From assembly GCF_000219625.1 (NCBI RefSeq), contig NC_018210.1, positions 186,001 through 250,000 on the forward strand: DNA of 64,000 nucleotides. The letters run 5' to 3'. The notes beneath the pieces were generated by a model. That model was not told where the DNA came from and did no database searches. It was given only the letters and a program-made list of their open reading frames with translations. The translations under genes and the position numbers were made by a program. Positions 1 to 64,000 of this stretch are shown one piece after another. Origin of the DNA: Zymoseptoria tritici IPO323 (lineage: Eukaryota > Ascomycota > Dothideomycetes > Mycosphaerellales > Mycosphaerellaceae). The stretch's first letter is position 1, and each line of letters begins with the position of its first letter.

Positions 1-176
1 TTCTCCAGGAAAGCAAGTGTGTGGCATCGCATGGATTTGGAGCTGACGCAATTCGCGGACCGTTATTGTAGTCTTCGGTCAAATTTCAGGCAGTATATCG
101 CTAGTTGCATAGGTTGCCGTGTGTGTCCCTGGCGCTTGGTGATGTATCGAGGCTGTGCGATGTCGAAAAGCATCGT

Positions 177-185
177 CCCTTGCTT
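177..185 (+). promoter_or_regulatory. Shared upstream 9-mer, copy 1
   Basis: CCCTTGCTT lies 144 nt before the ATG of the first small coiled-coil/transmembrane gene. The identical 9-mer precedes all four tandem members of this family. A promoter or leader role is inferred from position only. Confidence 0.35.
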
Positions 186-329
186 GCGGTCGAATTCTTT
201 GCATCGTTATCTTTGGAACTGTGTGCATACCCTCTCCATACTTAACGAAATGTGCCAGAAAACAAGCTAAAAACCGACTTCTAACAAGACTCGAAAACTT
301 TTCGAGATCCCTCTACCTGCTTCTCGACC

Positions 330-740
330 ATGCGCTATTCTGCTACCGCCACAAAGCTCCAGGCGGCGCCAGCACCGGGAACTAAGCTCGAACCAGAACA
401 GACTATTAAAAAAGAGCAGTCACCGAAATCAGAAACTATCTTTGCAGAGCTCAAAGTCAATTTAGACACCGCCCAGACTCTCCGGTATAAACTTAAGGCC
501 CTTAAAAACGCAAATGCAAAGCGACGGACGCTTGTTAAACTCGGCAAGGATATGAACGCCGCACAGGCCGGGCAAGATCAGACAAACCGGAGCCTCGAAG
601 ACGCAAGACGGGCATACAGCCAGGCGGAGGGTGGCAAATTGAATGAGTGGGATCTGTTGCTCTCGTTTATCGGCGGGTTGCTCATCGGAGCTATAATAGC
701 CTGGGAAGCGGCCAAGAGTCGGTACGGGAACCAACAGTAG
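330..740 (+). CDS. Small coiled-coil, single-TM protein (tandem family, member 1)
   Basis: This is a 136-residue unrecognised protein and the only apparently intact full-length member of a four-gene tandem family. Residues about 1-35 are a low-complexity head rich in Pro, Thr and Lys. About 38-100 form a charged, Ala/Leu-rich helical region with the family motif FAELKVNLDTAQ. About 104-125 form one hydrophobic span (LLLSFIGGLLIGAIIAW), followed by a short basic tail. That suggests a tail-anchored or single-pass membrane protein. I chose the ATG at 330 because it opens the family-like head and lies downstream of the shared 9-mer at 177. No catalytic motif is visible and I assign no function. 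Confidence 0.6.
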   Translation: MRYSATATKLQAAPAPGTKLEPEQTIKKEQSPKSETIFAELKVNLDTAQTLRYKLKALKNANAKRRTLVKLGKDMNAAQAGQDQTNRSLEDARRAYSQAEGGKLNEWDLLLSFIGGLLIGAIIAWEAAKSRYGNQQ

Positions 741-873
741 TTTGTGGTAGTCATGTGATTTGCGGTATTCGGGAGCTGGTCATGAGGATAATGCAACGGA
801 TCTCCTGTCCCTCAAAGGATTCATCGGGCTGTGCAAGGCAGCAAGACCAGTTTCACCGGTCGTGGAGCTTTAT

Positions 874-882
874 CCCTTGCTT
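874..882 (+). promoter_or_regulatory. Shared upstream 9-mer, copy 2
   Basis: CCCTTGCTT lies 173 nt before the ATG at 1056 of the second family member. It is identical to the copies at 177, 1995 and 2728. Confidence 0.35.
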
Positions 883-1055
883 CAAAGAATGTCTGCGCCT
901 CCTGTCTCCACGAACGTTCCAGACACAGCACTTCGCAAGCACTTCAGTTCCTTGAAGCGTAATTTGCAGCGTTATACATCAGGCCCAGTCCAATCAAAGA
1001 AACCCTCCAAGATTCTCGACTGCTGCAGGAAGAAAAGCCAGCCAATACCTCCAAC

Positions 1056-1499
1056 ATGTCCGCACCATCATACCAAGGACTCGAGAAAGGCCACGCCGTC
1101 AGTCCGATCCCATCAAAACAATCAATCACACCAGAACCAACGCTCGCCGCCCTCAAAGCCAACATCGACACCGCTCAAGCCCTCCACGTCCGCATCAAGC
1201 AGGAACTCACGGACGCCGAGAGAGCGTACCAGGAAGCATACTCGAACAGCGCCGAAGGACGGGCCAGGGCTACGACGTCGTGAAAACATAACTTGAGCCT
1301 GCTAGCCGCGCACATCTTGATTGGGTTGTGTTTCTGGTGGGCACTGTCGGCCGCTAGCTGGATCGAACAAGTCGAAGCGACTGGAAGGATGAAGCAGGAG
1401 GCTGCACGGATAAACTTGGAGGCCGCACGGGTGTGGGCAGCGGCCCGTGTGACGACCACGGAGGTTGTGTATGTTCAAGCTGTGTCGACTAGTGTGTAG
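1056..1499 (+). pseudogene. Coiled-coil/TM family member 2, interrupted by in-frame TGA
   Basis: The first 75 codons give a head plus the family helix LAALKANIDTAQALH, matching member 1 in order and spacing. An in-frame TGA at 1281-1283 stops the frame. The same frame then resumes and encodes the expected hydrophobic segment (LLAAHILIGLCFWWALSAA) and an Ala/Glu-rich tail to the stop at 1497-1499. I read this as one gene broken by a nonsense mutation, probably CGA to TGA, which is not a RIP-type change. An unrecognised intron between about 1228 and 1312 (GTACCA...GCTAG) is an alternative. No function can be assigned. Confidence 0.5.
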
Positions 1500-1994
1500 C
1501 TGAGATGACTCCCGAAGACATTTGTTCCGGGTGGTGGTGGAGGAGGGAGAGTTGTTAGGCAGGTTCGGACTAAGCAGAGATAAGCGAGTATGAATTGGAC
1601 TTCGATAGGTTGGGAAGTACACATAGTTGCAGATGTGGAACACAGTCGGAGTTGAATGAGGACAATTTGCCAGCTAATGTGCGTTCATCAATGCTTTGTG
1701 GCTAGTTATGACCACAGCGTAGCTTTCATGCGGAGTTGTGGAGAGTCTGCCTTCTGATCGGACTGGCAAGTCTGTAAGCGACGCAAGTCGGAGGTTCATA
1801 CTCACTCGCACCTTGCTTGCACTGCCGACCTGCGCCTCCTGGCTACTTATGGCCAAGCTGCAGGTGGACCAAGCATACTCCCAGTAGGTAGAGCTCTCCA
1901 GCGTCCATTCGAAGCAATTCCCATTCGCAACAAAAGTGGTTAGTGCTTGCACACATTCATCTCTACATTCATCCTGACCGGTGGATTAAAGCAG
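1500..1994. other. Intergenic spacer in tandem family
   Basis: No supportable gene, only short overlapping frames on both strands. It separates members 2 and 3 of the small coiled-coil/TM family. Confidence 0.5.
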
Positions 1995-2003
1995 CCCTTG
2001 CTT
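1995..2003 (+). promoter_or_regulatory. Shared upstream 9-mer, copy 3
   Basis: CCCTTGCTT lies 123 nt before the ATG at 2127 of the third family member. Confidence 0.35.
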
Positions 2004-2126
2004 AGGCTCGCTGCGCCTCGCTGCTGCATTCCTAGGCGCAGACCGCATCGCATAAGTACGGTCTTCTCACCATCATCCGACGCTCCAGACGAATCACAAC
2101 GCACACACCTTGCCCTCAAAGCAATC

Positions 2127-2462
2127 ATGGCCCGCCTACCCAACTCGGCCAAACAAGCCTCCACCTCACATACCATCCTCCATTCAACGCCAAACCCATC
2201 ACTAGCCACACCAGACACCGAACAGCAAGCCAAATGGAATCAGCATGTCGCTGACCTCTGCGCCGCGGAACATGCACTACAGCGGACCCACGACGACATC
2301 GGCGCCCAGCTCCGAGCCGCACGAACTGCACACTTCAATGCGCGACTGCGCACGCCCGAGGGACGGAGACAAGGGATTTTGATCTGTGGTCTCTGCTTTG
2401 GGTTTTCGCTTTTGATGTGGCTTTTCGTCCGGTTGTTGTTTTATTTGTATCGATTGCGGTGA
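2127..2462 (+). CDS. Small coiled-coil, single-TM protein (tandem family, member 3)
   Basis: This is a 111-residue protein if translation starts at 2127. The frame is open back to an ATG at 1947, but that longer start would contain the shared upstream 9-mer and gives a poorly protein-like N-terminus. The order again is a Ser/Thr/Pro-rich head, an amphipathic Ala-rich helix (about 35-75), and one strong hydrophobic span (ILICGLCFGFSLLMWLFVRL) close to the C-terminus, ending in YRLR. It shares architecture more than sequence with member 1, so it is a diverged paralog. Function unknown. Confidence 0.5.
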   Translation: MARLPNSAKQASTSHTILHSTPNPSLATPDTEQQAKWNQHVADLCAAEHALQRTHDDIGAQLRAARTAHFNARLRTPEGRRQGILICGLCFGFSLLMWLFVRLLFYLYRLR

Positions 2463-2727
2463 TTTTTGGGACGGGTTGGTGGGGTGGGAGTGGCTGGCGC
2501 TGAGGGGGGCGGTTGGGACGATGGTGGTGTGTTTTGATGCTTTGAAGCTGTTGTGTTGTCAACCTCGTCAAAGTCTTGTGGGAGTAATAGATGTGTATAG
2601 AGGTTTGACGGATTAAGAAAGGAGAATCCAGTAGTGTCCTTGTACTCCGGCCAGCTATAGCGCGCAAGCGATGCCAGGAACAACGTTAGCAATGTATAGG
2701 CAACAAAACTCACCGGTACAAGTACGT
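2463..2727. other. Intergenic spacer
   Basis: No gene recognised between member 3 and the upstream motif of member 4. Confidence 0.4.
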
Positions 2728-2736
2728 CCCTTGCTT
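2728..2736 (+). promoter_or_regulatory. Shared upstream 9-mer, copy 4
   Basis: CCCTTGCTT lies 214 nt before the ATG at 2951 of the fourth family member. Confidence 0.3.
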
Positions 2737-2950
2737 GATCCAGTCGACTGCGCCTTGTCGTCCCATTCCAAGAAGCCGGCCAAATCACATAAGCATCGTC
2801 GCTTCGCTATCGCTGAAAGCTCAACCGACACTCATTTTCAAGCCTAGACCCGCTGCTATCACTGCGCGAGCTCCCCTAAAGCCACTCCTCAAGCCGAACC
2901 ACTTCGCCGTCCCTACTTCAGCCCACTATAGCCACAATAAGCGGACGACA

Positions 2951-3265
2951 ATGCCGATACAGCAGGACCCAACGAACCATCGCCGGTCCGATTCTACCGC
3001 AAACAGCCCCAAAATCAAGCCCAGCAAACGCCACACGAGACATCGAAGGGCAAGCGGATCTCGATCAACTCGTCGCCGAACTCAAAGCCGAAAGAGATGC
3101 ACTACAACTGGCCCCCGACAAGATTTGCGCCGAGCCTGGCGCTGCACAGGGCGCGTATGTCAGAGCATAGCCACGCACGGCGAGGGAAGGAGGTGTGGCT
3201 TCGTTGGTACTGTAGTCTTGATCGGCTATTCGTGTAGGATGTATTGGCTCGTAACAAGTGGTGGG
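2951..3265 (+). pseudogene. Coiled-coil/TM family member 4, frameshifted and split by an LTR element
   Basis: The ATG at 2951 opens a head similar to members 1-3. The helix-like piece (DLDQLVAELKAERDALQ) lies in a different frame, at 3039-3165. The hydrophobic segment (GFVGTVVLIGYSCRMYWLV) returns to the first frame. Two compensating small indels or an unrecognised intron could explain this. The gene is then cut after a Gly codon by the 19-kb LTR element. Removing the element and one GTGGG copy joins the frame to 22282-22302, giving a short Gly/Gln tail and TAA. The retroelement therefore landed in the last codons of this gene. Confidence 0.45.
3261..3265. repeat. Target-site duplication GTGGG, left
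   Basis: Five bases directly before the TG of the 5' LTR. They are identical to 22277-22281 directly after the 3' LTR. Confidence 0.85.
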
Positions 3266-3385
3266 TGTTGAAATACGGTGGCTGGCAATGGCTGGCTAGC
3301 TCCAAATGGTGTTTATCAGGATATCTCACTCTTAGTTGGTAGTTAGTTCCTTTAATCAATTACTTGACAAGATATCCTTTCAATA
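3266..3385 (+). repeat. Outer element 5' LTR (120 bp)
   Basis: It is the same length as, and about 90% identical by eye to, 22157-22276. The differences are almost all C-to-T or G-to-A at CpA/TpG, with this copy being the less mutated of the two. Confidence 0.85.
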
Positions 3386-3400
3386 GGTTATGAGCCCGGC
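3386..3400 (+). other. Primer-binding site for a half initiator-Met tRNA
   Basis: GGTTATGAGCCCGGC starts immediately after the LTR. Its reverse complement matches the anticodon loop and stem of eukaryotic initiator tRNA-Met (GGGCUCAUAACC) over at least 12 nt. Copia of Drosophila and yeast Ty5 are known to prime from an internal half of this tRNA instead of its 3' end. Confidence 0.65.
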
Positions 3401-3478
3401 TTTGCGCCGCCGTCTTTATTCTTTATTCTTCATTGTACTCCGCTTCGTACTTACGGTGCTATACTATATACGAACTAA

Positions 3479-3977
3479 ATGAAGACACCAAAAATAAGAA
3501 AGGATTTCATACCTCGGCTAAGCGGATACTCCCGCAAGCCCTTTAAGATAGCTAGGCCTACCTGCTACCTTTTAAAATTCGATAGCTGGAAATTTGATAG
3601 CTGGAAGAAAAAACTTCTTTACGCTAAACTACTAGACACCTTAATTACTAACCTCCTTCTTTTCGAGATATCGCGCTAACGATAGATAGCAAAAGGAATA
3701 TAAGTACCGAGAGCACTTACTCGAAGAAGAGGAGTTACTATAGTTAGCTTGTATCCTTCTTCGATACCTTCTAAACCTCCGAAACCCCTCGAACCTATCG
3801 TTACCTCCTTAGGAGCCGCACTCTTCTTAAGAAGTCTATCATCGAACGACGCCTCTCGAGAGACTCTTTCCTATACCTTTTCGAGACTATCGAGACCGAA
3901 AATAAGGACATCCGTCGACTCGATTCTCGCACTGTCGCACTAATTCTATTTACCTTCGAAAGCGATTACGAACTAGA
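3479..3977 (+). pseudogene. Unrecognised 5' ORF of the outer element, split by chromovirus A
   Basis: A frame from the ATG at 3479 (66 codons, with a repeated FDSWK motif) and a further frame reaching the chromovirus insertion point read like protein. The latter frame ends in FESDYELD. It resumes after the insertion at 10940 in the same phase and continues to about 11235, just upstream of the Copia gag ATG. RIP stops interrupt it. I do not recognise the protein. It could be an extra leader ORF of a Copia element or the cargo of a non-autonomous element. Confidence 0.35.
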
Positions 3978-4355
3978 TGTTAGGATTGCCTCGTAATAAG
4001 GCAGGGAAAGACTGAAGTAGGGAAGTATCGAACAATAGGTTTTAGAATGTAACGACTCGATTCGTTAAAGGAGGGAATGGAGGAGGAGAGCCTCCTTCGC
4101 TATATATATAGCTACTGCTAGGTTCTATTCCCCTATCCTTTACTTCTCTCGTTATAAGCGGGATCGTCTGTCCCTTCGTAGCCCTTCGATCCTTATCGTT
4201 AGGCATTAAGAGGCAAGCTAGATCGGACTGCCTTAATCCGTACGCTATTGCGCTCTTCGTAACTAGGATAGCTCGTTGTTGTGTTCTTCGAAACCAGGTT
4301 AGCCTAGCTTAGGGGAGATAAGGCCAGACTGCGCTTACGTAAGGGGATCCTTACA
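3978..4355 (-). repeat. Chromovirus A 3' LTR
   Basis: Begins TGTTAGGAT and ends ATCCTTACA on the plus strand (inverted termini). It is a direct repeat of 10557-10934. It has lost CpA at some sites retained in the other copy, for example GCTCACGTGAG read here as GCTTACGTAAG, and the reverse is also seen. Confidence 0.9.
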
Positions 4356-4380
4356 TTGCCCCCCTCCCCCCGGTGCAACT
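4356..4380 (-). other. Chromovirus A polypurine tract
   Basis: On the minus strand this is a run of G with a single A (GGGGGGAGGGGGG), directly abutting the 3' LTR. That is the expected plus-strand primer for reverse transcription. Confidence 0.7.
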
Positions 4381-4634
4381 AACCTTAGTTGCGTGCGCGA
4401 ATCTTCAGCAGCGTTTAGCTACAGGTTTAATTTACTAACTGCCAACGTTGCTAGGCCAGCTGCTCGGTGTCCTAATTAGGAAATAAAAGTAGGTCCCTCG
4501 CGTATATACTACTCTTTCTCGCCTTCGAATTCTTCTCTTCTTACAAACACCTACTAAAAGTAAGTACTAGCAGCTAGCTCTAGAATAGTCTAGATTAGCG
4601 CTAGATTAGCTAATATTGCGACTAGACTAGCATA

Positions 4635-5525
4635 ATGTCCGGCGCATTCTACCATCTTCGCGACAAGTACTATAAGAAAGTCCGAGCTAGTAGGTAGAAC
4701 GAGAATCCGTGCTCGTTATGCCTCTCTAGCGTTAAGGAGGGCTAGGACCTGTCTAAGATCTGCTAGATTGCGGTAGAGAAGCCCCCGCCCGGCAACATCC
4801 TAGCTAAGTATTCTAGATGCCTAACTAGCAAGAATGCGGACTGTCTTTAGGTAGGTCGGTTTAGTTAATTCTAGCGTGTTCTGTTGCTAACTGTCCTACT
4901 TAGATGCTAGTCGACTAGGAGCCCGCCTAGAAAGCTATTAAGCAGGATATCGACACTGTCTACGGCCGCACTACCTAGTCTAAGGCTAAGAAGGAAGACT
5001 TGCTAGATCGTGTTCTGTGTTTTACGGGCTCTATAGAGGCGTAAGTATCCCTTTCTGGCGTGTTCTAGACTAGCAGCTAATTAGGATAGTTAAACAGGAA
5101 GTTAGATAGTAGTTTCCGTAGCGAGGACGGTCTCTCCTAGCACCCTAGTACTACTACCTAGGAGGATACTAGACAGAAGGTGCCTAAGAGGGACCGCTCG
5201 GCTAGTGCGATCTTAGCGAAGGCTGTATATACTATCCCTAGCTTAATCTAGCCCTTACTAACATTCTTTATAGCAGTCTAGTAGCACCCCTAGTAAGAAG
5301 CGCCGCTTAATAGACGTGCGCGGCCGCAAGTCGGACCGTAAGCGTACTAAGGAGGCCGAGGATCGCCTAATCGCGGTTAGCACTACCTTAGAGGCGTTTA
5401 ACCGCATTGTTATAAGCGACTAGGCTCTAAAGAAGGGACAGTTGCGCAAGATAGTCTTTCCGACGACCGCTAAGGACCGTAGTAAGGTAGAGGACCCGAA
5501 CTAGGGCGACTCCGACTTTAATTAA
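4635..5525 (+). pseudogene. Spliced antisense gene inside chromovirus A (243 codons)
   Basis: It runs opposite to gag-pol, between pol and the 3' LTR. Four exons (4635-4850, 4904-5040, 5098-5224, 5274-5525) join in one frame across three GT-AG introns with CTAAC/CTAAT branch motifs, giving 243 codons and a TAA. Eleven internal TAG codons are all explained by CAG or TGG to TAG RIP changes; no other stop type interrupts the frame. The N-terminal part has a Cys pattern (PCSLC ... KIC ... SRC ... DCL) like Cys-rich fungal DNA-binding or zinc-binding proteins. The C-terminal half is Lys/Arg/Glu-rich (TPSKKRR, GRKSDRKRTKEAEDR) and could bind nucleic acid. Function unknown. Confidence 0.6.
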
Positions 5526-5705
5526 GCTATTCTAGACTAGAATAGCGGGCGTAGGTCTTCCGGGACTAGGGGTATAACAGATAACGTCGACATAGCATAT
5601 TAAGACTATAGCGGGGCTTAGATAGTTGTTAAATAGCGCAGAGTTAGTTAACTTAGACTAGATTAGACTAGAATAAAGCTGATTCCGCCCTTCGAATTTT
5701 CAAAT

Positions 5706-8700
5706 TTAAATAATTTTGTCTAAGTCCCTTAGAAATCCTCGGGATTTTTCTTATATCTTCCTACGCCTTTTTAGCTCCTTCTAGCCTATCTTGCGGCGGA
5801 ATGCTCTTATTACCGCCGGGCTTATGTTATATCTAGGCTCCTAGGAGTTCTCGTACTCTCCGAAGCCCTTCTACTTAATTAGGTAACTAAAGTTATATAG
5901 GTCGTCCTCTTTTTTATCTAAGATGTCTTCTACCTCCTATTCGTCCCTGTCCCCTGCGTCGTACCGCTTTATTTTGTCCTATTTACGGCTAGAGTAGTCC
6001 GGGATAGACTTCTTAAGGAGCGAGACGTAGAAGGTAGGGTAGATACTTAGCGAGCTAGGGAGGTCGAGTGTATATGTTACGCGGTTAACTATTGCCTTAA
6101 CCTTATATAGTCCGATGTACTTATAGTCGAGCTTAGGTAACGGCCGTATAGACTTAATGTTCTTCGTGTTTAGGTAGACTTCGTTACCTACGCTAAAGGA
6201 GACGTCCTTCCTATACTTATTCGCCTACTTAGCTATCTGTTTCTTCGCCTTAGCCAGTCTTTCGCGCATCTTCTTCGGGTTGGCGATTATCTGCTCCGCG
6301 AGTTAGACAGCCTTTAGCGCCTCGCCATCTTTCTAGCGCATTCTGGGCTAGTAGGACCTTCGTAGGTCCCTCGTTGTGTATACTTAGAACGGCGTTAGCC
6401 CGGTTGCCGTATACATACTATTATTATAGGCGAATTCCGCTGTCGATAGCAGAGAGGCCTAGTTGTCCTGCTTATAGTTGTAGTACGTCCGCAAATACTG
6501 CTCTAGTATCTGGTTCTGCCTTTCCGTCTAACTATCCGTCTGCGGATAGAACGCCGTACTCAGCTTCCGGCGTACCCCGAGGTAGTAGTAGAAGGTACTC
6601 TAGAATTTGGAGGTAAGGATTAGCCCGCGGTCGGACGTAATCGTAGCCGGCTGGCTATAGAGGCGGACAACCTCTCTTATTATAAGTTTAGCGAGGTTAG
6701 CTAATATAATCGTTTTCCGGCATAGCACGTAATAGACTATCTTAGTATAGCGGTCTACTACTACTAGTATGCAGTCGTAAGACTAGCCTAGGGACTTGCT
6801 CGGCGGGAGGTTAGTAATAAAATCTAGCGTAATGTCGGCCTAGGGAGTTAGCGAGGGGGGTTCGGGGTGTAGTAGGCCGTGCGGTTTGTGCCTTCGTAGC
6901 TTCGCTCTTTCGTATGCCTAGCCGGTCCTTACGAACTCCTTAACATACTTCCGCATCCTAGGCTAGTAGAAACTATGCTAAAGCAGCTCTAGGGTCCTTA
7001 TAAAGCCGAAATGTCTAGAGAGGGGGTCGTCGTAGCATTCCTAAAGTAGCTAGAGCCTTATAGCGCCTTCTAGCACGTATGCCTTGCTATTTATGTACGC
7101 AACGCCCTCTTCTAGGGACTACCTCTCCGCCTAGAAGGCAGGCTCGGCGACAGCCTTCTCCTAGACTATCCTCTTATAGGTAGGGTCCTTACTAAGGGCT
7201 TTCTTAAGCCGCTCTAGAAGGTTCGGGGTCCTTACCGCTGCCCCGACGTACTAGACTAGGCTATCCTGCCCTGTCGGCAGTGCAAATACCTTTCGGAAGA
7301 GGCGGACGCTAGCGTCTGCTTCCTCCTCGGTAGCCTATCGGCCCGAATGCGACTCCTTAGTAAGGTCTAGTCTCCTGCTAAGTGCGTCGGCGGCGCTATT
7401 CGCCTTACCTAGCCTATACGTAGTCCTAAAATTGATCTGCGATAGCTATTTAGCCTATCTAACTTGCCTCCTCGAGAGGGTCTTCGTCGTTATAAGGGTT
7501 TAAAGGTTCGCATAGTCGGTTAGCAACTCTACTTAGTAGCGGGCGCCCTCGAGGTAGTGCCTAAAGTGTTTAAAGGAGTCTACTATAGCGAGGAGCTCGC
7601 TATCTTCTATTCCGTAGTTCCTTTCTGCCGCAATTATCTTCCTTAAGAAGTAGGCGACCGGGAACTACTGCAGTTTGCCCCCCTTGTTATAAGGCTAGGA
7701 CAGGATGCCCGATATTGCTTCCCCCGATATATCGGTCTCTACCTAATAGGGGAGCTCTAGGTTATAGTAGCGCAGAACGGGCTCTTCTGCGAACTTGCGG
7801 CGTAGCTTATAGAAGGACTAGATCGCCCTATCGTCTAATTCGAGATAAGTACGCTCTCTTCGGCGCTAGTTCGCCGCCTTCTTGCCTTTAGTATAGCAGT
7901 TTAGGGCGGCCGCTAGTCGCGAGAAGCCCTTAATAAAGCGTCGGTAGTAGTTAGCAAAACTAATAAAGACCCTTATGTCGTAGATAGACGTAGGGACTAG
8001 CCACTCCTAGACCGATTTAATACATTCTAGGTCGATCCGTAGCCTATCCTAGGTAACTACGTAGCCTAGGTATTCGACCTAGCTCTTGTAGAACTCGCAT
8101 TTAGCTAGGTTAGTATACAGCTTGTGCCGTCGCAGCCGTTCTAAGACCTGCCGGACGTGATCCTTATACTCTTTAAGCGTTCTAGAGTAAATTAGGATGT
8201 CGTTAAGGTATACAACGCAGAAGACATTAACTAGTCCTACTAGGACGCTATTAATAAAGTTCTGGAACACTGCCGGGGCATTATAAAGCCCGAATGGCAT
8301 TACTATGTATTTAAAATAGCCGTACCTGGTCCGGAATGCCGTCTTCTACTCGTCGCCTTCCCTAATACGTACCCGATAGTACGCATAGCGCAGGTCGACC
8401 TTGGTAAAGTACCTAGCACCGGCTAGCTAGTCGAGGGACTCGCTAATAAGAGGTAGACCCCCCCCTATTCTTAACTGTTACCGCGTTTAGACCGCGGTAG
8501 TCGACATATAGGCAGAGGGTACTATCCTTCTTCTGTGCGAAGAGGACTAGAGCGCTAGCCGACGACGTCGACCGCCTAATAAACCCGTTTTTTAGGTGTT
8601 CGGGTAGCTAGGTCCGTATAGCCTCTATCTCTGCCTCGGATAGGGCGTATATCGGACTAAAGGGGACCTTTCCTCCTTCTACTAGCTCAATCTTTAGATT

Positions 8701-10508
8701 ATATAGACTGTAGGGAGCTAACTCGCCTATAAGTTCCTCCGAGAAGACATCCGCGAAGTTAGAGTAGGCGCTCGGAACGCCCCCCTAACCCGGACTAGCT
8801 TCTTCCGACGCGTCCTAGATCGTTATAACATAAAGTGCCGCGTTTACTTCGCTAAGGCACTCCCTATAGAACCTCTCTAGCCTAACGACGGCTATCGCCT
8901 GTCGTTTTCGGGGCTTCGTTCTCTAGTTAACCCTCTTTAGGGTGAAATCTATGTTTGGATTGTATTTCTCGAGCTAAGGCATCCCTAAGACGACCTTATA
9001 GCTATAGATGCGCCCTACTCTAAAGGTGTCGACGCATCCGTACATTCGTCCTAAGTCGTCCCGGGCCTTATATAAGCTCCGCGTCTCGCTAAGGACCTAA
9101 AGGCTTTGCCCGTTTAGCGTCTTATACGCGACCTTAGTAGGCGGCTCCTAGATAACCTAGTCTATGTCCTTTGCTAACAAGGAGTTACAGAAGTTATCCT
9201 GCGTGCCGCTGTCGATTAGTCCCGCAACCGTTCTGGTCCTCCCTAGACTATTTAAGGTTAGCGTAACTTCGATAAGGCGCCTACGCTTATAGCGGCGCCG
9301 CCCCGGCTCCGCTATCCTACGCTACTCCTTAGTATAGAGAACCTAGCTTACTAAGACAGCAGCGTCTACTTAGGGGGCGCCTCTTTTTCCGAGTCCTTCT
9401 AGAGGGAAGGGTTAGGGCAATCGCGCTTAATATGCCCGACCTAGCAGCAACCGTAGCAAGTAGCCTTAGATAGGCCCCTCTAGTCCGATCTGTCCTCCGA
9501 CTTAGACTTCTTAGAGTCCTAGTCGTCGACACTATTACTTCTGCGTCTCTTTTGGTTGCCCTTGCCTCTTCTACAGCCCGGGTTGTTCCTTAACTCCTGC
9601 TTCTAACCCTCGATAATCCTATAGGTTTTATTAACCCTCTCTTAGGCCTTAATAAGTATAGTAGCCGGAGCCGGGTAGTTAGAGAGGCGGGAGCGGTAGT
9701 TCTATAGTAAGGAGGCCTTAAAGTTAAGGATCTTACGCCCCTCGTTCTCTTCTTCTAACTCCTTCTAAAGGATCTTTAGCTCTTTAAGGAGCTAGTCGGG
9801 GGTACGGTCTCCGAGGGAGGCCTTCCGCAATTGTTCGTAGGCCTTCTCGCGGCGTTCCGCCTCTGTCCCTATAGAGTTAAGTATAACTCCCTTTATTATA
9901 GTCTAGGTTAGCGTAGTCTAGCTGTCGAGCTAATCTACGTAGCGCTCCTAGTAGTCTTGCTAGAGCTTGCCTATATAGTCGGCGGCGTAGTCGACCTTTC
10001 GGTCCTCCCGGTTAGAGAATCTATAGTATCTGCGGAAGTTGCGTTCTACCGCGCGGAGCTAGTCTTCGTAATTAGCACGGGTCTTCCCTTCGAATACGGG
10101 TAGTTCCTTAGACTTAGGGAGGCTGTCCTTGTTCTTGTCGAAATAGTCCGTTTCTACAAAGAGTTTAGCAAGTTTCTCCCTCCTTAGGGTAATTAGGCTA
10201 TATAAGGCTAGTTCGCTCTAGAGCTCCTTAATCTTTTGCTAGAGTTCGAGGAATTCGTATTCCGCCTAGGCTTCCTAGTTCCGTTTCTTACAGGTTAGTG
10301 CGTCCCCTTAAACTAGGTTAGCCTAAGTAGTCGAGTCGGTGCCTTCCTAGGTCGTTCCGGCATCGTCCACGGTTTCCGCGATAGAGGTAGCGCTTAGCTG
10401 GCGGGCGGCGGCGTCCGCGTTAGACTTAGCGGCTAGTATAACACCCTACTAGCGAGCAGAGGTGTCGGAAGGAGATTCCTCGCGTCTGCGAGTAGCCTTA
10501 GGTGCTAT
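5706..10508 (-). pseudogene. Chromovirus A gag-pol-chromodomain frame
   Basis: One unbroken phase of 1600 codons links every recognisable domain. The first codon, at 10508, reads ATA where ATG is expected (TpG to TpA). A gag zinc knuckle CYGC-VGH-C lies near codon 351 (about 9415-9458). The reverse transcriptase has PFGLYNAPAVFQ and a YLND active site, where YLDD has become YLND by a RIP-type change (about 8190-8300). Integrase covers about 6300-7100. A C-terminal chromodomain has EVEDILDKK, SYLIK and the EPRYNIS signature near 5790-5940. Many in-frame TAG codons make it inactive. Confidence 0.8.
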
Positions 10509-10556
10509 GTCGATCGGGGGTTCGATACCGTAGTACGTAAGTTTAAACGAATCGCG

Positions 10557-10934
10557 TATTAGGATTACCTTATAATAAGGTAGGGAAAGACTAAAGTAGG
10601 GAAGTATCGAACAATAGGTTTTAGAATGTAACGACTCGATTCGTTAAAGGAGGGAATAGAGGAGGAGAGCCTCCTTCGCTATATACACAGCTACTGCTAG
10701 GTTCTATTCCCCTATCCTTTACTTCTCTCGTTATAAGCGGGATCGTCTGTCCCTTCGTAGCCCTTCGATCCTTATCGTTAGGCATTAAGAGGTAAGCTAG
10801 ATCGGACTGCCTTAATCCGTACGCTATTGCGCTCTTCGTAACTAGGATAGCTCGTTGTTATGTTCTTCGAAACCAGGTTGGCCCAGCTTAGGGGAGATAA
10901 GGCCAGACTGCGCTCACGTGAGGGGATCCTCACA
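10557..10934 (-). repeat. Chromovirus A 5' LTR
   Basis: 378 bp, a direct repeat of 3978-4355. The plus-strand start reads TATTAGG where the other copy has TGTTAGG. It is followed by the CTAGA target duplication at 10935-10939. Confidence 0.9.
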
Positions 10935-10939
10935 CTAGA

Positions 10940-11236
10940 ACTACCTCGAAAACGAAAGAGAAACAGGCACTCTCGCTCTCCGTTACTACGAGCAGTCGCG
11001 CTCGACATCCCTAATCTGCTATCTCCACACCTTCGAGAACTATTTAGACTCGTACTATTAACATTACCGCCGTTACTTCTGCGGGTTGACCGACACCGCG
11101 GACAAGAATAACACCTTTGCTTTTTACGAGCATCTTTAGATCCGCCCTGTCTAGGATACGACCTGCTAATCTACGAGAACCGGAAAATACTTAGAAGATA
11201 ATTAACGCTACCGAAGTCTCTTCTACTCGTGCGACT
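10940..11236 (+). pseudogene. Continuation of outer-element unknown ORF
   Basis: After removal of chromovirus A and one CTAGA, the frame ending FESDYELD at 3977 continues here (NYLENERE ... YYEQSR ... FAFYEHL) to about 11230. It has TAG/TAA interruptions of the RIP type. It sits immediately upstream of the Copia gag start, in a different frame. I do not recognise the family. Confidence 0.35.
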
Positions 11237-14200
11237 ATGTCTTCCGAGAAAATAGTAACCCTATTAGTCCCGGTACTCGAGACCTAGAAGGACTAGGAAG
11301 TCTGGAGCGACAAGATCTAAAATCAACTCGCAACGTACAGTTTCTCGGCCATAATTAAAACAAAGGATCCTTTTAACCTAGAGGGTGAACTTTACTACGA
11401 CCCTACCGACTGGACGAAGTACGTGCGCGAATTTAGAGACAAGTAAGAAAGAGCGCTCGGAGTTATTAAAGATAAGTGCTGCTACAACGCAAAAGACCTT
11501 ATTAAGGAATGTACTACGCTACTCGACGCGCTAGAGATCCTCGAGAAGAACTACTCTCTTTCCGGAGACGGCGAATTTAAGACTCTAATCGAGGAGTAGA
11601 ATTAACTTACTATCTAATCCGAAGGAGTAAACGCCTACGGTTCCGAGGTAAGACGCCTTTAGAACCGCTTTACCTAGATCCACTCGAAAGTTACGCAAGA
11701 CGAGTGCTTCGCTGTAATAAAGTTTATTACCGGCCTTTCCTCCGAGTTCGACATATAGCAAACGACCTTTATATAGACGCACAACATCCTCCTAAAGACA
11801 ACTAGGGGAGTTATAGTGTAAGTTACTCTCGCGGAAGCTATCGCCGACGCAGAACGCTTCTATTACATTTATAAGGCGTCTTCTAAGTTGTATATGTTCG
11901 CCGGTCGAAGACTAAAAGCGCAACCGCACTAGCCTTAAGAGAAATGTAAGCACTATAAGCGACCTTATCGCGGCGAGTGCTTCTCCCTTAACCCGAGTAA
12001 GGTACTAGAATAGTGGAAGGAGAGGGAATTAAAGAAGCGAAAGAGTAGCGACGACGACGAGATAACTTTCTTCTCTTCCGAAAGTAAGAAGAAGACAGTG
12101 TAGTACGTAGCTATCTCTAATAACAGCGCTTTTAATGTCGCCTCTCGCTCCGGAGAAACGATGACTTTCTATAAAGGGCGAAGCCTCTTTAACACCTGGA
12201 TTATCGACTCTAGCGCCTCCTCTTACTTAATCGGTCGTCGCGACGTCTTTACCTCCTTTAAGGAAATCTATAGATACACCTCTCGCGGCATTAGCGGTAA
12301 CTCCGTTAATCCTATCGGTATTAGCACTATTTAAATCCCGGCTCGCATTAATAGAAAGCTTTATAAACTAAATATTATAAATGTGAAGTATTCCCTAAAT
12401 GCCGGTGTTAACCTACTCTCCCTCGACTAGATCTAGTCCTAATTTGACTAGGTTATACCTTTAACAACTGGTCTCTCGCTTGTGAAGGGAAACAAAGCTT
12501 TCCGAACCTAATTCGAGGAAGGACTGCTTATTCTCGACACTATGCTAACGCCGTAGGACGACCTCTGCATAGCCGCATACGAAGTCGAGGACGGGTAGGC
12601 CTTACTCTAGTACGAACGCCTCGGCCACCTAGGTAAACAAAACGTCCGTAGGCTAAAGAAGATGGTAGACGGTATAGATGCTTATACTCTCGACGGCTAA
12701 TGCATCTGCGAAGCATGTGTTATAGGTCGTTTCTACGTAAAACCTTACTAAGGGCACATTAAACGCGGAAAATAGAAGCTCGACCTTCTTTATATAGACT
12801 CTAAATACGGACTAAAAGAGGCTTAAGGATACGACGGCTCTCGCTTCTGGCTTACAATCGTGGACGACAGTACGACAAATACCGACTGCTTAGTGTACAA
12901 GCATGTCCGCGATGTTGTCGACCTCGTACGCTACTACCTCGACTATTATGAAACGCCTGTGTTTAAGTGCCGACGGATCCGCCTCGACTAAGGTAGTGAA
13001 TTTATTACAAACGACTTTAAAAATCTCTACTATAACCGAGGAATCGAACTCGAGTTTATAAGTACCGAGCAAAGTTAATTAAATAGAGTTGCCGAAGTTG
13101 TTAACAAAATCATCCTCGAGAAATTGGAGCCTACGCTATACGCGGGCAAACTCGAGCTGAAATAGTAGCCCGCCGTCGTCGAAGTAATAGCCTACCTGCG
13201 CAACCGGTGCTCGAACAGCCGACTCGATATTACCGCATATAAGGCATAGATAGGCGAACGCCCTAACATCTCGAACATTCGTAAGATCGGCTTAAAGGCC
13301 TATATCCTAAAAAAGGAGCTAAAGGACAAACGCCCCGGGTATGTTTACCGCGCTGACATCGGTAAACTGCTCGGATTTAAGGGAAACAAGTAATACCTTA
13401 TTATCTGTCCAAACTAGAAGGAGCTACGCTAGGTGTACAACGTAATCTTTAAAGAACACAGAAAGCACATCCGCGAGGAAACCGACAGTAGCGATAGCGA
13501 CAGCGAAGACGAGCTACCGTCTAAGAAGTATAACGTTAGACTCCTTGGTCCGATTCGCCGATCGGCAAAGAACTCACGGCATAACGCTTTAGGGGGAGAA
13601 TTGGATAGTAAAGTATTAAGTAGTAACTCCGACATCGAAATAGTTAGTCCTTCTCGCTCGCTAACGCCTCTACCGCCTCCTCGAACGCTAACTCCGCCTC
13701 CTCGAACGCTAACTCCGCCTCCTCGAACGCTAACGCCTCCGCCTGACGAACGCCTTTAAGACGAGACCATCTTAGACGGATATAGAGAGAAACGCTAGCG
13801 AAGGCCGAACTCGTTGTTTCCGGAAACCGACTATGTACTGATCGCTAAACAAGACGCGGAAACCGAGAGCCGCCTCGTAAGTTACCGAGACAACCTCTTT
13901 GTTATATTAAACGCTTAAAGCAACCCGCTCGCTAAAGCACTCTCCGAGTTCCCGGAAATACAAGCTATTCTAATATTCTCTTTTATCGCTACCGCCGCCG
14001 CTATAACGGAACCGTCCGAACCTCGGACTGTCTACTAAGTAAAGGCTGATATAATGTAGTCCGAATAGAAGGACGCTATGTTAGAAGAAGTGAAATTACT
14101 TCGGAAGAACAAGATATAGAGATTGAAGAAACGAGCGGAAGTTTTAAGAAACGGCAAGAAGGTTTTACCCGGCAGATAGGTCTTTAAATTAAAAAGGGGA

Positions 14201-15655
14201 CCGAACGGCGAGATACTTAAATACAAGGCACGCTAGGTCGTTAAAGGCTACGCATAGGAAGAAGGCTCCGACTACACCGAGATATTCGCCTCGGTCGTAA
14301 AGCTAATAAGCTATAAGGCCCTGTTTACTATCGCCGCTGCTCTCGACCTAGAAATCGAATAGATAGATGTTAAGACCGCCTTCCTCTACGGACTTATCTA
14401 GGAAACCGTGTACGTCGAACAACCCTATAAATTCGAAGAAGGAAGTGACAACGTCTGTCTGCTCGATCGCGCGCTCTACAGCCTTAAACAGTCGCCTCGC
14501 ACCTAGTACAACACCCTAACCTCTTACCTTAATAAGATCGGATTTAAGCCCCTCGTTGCCGACATTAGCGTATTCTTCCGAGGACACACCTTTATCGCTG
14601 TCTACGTTAACGATCTGCTTATCGTTAGGCTAAAGAAACCGGAGATTTAAGAGATTAAGAACCAGCTGTTAGAGCGTTTCGAAATGTCCGACCTCGGCCC
14701 TTGCGCATACTACCTTAGAATAACTGTTCGCCGCGACCGCGTTAACCGGAAGATCTTCCTCGGCTAGAGAGCCTACGTCGAGAAATTCCTTTAACAATAC
14801 AGTGTATAGGAAGAGAAAATCTATATAACACCGATAGACTCGGCGTCTAAAATCGAGCTAGCAAAAGAAGGCTACATCGCCCTAGACGAACTCCGTAAGA
14901 AGTATTAGTCTGCCGTTGGATTATTAATGTACGCTATGCTAGGCATACGACCAGACATCGCATTCTCCGTATCTGTTGTTAGCCGATTCTGCGCTAACCC
15001 TACGGAAGAACATTAGAAGCTCGTTAAGAGAATTATGTGCTACTTAAGAGCTATAGTCGATTTCGAACTAGTGTTCTAAGGAGACTTAAAGGACCTTAGC
15101 GGCTACACTAACTCCGACTAGGCGTAAGACCCCGAGATACGCCGCTCTACGTCCGGCTGGGTGTTTAGCCTAGGTAGCGGAGCTATCTCTTAGTCGTTAA
15201 AACGACAGACGAGAGTGGCGTTGTCGACAGTTAAAGCAGAATACATAGGACAAACATAGGCGGCGAAAGAAGCTATCTGGCTAAAGACGCTCCTCGATTA
15301 ACTCCTTCCCGAAGGAAATTATAGACCGCAAGCAACGATTATCTACTACGATAACTAAGGTGTAATAGCGCTCGCTAAGAACCCTACCTTTCACTCGCGG
15401 TTAAAGCACTTTAGCGTTAATACGTACTTTATTCGCGAACGAGTGCAAGAAGGGGACATCGAGCTGCACTAGGTTAAAACCGAGAAGATGATCGCCGATA
15501 GCCTGACAAAACCTCTCGCTAACAAACAGTTCTATGCGTTTAGAAGGGCGCTCGGACTAGCACTCCCCTCCTACGTTAAAACTCCCCGGTAGCTATAGTC
15601 GATAACTAATTAAAAGAAGAACCGGACTAAGGAGTCTAATAACGAGGGGGAGTGA
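11237..15655 (+). pseudogene. Ty1/Copia gag-pol polyprotein, RIP-inactivated
   Basis: A single phase of about 1472 codons. The gag start has the NWKDWExW-type motif (read here as TWKDWEVWSDKI). A damaged knuckle follows (CKHYKRPYRGEC, near 11945). The protease reads DSSA where DSGA is expected (12199). Integrase has an HxxxC-type region (ERLGHLGKQN, CICEAC) and LDQGSEF-like catalytic spacing (about 12600-13100). The reverse transcriptase has DVKTAFLYG (14365) and YVND where YVDD is expected (14605). RNase H ends with LKHFSVNTYFIRE and DSLTKPL (15395-15520). The order PR-IN-RT-RH is diagnostic of Copia. The frame ends in a purine tract, GAGGGGGAG. Confidence 0.85.
13668..13745 (+). repeat. Minisatellite in Copia integrase tail
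   Basis: A unit of about 21 nt (CGAACGCTAACTCCGCCTCCT) is repeated about 3.5 times, encoding repeated RTLTPPP. It lies in the Ser/Pro-rich linker between integrase and reverse transcriptase. Confidence 0.75.
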
Positions 15656-15997
15656 TCTACTAACAGGCAGATCGCTGCTGGATCTCGCGCTAAGACCGCG
15701 ATAGCGACATAACTACTAGCAAGGCCTATTTCCTTAATTATCGAGGACGTATAGAGTATATACGCCTATAGTATACGGAAGTTTAAAGACACTTTTACCG
15801 GAGTCTGATCGAGATATCGCCGTCGCTGTCAAATCCCTGCCTAAGTTTCGTAGTTATATAACTCTCGGCGCTAACCTTAGCAATAAAGTATAAGGATTTT
15901 TCTAACTTTAGGGCTAAACCTGCTTCCTTTCTCGAACATCCGATTCTAAGACCTTCCGATATTAGCTATAGAAGACTTCCCTTTCTACCAAAACCAC
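15653..15997 (+). repeat. Possible 3' LTR of the Copia frame
   Basis: TGATCTACTAAC directly follows the GAGGGGGAG purine tract at the end of the Copia polyprotein, as a 3' LTR would. A TATA-like stretch (15755-15775) and AATAAAG (15880) fit an LTR. I could not find a matching 5' copy upstream of 11237, so the right border is unknown. It could instead be internal sequence of the outer element. Confidence 0.35.
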
Positions 15998-16696
15998 ATG
16001 CGTGGAACCGAGTCTGGATTTAAGCTTATAGAGAACGAATTTAGCCGCCCTACCTTGGTAAGAATTAATTTAGACTAGTTACCTCTACTGTCTGATACCG
16101 CCGACTTCCTGACTACTGCCGCCGGCCGAGTCCTTTGCTAAAGGATCGAAAAGAGACGTCTACTCCTTCCGGAAGACCTTAGAGGCGTCGATCTTAGCGT
16201 TCTAAGTAAGAGCACTCTAGAGTCGATCTACCGAGACTACTTCACCGCTACCGAAAAGCTTTAAGACTGTAAGGAGATAAACGACATGCTTAAGGCTTTC
16301 GATACTTAAACGACTAAGAAGTATAGCATCCTTAGGCTATACATTTATCTAAAGACCCTTTATTGTGTTACCGACTAGGAATAGGTTAACTAGGCGTCCG
16401 CATACGACGACGTCGCAGACACTAATATCTTCTCTGCTTTCTTAAAAACTCCTAAGACTCGAAGCAGCAAAGACGACGAGCATATAGCTAAGACCTGGAT
16501 TGCTATCGTTAAAAGTCTACAAGTAAACTAGGTTAATAACCCGCGCTAGAAGGACTTTCTATAGCACCTCTAGGCTTTTGCAATCGTCGGTAGACCTACA
16601 GCTTATAGGAAATACCTGTTTATCTACGACTACGATTCCGGTCTACTGCTAGAGCGACACTAAACTATTAAGCTTAAGGACCTTTATAGATTAATT
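15998..16696 (+). pseudogene. Unrecognised ORF downstream of Copia pol
   Basis: From the ATG at 15998 a frame runs to 16696, about 233 codons, broken only by RIP-type TAG/TAA. It has ordinary globular-protein composition (VRINLD, LPEDLRGVDLSVL, KKYSILRLYIYLK, YLFIYDYDSGLLLERH). It is cut by the LTR-like start of chromovirus C at 16697. It may continue after that element at about 21795 (VPRAVDHVK ... FIGNIYDDFILDTIEYK) and end before the outer 3' LTR. I recognise no domain. It could be an env-like third ORF or a captured host gene. Confidence 0.35.
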
Positions 16697-19600
16697 GTCA
16701 CATCTGCCTCCGCCGAATACCGACAATCGGCATCTGATCCCCTGCCTCAGCGGCATATGCACCCCTACTAGGGCCTTTTAAGCTCGTTTGAGCCAGATTG
16801 CGCCTGTAGTATAAGGATACGTAGAATCTCCTTCTTCCGAGAGAGTATCGAATCGAGTCTGTTCTAAAGTGATTCATACTGCTACTCTATCCTTAATTGC
16901 ACCTTTTATACACGATTCGATCTACCCTATAGTACGACGAATTACTTCCGAGATGGCTTCGTCTCGTCCCGGCCTATTAGGGAGCAAGAGCACCCGTCGC
17001 CGTACGAACGAACCCGCTAACGACCCGGAGACTATAGAAACCTCCACTTAGACTGTCGTTAGCAACGACGAAGACGCCGAAGGCGGGCCCAAAAACCCGG
17101 AAGAACCTATCGGGCACTAGGATGCCGCTAACGAGGGCGAAGAAGAACCGGAGAACCCTCCACAGGAAGAAGACACTCCACCTAAGGGAGAAGAAGACAA
17201 CATTAATAAACAAATCCGCAAGGAAGAGGCCGCTACCGCCAGACAGGAGCGCCTCCTCTAGCTTAGCCTTCTCTAGGCACGCAACAGGGCTATAAGGGAC
17301 CGCATCGCCCAGGTACAGAACGGATCTATCCCTACTGTCCTGCCCGATGCCCTGGTTCGGCCATCTATCCCTAAGAACGCGCTCCTAAAGGCCCGGAATC
17401 CCCACATCTTCGAGGGAAAGAACTGCGCCGACTGGGAATGGTAGCAGGAAGACATTAACCGAGCAATTAACCGGGCTAGCATGGCCACCGACGAAGAAAA
17501 GATAGAATTCGCTAAAGAATGGATAGCGAGACCCCAAAAGCAGCACTAGAAGCGCTACCTTCTCGACAAGGCACCTATTCGGCCAACATAGAGCGATATG
17601 CAGCTCGTAATGTTAGATTCTATAGGTACAAAAGACGAACGCACCCAAAGAGCTATAGACAACATCAAAGAGGCCAAACAGGGCGACAGGACCCTAACCG
17701 GGCTGATAAACTACCTAAAAGAACAGTAGGATAAGATTAGTTGCACCGACATTCCTAGGATGATCTATAAATTTAAGGGAGCTCTTACCCCAGTAGTTAG
17801 AAACAGGCTCGAATAGGGCCAAGTTACCCTTACGACCCTCGTAGATGCGGAGGAACGAGCTAACATATCGTACCGACAGATACAGGAATTTAACAAAAAG
17901 CGCTTAGCGAAGACTTCCGTCGACGAGACTAACGAAAGGCGCCCAAACAAAAACAACAAGCCCCCGAGTAGGCTAAGAAGGGCTAAAACCCCCCCGAAGG
18001 CGGCTAATAAGGAGAAGTCGGCTACCGCCTGCTAGACATGTGGCAAAGAGGGCTACTGGCGCTAGGAATGCCCTAACAAGGACCAGTTGGGAAAAGGGAG
18101 AGCCCGTAGTAGATCCCCTCTAATCGCTGCGGGTTAAGTCTAGTACTTAGAGGCCTAAAGAAAGGCTGCCGAGCTAGGAGGAAGTCCCCGAACTACAGGG
18201 GAAGGGCTAATACGCCTTAAAGTGGAGATGCAGGGTCCTAATAGGACTAAGACACTCCGAGCACTGCTCGATTGCGGAGCGCAAAGCAACTTTATAGACA
18301 ACATAGCAGCTAAAGAGCTAGGCCTAAGCCCCGAGTTGGGGCAAACGGCCTAATACGTAGCACTAAACGGCCAGAGGATAGCTGTTCAGGGAGAATGCTA
18401 CGTCCCGTTTAAAGTAACGGACACTTAAGGATACATAAGAGGATGTGTAGAAACCTTCGTAGTCGGAAGAATCCACGGGTTCTAACTAGTCCTCGGCATG
18501 CCCTAGCTAGAACGATAGAACCCGAGGGTGAACTTTATCCGCAAAAGCGTTACCTAGAAGGGGACGAAAGGCAGACAATAGAGGCCGGTTAGGCTCGTCT
18601 TACCTAAAGAGTTCTAGAAGGACGCCTCCGGCATCCCTTCGGGGCGCGTTTAGGCCCTTGCCGCTTAACGTACAGACGACGCGCTAAAAGAACCGGAACT
18701 TCTAAGCGAATTCTCGGATTTCGCGGACGTTTTCGCGGAAGGAAACGAGTCCCTTCTCCCCGAGACGGGGCCGAATAAGCTTAGTATCGACCTCGAAGAA
18801 GGCAAGGAGGCCCTGTACGGCCTATTGTACAACCTCTCTGTAACAGAACTGGAGACTCTGCGCAATTACCTCGCCGACAGCCTAGAGAAGGGGTGGATCC
18901 GCCCCTCGACCTCCCTAGTAGGGGCAGGCATCCTCTTTGTAAAGAAAAAGGACGGCGGCCTACGTCTGTGCGTCGACTATAGGGCCCTTAATGCCGTTAC
19001 TATTAAGAATAGACACGCCCTGCCCCTCGTCTAGGAATCTCTAGACCAGTTGGCGCCGGCAAAGTTCTTTACAAAGCTGGATATACGAGACGCGTACTAT
19101 CGCATCCGAATTAAGGAGAGTGACTAGTGGAAAACTGCCTTTTGGACGAGGTATGGCCACTTTGAGTACACTGTGGTCCCGTTTGGGCTGACCAACGCCC
19201 TAGCAGTGTTCCAAGGATACATAAACTACGCCCTCCGGGGCCTGCTAGACTACTATATTGTGGTATACCTCGACGATATCTTGATATACTTACAAGACGC
19301 CGAAAGCTACAAGAAACACGTTAGGATAGTCCTCGAGAGACTCAGAAGACACTGACTCTTTGCCAAACTGTTAAAGTGCGAGTTCTTTAAGCGGCAAGTC
19401 GGCTACCTTAGGTTCGTAGTGACCCCAAAAGGGGTCGAAATGGAGGCAGAAAGGATCCAAGCCATTGCTAACTAGCCCCTTCCGGCCTTAGTTAGGGACA
19501 TTCGCATCTTCATCGGATTTGCGAACTACTACCGCTAGTTTATTAAGGGATTCTCCCGCATAGCTAGCCTACTAAACCGCTTAACAGAAAGAGGCCTAAA

Positions 19601-21830
19601 TAGTGCCAAAGGAGGACACCGACAGAGAAAGGAGGAATTAGTTCCCCTCGAACTCCCACCTAACGCAGTACAAGCATTCTAGCAGTTAAAGACCAGGTTT
19701 ATTAAAGCGCCTATCTTGCGGCATTTCGACCTAAAACTGCCTATCCGCGTCGCAACAGATGCCTCTAGGTTCGCTGTCGGGGCAGTACTGTCCCAACCGC
19801 ATAAAACGGAGGGCAAAATGCACTAGCACCTAGTGGCCTTCTTCTCTAGCAAGATAAACGCGGCCGAAAGGAACTATAACATACACGATTAAGAGCTTCT
19901 CGCTATAGTCGAGGCCTTTAAGCACTAGAGACACTACGTTAAGGGCGCTTCGCACCAAATTGAGGTCTTAACAGACCATTACAACCTAAAATGGTTTATA
20001 ATAACTAAGCAACTAAGCCGAAGATAGGCAAGATAGGCAGAGCAGCTGTTAAACGTCGACTTCCGCATAACGTACAACCCGGGGTCGCTTAATGCCGCCG
20101 CGGACGGAGTGAGCAGACGCCTAGACTTAGAAGATAGGGACTACTCGGGACGGTGGATTAACGAAAGCGACAGTGCTCCTGCATTAGACACCCTTCGGCA
20201 CTAACTAGGCCTGTCCGAGGGAATGACGGCCGAATCCAGCCCCGTTCAGTCTATAATAGCAGTTATAACCCACTATCTGCAGCTCGCCAGGACCTACTGC
20301 AGCAAAACGTACATGATAGCGAGCACTCTAATGGAAGAATTATCAGACTCCCCGCTGATTAATACAATACGCGAAAGCCTGAAACATAACCCTATAGCAT
20401 CGACAGTCGAACTAGCTATAAATAACCCGGATCCGCCGGAATAGACCTAAAGGTGGGCTATATAGGGCGAATTCCTCTTCTACGAACGGAAACTGTACGT
20501 GCCTGCGGGCCCAGTACGCCTAGCAGCTCTCCGCCAGTGCTATGACGATCCCCTGGCCGGCTACTTTGGGTTTAAACGGACCCTAGAGCTGTTGCAACGG
20601 TCGTTCTACTGGCCGGACATGAGAAAATACGTTAAGGACTACGTAAACAGCTGCTAGACATGCGACAGGGCGAAGCTACGGTGACATAGCCCATATGGAG
20701 AACTCTATGCGGAAGCTCCACCAAACGGGCCCTAGGAGGACCTAACGTTGGATTTTATTACCGATCTGCCCCCAAGTACGTTCGTAGGGCACACATACGA
20801 CTTAATCCTCGTCGTTATGGACAGGTGGTCCAAAATAGCCTACTACATTCCCGTACGGAAGGACATTAACGCCGAAACCCTCGCGGAGGTCTTCCTAAGA
20901 GAAATCTTCCGCCTTTATAGAACTCCTAAGTTAATTACGTCCGACAGAGGACTAATCCTTACATCTAAGTTCTGGAGCACGCTTTGCTACCACCTTAGGG
21001 TCCGAAGGGGCCTAAGCACCGCATATTACCCCCAAACGGACGGTTAGACGGAACGTTAGAACCAAACGCTAGAGCAATACCTACGAGTGTACTGCAACTA
21101 CGAACAGGACGACTAGGCACAGATGCTGTCGGTAGCCGAATTCTCTTACAACGATAGCGTTTATGCGACAATAGGGGTAACACTATTCTAAGCATGTAAC
21201 GTTCGCGATCTAATTGCCGCTAGATAGCCCGACCTGCCCTAATTAGAGGGCAAAGCTCCTAGTGCGGCGGAAATGGCGCATAGAGTAATCGGCCTGCAGA
21301 AAACGCTACATAAAAGACTGGCTGCGTTACAGGAGAGACACGCACGATACTATAATGCTCGCAAAACTGCGAAAACGTACAAGGTTGGCGACCGTGTGTA
21401 CCTCTCTACTCGATATTTGAAGTCCATCCGGCCGTCGGAAAAGCTCGATTACAAGTATGTCGGCCTATATAGGATCAAGCGAGTCGTGAACGACGTCGCG
21501 TACACGCTAGAACTGCCGGAAACGATAAACATCCATCCTACGTTCCACATCTCCCTGCTAGAGGAGGAAAAACCTGCCAAAATCACCGAACGGGCCCAGA
21601 ATAGCCCAAAGGAGATCCGATTAGAGGAACCCGACGTTTACGTGGTAGACAAGATCCTGAAGCGTAAGAAACAACACGGCAGATGGATGTACAGGATCGC
21701 GTGGAAGGGCTGGCCCGCGTCTGAAAACACTTGGGAACCTGCGACTCACATTAGCCCTGCTGCGATGAGAGCATTTAATAGAAGCACGGGAGGTACCAAG
21801 GGCGGTAGACCACGTTAAATAGTATAAGCT
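16697..21830 (+). mobile_element. Ty3/Gypsy chromovirus C, 3' LTR not found
   Basis: A sequence beginning TGTCACATCTGCC at 16697 is less RIP-depleted than its left flank and looks like the start of a 5' LTR. A gag-pol-chromodomain frame follows at 16953-21818. Soon after the chromodomain the sequence passes into the tail of the outer element, with no recognisable purine tract or second LTR. The 3' end seems to have been deleted, or the LTR at 16697 is misread. Borders are therefore approximate. Confidence 0.6.
16953..21818 (+). pseudogene. Chromovirus C gag-pol-chromodomain frame
   Basis: 1621 codons in one phase from the ATG at 16953. Gag has an acidic N-terminus and a knuckle CxTCGKEGYWRxEC (18031-18075) in which the zinc His is now Tyr, a CAC-to-TAC RIP-type change. 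The protease has DCGAQSNFI (about 18268). The reverse transcriptase has VDYRALN, PFGLTNA and an intact YLDD (19270). RNase H has ATDASRFAVGAVL (19755). Integrase has an H2C2 zinc region (about 20560-20680) and D, D, E in LDFITDLP, SDRG and TDG-TER. A C-terminal chromodomain has VDKILKRKK and WKGWPASENTWEPA (21645-21750). In-frame stops are mainly TAG. Confidence 0.85.
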
Positions 21831-22110
21831 AATTATTAAGCGCTAGCAAATTAAGAAGGTCTTTATAGGAAACATTTACGACGACTTTATCTTAGACACT
21901 ATAGAATATAAGTAGTATTCGGACACTTCTATTAAAGTCGACGAGAACTACTACATCGGCCACACTATAAGATAGGTTCACAAGATGAGTTAGATTAAGG
22001 ATAAGCCCTTCGAAGAAGAAGACCTAAAGGAGCCGCGCTAGGAATCGTTTGTTAAGATGGAATACCTTAGCAAGAACTACACTTAATTAAGAGCTAGTAC
22101 TCTTCCCTTA
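21795..22110 (+). pseudogene. Tail ORF of the outer element
   Basis: An open phase interrupted by TAG codons (VDHVK ... KKVFIGNIYDDFILDTIEYK ... YIGHTIR ... EYLSKNYT) ends shortly before the purine tract and 3' LTR. It does not resemble Copia RNase H. It is possibly the C-terminal part of the unknown ORF at 15998. No domain recognised. Confidence 0.3.
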
Positions 22111-22143
22111 CGAAAGGGTTTAACGAGGCTAGTATAGAACAGC

Positions 22144-22156
22144 TAACGAGGGGGAG
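22144..22156 (+). other. Outer element polypurine tract
   Basis: AACGAGGGGGAG directly precedes the TG of the 3' LTR. The same purine string ends the Copia polyprotein at 15641-15652, which suggests related elements. Confidence 0.6.
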
Positions 22157-22276
22157 TGTTAAAATACGGTGGCTAGCAATAGCTAGCTAGCTCCAAATAG
22201 TGTTTATTAGGATATCTTACTCTCAGTTGGTAGTTAGTTCCTTTAATCAATTACTTGACAAGATATCCTTTCAACA
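22157..22276 (+). repeat. Outer element 3' LTR (120 bp)
   Basis: Direct repeat of 3266-3385 with more CpA-to-TpA changes. It ends TTTCAACA and is followed by the GTGGG target duplication at 22277-22281. Confidence 0.85.
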
Positions 22277-22302
22277 GTGGGCAAGGGAGTGGTGGACAAT
22301 AA

Positions 22303-22697
22303 TGTTTAGAACGACTCGATGCTCTTGGATGGCGGTGCGATGCTTCTTCGCGGCCGCTGTGTTGCGAATCAATATGTTCACACATCATGGAGATCGTCTA
22401 GGCGGGGAGAGGATAGATGGGAAAGGCGCGAAGGAGAGCAATTGTGAAATCGTGAGATGTCTCGCGACTACAGCCAGCTATGTCGCCAGGCGGGATATAT
22501 TTCTTTGTCGCTTCTCGCCTGCCGTAGTTCTAGCGATTGCCCCACTTTTGTCGTTAGTCAGCAATGAACAACATCTGACATTGGACCTGCCAATCTCACT
22601 CTTCCCACTTTCTCATCAGCTTGATCCTCAATACAACCGTCTCTGACTCGGATCTCGCTAGCTATTCTCTCTAAAGCACAAGAAGTACTGCAACACG
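22303..22697. other. Intergenic, 5' flank of GILT gene
   Basis: Normal CpA content returns abruptly after 22282, marking the end of the RIP-affected block. Open frames here do not look like protein. The last part is the probable promoter and leader of the gene at 22698. Confidence 0.5.
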
Positions 22698-23761
22698 ATG
22701 CCTCCAATACCGCTCGACCCCGAGAAACAAACCTTCCTCCCCTGCCCATCTCTCCCGTATGAACTCTCCGAAAAGGAAGATTCTCAAAATGACGCAATAT
22801 CAAAGCAGCGAGACGGTATCTGCACCGTATGCAGCTTTCCCATGAAGCCGTCGGATGAAGTCCTTATTCAGTCCCGCAGAGCTCAAAGGCGGCGACTTGC
22901 TGTCCGCTTCACATTGCTCGCCGCCTTTGTTTTCGTCTGCCTGCGTGCTTTCGGACCTACATTCTTGAGATCGTCCTGCTCTACGCATCTCGACACCTTC
23001 TCACGTTCATGGCGGACCGACGTCACTTCCCAAGCACCACTCGCTTCGTCGAATACTAAGTCGAAGCGAGTACCGCTGGAAGCACACATCATGTCGAAAT
23101 GTCCCGATGCTCGCGACTGTCTTCGCGACCTCGTTGTGCCGGCGATAGAGAAGATTAAGGACAAAGTCGACTTTCGCCTTTCATTCATCGGGTGGTGAGT
23201 CTATCCGCGATACATCTACGCCTCCTACCTTCCGAGCTGACAATGGATCGCAGGACGGATCCGCACAACGACGGAGTGACGTGTATGCACGGCCAAACCG
23301 AATGTCTGGGCAACCTCCTCGAACTGTGCGCCGCGAAGCTGTACCCTCAACCGAAGACCTACCTGGGCTTCACGCTTTGCCTCTCCCTGTCGTACCCCGA
23401 CATACCCGCTCGTGAGCTCGTCGAGTCCTGTGCGCTGGAATCCGGCATCGACAAAGCGAAGCTCGAAGCCTGCACTGCTGGTCAAGACGATGACGATAAT
23501 CGAGACGACAATGACGGAGATGGCAATGGAGATGACAACGGGCATCTGGCTTGGGGTTTGTTGAAGAAGTCGTTCCAGCGGAGTGAAGATGCGAATGTGA
23601 CGGCGAGTTGTACCGTCAGACTGGCTGAGGAAGTGCGGTGTATTCGGGATGCAGGCGAGTGGAAGGACTGTGAGGGAGGGAGTGGAGTGAAGGATCTGGT
23701 CGGGGATGTGGAAAGACTGTACGGCGAGAGGAACGGAGGAGGGAAGAAGGAGGACGTTTGA
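22698..23761 (+). CDS. GILT-family thiol reductase, membrane-anchored
   Basis: Two exons (22698-23194, 23254-23761) join across a 59-nt GTGAGT...GCTGAC...CAG intron to give 334 residues. Residues about 68-90 form one hydrophobic segment (LAVRFTLLAAFVFVCLRAF), so it is probably a type II membrane protein with a lumenal catalytic domain. The domain starts VPLEAHIMSKCPDARDC (active-site region) and contains the family signature CMHGQTECLGN-C (C-x-H-G-x2-E-C-x2-N-x4-C). GILT enzymes reduce protein disulfides in acidic compartments. After the conserved part comes an Asp/Asn/Gly-rich acidic linker (about 257-275) and two more Cys. The start was chosen as the first ATG before the charged N-terminal tail. 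Confidence 0.8.
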
Positions 23762-25246
23762 CTGTGTGCAGCGGAATTGCAACGTGGTCCGCGGGCGGAT
23801 CATGACCGTGTCTCGACTCTCGAAGCCTTCCTTTCCTAGCACCCATGCTTGTCAATGGCCAAAACAATTCCACGCAACTTCGCTAGTCCAGGAACACGAT
23901 CGCCTCAGGGATTCTTAGCTCTTACCATTGGAAGCGGAGCTTTGGCCGATGGGCAGCAGTCCAGCTTTCGGGTAAGTCGGCGCAACGTGGCTCGAAGACT
24001 TCGGTAACACGCATGAGCTACGCTGTCCGTGAACATCTTCGACGACGAACGAGAACATACCCTTATCAACAACGTCTACTACTCTGACAGCGACGTGCCG
24101 AAAGCTCCCGTCGGCTTCAAGGGCTTACCATGGTGGGGCAGAATGTTTTGATCTAGAACCTAGCTTGTGACAAAAGGCACGTGCGACTCGCGCGCGCCCC
24201 ACTTTGACTTTGTCTTGAACCATATTGTGAAACATCGTGTCCAACACACATATCCACCACCGCTTTTCCACCGAGACATTGCAACGTATTCATCTTTTAC
24301 AAGCAACAACAACACAGCTCATCCTTATTCGAACTTCCGTCAGCGGGAGAAATAGGAATCCCCCTCCCCAAGAAAACGCCATCCGTCTGCGGGGTAAATG
24401 CTCCGAGTGGACAGAGCGCTTCCATTGCCCTGCATACCCGACTCCACCTCTCTTTCTCTCTTCCCGTCATCTCTCTTTCTTTGACTTTGCCCGACCTCAC
24501 CTCACCTCACCTCACCTCACCTCGACAACAACAAACCACTCCACTGTTTACACGCTTCGACACGATATACACGAGCTTTGCGAAACTCTTTGATCAAGAT
24601 CTGATTGCGAGTGGGGGACTATGGCAGGCTGAGAACATCACGGGTGAGTTTCTCAACGCTTTTTACTTCTTCTTCCTTTGTTATTACTTTTGATGTTTTC
24701 GAGGCGCGGCGGCGGCGGCATTGTGGATATGCTGTGCGGTATGAATGGCATTCTCACACGATGAGTATCATTGACGGCGATCCACTGGTCTTTGATGTGG
24801 GTCAAGACGCTGCTCCGACTTCCCTCCGGCTTGAGCTGCAAACGCTGCATTTCAGCTCCACTTCACCGGGAAAAGACTTCGCTACATCTTCGACTCCACT
24901 TCACTCCGCTGCACGTGGACTGGAAAGACTTGTCAAGATGGCTGCGGTGCTTCTTATACATCCCAGCGAGACCGGACCATTTCTCCGCGAATCATCCCGC
25001 ATCTCTGCTTCACCATCACATTTCCAATTCAGCACAAGAAAATAATCAAAACATCACATCAACCCACAATCTGACAACATCTCCAGGTTGTCGTCGACAG
25101 CGACCGCGCAAGCGATCGCGGCCAGACCACTTTTCACACGGACGTCGAACGACAAGCAGCAACATCTTCAACACATTCAACCGGGCGATTCAACTATTAG
25201 AACACATCACCTTTAATCGACAATCTCCAGCCTCCTCCTACCCACC
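23762..25246. other. Long intergenic/5' leader region with a CACCT microsatellite
   Basis: No protein-like frame. It contains pyrimidine-rich stretches and a (CTCAC)n run near 24496-24522. A possible leader intron of the next gene is visible: GTGAGT at 24645 and CTGAC...TCCAG ending near 25085. That is inference only. Confidence 0.4.
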
Positions 25247-25630
25247 ATGTCCACACAAGGACCTTCCCTCCTCTCCCGCGCCACTCGAGTCTTCTCATCC
25301 ACACCACCGCCACCACGGCCCACACACTGGCACGATTCAGTCCACCGAGATGCACTGGTCAAGTTCTGGGATGCCATTGTCGAGGTGACCGCCAAGAACC
25401 CGCAGAGATATGGCGGCTCATCGACTGCCATTCGACTCGCCTATACCTACCAGCATTTCTGCGGGAAGTTCCCAAAACTTCGAGAAGGCGACACTCCGCT
25501 GAACACCGCTTGGATGGAGTATGTCCTGGGCAAGGCGCTGAAGCATCCGTTCTGTACGGCGGAGGGTATGGGTACGTGGGAGGTGTTGGCTGGTAGCAGT
25601 GGTCCGAGGGGTAATTGGGGTCCGTGGTGA
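25247..25630 (+). CDS. Small hypothetical protein, possibly mitochondrial
   Basis: A 127-residue single-exon frame. The N-terminus (about 1-20) has Ser/Arg/Leu but no acidic residues (SLLSRATRVFSS) and could be a mitochondrial presequence. The body is rich in aromatic residues and His/Trp (HWHDSVHRDALVKFWDAI, RLAYTYQHFCG) and ends in a Gly/Trp tail (RGNWGPW). I do not recognise the family. It is supported as a gene by its composition, the good ATG context (CACCATGTC) and the long pyrimidine-rich leader upstream. Confidence 0.5.
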   Translation: MSTQGPSLLSRATRVFSSTPPPPRPTHWHDSVHRDALVKFWDAIVEVTAKNPQRYGGSSTAIRLAYTYQHFCGKFPKLREGDTPLNTAWMEYVLGKALKHPFCTAEGMGTWEVLAGSSGPRGNWGPW

Positions 25631-26373
25631 GGGAGGCGAGCTCGGAGAACGGGCCGACTGAAGGAAGGAAGCGAAAGGGAAAGCAAGAATTACGACGGCA
25701 TGATGCATCGAGCATGAAACGAAGCATTTGAGCATGGAAGCATCAACAACACGACAGCATGAAACGACGTACGAAATACGACATACCGGGACACGATACA
25801 TTACGCAGCAAGGGAGCTGGGACTTACCTTGAGGAAGGTCGGCAGCGAGACTCCATTGCGTCATGCTCCTCACAACTCCATCCTATTGCCTACTTAGGCG
25901 CAGCGTAGTCAGAATTCTCCCTACGGTATAGCGATATCGTCAAAACAGGGCGAATATCAACATCGCAATAGAGCTCGAGGAGTGGCATCGGCAAACGAGT
26001 ACTCGCCGTTAAGTATAGCTCGCGGGTAGTAATAGCATAATTGAAAAGCATTTTACGACAGATCGTCCCGCCCATTCTCTGCGAGGCATGTATCTTCACC
26101 GAGCGAGGTCACTCGGAGCAGAGAGGTATTCGTGACTGTGATTCAAATCTCGAATTCGCCGTGATAGCGCATCTGACCCCCTGCGGCCTCGGATCGCACG
26201 TTTGGTTCGCTCTGCATTCACTCTCTTACGGCATTCCTGCCTGTCTCAACACAGCCCGGCCTCTTTCAACTCTCTCCTCTCCGCCCACGCATCACCCGTC
26301 CAATCGCAGCGGAACCAAGTAGACAAGCACAGGAATCGGAAGAATCAGAGGAGACTGAAAAGAAAGCAACCTC
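25631..26373. other. Intergenic, convergent 3' ends
   Basis: Lies between the stop of the plus-strand small gene and the stop of the minus-strand zinc protein. No supportable gene seen. Confidence 0.45.
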
Positions 26374-27197
26374 TCACGCCCTCCGAATCTCAAACTTGAC
26401 ATCCTTGACACTGACCTCCTCCCCCGCTTTCTCATCATAATCATACCAATCCCCCTCGGTCAGATCGATGGATGTGAATTTCGTGAGTTTTGAGATGCCG
26501 GTGGCTTTCCATTCGCCCTGTCGACGAGCGTTAGCGAGTCTCCCATTCGAAGGGTGGGCTGAACCCGTCGCGATAAGTGCGATGCAATGTTGAGTGGCTT
26601 ACATCTGGTTTAAACTCTACAAATTCCAGGCCTCGACAGTCGATGGTGAGGATATTCGTCGGTTTGGCGGGGGATTGATGGGCGTAGGAGGTGGGTGGGG
26701 AGAGGATGGAGGCGGTGTGTTCTCTCTGTTCCCTCGCAATTACATCAGTGTCAGGCTCCTCCGCGGTGGTGGTCATAGGGGGGAGGGAGAAGGGGAAGGG
26801 GAGGGGAGACGGACCTTGCAGTTCTTACACCGCCACACGAAATTCGCTTCGCCGCGGGAGCCGGATTGTTCGTTCATTTCCTGCGTTGGTTTCGTTCGTC
26901 AGTTCGCATTGCTGCTCCGGAGGATTTGAGTTGAAGGAGGAGAGGAGGGGAGTGTGGGGAGAAGCATACGAATCTCGACACGGACACCCAATTCGGGTGG
27001 ACTTCTCGACAGCTGGTGCATTGGACTTTGAAGGTGTAGTAGAAGGGGTTTTCTTCCGTGTCGTCGGGGACGAGGTCGGTGACGCTGTTTTGATGAGGGT
27101 GGTCAGTAGGGCGGTCTGGGTGTCCAAGGTTGAGGGCGGTGATGGGGAGGAGATGTATGTACCCTTCGAGATCGGCGGTGATGGCTAGGGCGAGCAT
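26374..27197 (-). CDS. CXXC zinc-binding protein, CZIB/DUF866 family
   Basis: Five exons on the minus strand (27197-27163, 27084-26970, 26880-26815, 26725-26603, 26517-26374) join to 160 residues, the length of the human CZIB (C1orf123) protein. Two CxxC pairs, QCTSCRE and RCKNCKR, form the expected zinc site. The family phrases ADLEGVTDL, FYYTFKVQC, HPNWVSVSRFE, NILTIDCRGLEFVEF and FEIRRA are all present in order. Introns are GT-AG and 60-90 nt. The protein is conserved from fungi to human; its cellular role is poorly defined, and I infer none from context. It is divergent from the FMN enzyme at 28205. Confidence 0.92.
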
Positions 27198-28204
27198 GCT
27201 GGCGAAAATCTAGACTCGGCAGATTTGGAGATGACTTTGATGGTTCTTTTGGATGTGGTCGAAAAGATGGAGTGAGGTGGTTGGAGGGGTATTTTCAGGG
27301 CTGGGCTGCGGATATGTGGGACTGAGGATTGGATGACTTTCGACGGATATCTTTCTTCCTGTCCAATGTCTTCTTCTTGTTCTTTCATTCTCACACGACA
27401 ACGACATCGCTCTAAGTGAAGAGCATTGTTCATGAGAGGCTCTCATGCGTGCGCTGACGAGATTGATGGGTAAGATTGACTGCATGGCTCAATTGGACGC
27501 CGTCTCGAATGACCATGGAACGATGCTCTGGTGACGAGTTCGCTCAGCGCCGCCATATATCGAAGCTGGACTTCTTACGATCAATGCTGTTGTCGTCTTG
27601 CCTTGGACTCTGCACTCGAGTGCTTGGAGAAGTTGGCTGGATGTCATTCTAGTGACGAAGTAACGGCGGCACTGACATGAGGTTCAAAGAATGCCTCCGA
27701 AGCGAAAGGCCTCCTTCGCCCTGACATGATCTCGCTCAACGAATGCGGCGGTCTGGCAACTCAGGAACCATCTCAATTCTTCGCCTCTTGCACTTCGACC
27801 CTCGATCGAGGAGACCGTACGAAACTGCGCTCATCCAGGCCAAGCTTGTCTAAGACACCGTTCAGAGTCAATCCACCACGCAATGACGTTGATCGTCTCC
27901 CGGCTTTGTGGTGCTCTATCCGGATCCTCTTAGCTTTCCTGGGCAATCTCAAGGACTTGCCGTAAGGAGGAAACCAGGCCTTGGCATACCACTGTTGGAA
28001 TGCTATCTCTGCCTCTCCACGCGACGATCGTGGTAGAGAACCACCTCATCTACGGTTGAGATTCTTGGCGATGACCTTGGAGCGCATGGTAGGTTGACTT
28101 TCTCGCGCCTCATGTCTTCGAGGGTATAAGGATACAGTCCACTCCGCTCGACTTCATGTTCCTCTACCCGTCCAGTCTTCTACCTTCCCTCGTCAATCCC
28201 CGGC
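27198..28204. other. Divergent intergenic region, CZIB / FMN dehydrogenase
   Basis: About 1 kb without a convincing gene. It should hold the promoters of both neighbours. No clear shared regulatory motif was recognised. Confidence 0.4.
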
Positions 28205-29380
28205 ATGCGCCTCCTCACTTCTCTCCTGCTCTCAGCAGCAGCAACGCTCACCCAGGCAGCTCGCCCCTTCCTCGAAGAACCAGAAACCGGCCAAACCACC
28301 ACCTTTGCCAATGTCTCCTCCTCGGAATCATCCCTCCCCAATCTAGAGGATGTATGGGCCCTCTCCGACTTCCAACACATCGCCGAACGCCACATGAACA
28401 CAACAGCCTACACATACTACCGCGCCGCTGCCGCCGGTGAATTCTCCTACCGCAACAATCTCGAAACCTTCGCCCGTCTCCGCCTCCGTCCGCGCGTGAT
28501 GCGCAACATCAACAACATCTCCGCCTCCCTCCCCACGCCCATCCTCAACCACACCTTCTCCGCCCCCTTCTTCATCGCGCCCGCCGCACGCGCGGGCTAC
28601 GCCCACCCCGACGGTGAACTCGCTCTTGTCCGCGCCGCCGCCGAGGAAAACATCCTCTACATCCCCTCTGACCTCTCCTCCCGCTCCAAAGCCGACATCC
28701 AATCCGCCCGTGCCGAGGGCCAAGTCCTCTTCCAACAACTCTACCTCGACCCGCTCAACACCACCGCAACCACCCTCCAGATCCGCGAAGCGGAGTCCCT
28801 CACCTTCCAAGCCTTGATCCTCACCGTCGACTCCCCCGCCAACAACGTCCGGCACCGCGCCTGGCGGTATGGAGTCGGATCAGCAGACGACGCCCTCACG
28901 AGTCTAACATGGGATCAATGGGCCGAGTTGCAAGCCACTACCCGGCTGCCCATCATCCCGAAAGGAATCCAAACCTGGGAAGACGCCGTCATCGCGCACT
29001 CCTACGGCGTCCGAGCAATCTACCTCTCCAACCACGGCGGTCGAGCGGTCGATACCTCCCCTTCCCCTCTCGAAGTCGCGATTGAAATCCACCAGAATGC
29101 AGCCTGGATTTTCGACGAGGTTGAGGTATGGGCCGACGGCGGCGTGCGCTATGGAACGGACGTGTTGAAATTTCTGGCGCTGGGCGTGAAAGCCGTGGGT
29201 TTGGCGCGGCCGTTTATGTATGCGAATGTTTATGGGGAGGACGGGGTCAGGAAGGCGGCGCAATTGCTGAAGAGGGAGGTCATGCTGGATGCGGCGAATG
29301 CGGGAATTGGCGATCTCAAGCAGATGAATTCGAGTTGGGTGGATGTCGAGGGGTTTCCGAATGCGTGGGGTATGCGATGA
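28205..29380 (+). CDS. Secreted FMN-dependent alpha-hydroxy-acid dehydrogenase
   Basis: A 391-residue single-exon protein. Residues 1-18 are a clear signal peptide (MRLLTSLLLSAAATLTQA), and several Asn-x-Ser/Thr sites follow. The mature part is a TIM-barrel of the L-lactate dehydrogenase (cytochrome b2)/glycolate oxidase family: LRPRVMRN near 97, FFIAPAA near 120, QQLYLD near 180, the Lys in IPKG near 258, the active-site His-Gly-Gly-Arg in LSNHGGRAVD near 277, and the FMN phosphate loop ADGGVRYGTD near 311 with GLARPF. Such enzymes oxidise L-2-hydroxy acids to 2-oxo acids. Family members are usually peroxisomal or mitochondrial, so a secretory signal points to an extracellular oxidase. The substrate cannot be told. 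Confidence 0.85.
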   Translation: MRLLTSLLLSAAATLTQAARPFLEEPETGQTTTFANVSSSESSLPNLEDVWALSDFQHIAERHMNTTAYTYYRAAAAGEFSYRNNLETFARLRLRPRVMRNINNISASLPTPILNHTFSAPFFIAPAARAGYAHPDGELALVRAAAEENILYIPSDLSSRSKADIQSARAEGQVLFQQLYLDPLNTTATTLQIREAESLTFQALILTVDSPANNVRHRAWRYGVGSADDALTSLTWDQWAELQATTRLPIIPKGIQTWEDAVIAHSYGVRAIYLSNHGGRAVDTSPSPLEVAIEIHQNAAWIFDEVEVWADGGVRYGTDVLKFLALGVKAVGLARPFMYANVYGEDGVRKAAQLLKREVMLDAANAGIGDLKQMNSSWVDVEGFPNAWGMR

Positions 29381-29574
29381 CTAGACTAACTTAGCGACTG
29401 GTGGCGACGGGACCTTGGTTGATTTGAAAATAGCGGAGTATTATTATCTCGCTCTGTGGACGTACAAAACTTTTCCGTGGCCGTCGAGCAAATCTCGGTG
29501 CATCCAGCAATCTTGGCACGCCCTATGTCTCAAAACTTCCACAAGCTCTCTCATTCACCTCACATTCTGCCCGC

Positions 29575-31089
29575 CTACCCATGAATCCGATTCACACCCA
29601 TCCCCAACACCATCATCACCAACGCCAACAACACCAACATTCCCAACACCAACAACCCCACAAACGGGATAATCATCCACTCCGGCATCACCCCCGGCCT
29701 CAATCTCCCCGGCATCTGAATCAACCTCTCCACCTCCCCTTCCAACTCCCTAGTCATCTTCTCCCGGCTAAACTCCTTCAACACCCTTTCCCTTCCCATC
29801 TCTCCCATCTTACGCAGTGACTCCTCCGAACTCGAAATAAGTCCCTTGCGAAGAACATCCGTCCAAGCGTCGACTTTCTCCGGACTTCGCAGCCAGCCTG
29901 TTCGGCCGTCGTAGATCGTCTCCAGAGGGCCGCCGGTATTGGTCGCTAGCACGGGGGTGCGGGATAGCATGGCTTCGAGAGGGACGATGCCGAAGTGTTC
30001 GTTGGAAGGGGTGTAGATTAATATCTTCGCTTGTTGGAGGAGGGTGGATTTGAGGGAGGATGGAATGGAGAGGAGGAAGAGGATATTCGCTTGTTGGTCT
30101 GTTTCTGGGGAGGTGGTGAGAGTGGAGATGGAAGGCGAGCGGAGGGTGGCGTGTGTGAGGCGGAGGGAGTCGGCGAGGGATTGGAGATTGGTGTGCGTGA
30201 GGGCGTTTTCGGCGTTGCGGGGGTCGAAGCCGCCGGCGAGGATGAGGGTGGATTGGGAGCGTTCGGAGGGGGCGAGGCCGGCGTAGGCGTTGATGGCGAG
30301 GGCGAGGTTTTTCTTTCGTTCGAAGCGGTTGATGCTGAGGAGGATCTTTCTGTTTGGTAGGAGTGGTGCGCTGTTATCTCGGGTTGCTCCCTCATCCTCA
30401 CTGGTATCCACGCAAGGGTATACCACTTTCAACTCCCTCTTCTTCATATCCGGGAATGTCTGCCGGAATACACTCCTCGTGTACTTGCTGTTCACCACCA
30501 CTCCGTCTGCACAACCCGTGCTCCATCCCTCGAATGCATCGAATGGTAGGCGATACAGCTTCTTCAGCACCTTCCTGAGACTTCCCACCTCTTGCTGCAC
30601 CAGCAGTCGATCCGGGTAGTGTCCATAGAACAGCACTTTCGCTTTCGGGTACAGCAGACGGAAGAACGGTATGCACGCGCTGAGCTGATCGACGATGATG
30701 ACATCCGGGACGAGGGTAGGTAACTCGCGAGGAACGGTGCTGGCGACGAGGGAGAGCTGGCGGAGGATAGTACAGAGGATCGCGAATCGACCGAAGAGGG
30801 AGGGCGGAAAGATGGCGTCGCCGCGGACTCGGACGTCGAGGGTGCCTGAGAGAATGTACCTCAGCCTTGAACGACGGTTCTCTCAGCTGAGTGCTTCGTG
30901 GAGTGTCATGGAATCAGACATACCGTCGCGGGCCTCTTCAAAGCAGTGATTCGTGTCGCGGTAGGAGGTCAAGATGGTGATTTTGTGCCCATTGGACTGC
31001 AAACCCACGGCGGCGTCGATGATGAGACGTTCCGCTCCGCCGATGCCAAGGTCGGGGTGGACAAAGACGATGTTCCGTCTCGTCGCCAT
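29575..31089 (-). CDS. ALG2: Alpha-1,3/1,6-mannosyltransferase ALG2
   Basis: Two minus-strand exons (31089-30924 and 30845-29575), joined over a GTATGT...CTCAG intron, give 478 residues. The N-terminus RRNIVFVHPDLGIGGAERLI is the acceptor-side signature of ALG2, and VLFYGHYPDRLL is also typical. A GT4 glycosyltransferase domain follows, with the E-x7-E motif in EHFGIVPLEAM and NTGGPLE. A hydrophobic pair at the C-terminus (IIPFVGLLVLGMLVLLALVMM) anchors it. ALG2 adds the second and third mannose to the dolichol-linked N-glycan precursor on the cytosolic face of the ER. I chose MATRRN as the start; an upstream ATG in the same frame adds a poorly conserved stretch. Confidence 0.92.
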
Positions 31090-31597
31090 GGTCGGATGAT
31101 TAATCGTACTGAGAGTCTGTTGTCCTCTCCACGATTCTTCCCAACGATGCGGCTCCAAATCCAGGCGCAGTAAAGTTGAGCCGGTGCGAGGACGATCCCG
31201 ATGGATTCCAACGTCACTTCGCTATGAGCACCCAATCCGGTAAAGATCGACATCGGACTGCGAGGCCTTGGCGCGAGGGAGAAGACTTTGGCTTACCAAA
31301 CTCGACGTCGTACGGATTCACTTGGCGAATATATCGTTGACGAGGTGCTGCGGCCAGATACATACTGCAAGACAAGGCAGGGAGAATGGTATAAGAAGGT
31401 CAAGTATCGACGGTGGGTTTTGTTCGATTTCCCTCATTCCTCGCATCATCACAATTGGCATTTCCCTTCTCCCTTTCCAAGACTCCGATCTGCTCGCATA
31501 CAAGTCACTCTCCAGCTCACGTCCACGCTCTCGATCATTTCCTATCCGGACGCGGACAAACAATCTCTCAGCCCGCTCCTTCTTCTCCACCACAACC
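31090..31597. other. Divergent intergenic region, ALG2 / DUF2306 gene
   Basis: About 500 nt shared by the two promoters. The plus-strand frame is open from 31268 but its translation is not protein-like before 31598. Confidence 0.45.
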
Positions 31598-32617
31598 ATG
31601 ACCCTCCACACCCCCACCCCCAACCCCTCCCCTTTCGTCCGCTTCACCCGCCGCATCTACCACCCCCTCCACTTCCAAAAAGGCTACAACTTCACTCTCT
31701 GGTTCATCTTCTCCGCCGCTCTCCTGGGCTTCCACCTCGCCCGCGCCCAATACATGAACGTCTCCGCCTCCTACCTCCCCCAAGCCGGCCCGGGCGAAGC
31801 CTACTACTTCCGTCAATACTACTACCGCATCGGAATCTCCATCCACCTCATCGCCATCATCCCCGCCGGCTTCCTCGTCCTCTTCCAATTCATCCCTTAC
31901 ATCCGCCACACCTTTCGTCTCTTCCACCGCATCAACGGCTACATCATCCTCCTGCTGCTCCTCATCTCCAACGTCGGCGCTCTGCTCATCGTCCGGCGAG
32001 CCTTCGGCGGTACCCTGGCCACACAATCCGCAACCGGCGTCCTCGCTCTCGCAACCACCCTCGGCTCCGTCCTCGCATACATCAACATCAAATCCCTCCA
32101 AATCGACCAACACCGCGCCTGGATGCTGCGCACCTGGTTCTACGCCGGCAGCATCATCACAACCCGGCTCATCATGATCATAGCCGTACAAATCATCTCC
32201 TCCATAGGTTCCTACTACACCGCCATGTCCTGCGCGCAAATCGCCGGCACTCGAGACGACGGGGATGTCTCCGCCTACCCCGCCTGCGTCTCCGATCCGG
32301 GCGGGTACACGGCCGTGCACGCGGACTTTTCTTCCACGGCGGGGATCGAGGAGATCGCGGCGGGATTTGAGTTGACGTTTGGCATGGCGTTGTGGATGGC
32401 GATGGTTATGCACGCGGTGGGGGTGGAGGTGTATTTGCGGTTGACGACGGCGGAGGGGGAGAGGTTGAGGGAGGTGAGTTATGAGAGGCAGGTGGAGAAG
32501 GGGATGAAGAGGCCGGGACGGGCGGGGTTGACGGCGGATCGGTTGGGGGATGTGGAGGGTTGGGTGCCGAGGGGGAAGGGAGAGGTGGGAGAGGGAGGGA
32601 TGAAGGAGGGGAAATAG
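31598..32617 (+). CDS. DUF2306 multi-spanning membrane protein
   Basis: A 339-residue single-exon protein. I chose the ATG at 31598 for its context (CACAACCATG) and because the family-like sequence begins there. About seven hydrophobic segments are visible (for example LWFIFSAALLGFHLA, LIAIIPAGFLVLFQF, YIILLLLLISNVGALLIV, GVLALATTLGSVLAYI, SIITTRLIMIIAV, TFGMALWMAMVMH). The DUF2306 signature HRINGYI and DQHRAWMLRTWFYAGSIITTR are present. The tail is Gly/Glu/Arg-rich and cytosolic-looking. The function of this fungal membrane family is unknown to me. Confidence 0.82.
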   Translation: MTLHTPTPNPSPFVRFTRRIYHPLHFQKGYNFTLWFIFSAALLGFHLARAQYMNVSASYLPQAGPGEAYYFRQYYYRIGISIHLIAIIPAGFLVLFQFIPYIRHTFRLFHRINGYIILLLLLISNVGALLIVRRAFGGTLATQSATGVLALATTLGSVLAYINIKSLQIDQHRAWMLRTWFYAGSIITTRLIMIIAVQIISSIGSYYTAMSCAQIAGTRDDGDVSAYPACVSDPGGYTAVHADFSSTAGIEEIAAGFELTFGMALWMAMVMHAVGVEVYLRLTTAEGERLREVSYERQVEKGMKRPGRAGLTADRLGDVEGWVPRGKGEVGEGGMKEGK

Positions 32618-33240
32618 GATGATTTGTAAGTTCTTGTTCTATTGCGTGTGCATACGATAGCATCAGCATCAGCGTTATTGACATTAGCGTCAAGTTTGGC
32701 ATTCGTCCTTGAGTACGTCTTTCTCTTCACTTCGACGTCCCGGATAGCTGCACATGCCGACATTCATTGCGATGTCCCGCAGCACTTTTCTCACACTACG
32801 AGTTTAAGCAGACCGCCCGCCGGGGATTCAAATTCACGGTCCGTAAAGGCTTGCACTGGTATTCTCCTCTCTCTTAAGCCTCCAGCCGTAGCGAGTGTCC
32901 GAGTCCGGCCTGAGCTTATGAGTTGAAGCAATCAGGAGGCTGAGCTATGTGCATGTCGGAGCAGGCTTAGCACGGTGACGACGAGCCGAGAATGGTGGTG
33001 GATGAAGGACAGCGCGGTCAGAGTCTCGAGCTCTCTCATGACGCCGGCTGCTCCCTCTGCGCTAAAGAGTCACTTCCTCAAGGAGCATAGGCATGTGACA
33101 GACCGCCAAGCGCTCCATTTGTTCCATTGAGCCGGCTCGGAATCTTCGAAACACTTCGAAGTTGTACCTTCACCATGACATCGACATCACCACAACATCA
33201 GCACCACTTCGCCACTACTCGACTGTTCCTCGGCCGCAAT
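32618..33240. other. Intergenic
   Basis: No secure gene. The frame of the next gene is open back to 33127, so its leader may be translated from an earlier ATG. Confidence 0.4.
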
Positions 33241-33996
33241 ATGTCGTCTCCGCCGAATCACGCCGCCAAAGTCAACGAGCTCTTCGACCCCAGGAAGCTG
33301 CCCATCGACGAAACGTCCTCTTACGCCTACAATCTGTCCGAGACGAAGGAGGACCCCGCCGACGACAAGCTCTCTGCCGATACGCAATGCGCCAACGACG
33401 ACGACGACGACACCAGCGTCCACAGCCAGACTTCCGCCGACAAAACAGCAGCTGGGAAAGAAGACCGCGCGAGACTTCCACCTCTTCTTCGACTACCTGC
33501 TGAGCTGCGGAATGAAATCTACTCCTACATCTTCCCTCCTCCGCCAGCCGCGCTGTTCAAGCCCCACGCTCCCGACATGTACTGCGCATCCCTCTGTCAC
33601 CGCTCGATGATGATTCCGCCCCTCCTGCACACCTCTCAGCAGATTCGCGCCGAGTCCAGTGGAGTCTTCTTCTCCACGGCCGTCTTCGTGTTCGATCACT
33701 CGTACGGTGTGGTCAGCTACCTCAAGACTCTACTTCGGCGACACGTGGAGATGATCCAGCATATCCACTACAACCCGGCACGTCCCCGGACATTCTGGGA
33801 CCCGCATTGGGCTTCGAATGGGCTCCTGGAGGGCAAGGAACTGAAGCAACTAAGGCTCGAGCTGGCGCATGCTGGTGTCGCAGCGTTGAGAGATGGTGTT
33901 ATCAAGGTGTGGGTCGTGCTGGGGAAAAAGGTCAAGCGCGAGAGTGGGCTCTGGACGGAAGATGGTCTTTGGACCGCACGGCCGGGAGAGTATTGA
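33241..33996 (+). CDS. LLRLPxELRNxIY-family protein, paralog 1
   Basis: 251 residues from the MSSPP start, or 289 from an ATG at 33127 in the same frame. I prefer MSSPP because paralog 2 begins identically and paralog 3 similarly. A disordered acidic head (poly-Asp near 55-60) leads into the family core RLPPLLRLPAELRNEIYSYIFPPPPA. Then come a HTSQQIRAES-type helix, VFVFDHSYGVVSYLKTL, and a C-terminal LRDGVIKVWV with a Trp-Thr-rich end. This resembles the F-box-like DUF7730/2EXR proteins that are expanded in Dothideomycetes. No enzymatic motif. It is the first of three direct tandem copies. Confidence 0.7.
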   Translation: MSSPPNHAAKVNELFDPRKLPIDETSSYAYNLSETKEDPADDKLSADTQCANDDDDDTSVHSQTSADKTAAGKEDRARLPPLLRLPAELRNEIYSYIFPPPPAALFKPHAPDMYCASLCHRSMMIPPLLHTSQQIRAESSGVFFSTAVFVFDHSYGVVSYLKTLLRRHVEMIQHIHYNPARPRTFWDPHWASNGLLEGKELKQLRLELAHAGVAALRDGVIKVWVVLGKKVKRESGLWTEDGLWTARPGEY

Positions 33997-34529
33997 GAGA
34001 AGCAGAGTAGGCGTGGCTTTGGATGGATGTTGATTGAAGGAGGGCAATCCGGCTGCCCTGTGCTGTGGCATATTTCCGCCCTCTAGGGCAATGGAGGTCA
34101 TGGTCTCGCATGCCCTCCAGCTGACCGTCTAGCGCTGGCCGACGGATCGCGGCTGAAGGCTTTCCTTATTCTCGAAGGTGACGGGATAAAAGTGTTTCGG
34201 GGGCATGCAGTTTATTGGAAGCCACCTACCATGTCCTCGTCAAACATCACCGTCGTTTGACATTTGTCTTCAATTCCTCTCATCTTCTGCCAAGTCGTAC
34301 GTCTGCTGCCACATGAATCCACTTTTGTTCAGTTTCATCTGCTCCTTCTCTGCCTTTGGCGCCAAGTCGTTCGTCTGTCACATGAAGCCGCCTTCCCGCA
34401 AGTTCACACCCGCACTTTCTTTCCCTTCGTCCTCGTACAAATTTCAAACCTCATCCACTCACAAACCACATTTTGTTTGCCACATCATCTCGAACAACAA
34501 CACATCGCTCACCCTCTAGCAAGCGCAAC
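33997..34529. other. Spacer between paralogs 1 and 2
   Basis: No gene seen. The last 50 nt before the next ATG (ACAACAACACA-rich) resemble the leaders of paralogs 1 and 3. Confidence 0.4.
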
Positions 34530-35252
34530 ATGTCTTCTCCGCCACTCCACACCGCCGAAGTCGCGCAAGTATCCAACGTCGGGAACACCTCCATCGACGA
34601 ACCACCGCAAAAGAAGGGTCTACCACAAGCCGTTGAGAACAAGAACATGGTCTCAAGCAAGAAGACGTCGCTTCAGCTGCCACCGCTCCTTCGACTTCCG
34701 CCTGAGCTGCGCAACCGCATCTACTCTTTCATCTTCCCAGCGCCGCCACCAGAGATCTCTAAAACATATCCTCCGAACTTAGACTCAGGCGGATACCACA
34801 AGAACTCGCACAAGAGCACGGGTTATCTCTCCCATGCGCTCCTCCAAGTCAACCGTCAACTCCGCCGCGAAACGTTCAAGATCTTCTTCTCCGACTCCGT
34901 CTTCATCTTCAACAACTTGAAGAAATTGGTCAAGTGCCTCGAAGCATTGCCTCGAGAGTCCGTGGAGGCCATCAGAAACATCCACCTAGACATCCCAAGA
35001 CTGGACAACAAACCGCCTATGTCCGGACCCTACAACTCCAGACTTATATACCAGCATGTCATTGCGCAGCTACAGACCAAGCAGCAGCGGCGACTGGACG
35101 TTCTTCTGGCCAACTCGGGAGTGAAGGACTTGAGCAAGGACGCAGTGAAAATCTGGGTCAGATTCGGACTGGCTGATAGCGGAAAAGGTGGCGTCTGGAC
35201 GGAGGATCCGCGCTATTACCTAGGAGATACGAAGCACGTCAATGTCGTTTGA
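34530..35252 (+). CDS. LLRLPxELRNxIY-family protein, paralog 2
   Basis: 240 residues from MSSPPLHTAEV. It has a short basic head, the core LPPLLRLPPELRNRIYSFIFPAPPP, a HALLQVNRQLRRETF helix, and a VFIFNNLKKLVKCLEALPRESVEAI segment. It closes with VKDLSKDAVKIWVRFG and a WTED end. The sequence order is identical to its neighbours at 33241 and 35579, so the gene arose by local duplication. No function known; a role as a protein-interaction (F-box-like) module is inference. Confidence 0.7.
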   Translation: MSSPPLHTAEVAQVSNVGNTSIDEPPQKKGLPQAVENKNMVSSKKTSLQLPPLLRLPPELRNRIYSFIFPAPPPEISKTYPPNLDSGGYHKNSHKSTGYLSHALLQVNRQLRRETFKIFFSDSVFIFNNLKKLVKCLEALPRESVEAIRNIHLDIPRLDNKPPMSGPYNSRLIYQHVIAQLQTKQQRRLDVLLANSGVKDLSKDAVKIWVRFGLADSGKGGVWTEDPRYYLGDTKHVNVV

Positions 35253-35578
35253 TAGTTTCAGACCGCTCTGGGCTTGGTCATGCTGCGCTTCAGAGCCGAC
35301 TGGAGAGCAGAAATGTTGGCGCAGGAGGAGTTAGCAGTAGGCGGAGAGGTTCTGAGGACGGCGGTAATTAGCGCATGCCGCGATTCTCCTTCGATCATAA
35401 TGTACATACCTTCAGAAGCATTCACGAGACCAAGCTCGACGTGAATATGCCAAGCCATTCGTTTGCCTCGCAAAACAAATTCTTTCAGCTCTTCAGCTTT
35501 CTTCCTTTCCAACTTCACCTGAACAACAACATCAAAATCAGCGCTTCCAGCAACTCTCCAAACTCGAGCTGGCGCAAG
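35253..35578. other. Spacer between paralogs 2 and 3
   Basis: 326 nt without a gene. The paralog 3 frame is open from an ATG at 35375, but the first 68 codons look like leader sequence. Confidence 0.4.
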
Positions 35579-36184
35579 ATGGCCTCATCATCACCACCGA
35601 CCGGCACGAGCAAGTTCGAGCAAGTCTCCACATTGCCGCCGCTCCTCCGCCTCCCGCCGGAATTGCGCAATCACATTTACGCCTTCATCTTTCCAGCTCC
35701 ACCGGCAGACTCCTTTACGGAGTCCCCACCTCACCCGCTCCATCATCCCACCGGTACCGCCCATCTGTTCCCTGCAATCCTCCGCGTCAACCGTCAGATC
35801 CGCCGCGAAGCCTTCGAAATGGCCTTCTCAACCACCATCTTCGAATTCACAAAGTCGAGCGCCGTCATCAGCTACCTTCGAACCTTACCTCGCGAGTTCG
35901 TGGAAGCCATCGAGAACATCCACCTAACCTACCCGGGCTGTGTGGAGATTTTCGATACCCAGAGAAATATGCACTTAGTGTGGATCGAGGTCGCAATGAC
36001 GCAGTGTTTTGAGCTTCACACGCTGAGGGTCATGCTCGACACAGGCGGTGTCGAGGGACTGAAGGATGGCGTGGCGAAGGTCTGGGTTCAGGTTGGTGTC
36101 GAGGGTGGGTCGTGGACGGCGAAACCGATGGGCTGCTTCCAAAAAGCTCAAAATAGAAGGCTTGCGGGAGAACCACTGTCGTAG
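35579..36184 (+). CDS. LLRLPxELRNxIY-family protein, paralog 3
   Basis: 201 residues from the ATG at 35579 (MASSSPPTG). It has the shortest head of the three copies. The core is LPPLLRLPPELRNHIYAFIFPAPP, followed by ILRVNRQIRREAFEMAF, TIFEFTKSSAVISYLRTLPREFVEAIENI and GGVEGLKDGVAKVWVQVG. The tail carries SWTAKP. It is clearly the third tandem member and closer to paralog 2 than to paralog 1 by eye. No stop or frameshift interrupts it. Confidence 0.7.
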   Translation: MASSSPPTGTSKFEQVSTLPPLLRLPPELRNHIYAFIFPAPPADSFTESPPHPLHHPTGTAHLFPAILRVNRQIRREAFEMAFSTTIFEFTKSSAVISYLRTLPREFVEAIENIHLTYPGCVEIFDTQRNMHLVWIEVAMTQCFELHTLRVMLDTGGVEGLKDGVAKVWVQVGVEGGSWTAKPMGCFQKAQNRRLAGEPLS

Positions 36185-36568
36185 GATTTCTTTGAGCTCT
36201 CTGCGTTGGCTGCAATGCTGTCGATTCGAGCGCGGACGGACGCCGCGGTCATGCGGCCTTGCTCAAGATACCGACATACGCCGGGTGACAGACTCTGAAA
36301 GTGAGGAATGGATGCGTGAAGGCCATGCGATGGAACAGATCACGGCAGAAAAGGATTCGTGGTGACGCACAAGTTTTCCTACTTACAGATCTGCTCTCTC
36401 AATCAACGAAGCCGTGTCGTCAACCATGTCATTCATGCTCTTACACTTGTCTTCATTCCAGCCTCATGAACATTGCCTCCTGCCTCCGGATGCACCTCTA
36501 TCCTGACCCAGCACTTGTCCGCCCGTCCCAGCACCTCACCTCTTCCCACTCTCCCTTCTCCACCCACA
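36185..36568. other. Intergenic, convergent
   Basis: Lies between the paralog 3 stop and the GMF stop. No gene recognised. Confidence 0.4.
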
Positions 36569-37153
36569 TCACTCCTCCCCCTGCAACCTCTCCTCAACCC
36601 CCTCCACCTCCTCTCCACTCTCCACCTCCAAAATCCTCCCCACCTCCGCCGAATTCTTCATCAACTCCTTCGCCCCCGCATACAACATCCTCGCCTGACT
36701 CGAACACGTCGGCGGCATGAAATTCAACATGACATACGGCACGGACATCCTGCCGGAGGATTTCATCGTGAGCGGGTAGCTGAGCAGGACGTAGCGGGGG
36801 GAGTTGTCGGGGAGTTCGTCGGCGATGTCTTGGAGGGTGGTGTAGACGGTTGAGTCGACGGGGAGGATTTCCATGGTTTTGCTGTCGATGTGGTCTTCTG
36901 GTCGGGGACGGTGGGGGTCAGCTTGTGAGGTCATTGCCATATTGGAGTTGGAGGAGCGAGTCAGCGGGAGGGGTGGGGTTGTCTCACATATCATTGCTTG
37001 AGGATCTTTGGCGCGCGAGGTGCTGAGGCGGAATTTCCGGAGGGATTCGCGGGTGGAGGGGGAGATGGTGTAGAGGCGGGATTCGGAGGCCTGAGGAGGA
37101 AGGAGGATGTTAGCGGAGTTATAGCGGGAGGGTGACAGGGTAAGGCAGACCAT
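36569..37153 (-). CDS. Glia maturation factor (ADF-homology, Arp2/3 debrancher)
   Basis: Three minus-strand exons (37153-37151, 37090-36988, 36894-36569) give 143 residues, the usual GMF length. The first exon is only the ATG. The following 60-nt intron keeps frame and has CGCTAAC and a pyrimidine tract before CAG, though its 5' site GTCTGC is weak. Diagnostic text is SESRLYTISPSTRESLRKFRLS, VDSTVYTTLQDIADELPD, PRYVLLSYPL, MSVPYVML and RMLYAGAKELM. GMF binds Arp2/3 and removes actin branches at endocytic sites (established for yeast gmf1/Aim7). If the first intron is not spliced, 20 residues would be inserted after Met. Confidence 0.88.
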   Translation of the reverse strand: MVCLTLSPSRYNSANILLPPQASESRLYTISPSTRESLRKFRLSTSRAKDPQAMICETTPPLPLTRSSNSNMAMTSQADPHRPRPEDHIDSKTMEILPVDSTVYTTLQDIADELPDNSPRYVLLSYPLTMKSSGRMSVPYVMLNFMPPTCSSQARMLYAGAKELMKNSAEVGRILEVESGEEVEGVEERLQGEE

Positions 37154-37414
37154 GATTGCGGTGATGGCGGAGAGGACGGTGAGGTCGAAGCGAGGATATA
37201 TCTTGTCATTCACTGGAAAGGAAGAAGTGAAGTGAAGTCCATCGTCCAAGCAGATCTACAAGCCGATTCTCGGCCCCCAAATCGACCCCACGTTTCGGCC
37301 CATGGATGTCGTCAACGATGCATTGAGCTTGAACAACGACATCCCTACCCTACACTCTCACACTCACAACACCCTCACCGTCCCCTCACTCCGCTCCGCC
37401 CTCCCCATATCTCC

Positions 37415-38516
37415 ATGTTCTCCCGCCTCTCCCAACTCACCCGCCACCTCAGCAAACCCCTCCCCAATTACCTCCACCAATCCTCCTTTGCCGGAGCGTA
37501 TACGTCACGAACCCTCGCCATGGCCGAAGAACGCAGCAAGAGGACGATTCACACGGCGGCATGCTTGATCATTGGAGATGAAGTGTTGGGTGGGAAGGTC
37601 AGTCGCAGCATTGAACGGGATACACACAAGAAGAAATGCTGAGAAGGATATCCCTAGACGGTCGACACCAACTCGGCCTACTTCGCCAAATTCTGTTTCT
37701 CCCTAGGCATCAACCTCAAGCGGGTAGAAGTCATCTCCGACGATGAAGGCGAAATCGTCGAAGCCGCAAGACGGATGAGTTCCAACTACGACTTTGTCGT
37801 CACGAGTGGAGGGATTGGACCGACACACGACGACATCACGTATCAGAGCATTGCCAAGGCGTAAGTCTACCTGTCTTCAAGAGCACAGCAGAGAAGATCG
37901 CTGCTGACGGAAAGCCGATTTTTCCAGCTTCTCTTTACCTCTTGTCTTGCACGAGGAGTCGTACAAGAAAATGAAAGCCCTCTCCAAACCCCGCCCGGAC
38001 CAACCTCCCTTCTCCTGGGACGAAGACTCACCTCAACGCCGCGCCAAACTCCGCATGATCGAACTTCCCTACGACAATTCCCTCCCCGACGCCGACCAAG
38101 TCATCTTCCCCGCCGAAGACCTCTGGGTCCCCATCTCCTGCGTCAACGGAAACGTCCACATCCTCCCCGGCATCCCGCGCCTCTTCGAAAAACTGCTCAC
38201 GGGCTTGAAACCCCGCCTTCTCCCCCGCCTGACCGATCCCGACGGAAAAGGTGTACACCGAATCCTCTTCTCCACACCCTTACCCGAGTCTTCAGTCGCG
38301 GAATTTTTGACCCAACTCGCGGCAAAGGTGGAGCCGAAGGGTGTCAAGGTTGGATCCTACCCGAGGTGGGGTAAGAGTCGGAATACAGTGACGCTGGTGG
38401 GGAAGGACAAGGAGTTCATGGAGACGTTGATTGAGGAGGTGGAGAAGGGCGTGGAGGGAAAGAGGGTGCAGGCTGAAGATGAGAATGATAGTGAGGGGAG
38501 TGATAAGGATGCTTGA
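37415..38516 (+). CDS. MoCF/molybdopterin-binding-domain protein (CinA/FAD-pyrophosphatase type)
   Basis: Three exons (37415-37597, 37658-37860, 37928-38516) give 324 residues. The first about 35 residues are basic and Ser/Leu-rich (FSRLSQLTRHLSKPL), a likely mitochondrial presequence; an internal Met (MAEERSKR) could give a cytosolic form. The domain has the MoaB/MogA-like motifs LIIGDEVLGGKTVDTNS, VEVISDDEGEI and TSGGIGPTHDDITYQSIAKA. Then come NGNVHILPGIPRLFEKLL and a C-terminal half typical of eukaryotic FAD-synthase N-domain relatives. A role in FAD or cofactor hydrolysis is inferred from that family. It is divergent from GMF. Confidence 0.82.
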
Positions 38517-38773
38517 CGGAAGGGATACCGTGGACGGGGGTCGTATCGGGGAGGGAGAGAAGCTGGGAGTGGGCGGGACGATGGGAACCCGAACTTTGCC
38601 GGGCAGGGCAGAAGGCTAGGGTGAGAGGTGATGACCGGTGATGCCGGAATGTACAGCAGCAGCGTTCCGGCAAAGCAAGATCCTGCCGAACGTGAGGAAG
38701 ACGAGAAATCAGAACCACACAACTAGAGGACTTCACAAACAGTGTAGGTTCTCGATGTCCTTGTTGTTCCTCA

Positions 38774-40970
38774 TCACGACGAAGGTCCAGGCTCTTCTTC
38801 CTCCTCGTGTCTCCCGCTACAGTTCCCTTCCTCAGCAACCTTCCCACTCTGCTCGCCGTGAGTGTGTGCACCGCCACCCTCATCATCATAAAAGAACCCG
38901 AACTCCTCCTTCCGCTCAATCACACCAAATCCCTCCCACCCTCCACCATTCCCACCCCCATCCCCCGCTTTCGCCTTACCCACCCGCTTCGCCAACAATC
39001 CTCCTCCTCCTCCTCCTCCTCCTCCTCCTCCTCCTCCTCCTCCTCCTCCTCCTTCATCACCACCTTCCGACCCACCCCGAATCGTAGTAACAGTCCTCCC
39101 CTCATCCGGTCTCAAATTCGCAATCCAATCCAAATCACTCGGTCTCCTCGGAACCCGTCTCCTTTTCTTCTTCGTCGACTTCTCTTTCGTTCCTCCTGGC
39201 GTTGACGGTGGTGAGTTCGCTGGTGAACGGCTGTGGGACTTGGACGTTGTGCGTGTGGTGGAAGTGTCTTGCGACGTCGCGGCTGAGGTGTCGGCAGATG
39301 TTGAGCCTGCCGTGGAGATTGCCGGAGAAGGGAGAGCGGAGGACGGGAGAGCGGAGGACGAGAGTTGGTGGAGGTGGTTGTGCAGCGGTAGATGGCGGTG
39401 GAGTTGAGGTGTCGCAGGCGCGGAAGGAGATTGTGATGCACTTGCTGAAGAGTGATAGGAGCGGGAGGTCGTTTTCGTCAAGCTCGTCTGCGCTGAAGGG
39501 GAGGAGGAGGGAGACTGTCCTGCTTTCCGGAAGACGGGGCGGGTTGAAGGGGATGCATTCAACTCCGTTGGCTCGGAAGGTAGAGAGGGCGAGGGAGTCG
39601 AGCCGGCGGAGGGGATGGTTGGAAGAGGAGTGGGCCTTGCGGAGTTGGCGATTTGTCGAGAGCGAGCGAAAGAGGTGCGGCGGTTCCAGTGAAAGGGTGG
39701 GAGATTGAGTTTGAAAGTCACGGACTTTCGACGAGGTGCGGGATGGGTGGGGTGTAGAAGCGATGCTGGAGGTGGAAGAGGAGCTGAGGCGAAGCTTCGT
39801 CGGCGGTCCCAGGTCAGTGGCTCCGGGTGAGGAGTCCCAAAGTTGTCCAGGGAGCAGGAGGATGTTGGAATTGGAGTTGGCGGGGCCGGGTAGTTGGCTT
39901 CGACGGCAGAGATTTGTTTCGGAGAGCGAAAGATGTTGTTGTTGAAGAGGGCGAAGAAGGGTTTGGCGCAGGGAACTGTGGCGAGGATGATGGAGACGTG
40001 GAGGACCTGAATCATCTCCGTCAGAGGAGTGGAATTTGAGGAAAGCAAGGTGAAACCCACAATGGTAGAGAGGAGGTTGCTATTGACGCGATAGAGAGTG
40101 AGGTCAGGACTGCTGATTGCGATGTGGACGTACTTCAGGCGGACGATAGCTGGTGGGAGGACTCTTCAGCGATGCATCTCAAGGTTAGCAATTTCTCCGT
40201 TTGATGAGGTCAATATGAGCAGCACTCACAGCAATCGCAGGGCAAACGATATGAACACGACAGCCTTCGGGTGCAGAGGCATTTGCAAGTTCCAGATGAT
40301 GAGCATCGCAGTCTTCAGATTCAAGCCCTCGAAGAACATGTATATGACGGTGTGACTGAGCCATACACTCCACTGCGCTGACGGTCAGGTCATTGCATCA
40401 CTCGGCTGGGAAGGGTACTCACAAGGTCGATGCATCCTCCTTGCTTTGAGTACCACGGTCTGTCGGCACCGCAGCTAAATGCCAGGATGAAGACGGTGAT
40501 AAGGACCCAGGTTCCTTCGACGACGATGAGTGTCTTCAATATCCAGAGGTGATGCCTCGTCTGGGTGATACGCATGATGAAGAATGTCACGGAGAGAATC
40601 GAACATCCGGTTGCGAGTGCGTAGAATTGTCTCGAGATCCAGAAGAGGACATAGCTCTCGGCCACGTCTATGGCAGTAAGGGATTCTTGAGGTTGGCCGA
40701 GACCGTGATGGACGGCGAGGAGAATCACGCTGGACCAAGTGATGCCGAAGATCTGATTCGAACAGATCAGTGTTTATCTGGCGAGTTTGAGTATGACTGC
40801 GAAACACTCACCGTCGCCGCAGCACAAGCTGCATCGTCCCAACCGAGCGGTCCGCTGATTTGAAGGCGTAGGAATAGACGGATCAGGAAAACCATTGACG
40901 ACTAGAGAATGGCTGTGACATTGGCAATCACGACCGAGGCCGGCCCCTTAGGGAGGTCGAAGGCTGGCAT
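38774..40970 (-). pseudogene. Fungal rhodopsin-domain membrane protein with an in-frame TAG
   Basis: Four minus-strand exons (40970-40812, 40752-40423, 40372-40230, 40163-38774) join in frame to 673 codons. The seven-helix PTH11/SAT4-like part shows LGWDD, SYVLFWISRQFYALATG, LWILKTLIVVEG, SVWLSHTVIYMFFEG and IVRLKYVHIA. A cytosolic tail of about 350 residues is Ser/Pro-rich, with poly-Gly from a GGA repeat. Codon 23, inside the first membrane helix (VIANVTAIL-stop-SSMVFLIRL), is TAG at 40904-40902. Read-through or a start at the ATG 40895 would lose half of helix 1. Either this is a recent pseudogene or the base is an error. The role of the family is signalling or unknown. Confidence 0.72.
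38998..39053. repeat. CTC/GAG trinucleotide microsatellite
   Basis: About 18 CTC (plus) units. On the minus strand they encode a run of about 19 Gly in the C-terminal tail of the rhodopsin-domain protein. Confidence 0.9.
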
Positions 40971-41343
40971 CGGTCATGCGGTGTGGTCGGTGGAAGAATA
41001 TCACATATTGGCGTGAGGAAAATGGAGTCGGCTGGAGGGGAGGTCTCGTGTTCTCGGCCAATGCGAAACCACAGAATGGCGGGAATCACACGGCAGGGAC
41101 ATCGGTCTTCCGAGATTCTACTGGCGGGCCGATCGTGAGCCGGGAAGATCTCTGGACGACTTACGATAGGCAAGTGCTGACACGTGAAAGGAGCAAGACC
41201 GAAAATGGAACTCGAACATGGAACTCGACTTTCATCATGACCGCCTACGAACTATACACGACAACAACTTATCATCCTATACTCGCAGGAGATTATACGG
41301 ACCAGTACTCAAGCACATTCATTTACATCACTCTACCACCAAC
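40971..41343. other. Divergent intergenic region, rhodopsin / permease
   Basis: 373 nt shared between two membrane-protein genes transcribed away from each other. No clear motif. Confidence 0.4.
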
Positions 41344-43075
41344 ATGGCCTCTCCGCTTCTCCCTCTCAAACCTCATCTCGGCTCTCTGGACCTAGAATCC
41401 CTCTCCCCAACCACATCCGCCGCCTCCTCTCTTCAACCCTCACGTAAACGCCCCTCCCGAGCACAACCCACCACTATCGACCCAGACCAGCGCTCCGGAC
41501 CCATCGCCACCCGCCGACAAGAAATCCAACGCCAGTACCGTAAACTCTCCTCAATCGCCTTCTCCTCCCTCGTCATGGGATCTTAGGAACTCCTCCTCAC
41601 CACCAACGCCCTCGCCCTTATCAACGGCGGACTCTCAGGCCTCTTCTGGTCCACCATCCTCGCCTACACAGGACAACTCTTCATCGTCCTCTCCATTGCC
41701 GAGATGTCATCGATGGTTCCCCTCGGCGGCGGACAATACCGTTTCGTATCCGCTTTTGCACCTCCGAAGTTCGAACGTATGCTATCTTACATCACCGGCT
41801 GGATCTGTTCTGTCGGATGGCAGACTCGCTTCACCGCACACTGCTACATTATCGCCAACATGGGTCAAGCACTTATTGATCTGCAAGCTCGACCCACGGG
41901 AACGGGGACTTGGTTCTTCCACCTCACCGTCATCGCTGTCGCCATTCTCCTCTCCTGCTTCAACGCCTTCGCAGCTGGCCATCTCTCCATCGCTGAAGGT
42001 GTCTTCGCCATCTGCCATGTCTTCGTGCTTGTACCTATCCTCGCGAGTCTCTGGGTTCTGGCCGACAAAGGCGACTTTCACTATATCTTCTTCAAACTCA
42101 CGGATAACGGCGGCGGCTGGCCATACACGGGACTTTCAGCCTGCGTGGGACAGCTAACGAGCATGTTTATCATGTTGGGTAGCGATGCGATGGTGTACAT
42201 TTCTGAGGAAGTCGAGGAAGCAGAGTTCATCGTACCGAGCAGTATGGTGTGGAGTTATGTCGCCAACCTGCCAATGACTTTTGCTTTACTGGTGACTTAT
42301 ATCTACAACGTTGGGGATTTGAGAGAAGTGGTGAGGTCGCCGCATCCGTTGGTGCATGTTTTTGAGACGATGTTGGATTCCAGGAATGCTACGATTGGTG
42401 AGTCGTGCTGTATCAGCTGTACGAGAACGATGCTGACATTCAATAGCATTCTCAGTCATCGTCATGGGCCTCCTCATCATGATCGCAGTCAGCACCATGG
42501 TTGCAACCTCGCGCCATCTCTTTTCCTTTGGGTGAGCAATCCTTCCCATCGTCACTCGCCATTTCAAGCTGACCCATCTCCTCCATCCCAGCCGCGACCG
42601 CGCCCTCCTCTTCGCACCCTTCATCTCCCACGTTCACCCAAGCCTGAAAGTCCCCCTGAACGCCATCCTCCTCACTCTCTTCACCACCTCCATCATTTCC
42701 CTCTGCACAATGGGCACAGTCTCAACCCTCCACACCATCCTCGGTCTCTCAACAAGCTGCTTTATGGCGAGTTACAGCGTCTCGATCGGATGCCTCATCC
42801 GCAAGCGATGGATAGGGGAAGAGTTGCCAACTTGCAGGTGGAGCCTGGGCAGAGCAGGATTGTGGGTAAATGTCCTCGGTTGGATGTATGCGGTTTGGGC
42901 GTTGTTTTGGAGTTTCTGGCCGACGAGGTATGCGATTCAGCCGAGCAATGCGAATTGGGCGATTGTTTTCTTTGGTTGGACTGTGGTGGCGGCGAGTGCG
43001 TTGTTTTTGGGCGCTGCGAGGAGGGAGAGGATGGGAAGGAGAGGGACGATGGGGAGGAGGGGGAAGAGTATTTGA
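41344..43075 (+). pseudogene. Amino-acid permease (APC family) with an in-frame TAG
   Basis: Three exons (41344-42397, 42447-42531, 42592-43075) give 540 codons. About twelve hydrophobic helices fit the GABA/choline-type APC permeases of fungi: LLLTTNALALINGGLSGLFW, IAEMSSMVPLGGGQYRFVS, ITGWICSVGWQ, DAMVYISEEVEEAEFIVPSS, GRDRALLFAPF and ILLTLFTTSIISL. Codon 81 is TAG (41584-41586) in LVMGS-stop-ELLLT, where relatives have Trp; TGG to TAG is a RIP-type change. I tested splicing around it by eye and no GT-AG pair there keeps the frame. Apart from that stop the gene is intact, so it is either a young pseudogene or a base error. Confidence 0.78.
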
Positions 43076-43501
43076 GTAATGTGATGCGCCCAACTACTCT
43101 TGACGTCCTAGTTCACTTCTCATTCCTCACTTGATCTGCTCCAAGAACTAACATGTGCCTCCTTTTGGTGAAGGATGGAGTGAGCTTTAGAAGGAGTGAT
43201 AATGGTCGCTTCTTTCTTTCTGCAACGATCCTCCCAGTTGGAACACCATACTTGCCGTCGCAGCCGTGAGCTCTTGCATTGAAGAACAAGCTTCAGTCGT
43301 CGCCACGGAGAGAGGTCAACACGCCTTCGTCACTGCGAGCCCGGCGAGCTTTCATCCTTTGACATGTCTCCACGCTTCGAAATCTCACCCTCGACCGCAG
43401 CTTCACTACCGCGCAACATATATCGAAGCCTCAGTACGACATCCATCAACCAGGCGGACTAGACTGCTCATTCAGCCATCACGTCGGCCTCTCCGCCCAC
43501 C
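43076..43501. other. Intergenic
   Basis: No gene recognised. Holds the 3' flank of the permease and the promoter of the small membrane gene at 43502. Confidence 0.4.
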
Positions 43502-44026
43502 ATGCACACCTGGCTCCTTTCCAATCTCTCCCCAGCGAGCATCAGCATCCTCTACATGTCCATCTGCACCGTTGTCAGTTGCATGGTGACCGTCGTCCTC
43601 GCCATCTCCTTTCACTGGGCCGCGAGCGAGCCCGTCAGCAACAACGACCATGTCCACTTCATACTCAGCGTGGGCCCTTCAGTCCGATTCGGCTTTCGCT
43701 GGGGATGGTACTTCCACACCGCATTCTCCTGGATATACGTTGTCTTCGTCACCTTTACGATGACGGCTGAGACGCATGCGCTGATCAATTTTATGAAAGC
43801 GAACACGGCTTGGATTGCGGCTTGCTTTGTGGTGGGATGTGCTTGGGTGTTTGGTACGAGAATGGGGGTGTTCAGTGAGCGGCGTGCGAAGCCAGATTGT
43901 GCTTGTTGCACTGCGATGTCGACGGAGCATTCGGGCCGCCAGATACATAATACGACTGTCACCCTCCACCAGCCGCTCGTCGCCAACGCCGATCGACGCC
44001 CAGCGCGGCCTTCCAAACGATCCTAG
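43502..44026 (+). CDS. Small three-TM membrane protein, unknown
   Basis: 174 residues in a single exon with a CACCATGC start. Three hydrophobic segments are visible: about 12-37 (ISILYMSICTVVSCMVTVVL), about 58-80 (GWYFHTAFSWIYVVFVTF) and about 95-115 (AWIAACFVVGCAWVFGT). A Cys pair follows (DCACC), then a basic cytosolic tail. Unrecognised family. The layout is plausible for a real gene but there is no homology signal I can name. Confidence 0.5.
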   Translation: MHTWLLSNLSPASISILYMSICTVVSCMVTVVLAISFHWAASEPVSNNDHVHFILSVGPSVRFGFRWGWYFHTAFSWIYVVFVTFTMTAETHALINFMKANTAWIAACFVVGCAWVFGTRMGVFSERRAKPDCACCTAMSTEHSGRQIHNTTVTLHQPLVANADRRPARPSKRS

Positions 44027-46210
44027 ACGCCGAACGTCCGGTCCCTACACTCATTCCAACGTCAGCAAACACTCATTCAGCATTCTCAACACGAAAGAGC
44101 AAGAAGTAATCTCCTCAGAAACCCAGCACAACGACCCTCCAACCCTTCGGACCGCCCTTCAAGACCACAGGAGCGCATGTGTGTTGAAACCACAATTAAG
44201 CAAGACAAATCACTCTGGCCCACGACGCTACTCATGCGTGACTCTCCTCGAGCTTGCGACGTGCAAGTCCTCCGGGCTTTCAGAAATACTATGCTGGCAT
44301 CCACCCGACTCTCATCACCCACAACATCCACGCAAGAAGCCGCCCTTCGAGACCGAGAAGCGCATGCTTGTTACGATTCTCATCGATACTTTCGTTCGAT
44401 GACAGGTATTTGATATCCCTTAACTTTCAGGCAGTTCCTCGGCGAACTTTCATTTGGACCAACTTTCTTTTGGTTTCATGCGTGGATCTTCTCGGTCTCG
44501 CGACGTGCAAGCTTCTTTTGCGGGTGTGGGGTGATTGAAAGGGGTGGGTTGGAACATCATGGGAGAAAGAGAATGTGGAAAGAGGTACGTACACTTTTGG
44601 TCGGACACATTCGAGCATGTTGGGTGGACGCTGATTGTCTTGCAGAGTTTGGCAAGGTCATTCGGGAGGCGTGGTCAATGTCAGGGCGTATTCGGTTTCG
44701 TTCGCTGGTCGTTTTCGTCGGGCACAAGTGCATGAGCTGGGAGTTGGGACAATACCTTCGATATTCGAGGACTCTGCGATGGATCGTCAGCATTCTGTAC
44801 TCTCGCCTCGGTCAGACATCACAATGAAACAGACTCTCCACAGCCACCTTTCGCTTGACTCCTCACCGTCTACTCAAGTCATCCTTCACCATCAGATCGT
44901 AGTCACCCGCAGACATCAGCTCCCGCAAGGATCTCCGCATCTCACCGCCTCATGATCATCCGTCACCATCTCAGCCCACATTGCTCTTCATCTCCTCAGC
45001 CTCACTTCTGCAGCGACTTGCAGTCACCAGTTCTCATCAGCATCTGCAAATGAAGCCAATCTTTCTGCATCATCGGCTCACCACCTTACCTTCGTTCTTT
45101 GAAATTATGTTCTTTCGCCTCAGTTTTGACATGTAGCTCACTCGCAGATACCGGGTGTGTGACCTAATATCTGCAAGTAAGTTGGGGGGTTGTGCATCAT
45201 CGGCGGTAAAAGTTTGAGTCATTGTTGTGATGTAGCCTCACGTTTGGTTAACGCGCTTTGGTAGGAGGAAGGAAGGAGAGAAAGAGAAGAAGGGTGGTGA
45301 AGAGTTTTTATTAAGAGTTGTGAGTGCCAAGGGTGAAGACCGTGGTACTAGTGTGGCGCTAAAGGGGGTTTGGTGACTTTAGTTCCATGGGATGAGGGCG
45401 AGGTGAAAGTTTGGGAGGGTGGGATTCTTTGAATGAAGAAGCGAAGGGAAGGTGTTCGACGAGCTTAGGGATTTGTGATGGGACGTCGGCATGCTTGACA
45501 GCGGTTCTCGTTGAAGGTCGAGGACGATTTTACGCTTTCCGGCCACGCTTTGGGTCCTGCTCTGCCGAAGGTTTGCATCGAGCATGTTCTGGCTTGGGTT
45601 CTCAAGAGGGTCGTGGAACTGTATCGATTCATGCCGGAAGCTCTTGCGCCTGGAAATACTGCACCAGATCCAGCATGGTACTCTCAAGACGTTTTCTCTG
45701 ACTGATCGAGTAGCTCTCGGCTTCGGCAGCTTCGCGGGCGTGAGAACATTGATGCTGGAGGAGAGACTGATCCTACATGGGGCGTAGCGGCGACCTTGTG
45801 GTGGCCGACCAAGTGCATCGCCGTCACATCGCAATGTCAAGCCTCCCTCAACGCTGCTGCGCTGCTTTAAGCGATGTCTTGCACCCCTAGTGTCAAGAAC
45901 ACAAGACTTTTGCTGGCTCGTCATCAGTCTGCGATACCTAAACGGGAGTGCATATGGCTTGCAGGTTATCGGAGTTGGTCCAGATCTTGCCAGTGTCCGG
46001 TATGAGGCACATTGCGAGATCGTCTCTGAGCGTTCTGTCGGACACACCGGTCCGCGTTTTGGCGTACGCTTTTGATCCTCACATGGGCCTCTCTGTCTCT
46101 CTCCTGCGCAGTGCATTCCAGGTTCCTTCTGAAAGCTGAAGTTCGATGTGCAGGTGCGCCTCTCGAGGTTTCTTATAGAGCACCGGCTCCAAGGCAGGAA
46201 GGGCTGCACA
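44027..46210. other. Gene-poor border region
   Basis: Normal base composition but no secure gene over 2.2 kb. The longest frame (46209-45379, minus, 276 codons) is low-complexity and has competing frames on the other strand. One plus-strand stretch at 45511-45705 (PKVCIEHVLAWVLKRVVELY) could be a gene relic. The RIP-affected block starts abruptly near 46215. Confidence 0.4.
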
Positions 46211-46826
46211 GGGTAAGTAGTCGCCTAGCAACGGAAGACTAAAGTCGAAAGTATTTAGTAAGGGTAGAGTTACGTAGTAAAGATAGCTTAATCGAAGAGT
46301 GTCGTGTTATAGTAGAGGCGAAAGAGACGTAGTCGGCAACTATAGTCGGCGCTAGTAGATAATAAGAAGTAAGGCTCGTCTAAATGCGGCTATTCTAGAT
46401 ACGTAATTATAACGTTATATATCGGTCCCGTATATATAGAGATCCTCGTAGCCGTAACTAAGTAACTAAGGGCGTAGTTAGTAAATATAGTTAGCGCGGC
46501 TCCGAATAAGAAGTTACTCCGCCTAGAATACCGCCTCTATTATTATAAGGCTAGAATTATATACCTAACCCGTAGTATTATCTATTTAGCGTACTAGAGA
46601 TTATAGTAATACTAGACTATAATAGGTTTAAGAGGTTTATAAGCGTCTTAGTATATTAAAGCCCCTTACTCTCGTAATAGAGTAGTCTATTAAAAGTAAT
46701 AACTATATATTAAGATAGATCCTACTATACCGATTAAAGTAGATTACCCTAATATTAGTAGAAGCTATTATATCCTACGACCTTCTATAATTGCCCGCTA
46801 ATACTATATAGCCTAAAGGATACTAC
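46211..46826. other. RIP-depleted unknown repeat relic
   Basis: AT-rich with very few CpA/TpG and many TAG. No domain can be read. It is interrupted by the solo LTR. Confidence 0.5.
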
Positions 46827-47101
46827 TGTCAGAGGCTGGTGCCTGAGGCTGCATCGGCTGTGCCGATGCCTGGGCCAACGCCCAACGGACGAACGCCGGT
46901 TCAGAAATCCACTAGGCCGAATCGGGAACAAGCTTCCTTTCGGCCGACTGGAAGGCCACGTATACGCCAAGCGACGCTACGCGCACACACAGCTTATACT
47001 CGACGTTCCGTTGTTCTAGATAGATCTTCTTTTCGGTAGCTTTAGAATTTCATACATTCGGATCTGGCCCTTTGTGAGCAACTTCGGTTCAGACCCTTAC
47101 A
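46827..47101. mobile_element. Solo LTR, 275 bp, with ACTAC target duplication
   Basis: It starts TGTCAGAGGC, ends ACCCTTACA, and is flanked by ACTAC on both sides (46822-46826 and 47102-47106). It keeps normal CpA/TpG content inside a fully RIP-depleted host sequence. It therefore inserted, and lost its body by LTR recombination, after the surrounding DNA had been mutated. It does not match the other LTRs in this window by eye. Confidence 0.75.
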
Positions 47102-48519
47102 ACTACGTTACTATAGTAGAGTCTACTAGGCGATAATAATAGTAGTAATACTTCTACTAGACTCGCTTAGCTAAGTAAAGAGAGTAAGGATCTCCTATAC
47201 CTCTATTAGGTAGTACTAAGAGCCGTATTAGAGACATATAAGACTATATAAAAGAGATAAACGAGCGACTTAACTAGCTCGAGAGCGACTTCCGTAATTA
47301 ATATATAAGTAAATATATATAATAATAGAGGTAATATACTAAAGAATACGGACTTAGTAATAGATATATAGAATAGGTCTATAGCGAGGATATTAATAGT
47401 ATACCGGCTAGTAATAAAGATAGAGTAATAATCTCGACTATAGCTAGATTAGAGGGTAATATAGCTATATTATAAGTAATAGTAGATAATATAAAGTACG
47501 AGCTTTACGAGTTATTATAGGCGTTCTCGAAAGTCCTTACGAGGCTTAGGAAGTACTACTATTAGTATAATAAGGACGTAGTATAGTAGTTGTACTTATA
47601 GCTAAATATAGGATATAATATTACTCTTAGTTTAACGCTAGCTAGAGCGCTTATATTAGTAGGTAAAAAAACAACTTATTAGGGGTCCGCGTCCTAGTAG
47701 AGGATCCTATACTATATATTACTACTAACTATACTTTTAGGGCGCCGTAGTTAGTAGTTAAAAAAAATAGACTTAGGATCTCTTTAAGTAGGCTCCCTCC
47801 TACCCTATATATTAGAGTCTAACTCGCCCCCTTCTTTAAATAATAAATATACTATAAGCTTACTATAAGAATTAGAAAGGATTATTAGAGTACTAGCTTA
47901 TATAGCTAGATATAATTATAAAAGCTATAGCTACGTTATATATATTGCTCTATACTATACCTACTAACTATACTTTTAGGGCGCTATAGTCGGTAGTTAA
48001 AAAAAGAAGTTAACTTACGTAGTCCCTTTAGGCCCCCCCCTCTACTATATACGCTTCTATAGTAGAGGATCCTACCCTATATATTAGAGTCTAACTCGCC
48101 GCCTTCTTCGAATAATAAATACGCTATAAGCTTACTATAAGAATTAGAACGGATTATTAGACTACTTACTTATATAGCCGGATATATTTATAAAGACTTA
48201 CGTTACGTTATATATATCTCTACTTATTGCGACTACTAACTACGCTTATACGGTAGCGTAGTCGGTACCTATCTTAATAAAACAATATATATAATATATA
48301 TTATCGTCTATATCGCGTCTAGAATAAGAAATAGGCGAGAAATATAATATTTAATATTATCTATATTTTTAAAATAGCGTTTTAGATAGGTAAAGATATC
48401 TAGGTTATAGTAGGTTATTATAGGGAACTTAGATAAACCCTATCTACGTAAAAGTATAGGTTCCCTCCCTACGTTTTATATATAGGTAGGGTAAAGCTTT
48501 TAACCCTACCCTACCTATA
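47102..48519. other. RIP-depleted relic with 240-270-bp tandem repeat
   Basis: AT-rich and TAG-rich, with no readable domain. From about 47697 to 48260 a unit containing CTAACTATACTTTTAGGGCGC and CCTACCCTATATATTAGAG recurs, with starts at 47723, 47962 and 48234. This is a degenerate tandem duplication that might derive from LTRs. Confidence 0.5.
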
Positions 48520-48520
48520 T

Positions 48521-48560
48521 TGTTTGTTTGTTTGTTTGTTTGTTTGTTTGTTTGTTTGTT
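48521..48560 (+). repeat. TTTG microsatellite at the TIR tip
   Basis: Ten TTTG units on the left against about four CAAA units on the right terminus of the inverted-repeat element. Confidence 0.85.
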
Positions 48561-49106
48561 CCATTTACGTCCTTTTGGAGTCTAAGACTATGTAGGACGG
48601 CTTTGCCCTAAAGGCAAAGCAGTAGATCTAGTTACAATTAGATTCTTTGGTATTCTTTGACCTTAGGGGAAACCCCGTGCCTAAGGCAGGACCTGCAAGC
48701 AGAATCTGCTAAAGGACTTTAAAACAGCGCAAGACAAAGGAAATCAAACAAGTGTTGCAGCCTAGGGCTGCAGAATTTTCGCGCTAAGCTTTTTGCAGAA
48801 TTTTCAGCGGATCCTTCCGCTTCGCACGCACGCTGCAAATTTAAATGCAAAAGCAGTGCAAAAGCAGCAGCAGCTGTCCAACTCGCTGTCTTCTCTTGTC
48901 CTTAATATGCCTTTGTAGAACTGTATGCCGCTTCCAAACGCATATAGCTACGCAGGTTAATCGTAGAGTTGTAGATTCCACCGAGTTCCAGCTCTTTGAA
49001 GTGCATGTATGCTTCCTTTCGAGGGTAACGACGTCTCTACTAGAGAAGGGATATGCGATTTCGATTTGGATTTCGAGGAGGTGCGCGTATAGGACAGAGT
49101 GGACTG

Positions 49107-49133
49107 CCTCTTCTTCTTCTTCTTCTTCTTCTT
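49107..49133 (+). repeat. TTC microsatellite
   Basis: About eight TTC units inside the TIR element. Confidence 0.8.
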
Positions 49134-49736
49134 GTTCGTAGCGTAGAGAGCTATTCGTTCGAATCGTGCTATTGTTCTGTAGCTTGTGTTTTCGAGGGGA
49201 GGCGTGCCTCCAGGTCGTGTTGTTGTTGTAAGGGAAGAGGGATCGACGGCCTCTCCAATCCTCCGGAGGAAACTTGGCTCTGCGATAGTATCGCAGGTTC
49301 GTAGCCGGCACCGCGTACAGGTGTTCCTCGTCGCCGGCCTACCCTACCTATAACCTACCTAGGTTTTCCCTATCTAGTATACTATCTATATAAGATATAG
49401 AAGTCTCTAGTATATAGAGCGGCATTTATAGAGCTCTACGACCCTAAGGATAAGGGAGGTAAACTAGATTACGTATATAGGATACCTACTATTAAGCTAT
49501 AGAGAAAGGGAGTATAGAATAGTATCCTATAAGAGTAACGATTCTACTTACTACCGGCGGTATACTATAGTATATATATAATACCTATTAAGGAGCGCGT
49601 ACTAGAAGAAGAAAGGTATATTAATAATATAGCGGATTTTAAGTTATATAACTTCCTCTAGGATATAATATAGAAGGCGGATATAGTAGTAGACGCGTAA
49701 TATTTAAAGGAGAAGAAGATTAAAGAGGGGAGGCTA

Positions 49737-49806
49737 ATCCTAGGATAGTAGCAAGCTAGTATTGTCTTTCTTTAAAGTCCTTCGATACTAGCTTCCTACT
49801 ATCCTA
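49737..49806. repeat. Hairpin, about 24-bp stem
   Basis: CCTAGGATAGTAG...AGCTAGTAT is followed, after a 22-nt loop, by its inverted copy ending CTACTATCCTAGG. It sits at the inner edge of the right inverted repeat. Confidence 0.75.
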
Positions 49807-49989
49807 GGCACGGGTCTTTCCCTAAGGTCAAGAGATACGAGAGAACAACGATTGTACATAGATAGACTGCTGTCGCGAGACAGCCGTCCTACATAGTCAT
49901 AGACTCCTATAGGACGTAAATGGAACAAACAAACAAACAAAACAATAGACGCTCTAGAACATTATATACTATATAAAATAGGATAGTAC

Positions 49990-52900
49990 GCTATAGAACA
50001 AGATATAGCCTAAATTGCTTAAAGCGGTAGTATTTATAAATAATAGATTACTAACCTCCTTATTAAAAAATATAAAAACTCTATATAAGGCTTTAACTAG
50101 AGATATACCTAATATTAATTAGATTTGTCGAGTTAGATATTACGTATATAAACTTAAACCGAAGAAGAAGTTTCTAAAGAAAGATAATAAATATACGTAT
50201 CTACGTATCTTAGTTAGTTTTAAAGGGATAAACCTCCCTTAGTTATAGGATCTAATTATTAGGAAAATTAAAAGGGCGCGTAAAGTATTATTTAATAAAG
50301 ATGTTCGACTTAATACCGCTACTCTAGAAATGCCTATTTAACTACCGCTACTATTAGCGAACCTAGATACTAAAGACTACTCTAAAGATATTCTACTAAA
50401 TACTACTAAGAACTACCTATCTAGTTTTAACGAGTAAGAGGCTATACGGCTTAAGGGGGAGAAATATAGACGCCTACTAAATAATATCTTATCTAATCCT
50501 ATATAGCCTATTATAATAATACTATAATAGGAGCTACTACTTTAACTAGACAATCGATAACGTATACTAAACGCTAACTCTAGACTAACGCTAATCTAGG
50601 TACTATTAAATATAAGACTTCCTTTAATACGAGAATAGGCTCTAATAGTAAATTTTATATATACCGGTATACGCGTATTAAATTCGGTATCGATCTTTTA
50701 TATAGTAAAGCGAAATAATATAGATCTAGTACTTAAGATTAAGATTAAGGATATTAGTAACTCTATTATAATAGAGTACTAACTAAGTAAAAAAGAAGAT
50801 AACTCTCTTATAATACTTATATAGCTATCTAAAAGTAACCGTATTATACTAAGGACTATCTATTAGGTATAGTCTTTCCTATATAGTAAGTATTAGGATA
50901 TAGCGGTAAATAAAGAAATAAAATTACTAAAGGATAATAATATATAGGAGATCGTTAATAAAGATATAGTAACTTTACTAATCCTTTTAGGTAAATAGAT
51001 GTTTACTTTAAAGCGTAGTATTAATAGTACGATTAAGAGATTTAAGGCGTAATAGGTCGTACGCGGCTTCGAATAACGCGAGCAAATTAACTTCTTAGAA
51101 ACGTTTACTACTATTATAAAACTAATAAGCTATAGGATTATGTTTACGCTAGTAGTAAGAAATAGATAGTACGTCTATTAGATAGACGTTAAGACCGCGT
51201 TCCTCTATAGTAAGGTTTATATAGAGATCTACGTTAAGCTACTACCCGGTTTTAAGATTAAGGGTAAGTTATATAAGTTAAAGAAGGTGCTCTATAGATA
51301 TAAAAAAGTACTAAGGATTTAGTACTAAATATTAATAACTACCCTACGCGATTTAGGCTATAAGCCCTACCTATATAACTATATAGTCTTTAAAAAGGGA
51401 TTAACATTAATCCTCGTATATATTAATAGCCTACTAATTATAGGCCCTAATCTCGAATAGATTAATTAATTAAAGGTAGACCTTTAGAAGCGCTTCTAGA
51501 TAAAGGATATAGGAGAGTATAAATTCTTCCTTAGAATTAGAATCGAGTACTTAAAGGGTAAGATTCGACTAACTTAAATAGCTCTATTTAAGGCTATAAT
51601 AGAGAAGTTTAGACTTATAGACGCTAACCCTACTATAATACTATATATTTTAAAGGGTTAGTAGGAGCCTACGCCTAAAGGAGAGACTACGACGGACACT
51701 TATTAACTCGAATATTAATTAATAGTAGGGCCCTTAATATATAGAATACTAGGAACTCGGCTAGACCTTACGTTTAGTATCTTAATAGCTAGCCGATACT
51801 ATTTAAACCTATTAAAGAAACATCTCGAGTAAGTAAAGCGAATCCTTTAATATATCCTCGGTATACTAGAATACGACTTAGAATACGGAGGAGGTAACGA
51901 TATCTTTAGATTTAGCGACGTAGAATACGCCGGCGATAGATCTAATAGTAAGTCTATTAGTAGCTACGTATTTACTATTAGTAGTACTATAGTTAGTTAG
52001 AGGTATAAGAAACAGACGATTATTATACTATTAATAGTAGAAGCTAAATATACTACGCCTTACTATATAGTAAAAGAAGTAGTATAGCTAAGAAATATAC
52101 TAGATTTCCTCGGATACCTATAAGAGATAATAAAGTTAAAGGTAGATAACTAAAGTGCTATTCGTATCGCGAACAACCCTAAGATATATAAAAGAACTAA
52201 ATATATTCGCGCTTAATTTTATTATATACGCTAACTAGTTAATAAGAAGCTTATCTAAATTAATTACGTTCCTAGATACTTTAATATATCGGATATCTTT
52301 ACTAAGGTACTAGATAAGAGGACCTTCGAATTCTATACTTAGGGACTTAGTATTACTAGACTAGACCTAAATAGAATATTAAAGGCTAAGAGCGGTAAAG
52401 GAGTACGAGCCCTATTTATATGGTTAAGTATTAGTATAGAGAGATATTAATTCCTCGCTTAAAAATCTCTTTAAATAACCTAGTAATTATCTTTAAAAGT
52501 ACCTAAATACGTAAAAACTTAACCTTACTAACTTATACTTAATATAACTACTATAGAAACTAATATAATATAGAGACCCTATAATATAGGAACCTAAGAC
52601 TATAGCTATAATACGTAGAACTTTACTATATACTAAATTAGGAATACTATAACGAGATAATATAATATAATATAGAAAGAGACTCTAATTAAAGTATAGA
52701 AAGAGACTCCTTTAATTAGAGTATACTATAGTATATTATTAAACTTCTAATTAGCGACGTTCGTTTTCTTTAACCTATTATACTTACTAGAATACCGATA
52801 CTATAACTAGACTACTTAAACTACTAGACCTAGATAAATAGAATTACTAATATTATATAATAACTTAGACCTTACTTTCGACGAGTTCTTACTAATCTAG

Positions 52901-53435
52901 AAGAATTTCTTAGAGACCTAATCCCTATAGAGCTCTTTACTACTAGCTACGAGAATAACTAATACTACTAGTAGATTACCTCTTAGGTTTAGATTAATAA
53001 ATTCCTAGTTAATATTATATAAGATATAGTAGATAAAAGATACCTTTAATTTATTACTAAGTATATAATTATAGCCGAACTTATACTTAAGTAAGTAAGT
53101 AAAGGGGTATAATAATAGGTAGCTATCTAAGGTATGTCGGAAGGACTTAAGATATAAGATAGAAGCTTAGCTAATAACTAAGCGTTTAGGGCTAGCTCTA
53201 CGGATTAGTCCCTTTCTAACTTAGTATAGTAATAGGTTACTTTAAGGGAGGATTATAGGTAAGAGGGATAAGGCGTATAATTTAGAGGATTCTAAGATTA
53301 TAAGAATTAGTAGCTATACTCCTTTTCCCTTAAAGTTAACTAAGGTTTTTAATAAGGTAGTAGGATAAGGATATTAGGAGTTACGGCATTAGAGTTTTTA
53401 ATTATAACTTAAACCGACTATCGGTTAAGGGGGAG
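49990..53435 (+). pseudogene. 5'-truncated, RIP-saturated Copia pol
   Basis: Translating through TAG stops gives the integrase tail (ALTRDIPNI, VYKLKPKKKF). The Copia reverse transcriptase follows (IDVKTAFLYSKVY near 51180; VYINSLLI near 51417 where YVDDLLI is expected), then RNase H (ILQYILGILEYDLEYGG, KYIRAQFYYIRQLV, DIFTKVLDKRTFEF, about 51830-52340). About 1 kb of further frame of unknown kind follows before a purine tract at 53426. Gag, protease and the integrase core are missing; the inverted-repeat element lies at the break. The CpA loss is heavier than in the Copia at 11237. Confidence 0.75.
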
Positions 53436-54182
53436 TGTTAAAATGTAGGTCTATTTAGTTATAGTAACTAATATCGGTACCTTAAAACCTTAGCTAGAAG
53501 GTAGATAGTTTCTTCTTTAATCTAATAGCTTATAATCTTTAATAGATAGGCGCCTAAATCGAAACTAACGGCCTAGTCTCTAAATGTCTCGGGGGAGTAT
53601 AGTCGGAAAGAATACTTAAATTACAAGCAAACTTTAACTTTATAGCGCGAACTTCGACTTCCTACGCCTTTATAATAGAGCCTACGGCGCTTAAAATAGT
53701 TTTACTAACCTTTTAAATATACCTATACCTTACGCGCTTAGGTATCGTACGCCCGTCGCTATCCTCGTAAGCTCGGGCTCCTTAGTACTTACTTCCCTCG
53801 TTACGTCCGCTTATTACCTCGCGAAGTCCGTAACTTCGGCTCGCTTAGTTCTATCCGGAATTCGCTCTTATTAGTAATTAAGGCGGGGCATTCTACTAAC
53901 AAAAGATATCCGAGTATTCTTTCTAAGGATTTAGTTCGGCCGACCATTAGTTATCGCTAAGCCGACTAGTTAAGTGCTAAGCCTACTACTTAAAAGTTCG
54001 GTATACTACTTAAATTCTTTCTCTCTTTAATACCCTATACTAACATATAAGTAACGACTATCTATTACTATTCTATACTATTCTAGTACTATTATTACTT
54101 CCTATTTATCGTATATATACTATAAAAGTAATATCTAAGTATATCGGTATTGTTTTATATGTACGTATATACTAAAAGTAAA
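53436..54182 (+). repeat. Probable 3' LTR of the truncated Copia and AT-rich flank
   Basis: TGTTAAAATGTAGG directly follows AAGGGGGAG, as a Copia 3' LTR would. No 5' partner or right border was found. The rest is RIP-depleted with no readable gene. Confidence 0.4.
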
Positions 54183-55089
54183 GTAAGGCTAGATATATTT
54201 AGGAACATATTTACTAATACGTTAAGATTAGAGCCTATAGCCCCCCCCCTCCTATCCTAAACCGTATATAAACATAACTAAACACGATACCGAACACGAT
54301 ACCTAACACGATCGCTAATTTATCTAGAAAGTAGCTAGAGAATTATATAAGAGAAGGGATATTTTAAATAAGAAAACAAACATGTTAGCTAACATGTTTA
54401 GGCCGTATACGAGTAATATAAGAAGTACTACTCTAATAGTATACCGATTCTAGGCTTCGAGGAGATACTAATTATAAGAGATATATTATATTTAGTAATA
54501 TATTAAATAATATATTAATATACTATAGGAGAAGAATAGGAAGTCTATCTTAAGCTAGAACATTTAGGTAGGCGAGATTATATATCGTCTTAAGGTAAGA
54601 AATAATATGTTAGGTAATACGTTATAGAACGCGTTCTCTAATACGTTCGTAGAAGGGTGCCTAGCCGCTAGATAGAGAGTCGGACCTCGAGCTCTCTAAG
54701 TCTAAGTCGGAAGAGAAGACTATACTCTAGTACCGCGTATATTAATACTAAACCTATTAGGTAATGTATTAGCTAATATGTTATAGAAGGTATATAAGAC
54801 TACTAGGGCTCTTCGTAACTACTATAAGACCTATATAAGTTAGCACTTCTAACATGTCCTATAATATATTTACTAATATGTTCTAGTATAAGTTCGAAGT
54901 TATTAACTAGGCGGGTTCTAGTACTAGACGTTAGGCGGCAAATGTAGTAGATAAATCTAAGGGTAATATATTCTTTATTATATTTAGGAACACGTTAACT
55001 AATACGTTTACTATAGCCTTCTATAAGGGTATAATTAAGGCGTATATAAAGTTAAGGCGTAACGAGGACTAAGGAAAGTAGAGTGCCCG

Positions 55090-55142
55090 GTATAATATAT
55101 TCTCTAACACGTTCGCTATTATGTTCCCTAATATGTTTATAG
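55090..55142 (+). repeat. Example modular intron (plus strand)
   Basis: 53 nt. After GTATAAT the intron is a string of 12-bp units, AACACGTTCGCT, ATTATGTTCCCT, then AATATGTTTATAG. Two units contain a CTAA(T/C) branch-like motif. Representative of the family. Confidence 0.7.
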
Positions 55143-55221
55143 CACCCCTAAGAAGTAGGTAAAGAAGTCTAAGACCTTAGTAGATAAGAGTAATAAGTCT
55201 AAGGACTCTTAGTCTAGCGAG

Positions 55222-55270
55222 GTAATATATTTACGAATATCTTCCGTAACGTATTCGCTAATATGTTTAG
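55222..55270 (+). repeat. Example modular intron (plus strand)
   Basis: 49 nt. GTAATATATTTACG, AATATCTTCCGT, AACGTATTCGCT and AATATGTTTAG: four successive 12-bp-phase units that supply both splice sites and the branch motif. Confidence 0.7.
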
Positions 55271-55832
55271 GATTCTAGTATAGATAAGGCTCTAACTAGT
55301 AGTAAGAAGCGCTAGGGTAGTAGTATAGCCCTTCCTAAGACTAAGACCCCTACTAAGGCTAAGCTTACTAGAGTAAGTTTTAAATATATTAATAAAGACG
55401 TTCCTAAACGTGTTCGCTAATATATTTAGCCGTTCGCTACTCCGGCCCCCGCTCCTCCTACCGCCCCGGATCTACGCCTAGAAGTTCTAATAATTACTCG
55501 TAGTCCTAATAAGAATACGGTAAGTATATTCCGTAATATGTCTAGTAATACGTTCGCTAATATGTTTAGATTAACTTCCTAGAGATAAAGAAGATAGTAA
55601 AGAGCTAGGGTTATAATATACTATATACTAGCTATAAGGAATACGGTTAGAGGAGTAAGACATTACTAATATATTAAGGAATATATTTACTAACATATTT
55701 TAGCCTACTTTAACGATCTAGTTAGCGAGACCTACCTAAGCTAGACCTTCTTTAAGGACGATAGCCTTTACGAGTAATATGTTTATAGACATGTTACGTA
55801 ACACGTTCGCTAATACGTTTACTATACCCTAG

Positions 55833-57303
55833 AACATGTTCTTTTTCTTCCTACCGTATAATAGTATTACCTCCGCTATTATATTAGAGAATATGTTCGA
55901 CTTCTCCCTTAAGTTTTAGGGCGAGAAAACTCCGTTTAATAGTTTTAGAAAAAACTAAATACTAATACTAATGTTTAACTATATAATATATTTAACAATA
56001 TGTTCGTTAACGTAATCTATAATATATTTTATCTATAAATCTAGGCCTAATCCTTACCTAAAAAAAGGCCCGAAAAAAGAGAACTAGACTAAGGAGTCTA
56101 ACGGTCGGGGAAACGTATTCGGCAATATACCCTTAAATATATTAAGTAATATATTAATTACTTATATCCGGCGTATATACCTCTAAAGGTCTCCTAAGTA
56201 GATTATACGCCTTACTATATATATTTCGAGCGCCTAGACTAAGTAAGAGTATATATCTTATATATAGGGCCTAATTATATATAGTTATTAAATATATCTA
56301 GTTATTATACTCGAAAGTAAGCTTTATAACTTTTACTACTCTTAATAGTCCCCTCTATATTAATACCTAGTATATATTTAACTACGGCTTAATAGGGTAA
56401 GATATAATATAAAAGAGTATCTATTTATCCTATAGAGGCTCTATAAATTAAAAGACCTTATAGCGTAGGCATTCGGTATAGCTACTAGACCTAATATATT
56501 ACCTAATATGTTCGTTAGGGTTAGCCGGCCCTATACTAGACTCCTTCGTCCGGTTAGAATAAAAGGGGGTAGGCGTAGGGTAACGAATATATCGAGGAAC
56601 ACGTTCGTAAATATATTTAGTAATATATTACGGTATACCCTCTCGTTCCTTACGCTTATTCTTAATTTCCTTCGCCCGGGTATTAGCCTATACCTCCCGA
56701 ACCCTTACCTAAAATATTTAAACCTCGTATATAGCCCTCTACCTTTCCTAGTAATTAGGATCCTAGCTCTCGGCCTTACGCGAAGGTACGGCCCTAAAAA
56801 GTATATTAATATATTACGTAATATATTCGCGAACGTATTTACGTACGTATTAGTAGCCGTTATAAACGAGGTAGACGATTCCGCTAAAGGGGAGTCGTCC
56901 CGCATTAAAGACGGCGGTTATATTACTCCTCCGCTAGTATCCTATAGAATATTCTCCGATATAGCCCTTTATAGTAGGCTTAGCCGTATATAACTAGATA
57001 GAGGCGCTACTAAACGCGATACTAAACGCGATACCGAACGTAATAACGAACGCGTTCGAGGGGAAGACCCCCTCCTTACGCGCTTTAGTATACTCCCGCT
57101 CCGTATAGCCCCTTCGGATAGAGTACTCCTACGCCGGCCGGACTTAGTCTCCTCGCCTAGAAAGTAGGTAGCCTCCCGTTCGCGTTTAGTATTATATTTA
57201 GGGGCATTATCGAAGTCTAGGGAGCTCCTCTAGTTAGGATCGTCGTTATACCGCTCGTTAATTACCTACTAGATCGCTATAATCTTTTTATTTCGCCTAT
57301 TCC
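55833..57303. other. Middle of the intron-dense element
   Basis: It carries the same 12-bp modules at about 70-150-nt spacing, but the coding strand is not clear. A plus frame at 56508-56993 stays open only because modules read through as a 4-residue repeat (NTFVNIFSNILR). A variant unit (AAACGCGATACT) recurs at 57012. Confidence 0.4.
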
Positions 57304-58405
57304 CTAATAGGCGTTAGCGAATATATTAGGTAATATATTACTTAATATATTAATAAACGTCTTCTACGACGTAATTCTTACCCTTATAGTCTAATACTTA
57401 CGCGCCCTTATATTAATATCGGTATACCGCGACGCTATAGATAGATTCCGGAATAAATAGAGAGTACGCTACTTCTTCCGGGTAAAGTACTAGTTATAGT
57501 CCCTTAAGTCGAGAATCCGGAATCTAGATACGTTAGTAAATATATTCGTAAACATCTTCGTAAATATATTAAGTAGAACCTTACTTCTTAATCGCTAGCT
57601 TTATTTTCTACCGTCGCCCTATTACGTTACTCTTATATCCGGTCTACTCGTTAGAATTCGTATATTTACGAACGCGATCGTATAGATCTTTATCTATCTT
57701 CGTATAGTTTCGGTTAATCGTAGCCGTAATAATAGGGTTACTCTTATTCCGGGCCTAGTTCTAGACGCGCTCGTCTTACTCGAAGTCTAATAATAGATTA
57801 GCGAAAGTATTAATAAATATATTATTAAATATATTAAGTAATATATCTCGAAATATACTCTTTAGGATATTTACTAGCGCCTAGTACTCCTCCTTCGACT
57901 AAATATCGGTAAGAGCTAGTATCTAGTACTAGATACCGTCCTCGGGCTAATACTTTCCTATTCGTTCTTCGATCTTCCGTTTAAAGTATACGCGATAGAG
58001 TACGAGGGTATAGAGGAGGTGCTCGTACTAAGGGCGATTCTAGGAATTAATAGAGGCTAGGTAGTTCCTAAACCCTATTTAATAGATTAGTAAATATGTT
58101 CGTTAACGTATCCGTAAACGCGTTCGGTAACGTATTAAAGGATCCGTTCCCCTTACTATAATACTAAGTCCCGCTCTAGTCTATAATAACTACGTAGAAG
58201 GCCTTCGTATCCGGCCCGGATATATACTTCTATATAATAGGCCAGTTTGTTACCTCCTAAATATATTTAAAAAGACGTCGAAAGGTAACTTCGTAGGTCG
58301 TCGTATTCTTAGTTCTAATAATAACCCGAGCTATTATTATAACTACGAAGTTAGTACGAATACGCCGGAAAATACGTTCGTAAATATATCTATAAATATA
58401 TTAGG

Positions 58406-58483
58406 TTTCCCCTTTAAGCGAAGCTAGACGCCTAGGTATCTAAGATCGGACTAGGGCGTCTAGCTCCGCTAAAAAAGGGGAAA
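58406..58483. repeat. Long hairpin in the intron-dense element
   Basis: TTTCCCCTTT...AGCTAGACGCC and its inverted copy ending AAAGGGGAAA form a stem of about 28 bp around a 25-nt loop, flanked by palindromic modules. Confidence 0.7.
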
Positions 58484-58759
58484 TATATTATATAATATAT
58501 TCTAGAACATATTTATTAATGCCTTAAACTTACTTTTGCCTATCTCCTTCTTAAAAATAGTAAAGAGGATCTCGTTTAGATTCTCGCCCTATAGCCTTTT
58601 AAAAGATATATCGTATTCGAACGATTCTTATTCCTAGAAGATAAAGGCCTATACTCGGTAAAAAAGGAGTACTATAGGGCCGAGATAGTCGTTAAAGACG
58701 CCTTAGATATATTACTTATCGTATTAGCTAATATAGCGGGAGATATAATAAGTAACATG

Positions 58760-58791
58760 TTCGTTAATACGTTCTAGAACGTATTAACGAA
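58760..58791. repeat. Perfect 32-bp palindrome
   Basis: TTCGTTAATACGTTCT followed by its exact reverse complement, made of two modules meeting head to head at CTAG. Confidence 0.85.
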
Positions 58792-59930
58792 TACGTTCGG
58801 GTAGATAGGTCTTACTATCTTAGGATCCCTCTTCTCCCGCTCGTAGTCTAGGAGTATAGTACGGAAATTACGGCCGTCCGGGTAGTATAGGGCCTTCTAT
58901 TTATCGATTAAAGCTATAATCTTAGCCGTATTATTTAACGAGTTATAAACCTAGCTAAGGGAGGGCTTCCCCTTTAACTCCTAGTAGTCCTTTACTTATC
59001 AGCTAACGAGGAACCGAGCTATTACTAGTTAGTAGCGGCCTAATATGTTCGATAACGTATTACGTAATACGTTTATAAACATCTTATATAATATCTTTAA
59101 AGGGCCTTTCGAGATAGCTTACCCGTTATTAGCTCCGAATTATATATTCGCTCGATAATTTCCTCTAGCTCTTTTTAAACTTCTATCGGTATCTTATTTA
59201 GTAGCGGCGGAACATAATTATAAACGCCTTAAGAGATAAGAATAGTATATAGCGTTTAGATAAGATTCTTCGGAATCTAAACGACGAACCTTATAGGATA
59301 TAGATATATAATAAGCTCGCCCTCGCCCTATATATAGACCTTACCTAGAAAAGTATTAGAGGATATATTAAGTAATATACTTATAAATATATTTAGGAAC
59401 GTATTTACTTACTATATAGGCGCCGCCTTAATATAATAGTCTCGATAATCTCGTAGGCCTCTATTAGGGGGGTATAGGAATCCTTAAACTGTAGCTCTAA
59501 ATAGTTAATATCGGTTTCCCCGTAAGGATTAAACGACCGAATATAATACTACCGGGCGTAGGGTATATAGTATCGGTATTAAATATAAACCTTAGGTTGC
59601 CCTAAAATAGTCTACTTAATACGTTAGCGAACACGTTCCGTAATACGTTTAGGAATATATTACCCTTACCGTTCGTATATTACGTACGAATACCGGCTAG
59701 TAGCTTAGTTATTACGAGATACCCGCCTTCTTATTACTATACGCGCTCCGCCTCTCGAAGGACCTCTTAATCGAGTAATAGTACCTATTAAATTATTAGT
59801 CGAGGTAAAATATAAGCTCGAACATGTTCGTAAAGCTAGAATATGTTCGCGAACACGTTCGGCTATATTAGACTCCTTAGTCCGGTTCCTTATATTAGGC
59901 CTATCCCCTTTAGCGTTAGGCGTTAGCGAA

Positions 59931-60188
59931 CCTAAACATGTTCGCGAACATATTTAGGCGTTACGGAAATTATCGAGAATACGATTTTAATAATCTTCTT
60001 AAAGTATAATATGTTCGTAAACGTGTTTAGTAATATATTAAGTAATATATTACTAAACACGTTTACGAACATGTTAGGCAACATAATGTCGAACACGTTA
60101 ATAAATATGTTATACTTTAAGAAGATTATTAAAATTATATTCTCGATAATTTCCGTAACGCCTAAATATGTTCGCGAACATGTTTAGG
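59931..60188. repeat. Near-perfect 258-bp palindrome with nested palindromes
   Basis: Arms of about 84-90 bp (59931-60014 and 60098-60188) differ at only a few sites, all RIP-type. Each arm starts with a 28-bp palindrome (CCTAAACATGTTCG plus its reverse complement). The spacer holds another 58-bp inverted repeat around GTAATATATTAAGTAATATA. Confidence 0.85.
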
Positions 60189-60612
60189 CGTTACGGAGGC
60201 CTAGATCGTATTTTCGATTATATTAAGGTTCGAGTATATCCGAACCGGTAGTTTAACGTATTCCCGAACACGTTAACGAATATATTAAAAAACATATTAT
60301 AGATATAACTTACCTATTCGCGTCGATCTTCCGCTTATCTCTCTCGAATAAGGATATTAGTAGCCGCTCGGTATCCTAATTCTCCTAGTAATTAATAGGA
60401 ACCTCGGTATAGCTCTATATTAGATACTACGGCTTAATATATTCGTAAGCCCGTATTCCGCTATAAGTACTAATAATACGTATATACGGAGCGTTATTAA
60501 GGAATCGATACCGAGAGTCCTTAGGTAGATAGTCTCTTATTATATAATACTCGGTCTATAAGGGAATATATTAGCGAATATCGTAAGTAAAAGAAAGAGA
60601 AATATATTACTT

Positions 60613-60658
60613 AACGTATTACTAAACGTATTCGGGAATACGTTTAGTAATACGTTAA
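60613..60658. repeat. Inverted repeat inside a minus-strand intron
   Basis: TAACGTATTACTAAACGTATT, a 4-nt centre, then the exact inverted copy. It lies within the longer modular intron at 60670-60556. Confidence 0.8.
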
Positions 60659-60789
60659 AGCGCTACTTACCGAATGCCCCGATTTCTCTAGCTTCGCCTT
60701 AAGGTTAGGCGTTATTTAAGCGTCGATAATATACGCGTAGCCGGCCGTATACGTCTTAGGATATTCTAGTATTATAGATACTACCTCGA

Positions 60790-61150
60790 TGTCTACTACT
60801 ATTATTACATCGACATCCGCACTTCCATTGCACACCCAATATTGACCCGATCATCACCAAACACGCACTATTCGAAAGCCCTTATCAAGGCCGTTCCAAC
60901 GAACCCGCATTCACCCCGCTGCCCTCAAAACCTACGCCGCTACTAGAGTTTAAAGATTCACCTTGTTGCCCCCTTTAGGGTGCAAATTTTGAAAGTTGGA
61001 CCCTGAACTCCGGGATTTGGCCCCCACCTCCGAAACCTTATTCCGACCTTACCTCCCCTATACTCGAAATATTCCCTGTTTAGGGCATTGTACAAGGAAG
61101 GTTTACAACCTGTACTACAACACTTTAACACACCATAATACAACTAATAC
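60790..61150. other. Non-depleted island between two elements
   Basis: About 360 bp with normal CpA/TpG content, no gene recognised. It separates the intron-dense element from the LINE and is either host DNA or a younger insertion. Confidence 0.45.
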
Positions 61151-61764
61151 GCCGCCGATTCGGACGCCGTGTAGCCCGTTTAAAAGCCCTCGACGAGAGC
61201 TTTTATTCTAGCTATTAAACGCCTGATTTAGTCGAATTTTAAAAGAGCTAAAGGCCAAACAAGAGCAGTATTCCTAGGATATACAAACATACATATATAC
61301 TTAGTTCTCTCTATACTAGAGTTACCTATTGTCCTACGCCGCCGAGAGAGGAAGCTAAAGGAGCAGTGTAGTTTAGTAAGGACGAATTTGCACCTCTAGG
61401 GATTAGAGTAGTAGTACTAGCTGTATAGCTAGATACTCTATATAGAGTATAGGCCTACCTTTCCTTAGAGACAAAGGTTGTCCCGAACCTGCTACGGCTA
61501 CCCGCAGAACGCCTCTAAAGCCTGCTATAAAGACGTACGTTGCTATAGGCTAGAGTACTTCCTAGAAGTAGAGGTATATTTATATATCTCTTCTCTCCTC
61601 TTTAAAGTATACCTTCTCCTACTTTGTATAATAGGGAGAAGAGTGCCCTAGTATCGCAAGTAGGCTAGGACCCGAACGCGATTAAAAATAGAGACGAACA
61701 AGCAGCCCTCTCGGCGTAAGACTGCTAAGCCTCTTTTTAAACAACAAACAACAACAACAAGACA

Positions 61765-62935
61765 ATATCTACCAAGACGGAAATAATAGACGCAAGCTTA
61801 GCCCCTTAGACTCCAAAAGCTACGGCTAGAGGGGACGAGGAAGTTACGTTTAAGTCTCTTAAAACCCTGCCGTCGCCGAAGGAACTACTAAAAAGAACCG
61901 GCATTCCTTTCCTACCTAGGAAAAGGCAAAACCCCTTCGAATTTAGTAGCTCCCCGACTCGTAGCCCTTCTCTCGGAAAGAAACAAACACTCTCTCGCAC
62001 GCCCGCAAACGAGAAGATCCTACAAGCCCGACAGCTACTAGTCGAAGCGGCGGGGGATCTAGGCAGGATGCTAGAAGAACAAACCCGGGTTCTCGACCTT
62101 CTCGAAGTCTTTCGGCACTTTACCGAGCGTATAGACTTTAGGACAACGTCCTAAATCCTCGCAAAGTAAGTCTCGAACCTAGAAACGACAATAAAGAAAC
62201 TAGTAGCACAGGCGAAGAAGCCTACTTTCGTAGACGTTATTAAGGGAGATAGCGGATCCGCTACCTCTACCTCTACCTCCTCGATAACAAAGACAATACA
62301 ACAATAATAACAACAATAACAATAGTAGACGACCGTCTCCCGGAGGGCTAGCAAGCTAAAAGAACAAGCAGAACCGATGCCTCTTATCCTTGTACTAAAG
62401 GATAAAGAGAAGGAACTCGACTAGATCGCAACCCGAGACAAAATTAACGACGCTCTTAAAGGCGAAGACTAAGAGCTAGCTGTCCTTGCGATAAAGAAAT
62501 TAGTTCGGGGTAACATTGTCCTAAACTTTGTAATAGAGAAAGCCCGCTAACGAACGATCGATAGCCTTACTAAGGTTACCGATATCGTAGGCGAGGCATA
62601 GGTAATAGAGGACTCTCTCTAGCACAAGGTCGTAGTCTACGGCGTCTCGACCGCGAACTTTAATACGCTAACGGGCCTACAGGACATTTAACGAGAAATT
62701 AAGACCTTTAATAGAGGTCTTAAACTCGCAGGCACCCCGATTTAGCTAACAAACGAAGAGAGAAGAAGGACTCTTACTAGGGCGACAGTTCTAGTAGGTT
62801 TTGCTACCGAGGAGGAGGCAAAAAGGGCTATTTAAAACCGTCTATACGTAGGCGCGGACAGCCTAAGAGTCGAGAAGGCGAAGGATCGTATACAACAGAA
62901 AGGGAGGCCCCTAGAACGTTCTACATGTTAGAACA
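61765..62935 (+). pseudogene. LINE ORF1 (gag-like)
   Basis: The frame begins with ATA where ATG is expected (TpG to TpA), after a CAA-rich leader. It encodes a basic, Ser/Pro-rich N-terminal part (KSLKTLPSPKELLKRTG, SPTRSPSLGKKQTLSRTP), a Gln-rich run (CAA repeats near 62300), and a C-terminal globular part with VVVYGVSTANFN, ERRRTLTRATVLVGFATEEEAKRAI and RLYVGADSLRVEKA. The last is an RRM-like arrangement common in fungal LINE ORF1 proteins. No intact CCHC knuckle is visible. It overlaps the ORF2 start in another frame, so ORF2 expression probably needed reinitiation or frameshifting. Confidence 0.6.
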
Positions 62936-64000
62936 CTCTCTACGGATCTTCCATGTTAATCTTAACCGATCTATTAAGGCTATAGAGTCTACCTTAGACG
63001 TCGCGGTTAAGCAGAAAGCCGACCTTCTACTAGTCTAGGAACCGTAGACTATAGAAGACCCGATAACAGGCTATAAAGAGACAAGATCTATCGCACACCG
63101 GGATTATAACCAGCTATTCCTAACAACTACGGATTCGACGATCCGGCTAAGAACAATACTATATATTAGCACAAGACTTAACGTTAATATCTCTCCTATT
63201 TTATTAGACGACAGCGACATACTTTCCTTTGTTATTTTAGACAAGAAGGGCAACAAGATCCAGATAGTTAATCTCTATAACGAGAAGGACCTTCGGGATA
63301 CCGAGAACCCGCAAAACCGACGAATAACAGAGAGAAGCCTCTACTCTCTACGCAACACGTTCCTTCTAAACACTCTACTAGTAGGAGACTTTAACCTTAG
63401 ACACCCGTCCTAGGATCCGAGGGGAAAGGATACTACTAGTGCCCGCGAATTTATAGAGTAGATAGAAGACTAGGGCTTTACTCTATGTAATACGATAGGT
63501 GTCGGGACCTTCTATAGGCCGCACCTAAACGCAGAGTCGGTCCTAGACCTTACGTTTACAAGAGGATCCTTATCTACGAAAGAAATCGACTAGAGAACGA
63601 TTCCGACAGGCTTAGACTATAAGGCTATATCTATAGACCTTATTAGCGCGCAAAATCGAGCCTAACAGAAGAAAGTAGTACTAGATATAGCTTCCGCGGA
63701 TTAGGAACTGTTTACAGATCTCCTAATAAGCAAGGCGACGTCTATTAACTATACGAACTCCCAGACGGCCGAACAGACTGCACCTTTACGCGGTGGCCGT
63801 CGTAAGTACCTTCCTCGGAAGGGAAACCAAGACAGTCTGGAAGAAACCTCCTCGAAAACCTCTCGAAATCCGCCCGAAATCCTTCTCGAAATCCGCCTCG
63901 AAATACAAGCTATAGAACAACAGCACGATTCGAACGAATAGCTCTCTACGCTACGAACAAGAAGAAGAAGAAGAAGAAGAAGAAGAGGCAGTCTACTCTG
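62925..64000 (+). pseudogene. LINE ORF2, endonuclease part (partial)
   Basis: ATG at 62925. The apurinic-endonuclease domain is clear: FHVNLNRS (metal Asn), ADLLLVQEP (catalytic Glu), VGDFNLRHP (Asp and Asn) and VLDLTFTRG. Several RIP TAG codons interrupt it. Near the edge come a Ser/Arg/Glu-rich linker and a GAA repeat. The reverse transcriptase lies outside the window. This would have encoded the nicking and reverse-transcription enzyme of a Tad1/I-clade element. Confidence 0.75.
63958..63988 (+). repeat. GAA microsatellite
   Basis: About ten GAA/AGA units in the ORF2 linker at the window end. Confidence 0.85.

Follow-up and report, generated by a model that had tools for sequence, protein, structure and literature searches.

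The question raised by this locus is how introns come to consist almost wholly of one short palindromic unit, and whether introns built in this way are new. The window analysed is a stretch of 64,000 nucleotides of contig NC_018210.1 of Zymoseptoria tritici IPO323, in which the first-pass annotation had described genes saturated with such introns and had read them as a modular kind of introner-like element, perhaps growing or spreading by unit gain. Modular palindromic introns inside a mobile element stand after the present analysis; the introner origin and the unit gain are not supported. In appearance the arrays are closer to serial binding sites for a protein than to introns of recent birth.

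The transposon and its two genes

The arrays lie, as had been proposed, inside a mobile element. BLAST identified five copies of this transposon family, F1 (C1, C8, C9, C10 and C12), of which C9, at 53925-60808 of the window, lacks its right end and C12 is complete at about 7.06 kb; RIP marks are present in all five (0.10-0.49). An imperfect left terminal inverted repeat of about 45-47 bp, found by comparing the ends by eye, occupies 53925-53972 on the plus strand, and its right-end partner is missing from C9. Mutator-like elements (MULEs) have target site duplications of 8-11 bp and terminal inverted repeats; F1 has inverted repeats at the ends that were read and duplications of 9 bp in all three copies for which both ends were fetched (C12, C8 and C1; by eye). 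The order of D, D, E and CxxH (CRVHF) residues in the F1 transposase is one that we take to be plausible for a MULE-type DDE signature. The transposases of F1 and of a related family, F2, have no match in Pfam or the protein database, and the five PDB matches to a piece of the F1 transposase (best E 0.058) were judged to be due to chance. Among known DNA transposons, F1 with its two genes appears closest to the Mutator-like elements. Mutyl, a group of ascomycete Mutator-like elements, shares with it 9-bp target duplications, inverted ends and a transposase accompanied by an antisense second gene, according to excerpts of PMC6446971, but F1 has no profile match, and its genes are intron-dense with motif-filled introns; the main text of PMC6446971 never uses the word “intron”.

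Reading frames of two convergent F1 genes continue after removal of GT..AG segments, and in this respect the segments behave as introns. An automatic gene finder gave a poor model, and the exon chains used instead were selected manually from splice signals and reading frame. The listed part of the second gene (54595-55832, plus strand) has short exons, is lysine-rich and carries a CxxC close to where the reading stops; after splicing, its own frame contains 12 stops and the other two frames contain 25 and 36. Its ten introns (48-59 nt, all unit arrays) are located at 54595-54652, 54737-54786, 54839-54886, 54963-55016, 55090-55142, 55222-55270, 55373-55429, 55520-55569, 55655-55703 and 55774-55832, and its exons measure 52-102 nt. 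The donor of 55520-55569 is GT in C9 and C12 and AT in C8, C1 and C10. The main listed part of the transposase gene (57057-59783, minus strand), an exon chain that aligns to the F2 transposase, comprises ten exons of 114-247 nt and nine introns of 58-191 nt, with additional N-terminal exons at about 60314-60808. Twelve plus-strand and six minus-strand segments had originally been reported, with exons of 50-100 nt; GT..AG introns do occur on both strands, but the listed numbers are ten and nine, and the exon range holds for the plus-strand gene but not for the transposase.

All 19 listed introns of the window copy have GT..AG boundaries, the one at 58715-58815 ending in AAG with an uncertain acceptor, and in all 19, measured on C12, a CTAAY motif starts no more than 30 nt from the 3' end. 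The last unit copy of an intron carries this branch motif, as the first-pass annotation had noted. Each unit might on that account be a latent splice kit in which GT+AAC is the donor, CT+AAC the branch site and TT+TAG the acceptor, kept for robust splicing of short introns on either strand. The same 30-nt limit for CTAAY holds in six of eight transposase introns and five of five second-gene introns of F2, and nine of 17 F2 arrays start with GTAA (five of these with GTAAG), which is consistent with such a role. However, inner units keep their core despite diverse spacers (75 different 4-mers among 122), and an RNA signal does not need palindromy, yet the unit profiles are palindromic. We consider an explanation by splicing modules rather unlikely.

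The 12-bp unit is concentrated in introns

The F1 unit is a palindromic core, AAC-RY-GTT, repeated at a 12-bp pitch; it is modular and occurs in genes on both strands, in agreement with the earlier description. There are 106 matches to AAYRYRTT in 54183-60690 and 114 in the whole window, with one in the adjoining 7.7 kb on the left (46500-54182), which RIP has mutated, and 119 of 133 site pairs no more than 80 bp apart are spaced by a multiple of 12 bp. A cyclic-repeat HMM applied to C12 gained 646 at period 12, compared to 361 at period 11 and 399 at period 13, and the top autocorrelation lag was also 12 (z 14.4); elsewhere in the window lag 12 reached z 10.5, but lag 6 was equal or higher there. 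One further lag-12 signal, at 48000-54000 (z 5.2), was rejected on disagreement with the HMM (151 at period 12 vs. 121 at 11). In the F1 profile, obtained without selection by core, core columns peak at 0.60-0.96 and spacer columns at 0.37-0.39. F1 has 101 strict sites, or 122 in arrays of at least three with one mismatch permitted, and none within ~250 bp of its two ends.

The first-pass annotation had named an equal frequency of the unit outside the introns as evidence against its reading, and this is not what was found. Units make up 0.694 of the transposase introns but 0.030 of the exons (69% vs. 3%), and 0.852 vs. 0.006 (85% vs. 0.6%) in the second gene, where the enrichment is partly circular because most of the plus-strand introns were located by a scan demanding at least three units. 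Half of the HMM unit segments (20 of 40) fall outside the 19 listed introns. A coding repeat, 12 bp being four codons, was discarded, as 11 of 32 listed intron lengths are multiples of three, a chance proportion, and the pitch in a third family, F3, is 11 bp.

An 8-bp core followed by a 4-nt spacer has the geometry of a minimal hairpin, and adjacent self-complementary cores could pair over a 4-nt loop in the pre-mRNA and so draw the splice sites close to each other. The introns do fold somewhat better than shuffled sequences (mean z -1.73, -1.93 and -0.91; exons 0.06 and -0.30), but the values of single introns extend from z -8.0 up to 0.6 with many near zero, and the reverse-complement covariation of neighbouring cores is 0.277, the same as by chance (0.277). 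Such RNA hairpins are very unlikely to account for the arrays. Half-sites of a single core do not covary either, a point against the explanation by protein-binding sites set out below.

Intron positions are shared between families and their content is not

The F1 and F2 transposases are identical at 143 of 419 residues (34%), and seven of the eight F1 introns in the comparable span lie at the same residue and in the same phase in F2. Five of these agree by alignment (57787-57858, 58075-58156, 58343-58533, 58715-58815 by its donor, and 59345-59412) and two by eye (59025-59122, in an alignment gap, and 59612-59669, just beyond the local alignment). The intron at 57524-57584 has no counterpart in F2; that at 57304-57401, only partly a unit array, is beyond the aligned span. 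All the others contain unit arrays, that at 58343-58533 together with a MITE-like inverted repeat (58409-58480, read from the sequence and also present in C12). For 58715-58815 together with its F2 counterpart, and for the intron that corresponds in F2 to 58075-58156, the choice of acceptor was guided in part by the other family. Judged by this comparison, most comparable intron positions are older than the split between F1 and F2.

The filling of these positions is a different matter. The F2 unit, RTAAYRTTAY, is palindromic with a 12-bp pitch and unlike the F1 unit, and the F3 unit, known from a single, heavily RIP-marked copy, is approximately AAGCGCGCTT with a pitch of 11 bp. In the F2 transposase, unit content is 0.890 in introns and 0.046 in exons, and the F2 second gene, on the opposite strand, has five unit-filled introns of 50-51 nt. 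With the gene strand given, the F1 and F2 profiles score +241 to +646 on their own family and -9 to -18 on others. Palindromy of the profiles is expressed by correlations of 0.87-0.99 (permutation P ≤0.0055) in eight runs, which are not independent tests because only three families are involved. The intron positions thus appear, from the sequences compared, to be old and common, each family filling them with its own palindrome every 11 or 12 bp.

Introner-like elements of Dothideomycetes resemble these introns in that one genome has many introns with a repeated sequence as their body, and an excerpt of PMC4457414 (Z. tritici) was counted in favour of every intron being a recent insertion built of units. 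Introner-like elements, however, are whole introns of almost identical sequence that were newly inserted into genes unrelated to one another, whereas in F1 the positions are old, lie within a single element and have had their content turned over. A 20-bp unit dimer (up to three mismatches) occurs at 41 places genome-wide (reversed control: 2), and 39 of these are, by coordinates, inside the five F1 copies rather than in unrelated host genes. F2 has the same positions and phases with other contents, which refutes an introner-like origin for seven of the eight comparable transposase introns, and we regard it as highly improbable for the arrays as a whole. According to excerpts of PMC9860276 (section 17), a large introner screen discarded, following inspection by hand, those families in which short repeated motifs abound, so that introns of the present kind could be missed or misread. 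In the titles and abstract openings of the matches listed, which include few subscription papers, no description of such introns was found.

Evolution of the arrays

Like intronic minisatellites, the arrays have a short period and head-to-tail order, and they could be neutral, arising by slippage within introns and spreading by gene conversion or template switching. One array does behave in this way: the exceptional AACACGATACCN array at 54281-54325 (plus strand), with near-identical spacers, has three such units in C9, C8 and C1 and four in C12 and C10. Unit arrays also form the centre of a large inverted duplication (59931-60188, arms of 128 nt, 84% complementary), which is present in C9 and C1 and absent from C8, C10 and C12. 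Adjacent cores are slightly more alike than expected (P 0.0025), spacers show likeness (P 0.036) over the full set of 30 arrays, which includes the slippage-like ones, and F2 units show likeness if transversions alone are counted (P 0.008) but none if every difference is (P 0.788). These three signals are remaining traces of duplication.

The bulk of the arrays is different. With two of the 30 arrays set apart by eye (slippage-like, with spacers that look alike), neighbouring spacers in the pooled 28 mismatch at 0.689 vs. 0.715 by chance (P 0.215), and minisatellite units that are alike over their whole length are therefore not what these 28 arrays contain. Cores and pitch persist where neighbouring spacers have only a chance likeness, which makes simple slippage unlikely. 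The exceptional array is also the only one of 30 whose unit number differs in the alignable parts of the five F1 copies, and F2 copies L056 and L058 have no gap of two or more bases relative to L055 in the listed introns. A 3-bp gap was seen in a further F2 unit segment, at L055:3419. Neutral minisatellites with an unselected core are accordingly an unlikely explanation, and the suggested growth or spread of introns by unit gain is not supported, given the positions shared with F2, the single array of changed number and the unrelated neighbouring spacers.

Resemblance to the VANDAL/VANC system and biological meaning

As a working explanation, in which we place about even confidence, we propose that old spliceosomal introns carry family-private palindromic arrays of putative protein-binding sites, similar in working to VANDAL elements with their VANC anti-silencing proteins. 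VANDAL elements of Arabidopsis, in the Mutator superfamily, have short motifs in dense arrays within introns and elsewhere in their non-coding DNA, each family with motifs of its own that differ from those of related families, and more than one gene per element (excerpts of PMC5735166 and PMC10398659). According to the former, VANC21 occupies arrays of YAGTATTAY in non-coding parts of VANDAL21, introns among them, and VANC6 occupies other motifs. Family-private motif arrays in non-coding parts are what F1 and F2 display as well. The elements described here differ in belonging to a fungus, and in their palindromic core, their fixed 11-12-bp pitch, the filling of most of the intron, the unrelated spacers and the nearly constant unit numbers between copies. 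VANC targets are also found in the outer ends, which in F1 have no arrays, and VANDAL arrays evolve by gain and loss of tandem repeats, unlike those of F1, where one in 30 changes unit number. The VANC protein carries DUF1985 and DUF287, whereas the second proteins of F1 (180 residues) and F2 (135 residues), both partial and RIP-marked, have no Pfam match at E 5. The F1 protein has no match to F2 or F3 at E 0.001, and the F1 and F2 second genes resemble each other weakly (shuffle P 0.03-0.05, on pieces picked by eye). F1 is accordingly set beside VANDAL/VANC as possibly working alike and not as a member.

Under the explanation by protein-binding sites, each family would fill old introns with its own core, keeping core and pitch while the spacer letters drift. 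The cores would be bound by a DNA-binding protein particular to each family. Its simplest source would be the element itself, and the second gene of F1 is a candidate for it. Introns would offer coding-free room that fits 100-120 sites, with the last unit of an intron doubling as branch site, and the array may recruit the protein across the whole element, e.g. against silencing or for expression control, in the manner of VANC on VANDAL elements. Both the binding and its maker and purpose we infer; that the segments are introns, by reading frame and shared positions, and that they are enriched in units is observed, as are the privacy of the F1 and F2 units, the palindromic profiles, the pitch and the unrelated spacers. 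More tentatively, and with some doubt, the families may belong to a fungal transposon clade with its own sequence-specific self-recognition, in which introns at positions older than the family split would house at least 100 palindromic operators per family at a rigid 11-12-bp pitch, co-evolving with an element protein that opposes host silencing.

The age of an intron position is here separable from the age of its content, and that content differs both from random sequence and from a simple duplicated repeat. To our knowledge, sequence-specific self-recognition of the VANC kind is known only from plants. If the arrays are binding sites, it would exist also in fungi, where silencing and RIP differ, and if the self-recognition reading is true, selection on a DNA code would turn over intron content wholesale while intron positions stay.

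Structure and distribution of the F1 element

The transposon family F1 is represented in the window by a copy at 53925-60808, as delimited by BLAST, whose right end is cut off. Including this copy (C9; copies are named by contig), BLAST detected at least five (C9, C8, C1, C10 and C12), counts of this type being lower bounds. The C12 copy is complete, at ~7.06 kb, and carries the lowest RIP marking (0.49), while stretches of the other copies gave 0.31 (C1), 0.13 (C9 and C10) and 0.10 (C8). Target duplications of 9 bp flank all three copies for which both termini were obtained, and the termini are imperfect inverted repeats of each other. On these two grounds F1 fits a Mutator-like element, a name for which Pfam and database searches returned no supporting match. 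Its two convergent genes recall Mutyl, for which a review table gives duplications of 9-10 bp and an additional, antisense gene (PMC6446971).

Individual copies are rearranged. In C1, a ~320-bp F1 segment (C1:930053-930372, genome piece L012) is inverted relative to C12 and C8, and a ~13.9-kb insertion (C1:910150-924051, pieces L034, L011 and L012) is flanked by 168-bp direct repeats that are 97% identical. An inverted duplication (59931-60188) whose 128-nt arms surround unit arrays is present in C9 and C1 and absent from C8, C10 and C12; it could have arisen by template switching at the palindromic units. A MITE-like inverted repeat within a unit-filled intron (58409-58480) is shared with C12.

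Within 54183-60690 the core of the ~12-bp unit, AAYRYRTT, occurs at 106 sites, and 119 of the 133 site pairs no more than 80 bp apart are spaced by multiples of 12; a single site was found across 7.7 kb of RIP-marked DNA left of the element stretch. The ratio (CA+TG)/(AC+GT), 0.92 over bases 1-46500, falls to 0.23 in the DNA left of the element and to 0.12 within the element stretch. A cyclic-repeat HMM of the C12 copy gave a gain of 646 at period 12 vs. 361 and 399 at the adjacent periods. In the whole genome (39,686,251 bases, 21 contigs, the window lying on contig C9), a unit-dimer search returned 41 places, 39 of them within F1 copies and 2 elsewhere, and 2 for the control.

Unit-filled introns of the two genes

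Removal of nine segments from the minus-strand transposase gene joins ten exons into 632 codons with 38 stops, vs. 44 and 42 in the other frames; stops alone do not single out this frame, because of RIP damage and because the exons were hand-picked. The chain is upheld by a less damaged transposase copy of the related family F2, where the same logic left 18 stops vs. 45 and 23, and by alignment of the F1 and F2 translations (143 of 419 residues identical; score 410 vs. a maximum of 60 in 200 shuffles). In the plus-strand second gene, removal of ten segments left 12 stops vs. 36 and 25. Units make up 0.694 of intron and 0.030 of exon bases in the F1 transposase gene, 0.890 and 0.046 in that of F2, and 0.852 and 0.006 in the F1 second gene, the last being partly circular since most of its introns came from a unit-requiring scan.

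All 19 listed introns of the window copy are GT..AG, one AAG end being uncertain, and the other F1 copies agree with two exceptions: the donor of 55520-55569 is AT in C8, C1 and C10, and the AG of 58075-58156 is lost in C8. A CTAAY motif no more than 30 nt from the 3' end is present in all 19 F1 introns, in 6 of 8 of the F2 transposase and in 5 of 5 of the F2 second gene. At 60660-60670 (minus strand) an intron donor in the N-terminal portion of the transposase gene is GT in the window copy and GC in C12, a difference of the RIP kind; RIP can thus alter the look of splice sites.

Positions and contents of the introns

A translated genome search with the F1 transposase as query gave 25 matches, 20 in the five F1 copies and 5 weaker ones. 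Four of the weaker five fall in F2, at L055 (C2), L056 (C10), L058 (C7) and a place on C1; F2 has six places in all, and comparisons rest on the first three named, partly read. The remaining weaker match, L057 (C5), represents a third family, F3, of which no close copy was found in the genome. The window segment 48530-49343 has ~79% similarity to L058:1201-2114, an insertion within the F2 copy on C7. Longer tandem repeats lie 3' of the F2 transposase at L055:4300-4980, where L056 lacks 14, 48 and 107 bp.

The span common to F1 and F2 contains eight F1 introns, of which five coincide with F2 introns in residue and phase by alignment and a further two when matched by eye (one falls in an alignment gap, the other immediately beyond the local alignment); one has no F2 counterpart at the same position. 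Three of the shared positions are also marked by breaks in the F3 alignment. Most intron positions are therefore older than the F1-F2 split, and their contents are not.

The F2 intron unit, RTAAYRTTAY plus two bases, differs from that of F1. HMM gain for F2 is 273 at period 12 (adjacent 68 and 126), and for F3 273 at period 11 (159, 144 and 134 at 10, 12 and 13); a RIP-marked control stretch gave 121 at 11 and 151 at 12. Unit profiles are palindromic in all three families (correlation 0.87-0.99, permutation P ≤0.0055, eight runs), and the F1 and F2 profiles gave no score when scanned on other families.

Duplication and selection in the arrays

Unit number varies in one array among F1 copies, being three in C9, C8 and C1 and four in C12 and C10, in a comparison where C9 and C10 are unreadable over the last stretch and the inverted right end of C1 aligns badly. 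It belongs to a pair of arrays that were separated out by eye as slippage-like, in which neighbouring four-base spacers mismatch at 0.350 (P 0.010). The other 28 of 30 arrays, pooled, showed no excess likeness of neighbouring spacers (mismatch 0.689 vs. 0.715 shuffled, P 0.215); over all 30, P was 0.036. Neighbouring cores resemble each other slightly more than expected by chance (P 0.0025). Neighbouring F2 units are not more alike over all differences (P 0.788) and are so for transversions (P 0.008). The listed introns of L056 and L058, compared with L055, contain no gap longer than one base; one 3-bp gap falls in a further unit segment outside them. Entropy is 0.2-1.2 bits in the core vs. 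1.8-1.95 in the spacer, a contrast exaggerated by selecting units for their core, and the same contrast appeared in an HMM profile of units not so picked. Conservation of core and pitch alongside freely varying spacers is indicative of selection acting on the core, and some signs of duplication persist.

A putative reader of the arrays

Introns form somewhat more stable folds than shuffled sequences do (mean z -1.73, -1.93 and -0.91; exons 0.06 and -0.30), and no covariation was detected when neighbouring cores were tested as complements. F1 arrays occur in genes of both strands, as do those of F2, whose convergent second gene contains five 50-51-nt introns built of the F2 unit. This arrangement favours a putative reader acting at the DNA level.

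The closest working analogue is the VANDAL/VANC system of Arabidopsis, in which VANC21 is described as occupying YAGTATTAY arrays in the non-coding parts of VANDAL21 (introns, intergenic and terminal regions), and VANC6 as having different motifs (PMC5735166; PMC10398659). The candidate reader would be the product of the element's own second gene. This protein is basic in F1 (K+R 37 vs. D+E 16 in 180 residues) and F2 (28 vs. 18 in 135), and in both families the part read contains a CxxC towards its end. The likeness of the two is only suggestive (P 0.03-0.05); a search of the F1 protein against F2 and F3 gave no match at E 0.001, and neither the F1 nor the F2 protein had a Pfam hit. We predict, at about an even chance, that the palindromic arrays are protein-binding sites. 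In the boldest form, put forward as a distinctly less probable proposal, they might be a self-recognition code, read by an element-encoded protein opposing host silencing.
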